Shown here in pieces: positions 1 through 46,216 of a DNA stretch of 46,216 bases. The first letter of the stretch is position 1, and each line of letters opens with the position of its first letter. The translations under genes were made by a program, and so were the position numbers. The notes below the pieces were generated by a model. That model was not told where the DNA came from. It saw only the letters and a program-made list of their open reading frames with translations, and did no database searches. The stretch is taken from contig CAMZNJ010000002.1 in assembly GCA_947313825.1 (NCBI GenBank), positions 1 through 46,216 on the forward strand. The letters run 5' to 3'. Source of the stretch: an uncultured Deferribacteraceae bacterium. GTDB lineage: Bacteria; Chrysiogenota; Deferribacteres; CAMZNJ01.

Positions 1-137
1 CACCACACCACCACACCACCACGCCACCACGCACCACGCACCACGCACCACACACCACACACCACACACCACACACCACACACCACACACCACACACCAC
101 GCACCACACACCACCACGCCACCACGCACCACACACC
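1..137. repeat. Heptamer minisatellite (CCACACA-like)
   Basis: Imperfect tandem array of a 7-base CCACACA/CCACGCA unit occupying the left edge of the window. It contains only A, C and occasional G on this strand and ends abruptly in an A-run. The unit is not a multiple of three and no reading frame through it looks like a gene. It lies about 40 bases upstream of the cdaA promoter, so the preceding gene is outside the window. The edge may truncate the array. Confidence 0.85.
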
Positions 138-176
138 AAAAAAACCTCAACAAATCATTAAAAATATAATTGGTAA

Positions 177-205
177 TTGACAGAAATATCTTTGACAGTT
201 ACAAT
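177..205 (+). promoter_or_regulatory. Sigma70-type promoter for cdaA-glmM
   Basis: A perfect TTGACA (177-182) and a TACAAT (200-205) are separated by 17 bases. The predicted start is near 212, leaving a leader of about 75 bases before the cdaA TTG codon. A second TTGACA at 192-197 has no good -10 partner. Confidence 0.7.
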
Positions 206-285
206 TGAATAATGTAGGTGTGCTGATGAGATTTATTCGTGAGTGCCCATGGTAATATTTTTATTAGTTTCAGTGGAGGACCCCT

Positions 286-1125
286 TTGTTTGTAGCTACT
301 CCTACTTACCTTAATGACTACTGGTTTTCTTTACACCCTGTCAGTGAAATAGCGTTCATACTGCTATGTTTTGGTTTTGTGGTATTCTCCTTTTTACGAA
401 CAAAAATACTCCTTTTCTCCGCAGGCATCCTCCTCATACTTTCGGCTTACATCCTCTCTTTTGCCCTAAATTTTCAGATTGCCCAAGGTATTTTGGACGA
501 TCTTCTCGTAATTTTCTCAGTGGTCATCATCATCGCCTACTCCCAAGATATTCGTCGCGGTCTTGACGCTTTAGTTACAAGCACCAGCACTTTCACCGGC
601 AAGGAGCGTCTCGCATCGTATGCCTCCAACGAAATTACCGACACTGCTGTTACCCTTGCGAACAAGCAGATAGGTGCTCTTATTGCCATTCAAAAAGATT
701 ACAACCTTCATCAATACGTACAGGATGGTATCCCCATCGGTGCTTACCTTACGAAAGAGTTGCTAATCAGCACATTTTTACCAGCTTCACCGCTCCACGA
801 CGGTGCCTTGATTGTTTCGGATGACAAGATTATTTCTGCAGGCAACATCCTCCCCCTGACTTCACGCACCATTTCTGATACTCAGCTTGGCACACGCCAC
901 CGTGCTGGGATAGGTATTACGGAGATTACTGACTGTTTATGTCTTATTGTTTCGGAGGAGCGTGGAATTATCTCCCTTGCTTACGGGGGTAGGATTTTGT
1001 CTGATATGGATCCTGAGGTGATTTCTGAATCGGTGGAGCAGTTCATAGAGAGTGGTAAGCAACCGAAAATATTCGCCACCACCACCTCTGATTCCTCTTT
1101 ATCAGAGCATGCGGTTCAATACTGA
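286..1125 (+). CDS. cdaA: Diadenylate cyclase CdaA (c-di-AMP synthase)
   Basis: This 279-residue membrane enzyme condenses two ATP into cyclic di-AMP. Three hydrophobic segments lie at about residues 21-85, followed by a DisA_N catalytic domain at about 100-250. The domain carries both family signatures: DGA at 172-174 within HDGALIVSDD, and RHR at 204-206 within LGTRHRAGIG. The start is TTG at 286, chosen because GGAGGA ends 5 bases upstream and no ATG fits. Length is normal for CdaA. The next gene is glmM, as in many c-di-AMP producers, but the usual YbbR/CdaR regulator gene between them is missing here. The known link between CdaA and GlmM suggests coupling of c-di-AMP level to cell-wall precursor supply. 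That role is inferred from the families. Confidence 0.95.
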   Translation: MFVATPTYLNDYWFSLHPVSEIAFILLCFGFVVFSFLRTKILLFSAGILLILSAYILSFALNFQIAQGILDDLLVIFSVVIIIAYSQDIRRGLDALVTSTSTFTGKERLASYASNEITDTAVTLANKQIGALIAIQKDYNLHQYVQDGIPIGAYLTKELLISTFLPASPLHDGALIVSDDKIISAGNILPLTSRTISDTQLGTRHRAGIGITEITDCLCLIVSEERGIISLAYGGRILSDMDPEVISESVEQFIESGKQPKIFATTTSDSSLSEHAVQY

Positions 1126-1214
1126 TTATCACATTGCAAGCTTAGTTGCTAATCAATTTCACCTATTATTTTCACCTATTAATTTTCAACGTCAACACAT
1201 CAGGAGGATAGGTT

Positions 1215-2561
1215 ATGAATAGTGCGAAGTATTTTGGTACAGATGGTCTTCGGGGGAAGTCGCCCAATGGTCTTCTCACCCCAGAGTTTACCCTTAGGTT
1301 GGGGAAGGCAATGGGTTACCACTTGGGGAATAGCGGTACGGTGGTTATTGCCACCGACACACGCTCATCATGCCACCTGATCGAGAGTGCCCTGTGTTCG
1401 GGTCTCAATAGTGTTGGCGTCAGCGTCATATCCATGGGAACACTCCCCACACCCGGTCTTTCTTACATTGTTAGTCAAATGCCCAATGTTCACTTAGGCA
1501 TTATGGTGTCGGCATCCCATAACCCTGTAAGCTACAACGGTATCAAAGTTCTCGGTAACGACGGGATGAAAATATCAGAAGATACCGAGCTCAAAATCGA
1601 AAGCCTGCTCGACAACCACGAACTAGAGCCGAGCCACTACAGAGAACTAGGCAGAAACGAGAAAGATACATCCCTTGCCGATACCTATGTTCAACACCTG
1701 AAAAAAACATTCTCACACCTAAACCTCAACGGTTGGCATATCGCCATGGATTGTGCCAACGGTGCGAGCTACGCTGTTGCACCCAAGCTTTTCCGCGACC
1801 TTGGTGCCAAAGTGGACGTAATCAACGATAAACCTGATGGGAACAACATTAACGCCGGGTGCGGATCAACACACCCCGAAATTGTTGCGAATCTGGTGCG
1901 AGAAACTGGCGCACACATGGGCGTGTCGTTTGATGGCGATGCCGATCGAGTGATATGTACCACAGCACAAGGGGGCATCGTCTCTGGAGATGACTTACTA
2001 GCAGTCTGTGCCCTGCATATGAAAAACAAAGGAACACTAAACAAAAATAGTGTGGTAACCACGGTCATGAGCAACTCAGGGCTAGAAAAATCACTCAAAA
2101 ACGCTGGCATAAGCATGGTGAGAACCGCTGTGGGCGACAAACATGTTCTCCAAGCACTACTCGACCAAGGGATATCACTGGGCGGAGAAGAATCGGGACA
2201 CGTAATATTCCGTGAATGCGGAAACATGGGGGACGGTATCGTATCAGCACTCAAACTACTGGAAGTGCTACAGGAAACAGGTACATCACTGGAAAAAGCA
2301 ACAGCGTTTATCGAAACATACCCGCAAATTATGAAAAATGTGCACACAACAGAAAAAATTCCCCTATCAAGCATGCCACAAACAACAGCTATCATCAACC
2401 ACTACAGCAACGAAATACAAGGACGGGGAGCCATCCTAGTAAGGTACTCGGGCACAGAAGAACTATTACGCATTATGGTTGAAGGGGAAGATATGGACGA
2501 AATACAAACAATCGTCTCCAGCATCGAACAAACATACAATGCCGAAAAAAGAGAGATGTAG
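1215..2561 (+). CDS. glmM: Phosphoglucosamine mutase GlmM
   Basis: This 448-residue cytoplasmic enzyme interconverts glucosamine-6-phosphate and glucosamine-1-phosphate on the way to UDP-GlcNAc for peptidoglycan and LPS. All four family motifs are present: the phosphoserine loop SASHNP with Ser101, the Mg-binding DGDADR at 240-245, the sugar loop GGEESGH at 323-329, and the phosphate loop RYSGTE at 410-415. An AGGAGGA ribosome site sits 6 bases before the ATG. It follows cdaA by 89 bases and is probably co-transcribed. The coding strand changes character along the gene: the first third is rich in G and T, the last third in A and C. Confidence 0.96.
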   Translation: MNSAKYFGTDGLRGKSPNGLLTPEFTLRLGKAMGYHLGNSGTVVIATDTRSSCHLIESALCSGLNSVGVSVISMGTLPTPGLSYIVSQMPNVHLGIMVSASHNPVSYNGIKVLGNDGMKISEDTELKIESLLDNHELEPSHYRELGRNEKDTSLADTYVQHLKKTFSHLNLNGWHIAMDCANGASYAVAPKLFRDLGAKVDVINDKPDGNNINAGCGSTHPEIVANLVRETGAHMGVSFDGDADRVICTTAQGGIVSGDDLLAVCALHMKNKGTLNKNSVVTTVMSNSGLEKSLKNAGISMVRTAVGDKHVLQALLDQGISLGGEESGHVIFRECGNMGDGIVSALKLLEVLQETGTSLEKATAFIETYPQIMKNVHTTEKIPLSSMPQTTAIINHYSNEIQGRGAILVRYSGTEELLRIMVEGEDMDEIQTIVSSIEQTYNAEKREM

Positions 2562-2581
2562 TGAAACTGACTGAGGGACGT

Positions 2582-2603
2582 GGGCACCCAGTGAAGGGTG
2601 CCC
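2582..2603. terminator. Hairpin between convergent glmM and flgE
   Basis: GGGCACCC (2582-2589) and GGGTGCCC (2596-2603) form a perfect 8-bp stem with a 6-base loop, 20 bases past the glmM stop. No U-tract follows, so a terminator role, possibly bidirectional for the convergent pair, is inferred. Short GTGCCCGTGTG-like repeats follow up to about 2645. Confidence 0.4.
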
Positions 2604-2700
2604 GTGTGCCCGTGTGGCGGTGTGCCTGTGTGCCCGTGTGGCGGTTAGTGTTTTACGTTAACGTTGCGGGCTAGCGTTCCGCGTCAACGCTTCGATTAAC

Positions 2701-5625
2701 TTAACGCTTCATGTTCATGACTTCCTGAAGCATCTCATCAGAAGTTGTAATGGTACGTGAGTTCGCTTGGAATCCACGCTGAGTTACGATCATGGTAACA
2801 AACTCTTCGCTGAGCTGTACGTTGGAGTTCTCGAGGGTCGAGCCCATGATTGTGCCACGTTTACCCGTGCCGGCAGTGCCGACGGCTGGTGGTCCTGAGT
2901 TCGGTGTTTCGCTGAAGAGCGTATCACCTGCCTTCATAAGCCCCGGTGCGTTGGTAAATGTTGCGATACCGAGTTGTGCCAATACGCGGTTAACGCCGTT
3001 GCTGTATGAGCCGAGTATTTGTCCGGCGTCGTTGTAGTTGACCGTTGTGAGCTCACCGAGCACGTATCCATCGTTGTCCACGTCGGTCAGTCCGCCAGCA
3101 ATACCAGAAACAACAAGTCCGTCGGTGCTTCCTTGTGCCCCTAGTGCGATATTGATATTGTCGATACGTGCGGCACCGTTGTTGGGGTTGAAGCTCAGGG
3201 AGAGCTTTTGCACGATTGAGATAGGTTGCGAGTTGGGATCGTACATGTAGGCGAAAGAGCCGTCGGTGTTGAATTTGATGGCAACGGTATTGGTAGTTGC
3301 GTTGTTCACGGTAATTACCGCATCGGGGTTGAGTGTGGATACGTTGAGGTACCAAATATTCTCTTCACGGTTTTGCATGGCGAAATCGAATTTTACTTCA
3401 GACTGAAAACCTTGGGAGTCGATAATTTTCTGTGTTGTTACGAGTCGTCCCCCTGTGGCGTTGACTACGTCGAAGTTTGGCAGCATGGTGTTGTTGAATA
3501 CGGCATGGGCACCTTCGGGCACACCTTTCAATGAGAAGAGGTCGATGTTGTTGCCAGAGCCCTGTTCGCCGATAATCTTGAGCTGTCCGTTTTCGATGAA
3601 CACGTTATCTTTTTTGTTGTGGGAAGCACCTAGTCCGAGGTAATCTTCGATAAATTCGGTGAGTTCGTCAAGGCGTGTTTGTCGTCCAACGGAGAAAGTG
3701 TTAATGCCATTTGTGGGTGTTTTGCCGTCCACTAGAACGTTGAGCTCCATGGATGAGCCCGAAGCAAAATCGAGGTCTGTGCCTGCGTTGGAAAACATAT
3801 CGATAATCTTGTCGTCAGCAGTGGCTTCATCGAGGAAAATACGGGAGAAACCGAAGTCCTGAAGGGGCTTCAATGGGGCAACAATATCGTTTAGGTTTAT
3901 CCCTTGGGTTTCGAGTACGTTACTTGCAAAGGGACCTGAGTTGGCATATTGGGGGATAATCTCAAGGTTGGTTAAGGGGTTGTTGAAAGGTGCAGTAGTG
4001 GAGCTACGGTAGTTCATATACGATATTTTGCCGGCGTCGTTAAAGCTCATTCCAGTGCTTGTAACAGTACCACCAGCAGTGGGACCTAATACGGTGTTGG
4101 AAAAGCGTGAGCTTAGGTAGTCGATGTCAGCGTTGTTTGAGGTGTTTACGGAGTCAAAGATGCGGTTGTCGGACGAAACTAGTTCACCGTTGGCGTTAAC
4201 AGAAAACACAGTGGTTGTGGTGAAGTGGTTGAAGGAGGCAGCAAGGTCGTTTAGGTCGTTGAAAAAGTATCTACTACCAGTTGCTGCGGCAGTGTTGACT
4301 TTTGCGGGGTCATCGGTGTATTGGAGGTTAATAATGGCTGTACTGGTAGCAACACCAGTAGGTGTGAAGCCGGGACCATCCATTCTGACTAGGTCGCCAT
4401 CCTTTAACCCAAACATATTCTCTAGGTAAGTAGATTTAAAGTTAGAAGCCACATTGGTTCGAATAGAGTTCTGCACGTCGTCTGTGAACTCTTGCAGGGT
4501 GTTGAAGTCGATGCCGGCAACAATCTCGTCTTGATACTTAAGGGCTTCAGATGACAAGATAGTGCCAGTAGGTACTGTGGTGCCGATGAAGTTGCCAAAC
4601 ATGCTTTCAATTGTGGAGGAGCCCGATATGGATTCGATGAGGAAGTCGGAACCAGCAGCGGGTAGTGTGAGCTCCACCATACCGTTGACAATATCGGAGG
4701 TTACGGAACCAGCATTACCGGACACAGTATTGATTGCGGCGGCAATGGCATCTCCGAAATCCTTAAGGGTTGTGAAGTTGGTTGCTCCAGCAGCGGAAGA
4801 GTATTTCAGGTCGATGACGTCGGTGTTACCGTTTGAGGAGATTTTAAACGACAGGGTTGTAGTTGAATCGATTTGCAAAGGTATAATGCTACCACTTGTG
4901 CTAACCAAGGATGCTTTTGTCATGTTTGTGCTACTAGTGGCGTCAGCACGAATAAGAATAGGTTCCCCTTTTTGTAGTCCGAGTGATGAGGCGTTATCGG
5001 ATTCGAGACCGAAGATGGAGGCGTCTGCCTTGGCATAGGTCATGAATGCGGGGTAAGAGAGTTCGCTGGCGGTTGCTCTGTTGTCCAGTACCCCTGACAT
5101 TTTGATATTGGAGGTTTGCTTGGGCAGGATAACTTGGTAGTCGGTGCCCACAACAATATCGCCGACACCTGTATCGGTTTGTAGTTGTCCGGTAACAGGG
5201 TCTGCCATCCAGCCTTGAACGACGAGCCCGTTGGGGTTGGTGAATTTGCCGACGCGATCGAAGTTGAAGTCGCCTGCACGGGTGTAGGAGATGTCGTTGT
5301 TGCCGGAGCCGCTTACCATGAAGAAGCCGTTCCCTGAGAGGGATAAGTCGGACTGCTTTTGGGTGAGGGTGAGTGTTCCCTGAGCCATGATTGTGTCCAC
5401 AGCTTGGAGGTATGCACCGAGACCGACTTGTCGAGGGTTTGTTCCCCCTGTGCTATCGGTGGGCGATTTTCCGCCGAGAAGTGTTTGGCTAATCATATCG
5501 GCAAAAACTGCACGACCAGACTTAAAGCCGATGGTATTTACGTTTGCGATATTGTTACCGATAACATCCATGGATTTCTGGTGAACAAGCAGACCGCTTA
5601 CGCCAGAATAAAGGGAACGCATCAT
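2701..5625 (-). CDS. flgE: Flagellar hook protein FlgE (long form)
   Basis: This 974-residue protein is the building block of the hook, the universal joint between rod and filament. The N-terminus (about 1-45, with IGNNIANVNTIGFKSGR) and the C-terminus (about 930-974, with RGFQANSRTITTSDEML) are the conserved D0/D1 rod-type halves of the hook family. The roughly 850 residues between them are a large Ser/Thr/Asn-rich surface region without recognised motifs. Enteric FlgE is about 400 residues; long hooks are known in epsilonproteobacteria and relatives. Two adjacent ATGs compete for the start; GGAGGA (5633-5638) lies 7 bases before the first. It is last in the fliK-flgD-flgE transcription order, 106 bases after flgD. 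Confidence 0.93.
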   Translation of the reverse strand: MMRSLYSGVSGLLVHQKSMDVIGNNIANVNTIGFKSGRAVFADMISQTLLGGKSPTDSTGGTNPRQVGLGAYLQAVDTIMAQGTLTLTQKQSDLSLSGNGFFMVSGSGNNDISYTRAGDFNFDRVGKFTNPNGLVVQGWMADPVTGQLQTDTGVGDIVVGTDYQVILPKQTSNIKMSGVLDNRATASELSYPAFMTYAKADASIFGLESDNASSLGLQKGEPILIRADATSSTNMTKASLVSTSGSIIPLQIDSTTTLSFKISSNGNTDVIDLKYSSAAGATNFTTLKDFGDAIAAAINTVSGNAGSVTSDIVNGMVELTLPAAGSDFLIESISGSSTIESMFGNFIGTTVPTGTILSSEALKYQDEIVAGIDFNTLQEFTDDVQNSIRTNVASNFKSTYLENMFGLKDGDLVRMDGPGFTPTGVATSTAIINLQYTDDPAKVNTAAATGSRYFFNDLNDLAASFNHFTTTTVFSVNANGELVSSDNRIFDSVNTSNNADIDYLSSRFSNTVLGPTAGGTVTSTGMSFNDAGKISYMNYRSSTTAPFNNPLTNLEIIPQYANSGPFASNVLETQGINLNDIVAPLKPLQDFGFSRIFLDEATADDKIIDMFSNAGTDLDFASGSSMELNVLVDGKTPTNGINTFSVGRQTRLDELTEFIEDYLGLGASHNKKDNVFIENGQLKIIGEQGSGNNIDLFSLKGVPEGAHAVFNNTMLPNFDVVNATGGRLVTTQKIIDSQGFQSEVKFDFAMQNREENIWYLNVSTLNPDAVITVNNATTNTVAIKFNTDGSFAYMYDPNSQPISIVQKLSLSFNPNNGAARIDNINIALGAQGSTDGLVVSGIAGGLTDVDNDGYVLGELTTVNYNDAGQILGSYSNGVNRVLAQLGIATFTNAPGLMKAGDTLFSETPNSGPPAVGTAGTGKRGTIMGSTLENSNVQLSEEFVTMIVTQRGFQANSRTITTSDEMLQEVMNMKR

Positions 5626-5731
5626 AGTAGTATCCTCCGATAAAAGTGCTCTTTTTCTTGTTTATTATTTGTCAATACTGTGCAGGTGTGGTTGGTATTG
5701 GGCACGGTATTCGGTTAGTGTGTAGTGTGTT

Positions 5732-7393
5732 TTAAGCTACGCCGTTAATCTTGTCGGCAGTAATTGTTTGTCCCGAGCTGAGGGTAAAGTACACAACGCC
5801 GCCGATGAGCTCAACACCGAGAACGTTTGCCTTGGTGTATTCGGTTACGGGGAGGGGTGCCTTGTTAGCATCAGTGGCGGAAACGTGGTAAGTATATTCT
5901 CCTGTAGCAACATTGTTACCATTTGAGCTTGTGCCGTCCCAGATAAATGAATTCCTGCCGCTAGGTTGTGCTCCAACATTGATTGTATTCACTATGGCAC
6001 CCTGTTTATTTTTAATAATAATCTCCACATGGCGAGAGTTCTCACCTAAGTCGTAACTGAAGGGGTAATTGGTGGCGTCGTTGTAGTGGAAAGAGTTGCC
6101 CGAGTAGGAGATATCTTTGCCCAAAAGAGACGCCGCATCGGAGAGGTTGGAGTAGTTGCTATCGCCAGCGATGGAGGGGATAATGCCGAAGATGGAGTCG
6201 GAGGTAATGATGGCGTCGTTCTCTAATTGGTAGTAGGCAACGCCGTCGATGAGCTCTGCAGCAACAATCTTTTTCTCGTCAAAAGTAGTAATACCCACTG
6301 GGTTGCCACTTTTATCGGTTGCCTCCATTTGGTAGTAGTAGTTGCCAGAGGGGAGGGGGTTGCCCTCATTGTCGCTTGCGTTCCACTGATAACTGCTAAC
6401 ACCAGCTGTGAGGTTCTCCATGGTACGCTCGGAAACAACGTTGCCAGCTGTGTCAAATATGGTGAGCTTGACATTCTCGGCGTCGCCACTTAATGAGTAC
6501 TTAATATCGATACTGCTCTGACCAGTGATTTGCACAAGGGAGTTCGTAAAGCGAACAGTACGCCCAACCAACGCCTCAACATCGTTAATGCTCAGCTCGG
6601 TGCCTGTGCCAACAGCGGCAAGGAGAGCCATGAGTTGCTCGTTGATACTTGTGAGGGCATTCATTTCGGCACTACCGCTACCGTTGAGCCCGATAATATC
6701 CTTCTTGGCAACACGTGTGCCGTCCCCTAGCTCGAAAATGGTGTTGCCGTCGGCGTCGACAGCAACGGAACGAATAATACCCTCAGATACAACAGGGGGG
6801 GAGATATCCTTGCCACTTTGGTCGGTTGCACTGACGCGGAAGAAGTATTTGCCATCGGGGAGGGGTGTGCCGTTGGCAGTGCCGTCCCAAGTGTATGAAT
6901 TGAGCCCGACGGTGGCTGTTACCCCACGTTGCTCAACAACGTTGCCATCTTCGTCAAAAATTGTCAGGGTTGCGGCAGAGGCTGTTTCATCCATGTTGAA
7001 GTTTATCCGAGAGGAAACAGTGCCGTTTTTAATCTCCAACGCACTAACGTCGTAGATGGCACTTTTGCCCACAAAGTCGCTGGCTTGGCTGAGTTCGTCA
7101 AATTGGTTCATCTGTCCGAATGCCGCCGCCATCAGATCCAAACTCTTGTTCATGGCTTGCATCTCGTCTAGCTGGGAAAAATTAGTAACTTGGCTGGTCA
7201 TGTCGGTGGAGTTCTCGGGGTTAAGGGGATCCTGAGCTTTAAGCTGCTCCACAAATATTTTCAGGAAGTCGCTCTGATCTAACGAACCGCGATCAGAGGC
7301 TTTCTCGAAAACAGGAATGGTTGTGCCGTTCACCTCAACGGAGTTGCCACCGGTGTAAAGTGGTGAAGAGAATGTGCTGTTATTGATAGGCAT
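5732..7393 (-). CDS. flgD: Hook-cap assembly protein FlgD with three cap modules
   Basis: FlgD caps the growing hook and is needed for FlgE polymerisation. The N-terminal signature lies at about 41-80 (FLKIFVEQLKAQDPL, then TSQVTNFSQLDEM). The usual C-terminal part, an Ig-like domain inserted in a tudor-like domain, occurs three times: about 107-236, 274-404 and 422-553. Each copy runs from a VGK/VGR/LGK start, through TIFD-GN or an equivalent, a W-D/N-G turn and a Y-ATD strand, to a final DIIG/SIFG/KING edge. Normal FlgD is about 220-240 residues with one module; this one is 553. The ATG at 7393 has AAGGGGG upstream. Upstream neighbour is fliK (117-base gap). Confidence 0.92.
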   Translation of the reverse strand: MPINNSTFSSPLYTGGNSVEVNGTTIPVFEKASDRGSLDQSDFLKIFVEQLKAQDPLNPENSTDMTSQVTNFSQLDEMQAMNKSLDLMAAAFGQMNQFDELSQASDFVGKSAIYDVSALEIKNGTVSSRINFNMDETASAATLTIFDEDGNVVEQRGVTATVGLNSYTWDGTANGTPLPDGKYFFRVSATDQSGKDISPPVVSEGIIRSVAVDADGNTIFELGDGTRVAKKDIIGLNGSGSAEMNALTSINEQLMALLAAVGTGTELSINDVEALVGRTVRFTNSLVQITGQSSIDIKYSLSGDAENVKLTIFDTAGNVVSERTMENLTAGVSSYQWNASDNEGNPLPSGNYYYQMEATDKSGNPVGITTFDEKKIVAAELIDGVAYYQLENDAIITSDSIFGIIPSIAGDSNYSNLSDAASLLGKDISYSGNSFHYNDATNYPFSYDLGENSRHVEIIIKNKQGAIVNTINVGAQPSGRNSFIWDGTSSNGNNVATGEYTYHVSATDANKAPLPVTEYTKANVLGVELIGGVVYFTLSSGQTITADKINGVA

Positions 7394-7510
7394 TGGTGCC
7401 CCCTTATGCTTGTGCTGTAAAAGCAGTATTTTTCGTATAAATTATCTGCCCAACCCCTGTGGTATGGGTGTGGGCTGGATGACAACCGTGCCGACTAAGA
7501 GTATTTACCC

Positions 7511-10174
7511 CTAGGCATAGATACCCCTAGGCGAGGAATACCCACTGGAGCTAGCACCCACGTTGGACGGGTCGCCTGAATGGGCTGAGTCGTCGTTGTT
7601 ATCTGATGACGAACGGCTGTTGATGAACTGACGCCTAGCAAGGGCATCCATATGGGCATTGGCTCCGTTGGAATCGGCAAACGCCTCCCCATCGCCACTA
7701 CCGTTGAGGTCGAGCTCCTCCAAAGTAATACCGTTCTCAGCAAGGGCATCCTTCAACTGCTGGAGATTATTCTCAATGGTTTTGTGAGCTTGAGGAGTAT
7801 CCGTCAGAAGGCGGGCATACAAACTGCCGTTACGCTCAACTAACTCCACGTGCACCTTGCCAAGGTTGGCGGGGGTGAGCTGTACCCAAAGACGCTGAAC
7901 ACTATCCTTGCCATTGCTGGCACTGGAGCTGATGAGCTTGCCAAGACGAAGAACATCTTCACCATGGCGAAGGTGTGTGCTTTGGGCACCGTTGGCGTTA
8001 CTGCTGTGGAGCTGGCGAGACTGAAGAGAAGCTTGGGAAGATTGGGCAAATGGCGACTGGAATAAGGACGACTGAGGGAGCTGTGAACCTCCCGCCATGG
8101 CATCAAGTTTGTAGAGGGGGGTGGAGTCGAGGCTAGTCGCTATGCTCATACCCTGACCCTGACCCTGACCCATGGTGGGGCTGGCACTGCTGGGAGCCTG
8201 AGAGGTGGGGGAACCACCATCACCCTTGCCACCGAGACGGGCAGAGATATTGTCCCCTTGGGGGAGAACTGAGAGGGGCTTGCGAGTGGATGCGGTGTTG
8301 TGGGTTGGGTTGTCGCCATCAGAGGAAACCCTCGCACCGTCAGAACGATCGGAACGATCGGAACGAGAGGAACGTCGCGACGATGAACCCTCTAAAGTTA
8401 TGGCTGAGTCGCTACGGGTAATACTTGCCTGTATGGACGACTCAGCATCGCTAAGACCACCTAAGCCCGTAACCACAGCACTCGGCGTTACTTGTGCTTG
8501 TGTTGGCTGTGCTTGAGCCTGTGCCTGTGTTTGCTGTGCTTGCGTTGCCTGTGTTTGCGTTGCCTGTGTTTGTGTTGCCTGTGCTTGAGCCTGTGCCTGT
8601 GTTGCCTGTGCCTGTGTTGCCTGTGTTTGCGTTGGCTGTGTTTGTGTTGCCTGTGCCTGAGCCTGTGTTGCTTGAGCCTGTGCCTGTGTTGATTGTGCTT
8701 GTGTTGCCTGTGCCTGTGTTGGTTGAGCTTGTGTTGGCTGAGCCTGTGTTGGCTGTGCTTGCGTTGCCTGTGCCTGTGTTGCTTGAGCCTGTGCCTGTGT
8801 TGATTGTGCCTGTGTTGGCGTTAGTGTATCGGCTTGGGGCAAGCCTTTAAGATTAAGAGTGCTATTAACATTACTCGATGCCTTATCTGCTTTCAGGTGG
8901 GAAATTTCTTCCCCTTTAGTGGAGTTTACACCTAGCTCCTTTGTTTGAGGCTCTGAGGGCTGGGAAATTTTTTCCCCCTGCGTATCAGTTGTCGCCAAGG
9001 TCGCCTGCTTACCCTGCCCTGAGATGGTATTCATCAGGGTATTGAGTAGGGTATTGAGGGGAGGTGTTGCTGAGTTTTGCCCTGTTGTGGCTTTTGTTTG
9101 TGCAGGGTTTGTTGCCTCATCCGCCGAACCCTCCGCATTAACTTGTACTGTTACTTGCGTAATGGTTGACGTTATTTTGTCAAAAAGGGAGCTAGCACTG
9201 TCGGGTGCGTTTTGGAGTCCCTGTGCTAGTAGGAGCTCAATCTTCTCCATTATGCCCAGTATGTTCTGTGTGTTAGTGGCGTTGATGCTGTTGTTGGTTG
9301 CAGTTTGTGTTTCTGTTGCGGTGATGCTTTGGGGTACGTTGACTGTTTCCCCATGGAGAACAGTTGCACCGTTGAGATTGTTTTCGTTGCCTTCACTGTT
9401 AGCAAGATTGCTGAGGTTGCTGAGGTTATCGAGGTTATCGAGATTGCCTGTGAGCTGTGTGGCGATGTTGCGTAGCAGATGGATTAGGTATGCTAGGTCG
9501 TTTGTTGTGCTGTCCAGTGTTTGGATATTTTCCTGTATCTGCTTATTTGGTATGTCGGCAATGGATACTAGCCAATCTTCGAGGGAGTCTGCTATTTGGT
9601 TGATTACGTCCATGGGAGTTTGTGTGCTAGCTGTTTGTGTGTTTTCGGCTTGTGCATGAAGTTTTTGGTTTTCTGTATTGGTGTTTGTGTTGTCAACATT
9701 ATCTTTTACGGCTACGTCAACAGCTACGTCAACAGCTACGTCAACATTGGCAGATTCTTTTGCGGTTGAGGCAGTTGTTTCCCTTTGGATGTAGTCGGCA
9801 AACTTGCGAACGGTAGGGCTGATGACAGGTTCAGGTTTTGGTGTGTTGTTGTGCCCTTTGGAGGTGTATTCGAGGGCGGAAGAGGTGCTGTTGTGTGATG
9901 GGGTGAAGGTGGGTTGTTTCTCCCACGACTTTGCTGTTGGTTGTGCGAACGGGTTAGGGGCGAACTGGTTAGGGGCGAACGGTTTTGAGTTGTTTGCGTT
10001 TTTGGAGAAGCCGCCGTATGTTGTTTGGTTGTTGAAGTGGTTTGATTTGCTGCTTGGTGGGAGCAAGTACGACAGGAAAGGTGATTTGGAGGGGGCACCT
10101 AGCGAGCTTGATTCACTGCTTTTGGGTGGAGTGAAATCGCTTTTTAGGAAAGAGCTATCAATGTTAAATTTCAT
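7511..10174 (-). CDS. fliK: Flagellar hook-length control protein FliK
   Basis: FliK is the secreted ruler that sets hook length and switches export from hook to filament subunits. The conserved Flg_hook domain is near the C-terminus (about 766-821, LTPANLGKVHVELVE then TIENNLQQLKDAL). The rest is Gln/Ser/Thr/Asn-rich, as in other rulers. Residues about 452-565 are a nearly pure TQAQ/QATQ microsatellite tract, and a DVAV repeat lies near residue 150. At 887 residues it is about twice the enteric length, matching the enlarged FlgE and FlgD. ATG at 10174 is preceded by AGAGGGA. It is the first gene of the hook operon and is preceded by a sigma54-type promoter. Confidence 0.88.
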   Translation of the reverse strand: MKFNIDSSFLKSDFTPPKSSESSSLGAPSKSPFLSYLLPPSSKSNHFNNQTTYGGFSKNANNSKPFAPNQFAPNPFAQPTAKSWEKQPTFTPSHNSTSSALEYTSKGHNNTPKPEPVISPTVRKFADYIQRETTASTAKESANVDVAVDVAVDVAVKDNVDNTNTNTENQKLHAQAENTQTASTQTPMDVINQIADSLEDWLVSIADIPNKQIQENIQTLDSTTNDLAYLIHLLRNIATQLTGNLDNLDNLSNLSNLANSEGNENNLNGATVLHGETVNVPQSITATETQTATNNSINATNTQNILGIMEKIELLLAQGLQNAPDSASSLFDKITSTITQVTVQVNAEGSADEATNPAQTKATTGQNSATPPLNTLLNTLMNTISGQGKQATLATTDTQGEKISQPSEPQTKELGVNSTKGEEISHLKADKASSNVNSTLNLKGLPQADTLTPTQAQSTQAQAQATQAQATQAQPTQAQPTQAQPTQAQATQAQSTQAQAQATQAQAQATQTQPTQTQATQAQATQAQAQAQATQTQATQTQATQAQQTQAQAQAQPTQAQVTPSAVVTGLGGLSDAESSIQASITRSDSAITLEGSSSRRSSRSDRSDRSDGARVSSDGDNPTHNTASTRKPLSVLPQGDNISARLGGKGDGGSPTSQAPSSASPTMGQGQGQGMSIATSLDSTPLYKLDAMAGGSQLPQSSLFQSPFAQSSQASLQSRQLHSSNANGAQSTHLRHGEDVLRLGKLISSSASNGKDSVQRLWVQLTPANLGKVHVELVERNGSLYARLLTDTPQAHKTIENNLQQLKDALAENGITLEELDLNGSGDGEAFADSNGANAHMDALARRQFINSRSSSDNNDDSAHSGDPSNVGASSSGYSSPRGIYA
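8480..8820 (-). repeat. In-frame TQAQ microsatellite inside fliK
   Basis: Array of 6- and 12-base units (ACACAG/GCACAG type on the coding strand) encoding Thr-Gln-Ala-Gln repeats for about 110 residues. Units vary by single substitutions and all preserve frame. The tract lies in the ruler part of FliK, before the conserved export-switch domain. Confidence 0.9.
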
Positions 10175-10521
10175 GGGTTGTTCCCTCTATTCTCTACTGT
10201 ATTGATGTTGGTGCTTACGACATACACGGTGCCCACACAGTGGCAATAATACTAAGAGCTCAGAAGCAATTACCATGCCAAGAGATTACCATGCCATGCT
10301 CCAAAAAGTTGAAACTTCAGTCGGATGAAAAAAACTAGGGTTGGCTGGTGGTGTTTTCCCTGTTTTTGAAGTATAATGGTGGGTAAATTTGCGACTAATG
10401 GGGTAGGTGAGCTGGTGGTTGCCTAAAACAATCAGCCCGACGTACGATTACTGATTGCTGATTACTGATTGCCGGTTGCTGATTGCGGTGCTCAGTGCCA
10501 CACACCCCCTGAGGGAGACTC
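10175..10521. other. Divergent intergenic region fliK / outer-membrane gene
   Basis: This 347-base stretch holds the sigma54-type promoter of the hook operon (minus strand). For the rightward gene it has a TATAAT at 10372-10377 without a convincing -35. A small imperfect tandem repeat of ATTACTGATTGCTG type lies at about 10446-10490. No gene is seen. Confidence 0.6.
10265..10281 (-). promoter_or_regulatory. Sigma54 (RpoN) promoter of fliK-flgD-flgE
   Basis: On the minus strand the sequence reads TTGGCATG-GTAA-TTGCT. It matches YTGGCACG-N4-TTGCW at all but one position, with the GG and GC dinucleotides exactly 10 bases apart. Transcription would start near 10254, about 80 bases before the fliK ATG. 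Sigma54 control of hook genes is standard in several flagellated phyla. No activator gene is in the window. Confidence 0.8.
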
Positions 10522-11775
10522 ATGCTTCTTGCTGGAACATTAACAAAACTAGTCGTGAAACCCATGGCAAGAGGTATTGCTGTTGTCATGGCGGGAACCG
10601 TTGCTGTGGTCGTTATTGCTTCGGCGACCATGCTTGCTCCGTACGCTAGTAGTTACGGTGCTAGCTACTACTCATACACCGACATTCGATCCCCCCTGCA
10701 CGAACTGGGGTATGGCGGGTTGTCCTACGCCATAACTCCGCAATACGTTAACCCCTACACCAACCCCATCTCCATGCAGTTTATCAACCACACCGTCATA
10801 CTCTCTGGAGCCAAGGTATCACTCAACCAACAGGGCGGGACGTACGCCGTAAACTTTCTCCAAGGGAGCGACGTCTACGCAAACAGCATAACCGGTTCGG
10901 CGTTGGCAAAGCAACTCAACGACGACGTGATTGCCGCTGGCGAGCTGGATGCCTTTACTACGGTGGTGATTAATCGCAAAGCACTAGGAGTTTACGTAAA
11001 CTCACGAACAGTACTCTTCCCCCAAGACCTCAAACCGATCCAAAACGCCATAGAAAACGTCGACGAATACGAACCGGTCGCACTCTCCTACGATGCCACC
11101 AACAGCATAGGTGCATACTACGGACACTCTGTTAGCTACCTCGACAGTATTTACTTCGGCTACAACCTACAGTTTGTCATACGGCAAACAGCACGACAAC
11201 TAAGACTAGTAAACAACATCACTAGAGAGGCACTAATAATCGCAAACCCCGACTCAGGAGACAAAACAATACCACCAGTAGGTATGGCACTCCTTGTGGA
11301 TACCACCATTGCATACATCATGGAAGATATGGCAATATCACCAACATTCGTACTGTTTGCAAAAGATATTGGAGGACAACTCTACTCATTCAACGGACTA
11401 ACAACCAAAGTGGGGCTAGGCACATCAGTCAACAGCGACATCGGACCCATACACGTTACAGCAGGCATGGAGATAGGAAACATACTGCTGAGCACTCTCA
11501 CTGTGCCCGAAATGATTAGGGAGATTAAAGCAGGAACGGAAGTTTCACTAGGCAACAGACTAATCTCAGTGCGAGGCGGACTGTACAAATCGCGACCAAC
11601 ATACGGGTTCGGAATATTCTCATACCCCGTATCACTAGACTACGCCAGCTACTATGAAGAAGTGGTGGGCATACCCGCTCTGAAAGGGGACGACGAATTT
11701 ATCATCAACCTAAACAGACCGGTAACAAGAAGACTTGAACGGCGACAATCCATATCCATGACCATACCGTTTTAA
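10522..11775 (+). CDS. Predicted outer-membrane beta-barrel protein
   Basis: A 417-residue protein that I cannot assign to a named family. The N-terminus has a positively charged stretch and a hydrophobic run at about 17-41, ending near APYASSYGAS, which looks like a signal peptide. The remainder is rich in Tyr, Ser, Gly and alternating hydrophobic residues (for example YGFGIFSYPVSLDYASYY), and the chain ends in MTIPF. A terminal Phe is typical of BamA-inserted barrels. GAGGGAG precedes the ATG by 4-5 bases. It is followed by a repeat array, then a lipoprotein gene on the same strand, which suggests an envelope cluster. Secretion is well supported; the barrel fold is an inference. Confidence 0.6.
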   Translation: MLLAGTLTKLVVKPMARGIAVVMAGTVAVVVIASATMLAPYASSYGASYYSYTDIRSPLHELGYGGLSYAITPQYVNPYTNPISMQFINHTVILSGAKVSLNQQGGTYAVNFLQGSDVYANSITGSALAKQLNDDVIAAGELDAFTTVVINRKALGVYVNSRTVLFPQDLKPIQNAIENVDEYEPVALSYDATNSIGAYYGHSVSYLDSIYFGYNLQFVIRQTARQLRLVNNITREALIIANPDSGDKTIPPVGMALLVDTTIAYIMEDMAISPTFVLFAKDIGGQLYSFNGLTTKVGLGTSVNSDIGPIHVTAGMEIGNILLSTLTVPEMIREIKAGTEVSLGNRLISVRGGLYKSRPTYGFGIFSYPVSLDYASYYEEVVGIPALKGDDEFIINLNRPVTRRLERRQSISMTIPF

Positions 11776-11819
11776 CACGGCACACACGGCACACACGGCA
11801 CACACGGCACACACGGCAC
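11775..11819 (+). repeat. Nonamer tandem repeat ACACGGCAC x5
   Basis: Five perfect 9-base units begin at the last base of the preceding stop codon and stop 34 bases before the next start. A degraded ACACAAC follows. Similar CACACGG units occur downstream of the DEAD-box gene, so the same motif is reused in the window. Confidence 0.9.
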
Positions 11820-11853
11820 ACACAACAAACACACAGCTAGGAGCACACACACA

Positions 11854-13341
11854 ATGGCAAACACGCAGTACAACAAAAACACCAACAACACAAAACACAA
11901 AACATTAGCAACAACCATAACACTAACACTAATACTCGCCATAAGCATAGGGCTAACATCGTGTGCAACAACATCATCCACGGGGATGGTGGGGGACTCT
12001 GTGCTGAATATTAGCGTGTTCCGTACAGCTGACAACCTATCCAAAAACCAAGGGGACGATCCTGAAGCATTTGCACAAAAAATACCACACTCCAAAACAC
12101 TACAAAACTCCCTAGTAACCTACACCTACGGCCTCAACAAACACGCAATTAATTACGGCGTAAAGTCGTTTGCCACCGACGGACGCTACTTCGTAACACT
12201 ATTCGAAAACGGAAACATCATCACAAACTCCAATACCTGTGAACAGGTGGACGTTAGCGGCAACCCAAGAAGCATACGACTAAGTGGCGGGGTGCTATCC
12301 ATCTACACCGACAAAAACAGGGTGGTGGACTTCTCCATTTACGACTGCCAAACACTTGCCGAACGAACCGTCAACGACGGAAAATACACACTTGCAGGAA
12401 TATTCTCCGTGGTAATATCAGGATCAGACGCACGACTCTACCTCCCCGGATCCATGCAGGTTTACTCCACCATAACCATGCCACAAAGCATACTCGCCAT
12501 CTACCCCTCTGCCGACGGGAAAAACCTCTACGTACTAGATGAGCGATCAAATATTGCACTCTACAATATCGAAAAGAAAAAAATCATAGATGGAGCACAA
12601 ATAGGCTACATACTCACAGGGGCGACAGCAAGCTTTGCACACATTACCAACAACAACAAACCCGCTGGTGTACTACAACTTGTCATACCAAAGATGAATT
12701 TCCTGCAGTACTACTTCATCGACCTAGAAATAGAAGGGATGTTTTCGCCAACACTAAGATACTCAGGGAATATCGAGGCAAATATGTGCTTCTTTAGCCA
12801 AGGCGAGCCAACACTGCAGTGCGACGGACTAGTATTCACAAACAATACGTGGGTGCCTGTGCCCGGAATGAACGACAACTTCGCCTACATAAACAACTAC
12901 ACATACTACGTAAGCAACAACGTACTCTACGCCACCAACCTGAAATACAACTACAAACAAGAAATTAATACCAACTGGAACATACCAAAAGCTTGCATCA
13001 GTAGTGGGAATATCTACTTCAAAGATCTGGACGCCATCAACAAAAAATATAATATCCAAAAAGACACACTAACTAAAGGAACAAAACCAAGACGGTGCAC
13101 AACAGTGTCGTACAACAAAAATACAGCCACATACGAACTCAACGAAAATACCGCATACAACTTCGCACAAGATGTAACACCCGAAAACACAGAAGGGGAA
13201 CGGGGCAAACTATTCTTACGCAAAATAGGACGATCGTATTACTACTTCTACACGGAAGAGGCGGACAGTGGTGAAACTAACACTAACGCTAACGCCGACG
13301 CCGACGCAAACACACTAGTAGCCACAAAAGGTAACGAATAA
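11854..13341 (+). CDS. Hypothetical lipoprotein, possible beta-propeller
   Basis: This 495-residue protein begins with a lipoprotein signal: a hydrophobic segment at about 18-36 and the lipobox LTSC with Cys37. The mature part has repeated blade-like segments (for example YPSADGKNLYVLDERSNIAL at about 210-230), which suggests a WD40/PQQ-like propeller, but no family is certain. The C-terminus ends in an Asn/Ala/Asp run (NTNANADADANT) encoded by GCT/GCC-AAC/GAC triplet repeats. AGGAG lies 10 bases before the ATG. The tsaC-like gene starts 2 bases after its stop, so the two are probably translated together. The role is unknown; an envelope location is likely. Confidence 0.75.
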   Translation: MANTQYNKNTNNTKHKTLATTITLTLILAISIGLTSCATTSSTGMVGDSVLNISVFRTADNLSKNQGDDPEAFAQKIPHSKTLQNSLVTYTYGLNKHAINYGVKSFATDGRYFVTLFENGNIITNSNTCEQVDVSGNPRSIRLSGGVLSIYTDKNRVVDFSIYDCQTLAERTVNDGKYTLAGIFSVVISGSDARLYLPGSMQVYSTITMPQSILAIYPSADGKNLYVLDERSNIALYNIEKKKIIDGAQIGYILTGATASFAHITNNNKPAGVLQLVIPKMNFLQYYFIDLEIEGMFSPTLRYSGNIEANMCFFSQGEPTLQCDGLVFTNNTWVPVPGMNDNFAYINNYTYYVSNNVLYATNLKYNYKQEINTNWNIPKACISSGNIYFKDLDAINKKYNIQKDTLTKGTKPRRCTTVSYNKNTATYELNENTAYNFAQDVTPENTEGERGKLFLRKIGRSYYYFYTEEADSGETNTNANADADANTLVATKGNE

Positions 13342-13343
13342 TC

Positions 13344-14159
13344 ATGGCAAACAGAAAAATAGTGGAAACCGTGGAAACCGTGGAAACCGTGGTTGTACCA
13401 TTCGGATACGACGCCTACGTGAACGCATGCAGGGAGAGTCTGAAAACACAAATACCGTTTATCACCATTACAGACACAATCTACGGCATTGCAGTACCCT
13501 ACACAACTAGTGGCGGGATGATGAACATGATAGAAAAGGTATGCCACATAAAACAGAGGACGAACACAGAGCAAACAACAGGAACACACAAAGGGAACAA
13601 CAAACGTATCCCCCTTCTAGTAGGATCCATGGAGCAACTCAAAGGGCTGGGAGTGGTGGACAACACAACAACTGAAACCATGGATACCTACTACCGAAAC
13701 CGGTGCAACCCACATGCTGGTGGTGCTGGTGGTGTTGCTGGCGGTGTTGCTGGTGTTGCTGGTGGTGGTGCTGGTGGTGCTAGCGGTGTTGCTCTGCCAT
13801 ACACACCCACAACACTTGTGGTGGAGCAAAGAACCAACACACCACTCAATATCTACGCAAACCACGAAGATACATTAGGACAGAACACGCTGGGCATTCG
13901 ACTAGTTGCCCCCAACTACGACCACTATGCCAACACAGCTGTTGCAAGGGAGTTGAGTCGAGGGATTACTGCCACGGTGCCCATATTCGCCACTAGTGCC
14001 AACATTAGCGGTGAACCATACGTGCACGACTGGAAGCACATCCTGCACCTATTCAACGGCATGGTGGGCACACTACTCTACACAGAGGACAGAAGCAACC
14101 CCACACCCTCACAGGTTATCTCCCTTGTGGGCAACAACCATGGGGCTCAACTCAGGTAA
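13344..14159 (+). CDS. tsaC: TsaC/YrdC-family threonylcarbamoyl-AMP synthase with low-complexity insert
   Basis: TsaC makes threonylcarbamoyl-AMP for the t6A37 modification of ANN-decoding tRNAs. Family elements seen in this 271-residue protein: TDTIYGI (42-48), KQR at 70-72 (the KxR motif), LLVGS (91-95), LPYTPTTLVV (151-160), LGIRLVAP (183-190), TSANISGEP (217-225) and TPSQVISL. Residues about 125-149 are a Gly/Ala/Val run, encoded by GGTGCTGGTGTT-type triplets and inserted before the substrate-loop strand. The N-terminus carries three GTGGAAACC nonamers (VETVETVET). No clear ribosome site is visible; coupling to the upstream lipoprotein gene is likely. Activity is probable because the KxR and SAN motifs are intact. 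Confidence 0.8.
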   Translation: MANRKIVETVETVETVVVPFGYDAYVNACRESLKTQIPFITITDTIYGIAVPYTTSGGMMNMIEKVCHIKQRTNTEQTTGTHKGNNKRIPLLVGSMEQLKGLGVVDNTTTETMDTYYRNRCNPHAGGAGGVAGGVAGVAGGGAGGASGVALPYTPTTLVVEQRTNTPLNIYANHEDTLGQNTLGIRLVAPNYDHYANTAVARELSRGITATVPIFATSANISGEPYVHDWKHILHLFNGMVGTLLYTEDRSNPTPSQVISLVGNNHGAQLR

Positions 14160-14224
14160 GGTGCTCAACACGCACAACAGAACCAAACACGCACAACAGA
14201 ACCAACTAGGCAGGATTATCTACA

Positions 14225-15913
14225 ATGAACCACACAACAACCATGACAGCAACAGCAACAGCTACCCACGCTACCCACGCTACCCAATTCGCCACTAATA
14301 CGGGGGTGCTGGCGATTGCCTCTTCAGTGGCACTTTGGGTACTGGTCATTGCCACTCTGGGAACACTACTACTGCCACAAACAGCCTATGGGTACGGATA
14401 CGGCTCTAAAGGTGAGGAGAATGCTCCCATGTACGAGATGCGTGGGTTGTGGATAGCTAGCGTGGTCAATATCGATTGGCCTTCACGTGCAGGTTTATCC
14501 CCCGAGAATCAGCGTCAAGAGTACATCGCAATGATGGATTTCGCCGCCGACAACAACTTCAACGCTGTATTCGTGCAGGTTCGACCCACAGGCGACTCCA
14601 TGTACGCCTCAAACTACCTCCCATGGTCGCACTGGCTCTCAGGACGACAAGAATACCCCGGATACGATGTGCTCCCCTTCCTTGTGGATGAAGCACACAA
14701 ACGTGGACTAGAGTTCCATGCGTGGATAAACCCATACCGAATAGCTTTCAACGACGCACAGTGGGCGATGATGAGCCCCGCACATATTGCCAAACGTAAC
14801 CCCGATTGGGTCATCAAATACGGCGGAAAATACTACTTCGACCCCGGTAACCGAGACGCTAGCCGTTTTGTCATCAACGCAACACTCGAACTTGTACGCA
14901 ACTACGATATCGACGCCATACACATGGACGACTACTTCTACCCCTATGCTAACGGTGGGGAGTTGTTTGACGATGAAAAGTCGTTCGCAAAATACGCCAA
15001 AACATCCATAAGCAAAGACGACTGGAGGCGTGCAAACGTGAACCGATTTGTGGCAGACCTATCGAAAGGGATAAAAGGCACCAAACCTTATGTGAAGTTT
15101 GGCATCAGCCCGTTCGGAGTTTGGCGTAACAAAGACAAAGACAAAACAGGATCGGACACTCAAGCAGGACAAACAAATTACGACGACCTCTACGCCGACA
15201 CACGCTTCTGGCTGCAAAAAAGGTATGTGGACTACATGGTGCCACAAATATACTGGGAATTCGGACACAAACAAGCCGACTACAAAACCATATCCGACTG
15301 GTGGAGCCGTGAAATAGGAAAAGCAAAAGGACGCACACACCTCTACATCGGACACGGAGCATACAGACTACTAAGCGGGGCAGGACAAAAATGGTCGGCA
15401 TCAGGGGAACTAACACGACAAATATACTACTCGAGGGGAGACAAAAATATCCGCGGAGGTGCATTCTTCTCAATATCATCCCTAATGAACCAACCACCAA
15501 TATTCCAACTGCAATTCAAACGAAACAACTACCCCTACAAAGCACTAGTGCCACCAATGCCATGGCTCAAAGTTGCCAAACCAAGCAAAGTAAACAAAGT
15601 GGAAGTGCTCAACTATGCAGAAAATATGACAAATAGTAGCAAAATCAAACAAGGACAACGCATCGTTATCACTGACAACGGACAAAATAGCAACAAATAC
15701 TACCTCCTCTACAAAGCACCAAAAGGGAAAAAACCACTCAAAAAACCGCAAAACATACTGGCAATACTACAACGAACAGGGAACACAACCGAATACACTC
15801 ACTGGACGCTAGACAACTACGACTACTACGTACAAGCCATGAACCGAAACAACGTACTCGGAAAATTTCAAGAAGCCGAAAGGGGACTACCGTTCGCAAT
15901 TGTAGAAAGATAA
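14225..15913 (+). CDS. GHL10 (DUF187) family glycoside hydrolase, DigH/YngK-like
   Basis: This 562-residue protein has a hydrophobic N-terminal segment at about 28-55 (signal or anchor). A glycosyl-hydrolase-like 10 domain spans about 70-400. Recognisable blocks are MRGLWIASVVNIDWPS, FVQVRPTGDSMYAS, EFHAWINPYR, HMDDYFYPY (223-231; Asp225/226 probably catalytic), KFGISPFGVWRN and YWEFGHK. E. coli DigH of this family cleaves denuded peptidoglycan glycan strands, so a periplasmic or surface cell-wall role is likely. The last 110 residues look like a beta-sandwich appendage. The extreme N-terminus holds an ATATATHATHAT repeat, so the true start may be a little downstream. An AGGATTAT sequence precedes the ATG. 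Confidence 0.85.
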   Translation: MNHTTTMTATATATHATHATQFATNTGVLAIASSVALWVLVIATLGTLLLPQTAYGYGYGSKGEENAPMYEMRGLWIASVVNIDWPSRAGLSPENQRQEYIAMMDFAADNNFNAVFVQVRPTGDSMYASNYLPWSHWLSGRQEYPGYDVLPFLVDEAHKRGLEFHAWINPYRIAFNDAQWAMMSPAHIAKRNPDWVIKYGGKYYFDPGNRDASRFVINATLELVRNYDIDAIHMDDYFYPYANGGELFDDEKSFAKYAKTSISKDDWRRANVNRFVADLSKGIKGTKPYVKFGISPFGVWRNKDKDKTGSDTQAGQTNYDDLYADTRFWLQKRYVDYMVPQIYWEFGHKQADYKTISDWWSREIGKAKGRTHLYIGHGAYRLLSGAGQKWSASGELTRQIYYSRGDKNIRGGAFFSISSLMNQPPIFQLQFKRNNYPYKALVPPMPWLKVAKPSKVNKVEVLNYAENMTNSSKIKQGQRIVITDNGQNSNKYYLLYKAPKGKKPLKKPQNILAILQRTGNTTEYTHWTLDNYDYYVQAMNRNNVLGKFQEAERGLPFAIVER

Positions 15914-15935
15914 TTATACCAACAAAAAAAATAGA

Positions 15936-15964
15936 TTGACCAGCACATGAAGCCATGTTATAAT
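15936..15964 (+). promoter_or_regulatory. Sigma70-type promoter for sqr
   Basis: TTGACC (15936-15941), a 17-base spacer and a perfect TATAAT (15959-15964). It implies a leader of about 135 bases before the sqr ATG. Confidence 0.8.
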
Positions 15965-16106
15965 TAAGATTATATGTAGAGTATCAGATTTCAACGCATG
16001 CTAATACCATGCTATTGCCTCTAAATTATGGATCAGTAACCCCTCTGCTATTGACGATACCATTAAATACTCTATACATTAAGTTTTACTAGGAGGATCA
16101 AGTATT

Positions 16107-17306
16107 ATGTCTCAAAAACATATCGTAGTTGTAGGTACTAGCTTTGCCGGTTACACAGCTGCCCTAAAGATTCGCGAAGGGCTCGGAGCAGAACACAAAA
16201 TCACCGTCATCGATAGGCAAGACAAATTTGTCTTCATACCCTCATTAATATGGTACCCATTCGGTATTCGCAAAGCAAAACAAATTAGCTTCGCCGTTTC
16301 ACCCGTGTACAAAAAAAAGAACATCGACTTCATGCTCGATGAAGTACTCTCTTTCGACCTCGACAACCGTACGGTAATCACCGAAACAGGGAAAGTCCCT
16401 TACGATTACCTCGTTGTTGCCACAGGACCAAAAGTGGACTTCGCCGCTATTCCAGGACTCGTTCCAGGGGAAACAGCCAACTCCATCTGCACAATCGAAC
16501 ACGCTGAAGAAGCAAAAGACTCATGGGAAAAATTCCTGCAAAACCCCGGACCCGTTGTTGTGGGTGCCGCTCAAGAGGCTGCATGCTTCGGTGCCGCATA
16601 CGAATTCGTCTTCAACGTACGCTACCAACTCAAGAAAAACAAACTACTCAAAAAAGCACCAATACACTTCGTAACATCAGAACCATTCCTAGGACATTTC
16701 GGAATTGGCGGATTTGGCAAAGGTGCAGCAATGTGTACCATGATGTTCAAAAGAATGGGGATTACTGGACACTACAATACCGATATCAAAGAAGTTACCA
16801 AAGATAGTGTTATACTAGGCGACGGAACCAAAATCGACTCGAAATACACAATGATTATTCCGCGATTCAGAGGCGTAGATGCTGTTGTTAACTCAAAAGG
16901 ACTCGCAAACCCCAAAGGGTTCATCCCCACAACAGACGAATACCAACACGTTGACTACCCCGAAGTTTACGCAGCGGGTATTGCTGTTGCTGTTGCTGCT
17001 CCATTTGAAACACAGTTCGGCTGTGCTGTACCAAAAACTGGCTACCCTAGTGAAGTTATGGCAGAAGTTGCTGCACACAACATTATTGCCGACATTACAG
17101 GCGAAGGGGAACGTCATCAAAAAGAATTTGCCGACATCGATGCGAAATGTATCATGGACGCAGGAAACATGGGTATGATTATCCTTGGCGACAAAATGCT
17201 TGGCGAACGCAAAAAAGAGAAAATTATTCCAGGACCATGGGCTCACTGGGGCAAATTGGCTTTTGAAGCGTACTTCATGTACACACGTCGTAGGGGTAAA
17301 GTTTAA
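16107..17306 (+). CDS. sqr: Sulfide:quinone oxidoreductase (FAD-dependent)
   Basis: A 399-residue flavoprotein of the SQR/flavocytochrome c family. It oxidises sulfide to polysulfide or sulfur at the membrane face and passes electrons to quinone. The N-terminal FAD fold has GTSFAG at 10-15 and the second glycine motif ATGPK at 105-109. Three cysteines match the known catalytic set: Cys128 (NSICTIEHAEE), Cys160 (QEAACFGA) and Cys358 (DAKCIMDAGN). Two more lie at 210 and 326. The C-terminal GKLAFEAYFMYTRRRGKV is amphipathic and basic, as expected for membrane docking. AGGAGGA precedes the ATG by 9 bases. Strong promoter upstream, duplicated terminator downstream: a single-gene unit. Confidence 0.93.
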   Translation: MSQKHIVVVGTSFAGYTAALKIREGLGAEHKITVIDRQDKFVFIPSLIWYPFGIRKAKQISFAVSPVYKKKNIDFMLDEVLSFDLDNRTVITETGKVPYDYLVVATGPKVDFAAIPGLVPGETANSICTIEHAEEAKDSWEKFLQNPGPVVVGAAQEAACFGAAYEFVFNVRYQLKKNKLLKKAPIHFVTSEPFLGHFGIGGFGKGAAMCTMMFKRMGITGHYNTDIKEVTKDSVILGDGTKIDSKYTMIIPRFRGVDAVVNSKGLANPKGFIPTTDEYQHVDYPEVYAAGIAVAVAAPFETQFGCAVPKTGYPSEVMAEVAAHNIIADITGEGERHQKEFADIDAKCIMDAGNMGMIILGDKMLGERKKEKIIPGPWAHWGKLAFEAYFMYTRRRGKV

Positions 17307-17328
17307 CGCCTCCTAAAGGATTATTCCA

Positions 17329-17374
17329 AGCCTGTCGAGGTTGCAACGTGGTTGTTTCTTTGGCAGGCTTTTTT
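17329..17374 (+). terminator. Rho-independent terminator, first copy
   Basis: AGCCTG (17329-17334) pairs with CAGGCT (17364-17369), with an internal GTTGCAAC palindrome, followed by six T. It begins 23 bases after the sqr stop codon. Confidence 0.8.
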
Positions 17375-17389
17375 GTTACTACTGTTATG

Positions 17390-17435
17390 AGCCTGTCGAG
17401 GTTGCAACGTGGTTGTTTCTTTGGCAGGCTTTTTT
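17390..17435 (+). terminator. Rho-independent terminator, second copy
   Basis: Identical to the first copy. The duplicated block is 49 bases (17329-17377 and 17390-17438) with a 12-base linker. Confidence 0.8.
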
Positions 17436-17612
17436 GTTGCCGGCGAGTCTATTTGAGGTTGAAAAAATCCTTCATGAACGATAAAAAGTTAATTTTTTTT
17501 TACCATACAGGAAAAAAATTTACACAATCAGTAAGAGAAAAAACCCTACAACGTAGTACCAGTAGGCTGGTAAGGGGTATGAAAATATTTTAAATTAAAA
17601 ATTAAATACTTG

Positions 17613-17641
17613 TTGACTAAGTAATTTTTGGGGCGTAGTAT
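17613..17641 (+). promoter_or_regulatory. Promoter for the SodC-like gene
   Basis: TTGACT (17613-17618), a 17-base spacer and TAGTAT (17636-17641). The same TAGTAT -10 occurs in the tRNA-Asn promoter. Leader about 85 bases. Confidence 0.6.
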
Positions 17642-17730
17642 CGATTCCAAGGCACGAAGAGTAAAAACCTTACGGCACTATTGTTAAAAAGTTGCTAGAG
17701 GGTTACAAAAAAACTTGGAGGGCGTGAACT

Positions 17731-18270
17731 ATGAAAAAAATACTTATGGTATTTGCGGTGATGCAGATGTTGGTAGTTGGGGCAGTATTTGCCGAAACAA
17801 TGGAAGTGAAAATGTACATGTTGGGCGAAAAGAAAATGAAGCCCATCGGAACAATTACCCTAACTCAAACAAAGTATGGAACAGTTTTCACCCCTGATCT
17901 AAAAGGATTGCCTCACGGTGTTCGTGGTTTTCATATTCTTGAAAATGCGGACTGCTCTAATACTTGGGACAAAAAAGGGAAAACAATCCTAGGTGGTGCT
18001 GCTGGCGGGCATTATGACCCAACAGGAAAAGCTATGCATGGTGCACCTTGGATGGAAACTAGCCATATGGGCGACCTACCTACAATCTACATTGACACCA
18101 AAGGACGTGCTACAATGCCAGTTCTTGCTCCACGTGTTTGGATGAAGAACTTGGGCAACCAATCCCTCGGAATCACTATGAAGAGCGACAACTACATGAA
18201 CAAAAACATGGGTGGCGGGGGCGAAATGATGGCATGCGGTGCTTTTTGGGCTAAAAAAATGATCAAATAA
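17731..18270 (+). CDS. sodC: Periplasmic SodC-family protein lacking Cu ligands
   Basis: This 179-residue protein has a signal peptide (cleavage likely after VFAE, about residue 22) and the Cu/Zn superoxide dismutase fold. Against bacterial SodC, the Zn site is intact: His94, His103, His112 and Asp115 (GGHYDP, MHGAP, SHMGD). The disulfide cysteines 75 and 169 are also kept. Of the copper-only ligands, His68 remains, but the partner in GFHIH is Leu70 and the later MVH histidine is Thr149. The substrate-guiding Arg of GGGGERYACG is Met166. Ordinary dismutase activity is therefore unlikely. B. subtilis YojM is a known paralogue lacking Cu ligands. GGAGG lies 9 bases before the ATG. Single-gene unit with its own promoter and terminator. 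Confidence 0.88.
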   Translation: MKKILMVFAVMQMLVVGAVFAETMEVKMYMLGEKKMKPIGTITLTQTKYGTVFTPDLKGLPHGVRGFHILENADCSNTWDKKGKTILGGAAGGHYDPTGKAMHGAPWMETSHMGDLPTIYIDTKGRATMPVLAPRVWMKNLGNQSLGITMKSDNYMNKNMGGGGEMMACGAFWAKKMIK

Positions 18271-18317
18271 TAGCACTACTGCGATCATCATTGTAGTAAA
18301 CTAATTGAAACTCTAAC

Positions 18318-18356
18318 CCCCTTGTGTGCCTTTCGAGACTCACAAGGGGATTTTTT
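18318..18356 (+). terminator. Rho-independent terminator after the SodC-like gene
   Basis: CCCCTTGTG (18318-18326) and CACAAGGGG (18341-18349) form a perfect 9-bp stem, followed by A and six T. Confidence 0.9.
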
Positions 18357-18390
18357 ATGCAAACTTAGAACAAAATAACAAACAAAACCC

Positions 18391-18419
18391 TTGATTTTTT
18401 ATAAATCATGCACTATGCT
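18391..18419 (+). promoter_or_regulatory. Promoter for structured leader / DEAD-box gene
   Basis: TTGATT (18391-18396), a 17-base spacer and TATGCT (18414-18419). Transcription would start near 18425. Confidence 0.5.
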
Positions 18420-18424
18420 ACGTT

Positions 18425-18690
18425 AGAGTTTTAAATTACTCTTGCCAATTTAATACTGTCGCCCTTACGACAGTCCGCCCACAATGCAACAGTTACCGTT
18501 GTGAGCCCGCTTTCTAAACATCTCAATAAGGTGCAATCCTGCACACTTGAGCGTTTGCCAAGCACTTGAATTCTCTAAGAGTATAACCGATAAACAACTA
18601 GTCAGTAGTGCCAAGTGGTAAACATAATTTACCAAACGTGCATGTACGTTGGCTCTGACGTTGGTTTGCAAAACTATAGAGAATGACAGT
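18425..18690 (+). ncRNA. Candidate structured RNA or long 5' leader
   Basis: About 265 non-coding bases with a chain of hairpins: ACTGTCG/CGACAGT (18455-18474), CACAA/TTGTG (18480-18503), a compound stem AAAC-CTCAA-GTGCA/TGCAC-TTGAG-GTTT (18516-18556) and TGGTAAA/TTTACCA (18616-18634). TAGAGTTTT near the 5' end can pair with AAAACTATA at about 18679-18687, with one mismatch, closing the whole unit. It does not match RNase P, tmRNA, SRP or 6S RNA consensus blocks that I know. It could be an independent RNA or the leader of the helicase mRNA; long structured leaders are known for cold-induced helicases. From 18690 to 18886 I see only an AT-rich stretch with a small CACGT/ACGTG hairpin. Confidence 0.35.
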
Positions 18691-18886
18691 GCATACTCCC
18701 CACAACATAAACCTGCCATATCTTGCGTAAAACAAATCACCATTATCGAAAAATAACAAAGAGCTCAAAAAATATAACACGTGAAACGTGGCGTGATGAG
18801 ACATGAGCGTATGAAACATAGATGACACATAGACGACACATGCTCCATAACATCGCACACAAAAAAAACAAAAGGACACAAAACAA

Positions 18887-20356
18887 ATGGAAAACTTCAA
18901 TACATTAGGACTCCCTGAAGCACTCAGCAAAGCTCTCGAAGACCTCGAATTCACAACACCAACACCCATACAAGCACAAGCAATACCGCCAGCACTAGAA
19001 GGACGCGATATCCTCGGATCAGCACAAACAGGAACAGGCAAAACAATCGCCTTCGGAATACCATTAGTAACAAAACTCATGAACGACTCCAGAGGATCAG
19101 CACTAGTAATGGCTCCAACAAGGGAACTCGCAACGCAAGTAATGACACAACTACGTGCCATTCTCGGACGTAACCCAAAAATCAAAACAGCACTCCTCAT
19201 CGGAGGAGAATCAATGCAAAAACAACTACAACAACTAAGAAACAGACCACGAATATTTGTAGGAACACCCGGACGAATCAACGATCACCTCGAAAGAGGA
19301 AGCCTAATTCTACACGACACAAGCTTCCTAGTGCTCGACGAAACAGACCGAATGCTCGACATGGGATTCTCTGTGCAAATCGAACGCGTTATCAAATTCA
19401 TGCCGAAAACAAGACAAACACTACTCTTCTCGGCAACACTACCAAAAAATATCGTACAAATATCAAACAAATACATGGTCAACCCTGTTCGCGTCGCAGT
19501 AGACGCAACATCCTCGCCAGCACAAAACATCAAACAAGAAGTTGTACATACCTCTGAATCAGAAAAATACGACAAATTCCTCGACGAACTAAACACAAGG
19601 GAAGGATCAATAATTGTATTTGTCAAAACTAAGTACGGAACAGAAAAAATGGCACGAAAACTATCAGCCGAAGGACACAGTGCCGACGCCATTCACGGTA
19701 ACCTAAGACAAAATAAACGGGACAGAGTAATCGCCGCTTTCCGTAAACAAAAATACCGCATACTAGTGGCAACCGACGTGGCTTCAAGGGGACTCGATAT
19801 TCCACACATCGAACACGTAATCAATTACGACCTACCACAATGCCCCGAAGACTACATACACCGCATAGGACGTACGGCAAGAGCAGGGGCAGAAGGCTCC
19901 TCTGTATGCTTCGTTACACCTAGCGAAAAAGGGAAATGGAACGCAATCGACAGACTGCTAAACCCCGGAAAGAAATCAACGTCCTCCAAATACGGAATTC
20001 GACGCATGGGCGGGAACGGAAATGGTAACAGTAGTGGTGGCGGTGAAAGTGCCCCAAGAAGAAGTAGCAGTAGAGGAAGCAGACCCGGTAGCCGCTACGA
20101 CAACAGAAGAGATAACCGAGACACCGACGGCAATCGTTACGACAGCAGAAGAGACTTCGACGGTAACAGACACGATAGCAGAAACGATACCGACGGCAAC
20201 CGTTACGATAGCAGAAACGACACCGACGGTAACCGTTACGACAGCAGAAGGGACAACAGCAGTTCCAGAGGCAGAAGCAGTCGCTACGATAGCAAACCAT
20301 CCAACGGAAGGGGACGACGCACAAGGGGTGGCAGCAGTAGTAGGCGTGCAAGCTAA
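18887..20356 (+). CDS. DEAD-box ATP-dependent RNA helicase with Arg-rich repeat tail
   Basis: A 489-residue RNA helicase. The core (about 1-355) has the Q motif FTTPTPIQ (22-29), AQTGTGKT (46-53), PTRELA (77-82), TPGR, motif II written DETD (151-154), SAT (182-184), VATDVASRGLD and HRIGRTAR (315-322). DETD in place of DEAD is an unusual motif II spelling; the catalytic Asp-Glu is kept. The tail (about 360-489) is built of Arg/Asp/Gly/Ser repeats such as DTDGNRYDSRN, resembling RNA-binding RGG-type tails. AAAGGA lies upstream of the ATG. Such helicases remodel ribosome-assembly intermediates and mRNA, often at low temperature. The long structured leader would fit post-transcriptional control. 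Confidence 0.92.
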   Translation: MENFNTLGLPEALSKALEDLEFTTPTPIQAQAIPPALEGRDILGSAQTGTGKTIAFGIPLVTKLMNDSRGSALVMAPTRELATQVMTQLRAILGRNPKIKTALLIGGESMQKQLQQLRNRPRIFVGTPGRINDHLERGSLILHDTSFLVLDETDRMLDMGFSVQIERVIKFMPKTRQTLLFSATLPKNIVQISNKYMVNPVRVAVDATSSPAQNIKQEVVHTSESEKYDKFLDELNTREGSIIVFVKTKYGTEKMARKLSAEGHSADAIHGNLRQNKRDRVIAAFRKQKYRILVATDVASRGLDIPHIEHVINYDLPQCPEDYIHRIGRTARAGAEGSSVCFVTPSEKGKWNAIDRLLNPGKKSTSSKYGIRRMGGNGNGNSSGGGESAPRRSSSRGSRPGSRYDNRRDNRDTDGNRYDSRRDFDGNRHDSRNDTDGNRYDSRNDTDGNRYDSRRDNSSSRGRSSRYDSKPSNGRGRRTRGGSSSRRAS

Positions 20357-20443
20357 CGGCACACAGCACACACCGAACGGCACACGGCACTAGCCAACGC
20401 CGAACGCACACGGCACACGGCACACGGTAACCAACGCCGAACG
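20357..20443 (+). repeat. Degenerate CACACGG/CCGAACG repeats
   Basis: Short direct repeats of CGGCACA and CCAACGCCGAACG immediately after the helicase stop. The CACACGGCA unit resembles the array at 11775-11819. Confidence 0.7.
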
Positions 20444-20455
20444 TACACGTACTTT

Positions 20456-20475
20456 GGGGGGCAACATAGCCCCCC
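20456..20475. terminator. G/C hairpin between convergent helicase and ZIP genes
   Basis: GGGGGGC (20456-20462) and GCCCCCC (20469-20475) form a 7-bp stem with a 6-base loop. Only TCTT follows on the plus strand, so it is a candidate terminator, possibly for both directions. Confidence 0.5.
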
Positions 20476-20477
20476 TC

Positions 20478-20556
20478 TTAGCTCGCGACGGCTACCCAAG
20501 GGCAAACACTGCGATTAGCCCGCTACGATTAGCTCGCGACGACTACCCAAGGGCAA
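20478..20556. repeat. 28-bp direct repeat duplicating the ZIP gene end
   Basis: Copies at 20478-20505 and 20529-20556 differ by one base (TTAGCTCGCGACG-CTACCCAAGG core). The second copy covers the last codons of the ZIP gene; the first is a non-coding duplicate. Confidence 0.8.
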
Positions 20557-21349
20557 CGTCGAGGGACATCATCACCAAAAAACCAACGATGAAACCAAAA
20601 GACGCACGACGACCATTAGTCGACTCATGAAACTCCGGAACAAGCTCCTTAATCACGAGAAAAACCATGGCACCAGCAGCAAATGCCAACGCATAAGGCA
20701 AAATCGGCTGAGCGATGATGAGTAGTGCCACACCAGCCAACGCCGCAAAAAACTCCACCGAACCCGATGCCTGACCAAAAAAGAACGACCGCTTGCGAGA
20801 CCAACCGTAACGACGCAAAGGCATGGAGACAGCAAGACCCTCAGGGATATTTTGGATGCCGATACCGATACCCAAAGCAATAGCCGCAGCTACATCAGAA
20901 TAACCCAACGCTGCAGCACCAAAAAGAACACCGATGGACAAACCCTCAGGAATATTATGGACAGTAATGGCAGAGATGAGAAGAGTGGCACGACGAAAAC
21001 CCGGTGTAGTATCCCGCCTGCTCATAATGTAGTTCTCCCAACGGTAAAGACCGATACTCAAGGCCTCAATGAAAATAGCACCAACGGCAAAACCCATGGC
21101 AGGAGGAACAAACTTCCAAGTACCCAAACTATCGGATAGGTCGATTGCAGGGGAAAGGAGAGACCAAAACGAAGCAGCAATCATCACGCCAGACGTAAAC
21201 CCGAGACTAAGATCGAAAAACTTGACAGATACTGTTTTGTTGAGAAAAATAAATGAGGCACCAAGACCGGTTAAGCCCCATGCAATGCCACCAAAAATAA
21301 TAGCATTTAAAAACGGACGACTAGGATCAACAAGCTCTGAGAAAAACAT
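20543..21349 (-). CDS. ZIP-family divalent metal transporter
   Basis: A 268-residue inner-membrane protein of the ZIP family (ZupT/GufA-like) that imports Zn, Fe or Mn. About eight hydrophobic helices are visible. The two metal-binding helices carry HNIPEGLSIG and QNIPEGLAVSMPL, the hallmark NxPEG motifs with His and Gln. The start was placed at ATG 21349 (MFFSELVDP) because AAGGGG sits just before it. A longer upstream frame (to 21508) encodes a Cys/Leu-rich extension unlike this family. A promoter-like sequence about 210 bases upstream implies a long leader. Convergent with the DEAD-box gene, divergent from dnaJ. Confidence 0.88.
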   Translation of the reverse strand: MFFSELVDPSRPFLNAIIFGGIAWGLTGLGASFIFLNKTVSVKFFDLSLGFTSGVMIAASFWSLLSPAIDLSDSLGTWKFVPPAMGFAVGAIFIEALSIGLYRWENYIMSRRDTTPGFRRATLLISAITVHNIPEGLSIGVLFGAAALGYSDVAAAIALGIGIGIQNIPEGLAVSMPLRRYGWSRKRSFFFGQASGSVEFFAALAGVALLIIAQPILPYALAFAAGAMVFLVIKELVPEFHESTNGRRASFGFIVGFLVMMSLDVALG

Positions 21350-21560
21350 ACAACCCCTTAAGAGCACACACCATATTGACCACCATACATCGCAAAAAAA
21401 GACTTGCACACTAAGCATTAAACACAGGCTTAGACACAGAGACTGAAGGGGCAACGCGTGGTTACATAAGTTCACAGACCCTGCAAGCTTACGGATTGAT
21501 GGTGCCACGAACTATTATATCTAATTATTATACTTGGATAAAGTGAATTAATCCAATGAT

Positions 21561-21590
21561 AGTATAAAACTATTGATAACGCAAAGTCAA
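21561..21590 (-). promoter_or_regulatory. Promoter for the ZIP transporter gene
   Basis: On the minus strand: TTGACT, an 18-base spacer and TATACT. A pair of TATAAT-like boxes further downstream (about 21515-21535) could be alternative -10 elements. Confidence 0.5.
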
Positions 21591-21629
21591 GGGGAAACAC
21601 CAAACAAATCAAAAAAAATACGCCAACAC

Positions 21630-21659
21630 TTTACAACACGACTAATATTGATATATAAT
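21630..21659 (+). promoter_or_regulatory. Promoter for dnaJ
   Basis: TTTACA (21630-21635), an 18-base spacer and a perfect TATAAT (21654-21659). Leader about 100 bases. No CIRCE or sigma32-like element was recognised. Confidence 0.6.
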
Positions 21660-21764
21660 AACGGTTTAGTTGGCAACATAATAACCAACGCAAACAATGC
21701 ACAAATAATGCACAATACAACAGTACAAATGAAATGAAAAATATATCCAAAGGACGAAATAACA

Positions 21765-22877
21765 ATGAGCAGTAACCATTACGATACGCTGGGAATCACA
21801 AAAAATGCCTCCCAAGACGAAATAAAAAAAGCATACAGAAAAAAAGCAATGAAATACCACCCCGACAAAAATCAAGGAGATGCGGTGGCTGAAGAAAAAT
21901 TCAAAGAAGCAAGCAAAGCTTACCAAGTATTAAGCGACGAAAAAACACGTGCTCAGTACGATCAATACGGCGACTCATTCGAAAAAATGCAGGGAGCAGG
22001 AAACTTCTCCGCTGGAGACATGAACGATATATTCGGATCGTTCTTCGGTGGCGGTGGTGCCTCCGTTTTCGATGGCTTTTTCGGCGGACACTCAAGAACA
22101 CAAACACAAAACAAAGGACAGGATATTGAAGGAAGCTTCGCTATCACTCTAGAAGACAGTGTTTTCGGCACAACAAAAACAATAACAGTGGACACGCAAG
22201 AAGCTTGCGAAAGCTGTGGCGGATCGGGGGCGAAAGCAAACAAATTCAAACAGTGCACCGGGTGCGGTGGTCGAGGTGTGCGTATGGTAGCCGCTGGACC
22301 ATTCCAAATGGAAACAGCATGCTCACAGTGTGATGGACGAGGGAGCATCCCCGAAAGTGCCTGCAACAAATGTCGCGGTGCTGGACTCATTCCCAAAACA
22401 TCCAAGCTGGAAGTCAAGATACCAAAGGGGATTGAAGACGGAACAACACTGCGACTCGCTGGCAAAGGGGCTGCCGGACGAAACAACGCTCCCAACGGCG
22501 ACATGTTCCTGCACATACGAGTGGAAAGACACAAAACTTTCCGACGTGAAGGGCAAAACCTTGTGGGAGATATCCCCATAACTTTCACGGACGCTATTCT
22601 GGGCAACAAAATAACAATCGACACTATTCACGGCAAGGAAACCATTACCATCAAGGCGGGAACACAGCCCGATGACGTGATTCGAGTGCGGGGCAAGGGT
22701 GTAACAATGCTGAGATCTAAGGCTACAGGGGATCTCCTACTCACTGTCAAAATCCTCATCCCGTCAAAGATTTCATCAGAAGAAAAGGTGCATGTGGAGT
22801 CCCTCAAAAACTCTCTGGGAGCACAAAACTACAAAGCAAGCTCCTTTTGGGGGCGAATGAGCTCCATGTTTAGTTAA
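21765..22877 (+). CDS. dnaJ: Chaperone protein DnaJ (Hsp40, type I)
   Basis: This 370-residue cochaperone stimulates DnaK ATPase and delivers unfolded clients. The J domain (about 1-70) has the HPD triad in YHPDKNQGD. A Gly/Phe-rich linker (GSFFGGGGASVFDGFFGG) follows. The zinc-finger region has four CxxCxGxG-type motifs: CESCGGSG, CTGCGGRG, CSQCDGRG and CNKCRGAG. The C-terminal substrate-binding barrel is complete to the end. Length is normal. AAAGGA precedes the ATG by about 11 bases. dnaK and grpE are not in the window; the next gene, a lipoprotein, starts 65 bases later and is probably unrelated in function. Confidence 0.95.
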   Translation: MSSNHYDTLGITKNASQDEIKKAYRKKAMKYHPDKNQGDAVAEEKFKEASKAYQVLSDEKTRAQYDQYGDSFEKMQGAGNFSAGDMNDIFGSFFGGGGASVFDGFFGGHSRTQTQNKGQDIEGSFAITLEDSVFGTTKTITVDTQEACESCGGSGAKANKFKQCTGCGGRGVRMVAAGPFQMETACSQCDGRGSIPESACNKCRGAGLIPKTSKLEVKIPKGIEDGTTLRLAGKGAAGRNNAPNGDMFLHIRVERHKTFRREGQNLVGDIPITFTDAILGNKITIDTIHGKETITIKAGTQPDDVIRVRGKGVTMLRSKATGDLLLTVKILIPSKISSEEKVHVESLKNSLGAQNYKASSFWGRMSSMFS

Positions 22878-22942
22878 AAATAGATTGCAGAATTACGCAA
22901 ACGCAGACGCAAACGAGATAGGTACTGCCAAAAGGGGAATGT

Positions 22943-23887
22943 ATGGTCAGGGTTAGCAGCAGTGGAAGTAGCACGCAAACCATTGCACTTGTGCTCGTGC
23001 TAATACTCGCCATGGTGGGCTCCACGGCTCTTATGGGGTGTGGCAAACGAACTACACCCATTCCGAGAACACACTTCAGCGTAGATCCGCAGCAAAATGT
23101 AGTCATCTCACGCAAAGCAACAGGCGTATCCATCGAAAACAACAACGAAGAACTATTCCTAGTGGTTTACCGCACGGAACTAAACCTAACATCACCTGTG
23201 CCAACAAACTCGTATCGCAAAATTAAGAACCTTGACCCCCTATCAGAATTTATCGACCCCAACGTTGTAACAGGACAATACTACGAATACGCCATCGTAT
23301 CCATGGACATAAGCACAAACACCGTCTCAGCACCATCCTACTACCGCATAAAATACTCCCCAATGATCTCACTCAAAAACGTAACGGTTACCTCAAGCCA
23401 AAACAACACAACCATACTCACGTTTGCCCAAGACGAAAACATCTCGGAAGTTGACCTGCTCATAAACAACAACGAACGACTTGTCATACGAAACAACGAA
23501 GTTGAAATACGCATACCCCTCACAGGAATCAACAGCATTGTCCTCACACCGTACGACAAATACTCAAACCCCGGAGCAATATACGCAATACACCCAGCAG
23601 GGGGGCAACGGGCTGTATCACAATACTCAAGCATCACACAGCTTGTTGTAAGATCGGCAGATAGCACGCTTATCATTAAGTGGCTACCAGTCAACCAAGC
23701 AACAAGCTATCGTGTGGACATAATACATTTTGGCAGATCAGTTGTATCCAAAACTAGTATCACGCCTCTGGTGAGAATCAACATAGGCAACTACATAGAC
23801 GACAAAGGGTGTGTAGACGTCAAAGTTGTCGCACTCAAAAATGCAAGACAGCTCGACGCCAAAGAACAAGCCTTCTGCCTAGAATAA
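22943..23887 (+). CDS. Lipoprotein with fibronectin III-like domains
   Basis: A 314-residue predicted lipoprotein. A hydrophobic stretch at about 14-30 leads to the lipobox LMGC with Cys33. The mature chain is beta-rich with two or three FnIII-like segments; conserved-looking pieces are YYEYAIVSMD (about 114-123) and a WLPVNQATSYRVDI strand pair near residue 250. No catalytic motif is seen, so a structural or binding role in the envelope is likely. AAGGGG lies about 6 bases before the ATG. The TPR gene follows after 33 bases and is probably co-transcribed. Confidence 0.7.
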   Translation: MVRVSSSGSSTQTIALVLVLILAMVGSTALMGCGKRTTPIPRTHFSVDPQQNVVISRKATGVSIENNNEELFLVVYRTELNLTSPVPTNSYRKIKNLDPLSEFIDPNVVTGQYYEYAIVSMDISTNTVSAPSYYRIKYSPMISLKNVTVTSSQNNTTILTFAQDENISEVDLLINNNERLVIRNNEVEIRIPLTGINSIVLTPYDKYSNPGAIYAIHPAGGQRAVSQYSSITQLVVRSADSTLIIKWLPVNQATSYRVDIIHFGRSVVSKTSITPLVRINIGNYIDDKGCVDVKVVALKNARQLDAKEQAFCLE

Positions 23888-23920
23888 AAACTTAAAAACA
23901 AAACTACACAAGGAGAAACC

Positions 23921-24652
23921 ATGTTAACTCTACTCATTTCATCAACGGTGGCACTAGCTGCCGGAGGATCGTTCTACTACCTAAACCCAACAATGGCGTT
24001 TAACCAATCGTTCGCCGTAGGGATATTCCTAGTACTATTCTTCGCACTCAACTTCCTCATAGGAAGAAAAATATACCGCAAAAGCAACGCAATAATCGGA
24101 TCAATCGAAACCGATATCCGAAACAGCAGAACCGACAACGCAATAGCAAAACTACAGTCCGCTTACTACCTCGCAAAATGGCAACCCATGCTCAAAAAAC
24201 AACTGGACAGCCAAATAGGAACACTAAACTACACCGTAAGAAAATTTGACGACGCCAAACCGTATCTAGCAAAATCGTACAAAGCACAATGGGTATCACT
24301 ATGCATGTACGCCGCTTTGCTCTACAAAGAAAAAAATTACGACGGAGCAATGGAAGTAATGGAAAAAGGTGTCAAGAAATTCAAAAAACAAGGCTTCGTA
24401 CACTCATTCTACGCATACATGCTCGTGGAAAGAGGCAACAAAGACAAAGCACTACAAGTGCTAAACAAAGCTAACGATAAGGTTAAAGGCGACAAAGTGC
24501 TAGCCTCAAACCTCGCTGCTGTAAGAAATAACAAAAAGTTGAAAATGCAAAACTATGGAGCAATGTGGCTGCAAATGCACATGTCGAAACAGGTGGGGGG
24601 GATGCAAAACTATCAGATGCACCTCATGAACCAACGCTTTAAACGCGGATAG
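23921..24652 (+). CDS. Membrane-anchored TPR-repeat protein
   Basis: A 243-residue protein with two N-terminal hydrophobic segments (about 2-20 and 31-48) and a cytoplasmic-type helical region of TPR-like pairs (about 70-190: AIAKLQSAYYLAKW, AAMLYKEKNYDGAMEVMEKG-like, DKALQVLNKA). The C-terminus is Met/Gln-rich (MQNYGAMWLQMHMSKQVGGM). A perfect AAGGAG site precedes the ATG. It likely tethers or scaffolds partner proteins at the inner membrane; the partners are unknown. It forms a pair with the upstream lipoprotein gene. Confidence 0.7.
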   Translation: MLTLLISSTVALAAGGSFYYLNPTMAFNQSFAVGIFLVLFFALNFLIGRKIYRKSNAIIGSIETDIRNSRTDNAIAKLQSAYYLAKWQPMLKKQLDSQIGTLNYTVRKFDDAKPYLAKSYKAQWVSLCMYAALLYKEKNYDGAMEVMEKGVKKFKKQGFVHSFYAYMLVERGNKDKALQVLNKANDKVKGDKVLASNLAAVRNNKKLKMQNYGAMWLQMHMSKQVGGMQNYQMHLMNQRFKRG

Positions 24653-24660
24653 GGGCACGC

Positions 24661-24845
24661 ACGCTACGCCACAGGTGGCACGCACGCCACAGCTACTCCA
24701 CAGGTGGCACGCACGCCACAGCTACGCCACACAGCTACTCCACAGGTGGCACGCACACCACAGCGACACCACAGAGCTACGCCACAGGTGGCACGCACAC
24801 CACAGCTACGCCACAGGTGGCACGCACGCCACAGCTACTCCACAG
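24661..24845 (+). repeat. About 29-bp minisatellite (GCCACAGGTGGCACGCAC)
   Basis: Five or six imperfect copies of a unit containing the small palindrome CCACAGGTGG, then CACGC and CCACAGCTAC. The array fills the space between the TPR gene and the convergent DsbA-like gene and overlaps the last few codons of the latter. Confidence 0.85.
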
Positions 24846-25527
24846 AGCGGGACGCTTCCGACGCCATGAAGCTGTCCAACTTTTGGCACAAATCAACATA
24901 GTCAGAATAAGTGTCGAAAACGCGGACAGTTTCACCGTTGCGGTCGGTGTAGCACAGTGTGGGGTAAAGACCGACGCCCATGTTACGCTTTATCTGTACA
25001 CCATGGTCGAAATCGCTCAGTGATTTGTCGGAATTGTGGTACTCCACGAATAGGTCGAAATCCAACGTGTTGCGTGCGTGGTCGTTTTCCGCCATGAAGC
25101 GGTTGAATATTTCAAGGTTGTCGTTTGGGTTGAGTGCAACAAGTGAGTGGTAGAAGAAGCAGTTGCTCACGTGCTGTGAGTAAGCGTATTCTAACTGAGG
25201 TGCTTGGTGTTTAACGCTGTAAATGCTTCGCCCCGCCCATTGGCTAGAGAGGAGAGGTTTTTTCTCACGGATAAACGTTTTGTAAACCTCGGGCACAGTG
25301 GCACACGTGCGATTGTAGAGTGATGCTTCGAGCTTGTCCACAACGGGGAAAACATTGCTGGCAACGCCGTCTAGGGAGTCGTACAGCTCACCATGGTGCA
25401 TTTCAAAGTTAATACTATCTTTGTAGGTATTCATCGCTTTGATAATATTGGTGTAGGTGGCGTTGGAGTAGCCACAGTGGGTATCGTGGAAGTAGTGGAG
25501 GGTTGGTAGTTGACTAGTTTTACTCAT
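24835..25527 (-). CDS. DsbA-like thioredoxin-fold protein with CxxS motif
   Basis: A 230-residue protein of the DsbA/FrnE-like thioredoxin superfamily. The active-site segment reads DTHCGYSNA, so the usual CxxC is CGYS with only the first cysteine. The cis-proline loop is GVGLYPTL near the C-terminus and a helical insert lies between, as in this family. There is no signal peptide, so it is probably cytoplasmic. A single active-site Cys points to an isomerase, glutathione-dependent or non-redox role rather than a disulfide oxidase. The ATG at 25527 is preferred over one two codons upstream (25533), because AGGAG (25537-25541) is 9 bases from the former and only 3 from the latter. Its 3' end runs into the minisatellite. 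Confidence 0.75.
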   Translation of the reverse strand: MSKTSQLPTLHYFHDTHCGYSNATYTNIIKAMNTYKDSINFEMHHGELYDSLDGVASNVFPVVDKLEASLYNRTCATVPEVYKTFIREKKPLLSSQWAGRSIYSVKHQAPQLEYAYSQHVSNCFFYHSLVALNPNDNLEIFNRFMAENDHARNTLDFDLFVEYHNSDKSLSDFDHGVQIKRNMGVGLYPTLCYTDRNGETVRVFDTYSDYVDLCQKLDSFMASEASRSVE

Positions 25528-25575
25528 AGTCATGGACTCCTATTATTATGAGCTCGTAGGAGCTAGGCAGTGTGG

Positions 25576-26244
25576 CTACTTAGCATTGATAAGCTCGCGA
25601 TAGATGCTGTATGTATTGTTATCATATGTATAGGTTTCTGTTTCGAGTACGACGGTTCGCAAACTGTCGTTGAAGAAGGACTCTAGCGAGTATTCAAACC
25701 GAGGCGAGTCGCATTCTAGTTGGATTAATTTTGTTCTGTAGTTGGTGTTGTCGATTAGAGTTGTTTGATTGGATACAACTTCGCGACGACACAACCTACT
25801 GTCGCTGGAGACGTTGATAACATTGATAACAGTCCCTATTTCCATGTTGCTGGGGTACTGGGAGATGAGCCCTAGGGGCATGATATCTTTGTCGTTGTAG
25901 AATGCGTATCGGTTAGAGTTTGGTATGTAGTAGCCGCAGAGGTAGCGGTTATCGTTGTCGTCTATGGAGATGAGCCGACGTGTGTTGTGGAGAATTTCGC
26001 CCTCAAAGCTTTGCAGGGAGATGAACTCCTGAACACACTGTACGCCGTAACGATTGGTGATGTAGTCGCCGTAACTAATGGATAGGATGTTTTCGGATAT
26101 TATTTCGTTGTTGTAGGTTAGTTTCTCGTAATAAGAGTAGTGTTTGGAAAGGTCATAGGAGTCGCTATTCATTTGGGTGTAGAAAAATGTGGATGCCAAT
26201 GCGATGATAACGACGACAATAGCTGAGAGGGTAAGTTTATTCAT
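25576..26244 (-). CDS. Hypothetical membrane-anchored protein
   Basis: A 222-residue protein that I cannot assign. It has one N-terminal hydrophobic segment (about 5-22, LSAIVVVIIALASTFFY) and a polar, Tyr/Asn-rich domain after it, which would be outside the inner membrane. Four Cys are spread through the domain, in VQCVQE, YLCGYY, SRLCRRE and QLECDS, and could form two disulfides. The ATG at 26244 is chosen; a TTG six codons earlier is possible. GGAG is 12 bases upstream. It is transcribed toward the DsbA-like gene, with a 48-base gap, so a redox partnership is conceivable. Confidence 0.55.
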   Translation of the reverse strand: MNKLTLSAIVVVIIALASTFFYTQMNSDSYDLSKHYSYYEKLTYNNEIISENILSISYGDYITNRYGVQCVQEFISLQSFEGEILHNTRRLISIDDNDNRYLCGYYIPNSNRYAFYNDKDIMPLGLISQYPSNMEIGTVINVINVSSDSRLCRREVVSNQTTLIDNTNYRTKLIQLECDSPRFEYSLESFFNDSLRTVVLETETYTYDNNTYSIYRELINAK

Positions 26245-26493
26245 GAGGGGTGCAGGCTCCAATGGTTGTGGTTTTGAGCGTACCGTTTCAGCCGTGCTGT
26301 TGTTGAGTGCGGGGGTGTTGTTGAGTGTACGAGGGTGGGGTATCGGCTAGTAATAATGGCTAGCGGGTTAACGGTGGGGCAACTCATGTAGCAGGTTGTT
26401 ATGACACGATATTTTCAACTGGTTACTAATATAACATAAAAAACAATAAAAAACATTCATTTTTTCAGAGTGCAGGAGAAAAGGGAGTTGAGT

Positions 26494-26569
26494 GTGCCCG
26501 CTGTGTTTGGTGGGAGGCGTGCCCGCTGTGTTTGGGGGAGGGAGGCGTGCCCGCTGTGTCTGGGGGAGC
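26494..26569. repeat. About 26-bp minisatellite, three copies
   Basis: Three copies of GTGCCCGCTGTGTTTGG plus GGGAGGC-type ends, differing by small length changes in the G-run. Confidence 0.85.
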
Positions 26570-26604
26570 TGAGAAATAACTTGCAACTTTTCTGAAATTT
26601 TAGC

Positions 26605-26633
26605 TTGACAAAGGGGGCGTTATTTGCTAGTAT
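26605..26633 (+). promoter_or_regulatory. Promoter for tRNA-Asn
   Basis: A perfect TTGACA (26605-26610), a 17-base spacer and TAGTAT (26628-26633). It lies about 80 bases before the tRNA. Confidence 0.75.
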
Positions 26634-26713
26634 TTGCCTTGGTACTTTTAGAAAAGCGACTGGCAGGTTTTGCTTTCGCATAATAAATTAATTTGTACCG
26701 TTTGTAAATTTGT

Positions 26714-26786
26714 TCCCCGGTAGCTCAATTGGCAGAGTAGGTGACTGTTAATCACTTGGTTGGCGGTTCAAGTCCGTCTCGGGGAG
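26714..26786 (+). tRNA. tRNA-Asn (GTT anticodon)
   Basis: A 73-base cloverleaf. The acceptor arms TCCCCGG and TCGGGGA pair with one G-U. The D-arm starts TAGCTCAATTGGCAGAG, the anticodon loop is CTGTTAA giving GUU for Asn, and the T-arm is GGCGGTTCAAGTCCGTC. The discriminator base is G. The 3' CCA is not encoded; C then six T follow, which would act as the terminator together with the acceptor stem. Confidence 0.95.
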
Positions 26787-26811
26787 CTTTTTTCTTTCCA
26801 CCCCCCCCCGT

Positions 26812-26856
26812 TTAAGCGTTCCCATGTTAAGCGTTCCCATGCTAAGCGTTCCCATG
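26812..26856 (+). repeat. 15-bp tandem repeat, three copies
   Basis: TTAAGCGTTCCCATG repeated three times, with T to C at the start of the third. It is flanked on both sides by runs of nine to ten C (about 26801-26809 and 26885-26893). Confidence 0.9.
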
Positions 26857-26915
26857 CCAAAACCTCCCCCTCAGAAAAACATCACCCCCCCCCGAACACA
26901 GAAATTTATTCCTTA

Positions 26916-26945
26916 TTGACTAACACGCTAATGTTCGTGTATCAT
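26916..26945 (+). promoter_or_regulatory. Promoter for the pheA-like/aroA region
   Basis: TTGACT (26916-26921), an 18-base spacer and TATCAT (26940-26945). Leader about 60 bases before the pheA-like ATG. Confidence 0.55.
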
Positions 26946-27014
26946 ACTAAGTAATGCACTGCGTCTGAGTATCTGGCGACGTAAATTAAATAACAATCAG
27001 GTGAGATAACTAAC

Positions 27015-28001
27015 ATGTCCATGGATTTAAAAGTATTGCAAAACGATATTAACAAAATAAACCTAGATCTACTAAACAAACTAGATCAGCGTTCAGCACT
27101 CATCAAAAAATTCAATGCCGACAACGCTCGCCAACAGCGTAACAACAGGCTAAACAAAAAAGATGAAAACAACACTGGCGACAGCGAAGGCAATCAACAA
27201 AAAACAACCACAAAAACACAGCAAGCTAACGTGGACGTTGTCTTTGACGCAACACTCGCTTCGGCAATGGAAAAATACTCAGGCTCATACACAGCCGCAC
27301 AAATGAAAACCATCGTCGACGCCATCGACAAAGCCACGGACACACTAACAAACAAAGGCGTTGTCGTAGGGTTCCTAAATAACCACAAAGATGCCCACAA
27401 ATCCATATCACAAAAAGCATTCAACTATATCGTCGAAACCGACTTCTCCCAAGATAGCGACGAACTCATGGACAAGCTGGAAAACGGAAATATCGATTAC
27501 GCCGTAGTGCCAACCATATCCGGCGGGGCTTACTACCACGCAAACATTGTGGAATACCTTGTCGAACCACACTTTAGCGTACTCAAAGAAGTCAACATTT
27601 ACGACAAAAATACAGGACACAGCGGATTTTTGGTTCTAGGATCACGCCCAGCAGATGCACAACAAACACTGATTACAGCCGATGGCAAAAAACCACAAAA
27701 CAACCGACGCAGAGGACAACGTGGACGTGGACGCAACGGGGGAACAATCAGCCCCACAGCACCAAACCCATACAAAAGCCTTATCCTAGCGTTTGCCATT
27801 GTTGCACCACAAACCATTGAACGAACAATAGCACTGCTGGAAGGTGCCGGTATCACCATGGAAGAACTCCACTCCCTGAAGCTCGCCTCTGGAAACTACT
27901 TCTACATAAAATGCAAACCAAGTCGAGAAGTTACAAATATTAGCTTTGTGGAAAGCAACCTGAGAGCCATTACGACGTCCCTGCATATTTACGCTCTGTA
28001 G
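27015..28001 (+). CDS. Degenerate PheA-like protein (chorismate mutase / prephenate dehydratase remnant + ACT)
   Basis: A 328-residue protein placed directly upstream of aroA. Residues 4-40 resemble the chorismate-mutase helix (LQNDINKINLDLLNKLDQR). By alignment from memory to E. coli PheA, Arg28 is kept but Arg11 is Gln and Lys39 is Asn. Residues about 111-190 match pieces of the prephenate-dehydratase domain (DYAVVPTISGG for DYGVVPIENS; HSGFLVLG for the catalytic TRFLVIG). The segment between them is much too short, so one lobe seems deleted and the Thr-Arg-Phe triad is gone. Residues 233-328 look like an ACT domain. A basic Arg/Gly run (RRRGQRGRGRNGG) lies before it. Probably not a working P-protein; possibly regulatory. 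AGGTGAG precedes the ATG. Confidence 0.6.
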   Translation: MSMDLKVLQNDINKINLDLLNKLDQRSALIKKFNADNARQQRNNRLNKKDENNTGDSEGNQQKTTTKTQQANVDVVFDATLASAMEKYSGSYTAAQMKTIVDAIDKATDTLTNKGVVVGFLNNHKDAHKSISQKAFNYIVETDFSQDSDELMDKLENGNIDYAVVPTISGGAYYHANIVEYLVEPHFSVLKEVNIYDKNTGHSGFLVLGSRPADAQQTLITADGKKPQNNRRRGQRGRGRNGGTISPTAPNPYKSLILAFAIVAPQTIERTIALLEGAGITMEELHSLKLASGNYFYIKCKPSREVTNISFVESNLRAITTSLHIYAL

Positions 28002-28337
28002 TTGGCGGGTGCTGGTGAGTGCTGGCGTGTTGCTGGCGGTTGCTGGCGGATGTTGGTGAGTGCTGGCGGATGCTGGTGAGTGCTGGCGGGATGCTGGCGG
28101 ATGCTGGTGAGTGCTGGTGCGTTGCTGGCGGATGTTGGTGAGTGCTGGCGGATGCTGGCGGGTGCTGGCGGGATGCTGGTGAGTGCTGGCGGATGCTGGC
28201 GGGATGCTAGTGCGTTGCAGGCGGGATGCTGGCGGATGCTGGTGAGTGCTGGCGGATGCTGGTGAGTGCTGGCGGGTGCTGGCGTGTTGCTGGTGTTGTT
28301 CTAAGTTTCTGGCGTTATGTTTTTTGGAGTGCTTTAA
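28002..28337 (+). repeat. GT-rich minisatellite upstream of aroA
   Basis: About 290 bases (28002-28292) of imperfect repeats of GCTGGCGGATGCTGGTGAGT and shorter variants fill the gap before aroA. Reading frames through it are repeat artefacts. The last 45 bases hold the aroA ribosome site. The array interrupts an otherwise usual gene order. Confidence 0.85.
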
Positions 28338-29909
28338 GTGTTGGGATTTCAGGCCGGAAGCAAGCGGACACGATTTTTACGCGGTATCATCATGCCTGCC
28401 CCCGACAAATCCATAACACACCGTGCTCTTATCCTTTCTAGCATGAGCGTTGGCTCCTCCTTCATTGTCAACCCCCTTGTATCCAAAGATACGACTGCCA
28501 CCATGGATGCTCTTCGTGCCCTTGGTGTGCAGATTAGCCAAAACCAAATGGGCACAACTGTTGTGTCGTCCGGTTATCAGCATTTTACTGAGCCACGTGG
28601 CGTTATTGACTGTTGTAACTCAGGCACCACAGCACGCCTTCTTGCTGGTGTTTTGGCACCGAGTGCGTTCACTACGGTTTTGACGGGGGATGACTCCCTG
28701 CGTGGCAGACCCATGGGGCGTGTTTCAACCCCTTTACGTGCTCTAGGTGCGAATATTTTTGGCAGATCTGATGCCACTCGCCTCCCCATGTGCATTGCCC
28801 CACACTCAGCACACTCAGCACACTCAGCACACTCAGCACACTCAGCACACTCAGCACACTCAGCACACTCAGCACACTCAGCACACTCAGCACACACAGC
28901 ACACTCAGCACACTCAGCACACTCAGCACGTAACTCCTCCCCCGAGGCGACCACGACCATTGTTTTGCGTGGTGAAGTTCCGTCGGCTCAGGTTAAGTCG
29001 GCGATTTTGCTGGCGGGTATTCAGCTTGATGGCAAGACGGTTTACGAGGAGCCCGTGGGGCATGGTAGTCGCGATCATACCGAGCGTATGCTCCCCATTT
29101 ATGGTGCTGACGTTTCCATTTCGGACGGTGCTGGTGTTGCTGGCGGTGTTGCTGGCGGTGGTGCTGGCACTAGTGGTTTGCGGGTCATTACTGTTTCCGG
29201 TGGTGCCCCCCTTGTTGGCACCGGCGTTCACATCCCTGGGGACATATCTTCGGCGTCGTTTTTCATTGGTGCAGTATTTTTGTGGTCAGGGTCTTCCATC
29301 AAGGTTCAGGGTGTTGGCTTAAACCCGACACGTATCGGTTTCCTTGATATTCTGGTTCGTATGGGTGCAGATTTGAGTTATGAGATTGTTGGCGACTCCC
29401 TTGAACCGTCCGGATTTATCGATGTTGAGCATTGTGAGCTCTCGGGTGTGGATGTTTCCCCTTTGGAAGTTTCTGCCATGGTGGATGAGATACCTCTTTT
29501 GATGATGCTTTCTGTTGTTGCGAGTTCACCGATAACTATTCGCGGTATTGGTGAGTTACGCCTCAAGGAGAGCGATCGCATTAAGTCCATGGTGTCGAAT
29601 TTGGCGAAAGTTGGTGTTGAGTCGGAATTCTTTTACGATAGTGCTGGCACGTCTGGCACGTCTGGCACGTCTGGTTCGGTATGTGAGTCCATTGTTCTGC
29701 ACCCCCGTCGTCGCGAAGGTGGTGCATTTGTGGGGCTACCATCTTCGAGCACCGTCGTTCTTGAGTCTTACCACGATCACCGCATTGCCATGGTGAATAT
29801 TCTTCTTGCAAAATACTTCCATGACAACATTGCTGTGGACGACATTACCCCTTTGGAAGTTTCGTTCCCCGGTTTTTTGCAGAAGCTTTCCACCTTGGAG
29901 CGGTCATAA
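28338..29909 (+). CDS. aroA: EPSP synthase AroA with tandem-repeat insertions
   Basis: AroA (5-enolpyruvylshikimate-3-phosphate synthase) joins PEP and shikimate-3-phosphate in aromatic amino acid synthesis. The conserved sites are all present: DKSITHRA (23-30), NSGTTARLL (94-102), GDDSLRGRPM (117-126), SAQVKSAILLAG, PGDISSASFF, DEIPLL, LRLKESDRI and YHDHRIAM. At 523 residues it is about 90 longer than usual because of three inserts: 14 HSA triplets at 156-197, a GVAGGVAGGGAG run at about 262-272, and GTSGTSGTSG at about 436-445. Each lies where a surface loop is expected, so activity is probably kept. GTG start with GGAG 8 bases upstream. Coding strand is GT-rich, unlike its neighbours. Followed by cmk. 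Confidence 0.93.
   Translation: MLGFQAGSKRTRFLRGIIMPAPDKSITHRALILSSMSVGSSFIVNPLVSKDTTATMDALRALGVQISQNQMGTTVVSSGYQHFTEPRGVIDCCNSGTTARLLAGVLAPSAFTTVLTGDDSLRGRPMGRVSTPLRALGANIFGRSDATRLPMCIAPHSAHSAHSAHSAHSAHSAHSAHSAHSAHSAHTAHSAHSAHSARNSSPEATTTIVLRGEVPSAQVKSAILLAGIQLDGKTVYEEPVGHGSRDHTERMLPIYGADVSISDGAGVAGGVAGGGAGTSGLRVITVSGGAPLVGTGVHIPGDISSASFFIGAVFLWSGSSIKVQGVGLNPTRIGFLDILVRMGADLSYEIVGDSLEPSGFIDVEHCELSGVDVSPLEVSAMVDEIPLLMMLSVVASSPITIRGIGELRLKESDRIKSMVSNLAKVGVESEFFYDSAGTSGTSGTSGSVCESIVLHPRRREGGAFVGLPSSSTVVLESYHDHRIAMVNILLAKYFHDNIAVDDITPLEVSFPGFLQKLSTLERS
28803..28928 (+). repeat. Fourteen in-frame nonamers in aroA
   Basis: CACTCAGCA repeated 14 times without interruption; unit 11 is CACACAGCA. 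Encodes (His-Ser-Ala)10, His-Thr-Ala, (His-Ser-Ala)3. Near-perfect identity suggests recent expansion. Confidence 0.95.
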
Positions 29910-29948
29910 AATTATAATTAGTAGAGCAGATACAACTAGGAGGACAGG

Positions 29949-30620
29949 ATGGTAGTAGCAGTTGACGGACCTGTTGGCAGTGGTAAAAGTAGCATATGCA
30001 AACTTGTTGCAAAAGAGCTTGGTTTTGTGTATTTAGATTCGGGTGCGATGTATCGGGCTTCAGCGTACATTTTGCAACACCTCAATCTACATATTGACAA
30101 CCTTTCAGGTGCTCTAGAAAAAACAGTGTTTACATTTTCGGATAATGGTGGTAGACTTAGTGTGTTTATTGATGGCAAAGGTGTGGACGTTACAGATCAC
30201 ATTCGTACCCCCGAAATTTCGGAAATAACATCGTCATTAATAGCAAAAAACACCGCCGTACGAGAGATTTTGGTTGCCAAACAACAGGAAGTCGCACGCA
30301 TGAACGAAGCTGAAGGGGTATCCCTCATTGCCGATGGGCGAGACATGGGTACAAAAGTTTTCCCCGACGCTCAATGCAAAATATACCTTGATGCGTCCCC
30401 TGAAGTTCGTGCTCAGCGTCGACTCAAAGACTATCAGCGTCAAGGACTGGACACAACCTTCGAACAGGTGCTGAAAAATCTTATAACACGGGATCATGAC
30501 GACACTACTCGCGTCGAATCACCACTCATGGTCGCCAACGGAGCTGTGGTCGTTGATACATCAAATATGACGCTAGAGGAATCGATACAAGCAATGATCG
30601 ACGTTATTTCCTCCAAATAG
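29949..30620 (+). CDS. cmk: Cytidylate kinase Cmk
   Basis: A 223-residue kinase that phosphorylates CMP and dCMP using ATP. The P-loop is GPVGSGKSS (7-15); LDSGAMYRA (about 31-39) is the family motif after it. The CMP-binding and LID elements are seen in DGRDMGTKVFPDA, YLDASPEVRAQRR, and RDHDDTTR near residue 180. Length is normal. AGGAGGA is 5 bases before the ATG. It lies 39 bases after aroA and 15 before ispH in the aroA-cmk-ispH-rpsA order, so these genes are probably one operon. Confidence 0.95.
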   Translation: MVVAVDGPVGSGKSSICKLVAKELGFVYLDSGAMYRASAYILQHLNLHIDNLSGALEKTVFTFSDNGGRLSVFIDGKGVDVTDHIRTPEISEITSSLIAKNTAVREILVAKQQEVARMNEAEGVSLIADGRDMGTKVFPDAQCKIYLDASPEVRAQRRLKDYQRQGLDTTFEQVLKNLITRDHDDTTRVESPLMVANGAVVVDTSNMTLEESIQAMIDVISSK

Positions 30621-30635
30621 GCTTGGTTAAGTAGT

Positions 30636-31469
30636 ATGAAAGTAGTAATGGCAGAACACGCCGGATTCTGTTTCGGAGTACAAGGTGCTGTGGAAAAAGT
30701 TTTTGAGCACAGCAACAAAGGTGAAAAGCTTACCGTTTTAGGACAGCTAATTCACAACCGACACGTAAGTCGTGATCTCGCCAACGCTGGTGTGGGCACC
30801 ATTTCCAACACCCATGAAGCAAATACCGACGAAACCGTTGTCATTCGTACCCATGGTGCCACAAAAACAACTTACGACGAACTGGACAGCAGGAACATCA
30901 ATATTATCGACGCAACCTGCCCCTACGTTACAAAAGTGCAAGTTGTTGCCCAAAAATTTGACCAAAACGGATTCAATGTAGTACTATTCGGAGAACGAGG
31001 ACACCCCGAAGTTACAAGCATCGTTTCATACCTAGAACGGACACACTACGTTGTTGAAACTCTGGAAGAGGCACAACAGCTCCCACACATGGAACGGTAC
31101 GCACTCGTATCGCAAACAACACAAAGCAAGGTGGCTTTCCCCGAAGTTTCAGACGTTGTTCGTGGCAAATGTAACCAGTTTGCCGTCAGCAACACCATTT
31201 GCAACGCCACCGAACTAAGACAAAACAGTGCTGTGGAGCTGTCCAAAGAAGCCGACACCATGGTTGTTATCGGCGGCCGCAACAGCGGGAATACACAACG
31301 ACTAGTAAAAACCTGTGAAAAATACTGCAACCGCGTTTTTCACATCGAATCTGTTGAAGATTTGACCAAAGATTTATTTATAAGCAGCGAGTTTACGGGA
31401 GTGACTGCAGGAGCATCAACCCCGGACTATATAATTAGTGAGGTGATGACCTTTTTAGAAGGTATGTGA
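30636..31469 (+). CDS. ispH: 4-hydroxy-3-methylbut-2-enyl diphosphate reductase IspH (LytB)
   Basis: This 277-residue iron-sulfur enzyme makes IPP and DMAPP in the last step of the MEP isoprenoid pathway. The three cluster cysteines are Cys12 (GFCFGV), Cys95 (DATCPYV) and Cys189 (NTICNAT). Substrate-site residues include His40-Asn41, His73 (RTHG) and the HPEV segment with its catalytic Glu. The late GGRNSGNT motif is intact. No strong ribosome site is visible, so translational coupling to cmk is likely. rpsA starts 3 bases after its stop. Confidence 0.95.
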   Translation: MKVVMAEHAGFCFGVQGAVEKVFEHSNKGEKLTVLGQLIHNRHVSRDLANAGVGTISNTHEANTDETVVIRTHGATKTTYDELDSRNINIIDATCPYVTKVQVVAQKFDQNGFNVVLFGERGHPEVTSIVSYLERTHYVVETLEEAQQLPHMERYALVSQTTQSKVAFPEVSDVVRGKCNQFAVSNTICNATELRQNSAVELSKEADTMVVIGGRNSGNTQRLVKTCEKYCNRVFHIESVEDLTKDLFISSEFTGVTAGASTPDYIISEVMTFLEGM

Positions 31470-31472
31470 ACT

Positions 31473-33092
31473 ATGGAGAATAATTTAGAAAATTTCGACC
31501 AACTACTGGAGCAAAGTCTTAAGTCATTTAAGATTGGAGATTCTGTCGAGGGTACTGTTACCCAAATCAACGGAGCTGAAGTAATACTTGACATAGGCTA
31601 CAAATCTGAGGCTGTCATCGACATCTCTGAACTTGAAGAAGAACCCAAACTAGGCGACACCATCAAAGCCAACATTCAAGGTTTCAGCAACGTTTACGTT
31701 GACCTTACTCGTACGCCGATGATCAAAACCCAAGCACTCGGAAGCATTGAAAAAGCCTTCGAAGAAAAAACACCCGTGGACATAGTCGTGCGACAAGAGG
31801 TAAACCAAGGGTTCCTCGTCAACGTAGGGCCGCTACAAGGATTCATGCCCGGATCACAATCACCACGTGGAAAAGATCCCATCCTAGGCAAAGCATACAA
31901 AGCACTAGTCATCGACTTCAATAAATCCAATGGCAGATTTACCGTCTCAGTAAGGCAGTTCAACGCAATCAATCGTGCCAAAGAACTAGCAGCATTCTTC
32001 GAAACACTAGAAGTCGACGCCGTTCTCAAAGGTACTGTCCGCTCAATTATGCCATACGGTGCATTCATAAACCTAGGAGTAACAGACGCTCTCGTTCATA
32101 TCACAAACATGAGCTGGGGACACGTTGCCAGTGTGGACTCCGTATGCAAGGTGGGGGACGAACTAGAATGCAAAGTTATCAGCTTTGACCCCGAAACCAA
32201 AAAAATCGACGTAAGTCTCAAGCACATGACCACCGATCCGTGGGTTTCTGCTGTGGATGTTTACCCCGTTGGAACAAAACAAACCGTAACTGTTGTCTCC
32301 TCTGGACGTACAGGGTACATTTGCGAAATCGCCGAAGGGGTTACAGGCTTCCTAAAACACGACGAAATGGACTGGGTGAAAAGGGGTGCCAACAAAGTGA
32401 AAGTAGGAGACACCGCCGAATGCCTCATTTACGACGTGGACAAAAATAGGCGTATGTTCTACCTATCACTAAAACGACTACTCGACAACCCTTGGGAAAC
32501 AATGGCAACCGAACTCCCTGAAGGAACAGTTTTCGACGGCGAAATCACCAACATCACCACTTTCGGACTCTTCATCGCAACACCATTACGCGTTGAAGGA
32601 CTCGTACACATCAGCGATATCTCTTGGACAGAAAAAATCGAAGACCTCAACGCACTCTACAAAATTGGCGACAAAACAAAAGTCAAAGTTTTACGCGTCG
32701 ATACCAAAGCTGAACAGATCCGACTCGGTATCAAACAACTGGAAGACAACCCATGGAAAACCGTGGACACATCCAAACACAAACGTGAAATGATAGACGT
32801 AACCGTTGTCGAAAAAACTAAGAACGGTGCAGTTGTCTCCATCAAAGGCACAGAACTCAAAGGCACCATACCTACCATGGATCTCACCACACCACTCGAT
32901 AGTGTGGAAATAGGTGCCGAACTGTCAGCAATCGTTGTATCCTATGATCAACGTAGCTCCGAAATACTACTTTCCACCAAAATGGTCGAAAAAATCGAGT
33001 CGGGCAAAGACGTTAAAACATACCTTCGCACACAGGCAAAAGAGGAGTCCAGCTCCGACTTTGGTAACATATTCAAAGACATGCTCAAGTAA
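31473..33092 (+). CDS. rpsA: 30S ribosomal protein S1
   Basis: A 539-residue RNA-binding protein with six S1 motif repeats, spaced about 85 residues apart from residue 20. The best-conserved ones are GTVRSIMPYGAFINLGVTDA and GEITNITTFGLFIA. It binds mRNA leaders and helps 30S initiation. The ribosome site (GAAGGT) lies inside the 3' end of ispH. IspH-S1 adjacency, even gene fusion, is known in several bacteria, so tight coupling here is expected. A strong terminator follows the gene. Confidence 0.95.
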   Translation: MENNLENFDQLLEQSLKSFKIGDSVEGTVTQINGAEVILDIGYKSEAVIDISELEEEPKLGDTIKANIQGFSNVYVDLTRTPMIKTQALGSIEKAFEEKTPVDIVVRQEVNQGFLVNVGPLQGFMPGSQSPRGKDPILGKAYKALVIDFNKSNGRFTVSVRQFNAINRAKELAAFFETLEVDAVLKGTVRSIMPYGAFINLGVTDALVHITNMSWGHVASVDSVCKVGDELECKVISFDPETKKIDVSLKHMTTDPWVSAVDVYPVGTKQTVTVVSSGRTGYICEIAEGVTGFLKHDEMDWVKRGANKVKVGDTAECLIYDVDKNRRMFYLSLKRLLDNPWETMATELPEGTVFDGEITNITTFGLFIATPLRVEGLVHISDISWTEKIEDLNALYKIGDKTKVKVLRVDTKAEQIRLGIKQLEDNPWKTVDTSKHKREMIDVTVVEKTKNGAVVSIKGTELKGTIPTMDLTTPLDSVEIGAELSAIVVSYDQRSSEILLSTKMVEKIESGKDVKTYLRTQAKEESSSDFGNIFKDMLK

Positions 33093-33120
33093 GTTAATCC
33101 TTACGGAAGGCAACGTTCGA

Positions 33121-33157
33121 GGGGGAGTAGCCACGCAAATACGGCACTCCCCTTTTT
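33121..33157 (+). terminator. Rho-independent terminator after rpsA
   Basis: GGGGAGT (33122-33128) pairs with ACTCCCC (33146-33152), followed by five T. Confidence 0.85.
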
Positions 33158-33294
33158 GCTAAAAGTTTGACGCTTTTGTACACAATATTTGAACTAATAC
33201 AGGAAAAAATCCTCCCTTATCTGTGGACGCCAATATTTTTTAGGTACCACAGTACATACGGAAACAATATTTTGTAAACTAAGGAGCGTTATTT

Positions 33295-34293
33295 ATGAAC
33301 GTATCAAACGGCAAAAAAACCTCTATGATTATGATTGCATCGTGGGCGTTTGCTATCCTATTCCTATTTATACTACTGAAGATTGTAATCGCGCTCACAG
33401 CAACCGATACCCCAAACTCATCCACAAACCTAATTACAGGCGTGTTCTCCAGTGGCGACTCTGTTCAAAAAAATTACGAAACCAACGGCTCCCCATCCAT
33501 CGTCCTTTTGACCCTCGAAGGTGTTATTACGGCTAAGACAGCGAAACAGATTGTCGACGCTTACAACAACCTTAGCGAAGACGATGATGTTGTTGGCGTA
33601 ATTTTGAACGTGAACTCCCCCGGTGGCGGTGTTTCTGCCAGCGAACGCATACGTATTGCAGGTGAGAAGTTTGCGAAAAACAAACCACTGTACGCTTCTG
33701 TTTATGAAATAGGTGCTTCAGGCGGGTACATGTCGTCCCTCCCAGCGTCCAAGATATACGCTTACCCCACATCTTTGGTCGGCAGCGTTGGCGTTATCTC
33801 CGAATCCTTGGAGGCAACAGAGCTCCTTGAGAGGCTAGGGCTGAATTACACCATTGTAAAAACAGGTCAATATAAAGCTACAGGGAACATCGCCCACAAA
33901 CTAACACAGTCGGAGCTAGATAACTCACAAGAGCTCATCGATTCCCTTTTTGCCGAGTTTGTAAAAAATGTTGCCATTGGTCGAAACATGACCACTGAAG
34001 AAGTACTTGCCCTCGCTGAAGGTCAAGTATTCACAGGCACACAAGGGATTGAAAACGGATTGGTTGACGAACTAGGCGATTACGACGATGCCTTTGAAAC
34101 TATGAAAATGAGCCTCAACCTCACTGACGAAGAGAAAGAGGACGTTTCACTAGTTGAATACACAATACCCACTCAAGGGCTAGGTCGCTCACTGTTAGGT
34201 GCTGCTTCATCCGTTGCCGGCATTGCAGAGGAGTTCAGTAGTGCGTTTACATCGTCTGCTTCGAGCTCAGCACCAGAATTTCTTGCACCCTAG
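33295..34293 (+). CDS. sppA: Signal peptide peptidase SppA (short form)
   Basis: A 332-residue membrane protease that degrades cleaved signal peptides. One N-terminal transmembrane helix (about 10-33) is followed by a ClpP-like fold. The Ser/Lys dyad is visible: Ser142 in GASGGYMSS and Lys194 in GQYKATGN. The oxyanion motif is NVNSPGGGVSASE (105-117). It is the half-length form, not the tandem E. coli type. AAGGAG is 9 bases before the ATG. It stands 202 bases after rpsA, beyond the terminator, so it probably has its own promoter, though none is obvious. Confidence 0.92.
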   Translation: MNVSNGKKTSMIMIASWAFAILFLFILLKIVIALTATDTPNSSTNLITGVFSSGDSVQKNYETNGSPSIVLLTLEGVITAKTAKQIVDAYNNLSEDDDVVGVILNVNSPGGGVSASERIRIAGEKFAKNKPLYASVYEIGASGGYMSSLPASKIYAYPTSLVGSVGVISESLEATELLERLGLNYTIVKTGQYKATGNIAHKLTQSELDNSQELIDSLFAEFVKNVAIGRNMTTEEVLALAEGQVFTGTQGIENGLVDELGDYDDAFETMKMSLNLTDEEKEDVSLVEYTIPTQGLGRSLLGAASSVAGIAEEFSSAFTSSASSSAPEFLAP

Positions 34294-34366
34294 GTGTTTC
34301 TAGGTTCCTAGGTTTCTAGGTTTCTAGGTTCCTAGGCTCTAGGTTCCTAGGCTCTAGGTTTGCAAG
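34294..34366 (+). repeat. CTAGGTTT/CTAGGTTC short tandem repeat
   Basis: About eight units of CTAGGTTTC, CTAGGTTC and CTAGGCT start at the sppA stop codon. The many CTAG tetranucleotides are notable, because CTAG is usually rare in bacterial genomes. Confidence 0.85.
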
Positions 34367-34400
34367 TTAGTCAATTAGTACACATTGAAATACAGCTCAC

Positions 34401-34455
34401 AACGTCGTATGGCAATACCTATCACCACTTGTTTAGGTTTGCTGTGCGACGTTTT
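34401..34455 (+). terminator. Terminator before comM
   Basis: AACGTCG (34401-34407) pairs with CGACGTT (34447-34453). Inside, GCAA-ACCTA pairs with TAGGTTTGC with a small bulge. A run of T follows. Likely ends the sppA transcript. Confidence 0.75.
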
Positions 34456-34479
34456 TCGTTGCCCTAATGTTACTTTCTG

Positions 34480-34508
34480 TACAAAAGTAGAGTTATTTAT
34501 GCTACAAT
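34480..34508 (+). promoter_or_regulatory. Extended -10 promoter for comM
   Basis: TGC-TACAAT at 34500-34508 is an extended -10 box. The -35 position (TACAAA, 34480-34485) is weak. Leader about 30 bases. Confidence 0.5.
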
Positions 34509-34542
34509 GTTTATTAATTGTATGGATAAATAGGGGCACCAC

Positions 34543-36234
34543 ATGTTTTCAAGGGTAAATACTGCTGCATTAATAGGGATTCAAGGTGTAGGGGTTAATG
34601 TTGAAGTGGATATTTCATCTCAGGGTTTGCCGGGGTTCTCCATCGTTGGACTAGGGGACAGTGCCGTACGGGAAAGCCGCGACAGACTTCGCTCAGCACT
34701 CAAAAATATGGCACAATCGCAACTATTCCAACGCCCCATCACCATCAACCTCTCCCCTAGCAGTTTCGCCAAAAGTGGCACCCATTACGACCTAGCAATG
34801 GCAGTGGGATTGGTGTGTGCCAGCGATGACGACCTCGCAACGTCGCCCATGTTGGAGAGCAGTTTTGTCCTCGGTGAGATAGCCCTAGACGGCACACTGA
34901 CGCCTGTGAGTGGTGTTTTGCCCCTTGCCATGTATGCCAAGAATGAAGGGTTTCAACAGATACTACTCCCGCAAAGCAATGTTGACGAAGCAGCTTTAGC
35001 CGGTATAGATTGTTACGGTTTCAAAACACTTCATGATGTCGTACTATTTTTCCGTGAAGGTGGTGGCAAGGGTAACGGCAACGGTAACGGTAACGGTAAC
35101 GGCAACGGTAGCGGTGCGACTAGCAGTTACACATTCGTACCGGGTCGTACCCATGGGCACGATACCACTGTTTTGCCGGAAAACACTAACACTACTCAAG
35201 GCAACGGTCGCTTTGAAAACGACTTTATGGACGTGAAGGGGCAGGATATGGGCAAACGTGGTGCCCTGATAGCCGCAGCAGGTATGCATAACCTTCTGCT
35301 CATCGGCCCCCCCGGTAGCGGCAAAACCATGATAGCGAACCGAATACCCCACATCATGCCCAACATGACGATGACGGAAGCCTTGGAAACAACAAGCATC
35401 TACTCGTTAGCAGGGTGGGAACGTATCGCACACTCGGGAACTACTCGCAGTGGTGCTGGCATTATTACGCGTCGTCCGTTTATCGCTCCCCACCATACTT
35501 CTAGCTCGGTGGCAATTGTTGGAGGTGGCAGCAACGCCATGCCAGGGAGTGTTTCGTTTGCACACAATGGTGTCCTATTTTTAGACGAGTTTTTGGAGTT
35601 TGGTCGTGCTGTTATCGAGGTTCTTCGCCAACCCATGGAGTCGCGTAAAATACTGGTTTCACGTAGCAAAAGAGTGGTGGAGTACCCCGCTAGCTTCATG
35701 CTAGTCGCTGCCAGCAACCCTTGCCCATGCGGACACTACCAAGACTCACAAAAAGAATGCCTATGCCCACCGTCCGCCGTACTCAGGTATCGAAGCAAAC
35801 TGTCGGGACCCATTTTAGACAGGATAGATCTCCATGTAAAAGTACACTCAGTATCGGTAACAGAGCTCATGGGGGAGCATGGCAATCACAACAATGCCAC
35901 CAACAACACTGGGAACAGGAATGACTCCACAGAGATGACCTCCACTGCCATGAAAATACAGGTGGACAACGCTTACAATATGCAACAAAAACGGTTCGCC
36001 GCAACAGCCATTAACCACAACTCACAAATGTCATCCGCAATGACAAAAGAGGTATGTATCCTCAGTAAAGAAGTACACAGCATTCTGCACAAAGCTGTGG
36101 ACAAATACGGATTAACAGCACGGGGGTACGACAAAATACTACGAATATCAAGAACAATCGCCGACCTCGACCAATCCGAAAATATACAATCCATGCACGT
36201 ACTGGAAGCTCTTCAGTATAGATTGACAGATTAG
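34543..36234 (+). CDS. comM: ComM/YifB-family Mg-chelatase-like AAA+ ATPase
   Basis: A 563-residue AAA+ protein. In Vibrio, ComM is a hexameric helicase that drives branch migration during integration of DNA taken up by transformation. Present are the N-terminal ChlI-like part (INLSPSSFAKSGTHYDL), Walker A GPPGSGKT, Walker B LFLDEF, NPCPCGHY and the zinc-like Cys set, LSGPILDRIDLHV, and the C-terminal Mg-chelatase domain (SRTIADL). Two low-complexity inserts are visible: GKGNGNGNGNGNG at about 178-190, encoded by GGTAAC/GGCAAC hexamers, and an Asn/Thr-rich run (HNNATNNTGNRND) near 450. AGGGG precedes the ATG. radC begins 10 bases after the stop. Confidence 0.92.
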   Translation: MFSRVNTAALIGIQGVGVNVEVDISSQGLPGFSIVGLGDSAVRESRDRLRSALKNMAQSQLFQRPITINLSPSSFAKSGTHYDLAMAVGLVCASDDDLATSPMLESSFVLGEIALDGTLTPVSGVLPLAMYAKNEGFQQILLPQSNVDEAALAGIDCYGFKTLHDVVLFFREGGGKGNGNGNGNGNGNGSGATSSYTFVPGRTHGHDTTVLPENTNTTQGNGRFENDFMDVKGQDMGKRGALIAAAGMHNLLLIGPPGSGKTMIANRIPHIMPNMTMTEALETTSIYSLAGWERIAHSGTTRSGAGIITRRPFIAPHHTSSSVAIVGGGSNAMPGSVSFAHNGVLFLDEFLEFGRAVIEVLRQPMESRKILVSRSKRVVEYPASFMLVAASNPCPCGHYQDSQKECLCPPSAVLRYRSKLSGPILDRIDLHVKVHSVSVTELMGEHGNHNNATNNTGNRNDSTEMTSTAMKIQVDNAYNMQQKRFAATAINHNSQMSSAMTKEVCILSKEVHSILHKAVDKYGLTARGYDKILRISRTIADLDQSENIQSMHVLEALQYRLTD

Positions 36235-36244
36235 TAGTTTATCT

Positions 36245-37369
36245 ATGGCGGGCGGTGCAAGTATGGCAGGTGGAGCAGGTGGGGCAGGCGGTGCAGGTAT
36301 GGCAGGTGGAGCAGGCATGGTAAATGCGGACGAAAAGAGTATCAGGGGCAACAGCGAAGATACTCACAAGCAAGAACATGACGACAACAACCGTATGCCG
36401 TGGTCTGAATACGAACATGGTACACGCGAACATGGTACACGCATGCCTGAGGCAACCACCGACCACCTCGAAAGGGGAGAAGACACAACAACAACCATAA
36501 CAGAGAGTGCCGAAAACCATAACAATCAGGAGATAGCCCGACTACTGAGTAGGATTAACTCGTCGAAACTAGCACCATCGCCAGCACCTGAGCCATCGCC
36601 ATCACCATCGCCATCGCTAGTACCATCACCTGAGCCATCACCTGAGCCATCGCCATCGCCATCACCATCGCCATCACCATCGCCATCGTCAGCACCTGAG
36701 CCAGCACCGAAACCACACCACCTTGGGCACCGTCAACGCCTGAAAGACCGCTTCCTACTAAACAGCGAAAGCCTAGCCAATTACGAAATACTAGAGCTTC
36801 TCCTAGGGTACGTAATACGTGGCAGAGATGTGAAACGGGAAGCAAAAGACCTAGCCAAAGCATTCCCCGACTTATCACTCATACTGCAAGGGGAGTTCGC
36901 CGAAATACGTGGACTAGGCACTGAAGCCGAAATATTAATGAAAGTCATAAAAGAGTTTGGGGACAGGATAGATAGGCAAAAAGGGCGAAAAATAGTGTAC
37001 ATCCGAAGTGCCATGGATTCGTACAACTATGCCAAAGGCTTCATATCGTTCCAAAAACGTGAAATATTCATTGTGCTACTAATGACCAACGACAACGAAC
37101 TACTCGGACACAAAATCATGAACACAGGCACAGCAGACAGGGTCGCCATCTACCCCCGAGAAGTTATTGCCGAAGCAATAAAGTTTGGGGCAAGTCGCAT
37201 TGTAGTTGTCCACAACCACCTCGGCGGGAGCCCCCAACCATCACCACAAGACAAAAAACTAACCTCAAAACTCAACGACGCCTGCAATGTTTTAGAGATA
37301 TTCCTTGTTGACCACATAATAATCGCAGAAGGAACGTACTACTCATTTCGCGAAGGGGGCATGCTTTAA
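36245..37369 (+). CDS. radC: RadC-family JAMM/MPN+ protein with repeat-rich N-terminus
   Basis: A 374-residue protein whose last 220 residues are a complete RadC. A helical region (GHRQRLKDRFLLNSESLANY, then LELLLGYVIRGRDVK) is followed by the JAMM domain with the metal motif HNHLGGSPQPSPQD (His323, His325, Asp336). The biochemical role of RadC is unsettled; links to recombination and mobile-element biology have been reported. The first 155 residues are low complexity: AGGAGGAGGAG repeats at 1-24, then an acidic/His-rich linker, then PSPSPEPSPS repeats at about 110-152. The start is uncertain: no ribosome site stands before 36245, whereas GGTGGAG precedes an ATG at 36317. Close behind comM, likely one operon. 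Confidence 0.85.
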   Translation: MAGGASMAGGAGGAGGAGMAGGAGMVNADEKSIRGNSEDTHKQEHDDNNRMPWSEYEHGTREHGTRMPEATTDHLERGEDTTTTITESAENHNNQEIARLLSRINSSKLAPSPAPEPSPSPSPSLVPSPEPSPEPSPSPSPSPSPSPSSAPEPAPKPHHLGHRQRLKDRFLLNSESLANYEILELLLGYVIRGRDVKREAKDLAKAFPDLSLILQGEFAEIRGLGTEAEILMKVIKEFGDRIDRQKGRKIVYIRSAMDSYNYAKGFISFQKREIFIVLLMTNDNELLGHKIMNTGTADRVAIYPREVIAEAIKFGASRIVVVHNHLGGSPQPSPQDKKLTSKLNDACNVLEIFLVDHIIIAEGTYYSFREGGML

Positions 37370-37404
37370 GTACCTTAAACGATTAGCGTGCGTGGTAATA
37401 TCTA

Positions 37405-37433
37405 TTGATTTTTTCCGTTTTCCTTGCTATACT
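37405..37433 (+). promoter_or_regulatory. Promoter for the IclR regulator
   Basis: TTGATT (37405-37410), a 17-base spacer and TATACT (37428-37433). Start near 37440, just before a palindrome. Confidence 0.65.
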
Positions 37434-37459
37434 TATGTTTTAATTCTACTTGAAAAAAG

Positions 37460-37482
37460 AAGTATTGTGCTTTACAATATTT
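37460..37482. promoter_or_regulatory. Candidate operator palindrome
   Basis: AAGTATTGT and ACAATATTT are inverted around GCTTT (8 of 9 bases pair). It lies about 20 bases past the predicted transcription start of the IclR gene, where an autorepressor would bind. Confidence 0.4.
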
Positions 37483-37574
37483 AGCATGGGGAAGGGAAGC
37501 TATATTTTACCGATATTCTTATCCATAACCAATGCTTGCAATTATATATTTTATTACGATCTGGAGATAAGCTT

Positions 37575-38399
37575 ATGAGGAAAAGTGAAGACTACGGTTT
37601 TAACAGGCTTGACGTCAAAGACGTACAGGACGGAAACTATTCCAAAGCACTGAGCAACGCTCTGAACCTATTAGAAATATTTCGCACAGATGAAGAACTC
37701 AACGAATTCGGCGTAACAGAACTATCCGAAATGCTCGGACTTCACAAAAATAACATTTTCCGCATACTATCCACTCTCAGAGACAACGGCTTCATCGAAC
37801 AAAACAAAGACACCGAAAACTACTCCTTAGGAGTAAAAATCCTCAACATTGGGCAAATCTACATCCACAACCTCAACATACTCAAATCAGCAAAAAAATA
37901 CGCCCGAGAAGTTGTAACACTCACCGACGAATCCGTTTACATCGGCGTACTCAATCGCTCACAAATCGTTTACCTCGACGTTACCATGACATCCAACCCC
38001 ATTCGTGTTGTATCACGACTTGGCAAAACACCACCATCCTACGCCACATCCACAGGGAAAATACTCCTCTCAGAACTCAGCAACGACGAAGTTCGACGCA
38101 TGTTCCACAAAGTGAAATTCACCCCCTACACCGACAACACGATTACGTCCATCGACGACCTCATTGGCGAACTGGAAACCATACGCGAACAAGGGTATGC
38201 CATCGACAACGAAGAACTCGAAGAGGGTGTATACTGCATTGCCGTACCCATCAAAGACTACCACAGCCGTAGTGTGGCATCCTTCACAATCATCGCACCA
38301 TCATTTCGCGTTAACGACTCCTCCCTAACGAGCATCCTGCCACTAATGCAAGATAGAGCACACCAAATATCCAAGGCTCTAGGGTATTCCGGCTCATAA
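37575..38399 (+). CDS. IclR-family transcriptional regulator
   Basis: A 274-residue DNA-binding protein. The N-terminal winged helix-turn-helix (about 27-85) includes VTELSEMLGLHKNNIFRIL and DNGFIEQ. The C-terminal effector domain (about 100-260) has the usual RVVSRLGKTPPSYATSTGK segment, where ligand-binding residues lie, and the EELEEGVYCIAVPI strand. IclR proteins mostly control carbon and aromatic compound genes; no such target is adjacent. Start chosen at ATG 37575 with GGAG 8 bases upstream rather than the in-frame TTG at 37536, which would add 13 residues. A palindrome in its leader suggests autoregulation. Confidence 0.88.
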   Translation: MRKSEDYGFNRLDVKDVQDGNYSKALSNALNLLEIFRTDEELNEFGVTELSEMLGLHKNNIFRILSTLRDNGFIEQNKDTENYSLGVKILNIGQIYIHNLNILKSAKKYAREVVTLTDESVYIGVLNRSQIVYLDVTMTSNPIRVVSRLGKTPPSYATSTGKILLSELSNDEVRRMFHKVKFTPYTDNTITSIDDLIGELETIREQGYAIDNEELEEGVYCIAVPIKDYHSRSVASFTIIAPSFRVNDSSLTSILPLMQDRAHQISKALGYSGS

Positions 38400-38518
38400 C
38401 CAAACCCTGACACCGTTGTGGATAAACCCTTGGCAAATACCTAGTCAAGCTCATTGCAGGTAGCTTTTTACCCTACCACGTCGCTTTACTCGACCCTTAC
38501 GAGTGCGTACAAAATTCG

Positions 38519-38547
38519 TTGCAATTTCCTGCCTATTTTTATAAAAT
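38519..38547 (+). promoter_or_regulatory. Promoter for groES-groEL
   Basis: TTGCAA (38519-38524), a 17-base spacer and TAAAAT (38542-38547). Moderate match to the housekeeping consensus. No CIRCE element is present. Confidence 0.45.
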
Positions 38548-38554
38548 AAATTGC

Positions 38555-38586
38555 TGAGTCCAAACCCTATTACAAGTCTGGACTCA
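38555..38586. promoter_or_regulatory. 8-bp inverted repeat at the groES transcription start
   Basis: TGAGTCCA (38555-38562) and TGGACTCA (38579-38586), perfect arms with a 16-base spacer. It sits at the predicted +1 to +33, the place where CIRCE lies in other genomes, but sequence and spacing differ. It could be an operator or a 5' mRNA hairpin. Confidence 0.45.
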
Positions 38587-38640
38587 CATTAACCTATAAC
38601 CAATAACTAACTAAACTTTAATATTTGGAGGATTATATCT

Positions 38641-38934
38641 ATGTCTACATTAACGCCTTTGTACGATAGGGTACTGGTAAAGCGTTTCGAAGTACAAGAA
38701 AAAACCGCATCTGGGATCTACATCCCTGACAGTGCCAAGGAGAAACCATCAGAAGGGGAAGTACTCGCCGTTGGATCCGGCAAAGTAAGCGACTCTGGTA
38801 ACGTTGTTGCACCTACTGTTAAGGTTGGCGATCGCGTACTATTCTCGAAATACGCCGGCACTGAAGTGTCATTCGGCGACGACGAACTCGTTATCATGCG
38901 TGAAGACGATATTTTTGGCATCCTTTCTAAGTAA
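38641..38934 (+). CDS. groES: Co-chaperonin GroES
   Basis: A 97-residue lid subunit of the GroEL chamber. The family pattern is clear: LYDRVLVKR near the N-terminus, the mobile loop (about 17-33, [17 protein letters not shown]), [17 protein letters not shown] and the C-terminal DDIFGIL. GGAGGAT is 10 bases before the ATG. groEL follows after 40 bases in the standard groES-groEL order. Confidence 0.97.
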
Positions 38935-38944
38935 AAAACTTTAA

Positions 38945-40622
<1,678 letters not shown>

Positions 40623-40624
<2 letters not shown>

Positions 40625-40727
40625 CAACGCAACGCACATGACGCGACGCAACGCACATGACGCAACGCAATGCACATGACGCAACGCAACGCACATGACG
40701 CAACGCAACGCACATGACGCAACGTAC
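40623..40727 (+). repeat. 19-bp minisatellite after groEL, five copies
   Basis: Five units of ACGCAACGCACATGACGCA with few substitutions start at the groEL stop codon. Confidence 0.9.
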
Positions 40728-40755
40728 GAAAAATACCTAGCCCGACACTTCTAGC

Positions 40756-40797
40756 TTGCGTATGGCTTTGTAACAACACTTACAGAGTCATACGCAA
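40756..40797. other. 18-bp stem-loop between groEL and the DUF4236 gene
   Basis: Arms 40756-40773 (TTGCGTATGGCTTTGTAA) and 40780-40797 pair over 18 positions, two of them G-U wobbles, around the loop CAACAC. On the plus strand A-residues follow rather than T, so it is not a typical intrinsic terminator. It may stabilise the groEL 3' end, or act in the leader of the next gene. Confidence 0.6.
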
Positions 40798-40882
40798 AAA
40801 CTCTTCAGCTGGTTTCGCACCGGGGTTTATTGTTGACGCTACTACATAATTATAAATGTGTTATAAATACGGGAGGAGTACA

Positions 40883-41926
40883 ATGGGAGTTCGTTTTTGG
40901 AGAAGGGTGAAAATTGCACCAGGTGTAACACTAAACTTGAGCAAGAAAAGTGCATCGATGTCATTCGGTCCGCGAGGAGCAAAGTTTACCGTAGGTCCTC
41001 ACGGGAAAAGAACAACCATAGGGGCAACAGGTACGGGGCTTTTTTACACTAAGGTTCATTCCAAAAAGAAAGGCACCAAAACGCCATCCTCATCCTCATC
41101 GCCATCCTCATCGACATCGCAAGCAACACACCCTGACACACTAAACCTAGGGTTTTTCCAAAAACTTAGCACTTCAGAAGAGGAAAAAGCTCTGGTTGAT
41201 GGATTGCGTGAGATATCTTGTGGCAATGAAGGTGCTGCCCTAAAACACCTCGAGCAAGCAACTAACCTAGCAGATGCAGCATACCTTGCGGCCGTCATCT
41301 CTCTAAACAACAACCAGCTAGACGATTCCGAAAAATATTTTCTGATGGCCGAACAAAAACACCAACAGCTTGGCACCTATTTCGACAAATACGAAGTGAG
41401 TGCCATCATGAGCCTACCAATCACAAGGGAAGTGTACGTCAAGGTTGACCCGAACCTAAGGGGCGTATTACTCGGGCTAGCGGAGGTGTATCAGGCTCAA
41501 GGTGCGTGGCAAGATGCTGCCCGTTGCCTTCAAAGATTGCGAAAATCCGACCCCGACGATGTTGCGGTAAAGCTATCCCTCGCTGAACTATTGATGGAAG
41601 CACACCCCGATAGCAAAAGTGTTAGCCAAAGCGTTGTGGAGATTGCCACAGAGATGGGGAACGAAACAGAAGCCGACACAGCACTGATGCTTTACAAGGG
41701 GAAAGCACTAAGGCAACTAGGGCTAGCAACAGCAGCACGAGACACACTAACAGCAGCGTTGCGTCGCAAAAAAGGTCGATCCAACGAGCTGTTACGATAC
41801 CTGAGGTACGAGCGTGTGCTGGTTTACGACGATTTAGGACAGAAAACTCGCGTCCGATCTGAGCTCGAAAAACTTTACGCCGAAGATCCAAATTTCGAGG
41901 ACGTAGCCGAAAAACTAGGACTGTAG
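40883..41926 (+). CDS. DUF4236 domain protein with TPR repeats
   Basis: A 347-residue protein. Residues 1-56 are a DUF4236 domain (GVRFWRRVKIAPGVTLNLSK, SFGPRGAKFTVGPHGKRTT, GTGLFYT), a short beta module of unknown function. A Ser/Pro-rich linker (SSSSSPSSSTS) follows, then about 240 helical residues with TPR-like units (GLAEVYQAQGAWQDAARCL; KGKALRQLGLATAARDTL). No signal peptide is seen. The ATG at 40883 is chosen because GGGAGGAG lies just before it; an in-frame ATG 27 bases upstream lacks one. Its function is unknown; TPRs suggest protein binding. Confidence 0.8.
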   Translation: MGVRFWRRVKIAPGVTLNLSKKSASMSFGPRGAKFTVGPHGKRTTIGATGTGLFYTKVHSKKKGTKTPSSSSSPSSSTSQATHPDTLNLGFFQKLSTSEEEKALVDGLREISCGNEGAALKHLEQATNLADAAYLAAVISLNNNQLDDSEKYFLMAEQKHQQLGTYFDKYEVSAIMSLPITREVYVKVDPNLRGVLLGLAEVYQAQGAWQDAARCLQRLRKSDPDDVAVKLSLAELLMEAHPDSKSVSQSVVEIATEMGNETEADTALMLYKGKALRQLGLATAARDTLTAALRRKKGRSNELLRYLRYERVLVYDDLGQKTRVRSELEKLYAEDPNFEDVAEKLGL

Positions 41927-41932
41927 AACCTT

Positions 41933-42044
41933 GCTCTGCCATCACAGAGACGTGCAATAACTTACCCTTTCGAGGCGATTATGATTTTAGGTATGCCTAG
42001 CGAATTCGCTCTGCCATCACAGAGACGTGCAACAGCTGACCCTT
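41933..42044. repeat. 37-bp direct repeat pair
   Basis: GCTCTGCCATCACAGAGACG plus GTGCAA, then a CCCTT end, occurs at 41933-41969 and 42008-42044 with about three differences. A shorter piece (GCTCTGCCATAG) recurs near 42944, after the next gene. Each unit contains a CTCTG/CAGAG inverted repeat. Confidence 0.8.
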
Positions 42045-42134
42045 CCCCTGACACGCCAAGAAACAGTGTTATATTTTATGCGTGGTGTTGCAAAATACTG
42101 CTAGGGTGGTATGCTATGTAAGCAGAGGTGGGCA

Positions 42135-42923
42135 ATGAAAACTGTGGGGCTGTATTACTACTCTGGTGCGGGTAACACAAAATTTGTAGCACAAAAAATA
42201 AGCTCTCAACTTAAGAAGCTCGGCTATGACGTGAGATTGATTAGAGTCAGCCAGACGAGTGTTTCAACTGTTTTTCAGGATGCAGACATCTATATCATCG
42301 GGTTCCCGATATACGGTTTAACGTCCCCCCAATTAGTAAAAGATTTGATTCATCAGATAAATGGCAAGGGCAAGCCTGTGGGATTTTTTTGCACCAAGGC
42401 TCTAATCGCGGGCAATTCGATCCAAGAGTTAGGGCAGCTAAGTGGTATAAATACTGTTGCTAAGATGGAGTTATATATGCCGGCGACGGATATGCTGGCT
42501 TTTCTGGCTTATCCCCAATCGTTTACGGAAAAAGTTATAAAATTTGCTCACTCCAGAAGGATCGACAGCAGGGTAGAAAAGTTTGTTGCCCAAGTGTTGA
42601 GGTCGAGCCCTGTATCTGTTAGGGGCAAGTGGTATGTTCCCCTATCTTTTTTCATACCTCGAAAAGCAGTGGAAGCGTTTCACGGTATGTATTCGAAGTT
42701 TATTCCGCAGTTTTACTCTCAGGTGGATACCTGCACCAAGTGCATGAAGTGTGTTCGGGAGTGCCCTCGGGACAATATCTGGATGGACACACATGGGCAT
42801 ATTCAGTTTGGTGCAAATTGTGATGTTTGCCTGCATTGCGTGCACCACTGCCCCCCTCATTCGATTCAAGTGGGCAGGTCTACCCTTGGTAAAACTAGAT
42901 ACCGACGCCCTAGCCTCAAGTAG
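42135..42923 (+). CDS. EFR1-type flavodoxin plus 2[4Fe-4S] ferredoxin protein
   Basis: A 262-residue electron-transfer protein. The N-terminal flavodoxin-like domain has the FMN phosphate loop YSGAGNTKF and the aromatic-site segment GFPIYGLTSPQ. The C-terminus has two 4Fe-4S motifs, CTKCMKCVRECP and CDVCLHCVHHCP. It would pass electrons between a flavin and iron-sulfur clusters in the cytoplasm; the partner is unknown. The ATG at 42135 is chosen because the fold begins at once and GAGGTG precedes it; an in-frame ATG eight codons earlier (42111) is possible. It lies between two copies of a short direct repeat, at the edge of the acquired segment. Confidence 0.85.
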   Translation: MKTVGLYYYSGAGNTKFVAQKISSQLKKLGYDVRLIRVSQTSVSTVFQDADIYIIGFPIYGLTSPQLVKDLIHQINGKGKPVGFFCTKALIAGNSIQELGQLSGINTVAKMELYMPATDMLAFLAYPQSFTEKVIKFAHSRRIDSRVEKFVAQVLRSSPVSVRGKWYVPLSFFIPRKAVEAFHGMYSKFIPQFYSQVDTCTKCMKCVRECPRDNIWMDTHGHIQFGANCDVCLHCVHHCPPHSIQVGRSTLGKTRYRRPSLK

Positions 42924-43300
42924 AATACGCCTTCAGACGGACTGCTCTGCCATAGCGTTTCCCCTTGCTAAGATGGTGCTGTTGTGCCAAGAATCGATGG
43001 ATTCGTCTGTTTTAATTCCTGTACATCATATGAGAATGGTGTTATAGTATACTCTAGGGTAGAAATATCGTTGAGTTGCTGCTATTCCCTCCCCCGAGAA
43101 CAAATCATACTGAGCACGCTGTGGGAAAAGCGAAAGCAATACTCCTCAATAATACTAACACAGTTTTAAAAAATGAAATAAAATATGAGCAGTAAGATTG
43201 ATCAGGAAGGCATCAATAGTGCATGCTGATACAGAAGATATTCTTTGGTGCAAGGTAATGTTCCTCGACCACTAAAGGATGAGAGAAGTAAGGGGCTTGC
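42924..43300. other. Gene-poor stretch before the defence remnant
   Basis: 377 bases without a convincing gene. A frame on the plus strand (43185-43321, one internal TGA at 43227) gives [20 protein letters not shown] and overlaps the patatin start by about 20 bases, as operon genes often do. It may be the decayed 3' end of a former upstream gene, but I cannot name it. Confidence 0.4.
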
Positions 43301-43493
43301 ATGGGTAATACTTTCAGAATACTGAGTATTGATGGTGGAGGGATTCGAGGGGTATACCCCGCTCATATTCTTCGCTGTATTGAGGAACGCCTTCAGATAA
43401 ACCTGTTCGAAAAGGCGTATGGGTATATATGGGAACACTATTAAAGATCTGGGGAATGATGATGCATATGTTGCCCCAATAAATTTGAAGTAA
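43301..43493 (+). pseudogene. Patatin-like phospholipase, N-terminal remnant (CapV-like)
   Basis: The ATG at 43301, with AAGGGG upstream, opens a 47-codon frame reading [20 protein letters not shown] and then [13 protein letters not shown]. This is the start of a patatin-like phospholipase with the DGGGxRG oxyanion motif. The GxSxG nucleophile motif that should follow within about 30 residues is absent. The frame stops at 43444; a +1 shift would continue for 16 codons (KDLGNDDAYVAPINLK) to a stop at 43493, so an internal deletion plus a frameshift is likely. Patatin proteins of this kind act as membrane-degrading effectors in CBASS defence or as stand-alone lipases. It ends 27 bases before the ATPase gene. 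Too short to work. Confidence 0.7.
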
Positions 43494-43519
43494 TTGTCAT
43501 TTAAAAGGAGACTGGGCAA

Positions 43520-46096
43520 ATGGTTTCATCTACAACAGAGTGGTTAACTCAAAGACCAAAGTGGTTGCAAGTCGCCGCCAAGCACCTGCTTGAATCCGGA
43601 GATCTGAATGATGCCACTATTTTAGAACTGTCATTGCTGTGTCGGCAGGAAGCCAATGATGAGTTTCCTGATATCGATTGCAGCATCCCAGCCGGGGTTT
43701 TGGATACGCATGATTCTGAAGAAATACGTTTACGCTCCATCAGTGAAGTTGCTGGGGTAAACAAGCTGGCTCCTCGGACGCCACTCTATTTTGGCGAGAG
43801 CAATATGGCTGTTGTCTACGGTCTTAATGGCTCCGGCAAATCCGGCTATGTCAGGCTTTTGAAACATGTTTGTGGATCCCGTGATAGTGTCCGTGGTCAA
43901 CTGCATAAAAATGTATTTTCTACAGAAGAAATAGCTCAGAAAGCGAAAGTCTCCTTTCTCAAGAACAGTACTCCGACGGAATATGAATGGGCAGGCGGCT
44001 CGGAAGTGTGCGACGACCTTTATTCCGTTGATATTTTTGATACTTCATTTGGCCGGGTCTTTATGGGGAGCGAAGACGAGGTCAGATACGAACCTCCGGT
44101 CTTGTCCTTTTTCAGTAGATTGATCGATGTTTGCGAGAGAGTTGCTGGAAAGCTTGATGCCAAAATCGGGACACTAAAATCAAAAATGCCGAGCATATCA
44201 AGTGCTCTCCGTGGCTCCACTGGAGCTGCTTGGGTTGAAAAACTCAGCTACAAAACAACGACTGAAGACGTTGAATCCAATTGCTCTTTCTCGCCGGAAA
44301 ATGAAACAGAACTACAGGATCTTCAGAAAAGAATTTTTGAAACATCTCCCGCTGACAAAGCCAAACAACTCAGGACTAAAAAAAGTCATGCTGATGCCCT
44401 TATTAGTGATGCCCAGACTTGCCTTAATCAACTGTCTGATGAGAATTGCAAAAGAATCATCGTTGCCAAAAAGAAATCCATTTTGAAAAAATCGGCCGCC
44501 GATGCAGCGGCAAAGGATGTGTTCAACGGTGTAAAGCTCGAAGGCGTTGGATCTGATGTCTGGAAAGAACTATGGAGTGCTGCACGAAAATATTCTGAAG
44601 AAGTGGCATATATCGGACAGGAGTTTCCCCATGTTCAGGATGACTCTGTCTGTGTACTGTGTCATCAGCCTTTATCTGAAGAAGCCAAGCAACGGTTTAC
44701 CACTTTTGAATCGTATATAAAAGGAGAAACACAAAAACAGGCTACAGACGCAGCCAGAGATGCAAAGAAAGCAATTGATGCTTTGCCGGATATTCCTAGT
44801 GCCGAGGCTCTGAAAACAAAAATTGACGCTGCTGGTATTGAGAATCAGGAAATTATCAAGGCGCTGAATGATACCTTCACTACTCTTCAAGATAGAAAAG
44901 CAAAAGTATCGTTACTTGATTCAGAAGATGCCTTGGGCGTCGCCAACCAATCCCCTCAATGGATTGAGGAGGTTCGCAAGATTTCACAAGACTATGAGGA
45001 CAGTGCCAAGAAATATGAAGAAGATGCAGAAAATGATAATCGAGTTGAGTTACAGGGCAAATTAAAGAACCTTCAGGCAAAGAAGTGGCTCGCTGAACAG
45101 AAAGTAACAATTCAGGAAGAGGTTAATCGCCTGCAGGCTCTCGATCGACTTCAGGAAGCCAAAAAGAAAACCAGCTCCAAAGCACTATCCAGGAAAAAGG
45201 GAGAGTTGGCAGAGGCTCTTATCACAGATGCTTTTGTTCAACGCTTTAACCATGAGCTCAAAGCCTTAGGGGCATCTCAGCTGAAGGTTAAACTCATAAA
45301 GTCCAAGGTTTCTAAAGGCAAAGTCCTTCATACCCTTCAGTTGGATGGAGCCAACCACAGTCTCAATGAAGTCCTAAGCGAAGGAGAGAACCGTATCATA
45401 TCGATTGCGGCATTTCTTGCTGATGCCACAGGAAGGACTTATCCGGCTCCATTTGTGTTTGATGATCCGATTTCATCCCTTGATCAAAATTACGAAGAGG
45501 CAGTTGTTCGACGTCTCTGTTCTATCGCCTCCAAGAGACAAGTCATCATATTCACTCATCGACTCCCACTTTTGGTGATGGTTCAGGACTATGCCAAAAA
45601 GGAGAACATAACGCCTGAAGTAGTATATATCCGAGAAGAATCATGGGGAACTGGTGAACCGGGAGATATTCCACTCCAAGTTAAAAAGCCCATAAAAGCA
45701 CTCAATACGTTAACCAATGATAAGCTTCCAAAAGCAAGGAAACTACTTAATGAAAGTGGCGTTGATGCTTATGAAACAGAAGCGAAGTCTCTCTGTAGTG
45801 AATTCAGGATTCTTCTTGAGCGAATGGTGGAACTCGAACTCTTGTCGGGTGTTGTCCAGCGGTACCGACGGGCAATAAATACGAAGGGGAAAATTGAAAA
45901 CCTACCCAAAATCTCTGAAGCGGACTGCAAATACTTTGACGATTTGATGACAAAGTATTCGAGATATGAGCACCCCCAGCCACCTGAAGCACCAGTTCAA
46001 CTTCCGAAGCCAGATGAGCTTGAAACAGACTTTAACGATTTAAAAAAATGGCAGGCGGAATTTAAAAAGAGGTTGTTGATGCCAGCTCTGAAGTAG
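43520..46096 (+). CDS. ABC/SMC-like AAA_13-type ATPase with CxxC hook (PrrC/RloC-like)
   Basis: A large 858-residue ATPase with a split ABC/Rad50-like head. Walker A is GLNGSGKS (101-108), the signature is LSEGE (619-623), Walker B is [11 protein letters not shown] (645-655) and the switch His is His680 in IFTHRLP. Between head halves lie long charged helices with CVLC (378-381), a zinc-hook-like turn as in Rad50 and RloC. The last 170 residues are helical with conserved-looking [11 protein letters not shown] and YSRYEHPQ. PrrC and RloC carry a HEPN-type anticodon nuclease at this place; whether one exists here is unproven. GGAG lies upstream of the ATG. Base use is unlike the left 42 kb and no repeats occur. 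Flanked by broken defence genes, so a phage-defence role is inferred. Confidence 0.8.
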
Positions 46097-46216
46097 TCGT
46101 CTATGCAAAGCTCCCCAAAGGTTTTTTCATCCCCACTCCTGTCGGTAACTATAACCCCGACTGGGCTATCTCATTCAAAGAAGGTGCTGTTAGGCACGTT
46201 TATTTCGTGGCAGAAA
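46066..46216 (+). pseudogene. Type III restriction enzyme Res subunit, C-terminal fragment (runs off window)
   Basis: An open frame with no start codon begins after a stop at 46063-46065 and overlaps the end of the ATPase gene. It reads [17 protein letters not shown], then [11 protein letters not shown] and VRHVYFVAE up to the edge. This is the typical endonuclease end of type III Res proteins, where NPDWA and VAE(TK) form the PD-ExK nuclease core. The helicase domains that should precede it (about 700 residues) are absent, so this is a 5'-truncated remnant. The ATPase gene appears to have replaced or been inserted into a type III restriction locus. The right part is outside the window. Confidence 0.75.

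Follow-up and report, generated by a model that had tools for sequence, protein, structure and literature searches.

A predicted exported SodC homologue lacking two copper ligands and the catalytic arginine, with an intact orthologue in a sister species of Deferribacteres

The sodC-like gene and its surroundings

The window, by which we mean the whole 46 kb contig that was analysed (46,216 nucleotides), belongs to a metagenome-assembled genome (MAG) of 1.26 Mb that is 86% complete. It carries a 179-aa open reading frame whose product is a member of the Sod_Cu family (Pfam 2.8e-25, 89.7 bits against a cut-off of 28.9), and the features of the gene and its flanks are collected in Table 1. Among solved structures the product comes closest to P-class bacterial SodC proteins, the best match being that of Photobacterium leiognathi (1yai, E 1.3e-41), with 46–48% identity between the window protein and Photobacterium SodC. 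An AlphaFold2 model built from 13 sequences adopts the SodC fold with a mean pLDDT of 79.9, though the loop at residues 154–163 is of low confidence, and Foldseek matched this model to P-class SodC structures with TM-scores of 0.86–0.90 (normalised to the target). The signal peptide read from the sequence is MKKILMVFAVMQMLVVGAVFA, followed by ET after the cleavage point, suggesting that the protein is exported to the periplasm.

Table 1. Features of the sodC-like gene and its flanks in the window.
Feature	Position	Strand	Basis or remark
SQR III-like pyridine nucleotide-disulfide oxidoreductase, upstream neighbour	16107..17306	+	98% identical in sister species, order same
Promoter-like hexamers TTGACT-17-TAGTAT	17613..17641	+	Conserved with sister (TAATAT there)
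Ribosome-binding site GGAGGG	17717..17722	+	Conserved in sister
sodC-like gene without copper site, 179 aa	17731..18270	+	ORF confirmed; Pfam and structure matches
Predicted signal peptide, cleavage after AVFA (residue 21)	17731..17793	+	Read from sequence; identical in sister species
Arg65 at SOD1 His43 position (HGFHxH motif)	17923..17925	+	Alignment
His68, copper ligand, retained	17932..17934	+	Alignment with SodC relatives
Leu70 in place of copper-ligand His, codon CTT (sister CAT)	17938..17940	+	Alignment with sister
Cys75, disulfide partner, retained	17953..17955	+	Alignment
His94, bridging His, retained	18010..18012	+	Alignment
Zn ligands His103, His112, Asp115, retained	18037..18075	+	Alignment
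Fast-diverging C-terminal segment, codons 147–179: dN 0.154, dS 0.66 (0.658)	18169..18267	+	Window against sister
Thr149 in place of copper-ligand His, codon ACT (sister CAC)	18175..18177	+	Alignment with sister
Met166 in place of catalytic Arg, codon ATG (sister CGC)	18226..18228	+	Alignment with sister
Cys169, disulfide partner, retained	18235..18237	+	Alignment
Terminator-like inverted repeat CCCCTTGTG/CACAAGGGG, then T6	18318..18356	+	Conserved in sister

The sole congener found is M_Rainbow_MAG_00001, listed as 'uncultured Deferribacteraceae bacterium', and the within-genus comparison is thus one of two genomes. The family name Ca. Microvillispirillaceae has been proposed for Deferribacteres that inhabit the midgut of Rimicaris exoculata, a vent shrimp (PMC9636832). 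Name, class and site fit, and we infer that the source organism is of this midgut type from the deep-sea shrimp. The congener, referred to here as the sister species, has a sodC orthologue (L016 6001–6540) in the same genomic place that is 93% identical to the window SodC, and gene order around sodC is identical in both species over the 25 kb compared.

The initial annotation credited the gene with strong expression signals of its own and placed it next to a sulfide-oxidising enzyme, and both descriptions held only in part. The -35/-10 pair, ribosome-binding site and terminator are conserved with the sister, but promoter-like hexamers occur at background level (2 found against 2.5 expected in shuffles). 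The 14-nt loop of the terminator repeat caused a terminator scan to miss it, and a search of the sodC leader for a riboswitch or other known RNA gave no match at the gathering score. The upstream neighbour is indeed SQR III-like, but it reaches 116 bits against the type III sulfide:quinone reductase model, far under the cut-off of 525. It ends 424 bp before the start of sodC and is a separate gene, equally syntenic in both species, which does not explain the copper-site loss. A stretch of ~100–120 bp 3′ of this gene (window 17336–17438) is present in one copy, and the sister flank has several tandem copies. Short-unit tandem arrays fill 61 rows for the 46 kb, some of them within predicted coding regions (arrays include 1–138, 8485–8819, 13715–13793, 24654–24849, 28003–28295, 28801–28929 and 36571–36703), an unusually high number for a reduced bacterial genome.

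Copper, zinc and disulfide residues

Alignment confirmed the residue readings of the initial annotation, including its numbering: two of the four copper histidines are replaced by Leu70 and Thr149, the activity arginine is Met166, and both the zinc ligand set (H94/H103/H112/D115) and the disulfide pair (Cys75/Cys169) are complete. Its description of the protein as a zinc-type, copper-lacking relative of SodC is supported by these residues. We also looked for other histidines aligned to the copper site and found none. The protein has five histidines in all (62, 68, 94, 103 and 112), none of them new, and His62 is present in the sister too, so a replacement histidine is ruled out and the copper site cannot be filled by another His. 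Position 65 is Arg in both sister species and His in 67/73 SodC rows. The exported protein would be expected to fold with its disulfide and to load zinc at His94, His103, His112 and Asp115. Since only His68 and His94 of the copper cage remain, it should not dismutate superoxide.

The sister orthologue is intact, with all four copper histidines (including His70 and His149) and Arg166. Of the 12 residue differences between the two proteins, three are at the positions of Leu70, Thr149 and Met166. P-clade outgroup SodC are unanimous for His70, His149, Gly152 and Arg166, which places those changes on the window branch; by the same comparison Gly93Ser, Asn154Thr and probably Asp122Asn are changes on the sister branch. 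The most likely history is a single loss of the copper site, on the terminal branch leading to the window genome.

Survey and tree of other SodC

To place these two proteins we used an alignment of 73 genome loci (62 distinct) together with 12 SodC from IMG/VR contigs, a limited sample weighted to Campylobacterota and Deferribacterota. His at 70 and 149 is kept by all other aligned SodC (71 from genomes, 12 from IMG/VR), leaving the window alone among the 73 genome loci without His at 70 or 149. One other genome row, L033, is without a copper His (Asn at 68). The loss therefore appears recent and lineage-specific, as a 93% identical sister has the whole copper site and every other SodC aligned keeps both histidines.

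In the tree, window and sister form a pair with support of 100/99 within a group of P-class SodC whose copper sites are intact, and L033 is placed elsewhere. Copper-lacking forms therefore do not make up one clade in this sample, a grouping that the initial annotation had raised. Nor do copper-less SodC form a clade of their own in Deferribacterota: all SodC-bearing relatives are intact apart from one copy in G040. This related Deferribacteres genome has a second, divergent, paralogue-like SodC (L015 / L047) in which Lys takes the place of the active-site Arg and the zinc loop is shortened. In the genus g12 (L011, L014) both disulfide cysteines of SodC are absent (Leu, Ala) and the copper site is kept, a further departure, of a reported type, from the canonical enzyme. 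A phage or mobile origin was also rejected: 12/12 IMG/VR SodC have all four copper histidines, and the window gene has a chromosomal setting whose gene order is conserved.

Divergence between the two species

Between 4 and 9 substitutions can be assigned to the window branch, and three of them fall on the five copper/Arg positions. If changes were random in the mature protein, the chance of this is 6e-5 (4 changes) to 1e-3 (9 changes). Conditional on one copper/Arg change it is 0.0015–0.013, a fairer figure since these very changes are the reason why the gene was chosen.

For codons 1–146 the comparison of window and sister gave dN 0.013 and dS 0.119 (dN/dS about 0.11), as against the fast-diverging segment that follows. 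The dS of neighbouring genes between the species is about 0.25–0.69, so the two species are unusually alike in the leader and the front part of sodC, and not in its tail. The jump lies between 17560–18168 and 18169–18267, and the leader and first 36 codons are nearly identical with zero synonymous changes. Either a strong constraint on the front part or an earlier recombination event between the two lineages would account for the pattern.

A sequence that comes from a MAG and jumps in divergence at codon 147 could reflect misassembly or strain mixing. We consider such an artefact very improbable, as the altered segment is in frame, the flanking DNA is conserved and the terminator matches the sister, random errors would not pick out copper ligands and the arginine, and Leu70 lies outside the C-terminal segment.

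Superoxide handling and the question of decay

Both species carry a class II superoxide reductase (SOR), which could handle superoxide instead of SodC. Neither a second SodC nor an Fe/Mn SOD was found in the window's own genome, from which another SOD could be missing since it is 86% complete, and no rubrerythrin was found in either genome. Each genome has one COX1-type oxidase and one CPx copper-type ATPase with a CxxC domain, and an organism-wide loss of copper is thus not supported as the cause of the copper-site loss. The NTEH tandem repeat of this ATPase (L052, L051) is ~3x longer in the window genome than in the sister, and further repeat stretches differ between the two genomes.

The main rival to our reading is early pseudogenisation, in which SodC becomes dispensable with an SOR and a low-oxygen gut niche, and a shrinking genome loses the active site first and the rest later. 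The SOR in both species fits this, as do the fast-diverging C-terminal segment and the small genome; symbiont MAGs are 1.25–1.36 Mb compared to 2.2–3.3 Mb for reference genomes (PMC9636832). However, the changes cluster on the copper/Arg positions rather than being spread, and zinc ligands, cysteines, signal peptide, ribosome-binding site and terminator are all intact. A pseudogene by truncation or frameshift is rejected outright, with no stop and no frameshift in the window sodC, and early decay as a whole seems to us unlikely, if worth taking seriously.

The initial annotation had argued from the expression signals that the gene is not decaying. It is right that the gene is not obviously broken, but such signals could be inherited from the time before the loss. 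That substitutions fell on copper/Arg positions, and not at random, is the better argument. Since the purifying selection evident from the two orthologues could likewise go back to before the copper-site loss, the absence of decay is likely but unproven.

Rather than decay, we favour, with some confidence, a young single-copy SodC orthologue, only recently deprived of its copper site and arginine and kept as a zinc-only, non-enzymatic exported protein. Both the site and the arginine would have gone in the lineage leading to the gut symbiont species. The protein would probably be retained to serve the periplasm in a metal-binding or structural, non-catalytic capacity, with superoxide left to the class II SOR.

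Methionine richness

The mature window SodC contains 15 methionines and that of the sister 13. In the aligned mature domain this amounts to 9.4% for the window and 8.1% for the sister, compared to a median of 2.0% and a maximum of 3.4% in other SodC, and the binomial chance of the window content at the highest of these other values is 7e-4. No MsrA or MsrP-family gene turned up in either genome, which makes a renewable methionine sink for oxidants less likely.

It is also conceivable that the protein now holds Cu(I) (or Ag(I)) as a soft metal through thioethers, with His68, His94, the nearby Met150, Met166 and Met167 and surface methionines binding copper that is not redox-cycled. The methionine content would suit such a site, the window gains Met166 at the Arg position, and the CPx ATPase and COX1-type oxidase of both genomes mean that copper handling exists. 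However, the methionine enrichment is older than the copper-site loss and shared with the intact sister, and need not be linked to that loss. No structure puts these methionines close to the site, and the loop at 154–163 of the model is of low confidence. We regard this as improbable. In its fullest form, the reading would have a SodC enzyme converted under selection, within sister-species divergence and in one genus of vent-shrimp gut symbionts, into a methionine-rich, zinc-loaded, Cu(I)-thioether metal protein of the periplasm through loss of the redox copper cage and the guiding Arg, and to this we give little credence.

Comparison with known copper-less SOD homologues

Apart from its lost residues, the window SodC resembles the P-class proteins of Photobacterium, Neisseria and Salmonella in fold, zinc ligands, disulfide and export. 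It differs from them in the absence of two copper histidines and the active-site Arg, in a shortened electrostatic loop, and in having Arg65 for a structural His.

The closest parallel is YojM of B. subtilis, which has the bacterial SodC fold with two copper ligands missing and, as cited in later papers, was reported inactive and unable to bind copper (Banci 2005 in PMC8382915, PMC10432803); in the window it is His70 and His149 that are missing. PDB 1xtm is the YojM Y88H/P104H mutant, and the spacing of 16 between 88 and 104, taken from the PDB title, fits the second HxH His and the bridging His. Judged from this spacing, the lost ligand pair of the window seems to differ from that of YojM, as the window has lost the second HxH His and the distal His and kept the bridging His. 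The loss of Arg is additional in the window protein. YojM is only 25% identical to the window SodC, compared to 46–48% for Photobacterium SodC, and the tree placing the window with its intact sister did not include it. YojM is also called a paralogue, whereas the window SodC is the only SodC found and has a near-identical intact orthologue in the sister.

Two eukaryotic examples illustrate what a SOD fold may do after losing its copper site. Oyster dominin/cavortin is an extracellular SOD homologue without SOD activity (PMC13017621, PMC6530089); dominin is without an intact copper site and has been kept as a protein that binds metals or pathogens (PMC13017621, PMC6530089). As an animal plasma protein of an unrelated lineage, it illustrates a possible non-catalytic role and not membership. 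In domain II of CCS, also a SOD domain, the Cu site has been lost while fold and zinc binding were kept for a chaperone role (PMC13017621), but CCS is a cytosolic eukaryotic fusion acting on a SOD1 partner, and no second SodC partner was found in the window's own genome. Copper-less SOD homologues are therefore already known, and what sets this case apart is the loss of an apparently different ligand pair together with the Arg, the recent date of that loss, and the lack of an active paralogue among the genes found.

Since the known copper-less homologues are of old origin, the route from enzyme to non-enzyme in the SOD family has been hard to follow. A 93% identical pair from the same genomic place, with 12 residue differences of which three are copper ligands and the Arg, makes it directly testable which of the changes abolish copper binding. 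If SodC activity is gone, superoxide in the cytoplasm would fall to the SOR and the periplasm would have no known SOD. The sister pair also allows protein retention to be tested against decay in a host-restricted bacterium that has a superoxide reductase to fall back on.

Follow-up and report, generated by a model that had tools for sequence, protein, structure and literature searches.

A predicted Rad50-like anticodon nuclease of the RloC family beside the apparent remains of a type III restriction system

RloC proteins, as defined by Davidov and Kaufmann, are 658-897 amino acids (aa) long and carry both a coiled-coil insert with a CxxC motif and the sequence pattern Arg-X3-Glu-X36-52-His (PMC2610378). 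Mutants of the G. kaustophilus protein have shown that tRNA cleavage depends on this triad and is held in check by the hook (PMC2610378). According to Anantharaman and co-workers, RloC and PrrC both have the HEPN fold (PMC3710099). Linkage to restriction-modification (R-M) genes was recorded for RloC in general at a frequency of 8/73, and rloC of G. kaustophilus itself adjoins an hsdR relic, the same situation as that of the gene described here (PMC2610378). RloC of A. baylyi can be activated by an inducer of DNA breaks without its R-M protein (PMC3874168), such that an orphan copy of the gene can be functional.

The window, the whole 46,216 nucleotide stretch of an uncultured Deferribacteraceae genome analysed here, contains a gene at positions 43520-46096 of the forward strand, on which its parts and the flanking relics given below also lie. 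It consists of one open reading frame with an ATG start, an 858 aa product and zero internal stops. The N-lobe of a split ABC ATPase contains the Walker A sequence GLNGSGKS (residues 101-108; 43820-43843), of which G101, G106 and K107 are found in all homologues spanning these positions, and the other lobe comprises the signature LSEGE (residues 619-623; 45374-45388), the Walker B and D-loop sequences (residues 645-655, including DDPISSLD at 648-655; 45452-45484) and the H-switch histidine H680 (45557-45559). Residues S620, E621, D648, D649, P650 and H680 are each invariant in 39/39 homologues. Between the lobes, a long-helix (coiled-coil) insert (residues 193-582; 44096-45265) bears the zinc-hook motif CVLC (residues 378-381; 44651-44662), and both cysteines, C378 and C381, are retained in 38/38 homologues that span the hook. 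The full-length AlphaFold2 model, based on 20 sequences (mean pLDDT 82.9, pTM 0.55), arranges these as a helical N-terminal stretch, the ABC N-lobe, the long helices with the hook between them, the ABC C-lobe and a C-terminal helical domain. Translation, alignments and model thus bear out the first-pass annotation of this DNA, which had described an intact frame with an ABC-type ATPase head, a mid-coil CVLC hook and a helical C-terminus.

Each element of the RloC definition, namely the ABC motifs, the coiled-coil insert with CxxC, an Arg-X3-Glu-X36-52-His pattern and a length of 658-897 aa, is present in this protein. It matches the AAA_13 model (E=8.1e-22) and, across residues 4-851, the PADLOC model PDLC04893 with a score of 1039 bits; the PrrC model aligns across 40 residues only (E 0.0028). 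The gene is a new member of a family already catalogued by PADLOC under the candidate label PDC-S06, of which only passing mentions were found in the literature. RloC-type proteins that match PrrC by way of its C-terminus likewise fall under the PDC-S06 models.

The identity of the protein's C-terminal portion is suggested by its pattern of conservation. Beyond residue 686, the only columns conserved in 39/39 homologues (38 sequences once those at 90% identity or more were removed) are Arg763 (45806-45808), Glu767 (45818-45820) and His818 (45971-45973), followed by G712 in 38 and R781 in 37. These correspond to Arg320, Glu324 and His356 of PrrC, and to Arg692, Glu696 and His737 of G. kaustophilus RloC. 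They are arranged as Arg763-X3-Glu767-X50-His818, and spacings of X3 and X48-52 are maintained across all 39 homologues.

Profile comparison extends this likeness beyond the triad, to the predicted RloC/PrrC-type anticodon-nuclease domain (residues 686-851; 45575-46072). For this purpose 51 RloC-type and 32 PrrC proteins were gathered, and the sequence through the H-switch, which includes the ABC head, was trimmed. The RloC-type set was selected by motif geometry (exemplified by L029, with C276/C279, R667 and E671) together with the AAA_13 and PDC-S06 models, and does not include the characterised proteins of G. kaustophilus and A. baylyi. When aligned with hhalign, the family matched the 51 RloC-type C-terminal domains over 128 columns (E=1.8e-9, score 60.2), whereas none of 60 block-shuffled versions scored above 24.3 and the reversed profile scored 18.6. 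Earlier hhalign comparisons with shallow alignments gave matches reaching the D-loop or H-switch at most; the domain match needed the 51 RloC-type sequences and 39 family members. The family profile did not match that of PrrC alone significantly (E 0.067), so the link between the two runs via RloC, the RloC-type profile itself matching that of PrrC at E 6.8e-6. In the pairwise alignment with RloC, His is placed on His, but the R-X3-E segment is shifted by one helical turn. When the family, RloC-type and PrrC sequences are aligned jointly and without forcing, the triad falls into shared columns, with Arg in 38/38, 46/48 and 18/18 of the three groups respectively, Glu in the same proportions (38/38, 46/48 and 18/18), and His in 38/38, 36/48 and 18/18; hence His is missing at this position from 12/48 RloC-type sequences.

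The first-pass annotation, which could put no name to this domain, had noted that RloC and PrrC carry an anticodon nuclease at this position, and the triad and profile now point to that identity. Its further proposal of a new effector domain does not survive: a new effector fold is ruled out by the invariance of the triad and the profile homology to RloC-type domains. The structural comparison it had suggested gave a mixed outcome. When modelled alone, the domain is confidently predicted to be helical (AlphaFold2 pLDDT 86.8), and in the full-length model it comprises four main helices (residues 724-746, 748-774, 800-814 and 831-850). However, Foldseek searches of the C-terminal model against the PDB and BFVD gave no significant match to a solved or viral structure (lowest E values 0.58 and 0.22). 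HEPN entries such as 1wol, 1ufb and 7bxo appeared at E 1.7-2.6 only. The HEPN assignment consequently rests on motif and profile, not on structure.

To judge from these sequence comparisons, the gene very probably encodes a Rad50-like anticodon nuclease of the RloC family, belonging to a distinct subgroup of approximately 850 aa within PDC-S06. Direct membership of PrrC is ruled out by the protein's size and hook. A rather unlikely alternative is that the same architecture and nuclease fold serve a different target, the protein being an ABC-ATPase-gated HEPN-type RNase that cuts some other RNA. HEPN RNases have varied targets (PMC3710099), and the subgroup forms a clade of its own, albeit at a weak support of 0.49. 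It is also distinguished by the additional near-invariant Arg781 (45860-45862; 37/39) and by S, N or C four residues ahead of the His, in a column that differs in RloC-type and PrrC proteins. Nevertheless, the same triad is kept in the same order throughout the subgroup, and the characterised Rad50/PrrC-like ABC-HEPN proteins cited here, PrrC and RloC, cut anticodon loops (PMC2610378, PMC3710099).

Many homologues were found among restriction and defence genes, including type I and type III R-M, BREX and Qat, as the first-pass annotation's view of the gene as a defence system would lead one to expect; the loci counted in this survey are not a count of separate events, and most of them come from plasmids and IMG/VR contigs, where defence genes are abundant in any case. 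On a Moellerella plasmid (L028), the gene lies within an hsdM-hsdS-[gene]-hsdR operon, at the place taken by prrC in L077. A Mycolicibacterium plasmid (L026) has the order methyltransferase, helicase, [gene] (mod-res-[gene]), with a gap of less than 20 bases, and L002 has res-[gene]. For most other members, as for RloC in general, the immediate neighbours include no R-M gene. In the viral contig IMGVR_UViG_3300027985_001840 (L083, 4980-8860), the order is HsdM, an unlabelled ORF, [gene], PrrC and HsdR, the PrrC call depending on L171, which is the same contig at the same position; two anticodon-nuclease-type genes, one RloC-like and one PrrC, are thus adjacent in one apparent type I operon. 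Members of the subfamily are also present on resistance plasmids, beside tmexCD-toprJ on Klebsiella pHNAH8161B-3 (L023) and near qacA and mupA on Staphylococcus epidermidis pC100MK1 (L022), so that a defence gene and drug resistance travel together.

Less expected than any other feature is the arrangement [rloC-like]-sbcD-sbcC, which recurs among the closest relatives. Among the six closest, sbcD and sbcC directly follow the gene in three (L003, 3-6588; L081, 5001-12090; L082, 4992-12100), with ATGA overlaps in L003 and L081. In a fourth (L004), the order is HsdR, a decayed Res C-terminus, [gene], a decayed sbcD start (5661-5840, E=2.7e-15) and then a cytosine methyltransferase. Upstream of the gene are an SNF2 helicase, a GHKL ATPase, HNH and Vsr in L081, and BrxL in L082; in L025 (3030-10616), an exonuclease and an AAA ATPase of sbcC size precede the gene, and Qat follows it. 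Apart from sbcD-sbcC, no recurring housekeeping neighbourhood was seen among the homologues. The arrangement raises the possibility, which we consider unlikely, that the nuclease in the closest clade works as a module with SbcCD, the window copy being an escaped, orphaned part. The Mre11-Rad50 pair would then sense or process phage DNA ends, or those left by restriction, and thereby trip the tRNA nuclease. This idea is given a low weight because the gene may merely hitchhike with mobile sbcCD; the term SbcCD occurs in none of the papers listed by a joint literature search.

The Rad50-like head and hook, with the sbcD-sbcC genes adjoining L003, L081, L082 and L025, might also suggest a non-toxic DNA-repair SMC protein similar to SbcC or Rad50, but this is scarcely credible given that the approximately 165 aa C-terminal domain of the protein, with its invariant catalytic-type triad, has no counterpart in SbcC or Rad50 (PMC2610378), that a separate true SbcC is present wherever SbcCD adjoins the gene, that the relatives occur in restriction and defence contexts, and that no SbcC/Rad50 model is among the 25 NCBIfam matches listed.

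Within the window, the gene is flanked by relics. Upstream is the truncated N-terminus of a patatin-like phospholipase (43301 to approximately 43431), which has a broken frame and matches Pfam PF01734 at E=0.0017, below the curated cut-off. Directly between this and the gene is what remains of the 3' end of res, a type III restriction gene (approximately 43432-43493). It was identified by aligning the DNA with the corresponding end of res in L002, the local alignment score being 40, relative to a maximum of 34 in 500 shuffles. The phospholipase stub is joined out of frame to the res relic within 43301-43444, a sign of earlier defence genes there. Downstream, a type III Res endonuclease domain is represented by a truncated, internal fragment (46075-46216; PF19778, E=1.7e-13 and 1.3e-13), which runs into the end of the contig at 46216, beyond which the right side of the locus is not visible. 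A search of the 86%-complete genome revealed no other Res endonuclease domain and no N4/N6 methyltransferase belonging to the same Pfam family as type III Mod. These absences and the flanking Res pieces indicate that the gene lies among the remains of a type III restriction system, together with a phospholipase stub; the two broken defence neighbours of the first-pass annotation are real. Equally, the gene lacks the repeats found elsewhere in the window, as had been claimed, Tandem Repeats Finder detecting no array past 41120. Many short tandem repeats occur elsewhere (8485-8819, 28003-28295, 28801-28929, 35065-35115 and 36571-36703) in what is a small genome of 1.26 Mb, and several lie inside coding genes, such as a Gly-Asn run in a ComM-like protein and a Pro-Ser run in a RadC-like protein.

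Such surroundings could mean that an intact frame has been left in a decaying island and no longer works. There is wreckage on both flanks, the restriction partner is gone, and the protein's native C-terminal tail has been cut at the junction near 46090. That the gene is dying in this way is nonetheless distinctly improbable, as every catalytic, ATPase and hook residue is intact. Purifying selection is also evident (dN 0.09 against dS 0.89), with a dN/dS relative to L081 of approximately 0.10 for the complete gene and 0.09 for the C-terminal domain, although such values are averages across the entire divergence and are compatible with very recent decay.

Synteny with the sister species ends at 42936, just ahead of the gene. 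In the sister genome (G001, contig 49; L191, 4143-4466), a different sequence is found beyond the shared flavodoxin-ferredoxin gene, and the site therefore looks like a variable spot in the genus; only 340 bases of that contig remain beyond the shared gene, so an empty site is not readable there. The codon usage of the gene is the third most deviant among 26 genes tested (GC3 0.407). Its closest relatives come from a Nitrospinota metagenome-assembled genome (MAG; 81%), an IMG/VR contig (83%), a Myxococcales MAG (72%) and a gammaproteobacterial symbiont (63%), the MAG labels possibly being binning errors on short contigs. Deviant codon usage and scattered hosts fit lateral gain. No homologue was found in phage records; IMG/VR contigs do contain homologues, and a scan of IMG/VR with the L028 protein as query gave no match. 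The acquisition proposed by the first-pass annotation is hence favoured by the synteny break and codon usage, but not its recency, since the nearest relatives already lie at a dS of approximately 0.85, which provides no date.

An RloC-type anticodon nuclease at this site would probably be a single-gene phage-defence protein in a decayed defence island. The defence contexts of its relatives and the triad thereby leave the first-pass annotation with a probable single-gene, horizontally moving, Rad50/RloC-like defence protein, minus the new effector. By analogy with RloC and PrrC, the zinc hook and coil would hold the predicted nuclease off until it is triggered by DNA ends or a compromised restriction enzyme, at which point two heads would pair and hydrolyse ATP. 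The paired C-terminal domains would then cut tRNA in the anticodon loop, translation would stop, and the phage would fail along with the cell. With its restriction partner wrecked and no N4/N6 methyltransferase found, the protein would have to act alone, as the RloC proteins of G. kaustophilus and A. baylyi have been proposed to do.

A candidate new effector is thus replaced by a testable RloC-type assignment. Much of PDC-S06 becomes readable as anticodon nucleases, given that the RloC/PrrC triad is present in all members studied of its approximately 850 aa part. A lead on how RloC is triggered is also offered by the gene's neighbours, namely type III res and sbcD-sbcC among its nearest relatives and, within a single hsd operon, prrC.

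Of the known systems, RloC of G. kaustophilus and A. baylyi (Davidov and Kaufmann 2008, Klaiman 2013) shares with this protein the split ABC ATPase, the coiled coil with a CxxC hook, the C-terminal Arg-X3-Glu-Xn-His domain and the size range; its activity is Zn-responsive tRNA anticodon cleavage with wobble excision. The protein described here differs in having approximately 850 aa with a helical N-terminal extension ahead of the first ABC strand, a Glu-His spacing of X48-52 in its family rather than the X40 of G. kaustophilus RloC, a CVLC hook where the RloC-type sequences gathered have CPFC, and a different residue four positions before the His. The hsdR relic adjoining G. kaustophilus rloC is of type I, whereas the res relic here is of type III. 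PrrC has the same triad columns and ABC motifs, but is short (341-416 aa), has no coiled coil or hook and is tied to a type Ic hsd locus; the 858 aa protein has a hook, and only type III relics beside its gene. SbcC and Rad50 share the Rad50-like head and zinc hook without the C-terminal nuclease domain, whereas the gene here encodes this extra domain and has no sbcD partner in the window. The models of PDC-S06 match the full length of the protein, which would be called as such, this candidate label extending over at least two groups: RloC-type models of approximately 690-790 aa, and models of approximately 850 aa.
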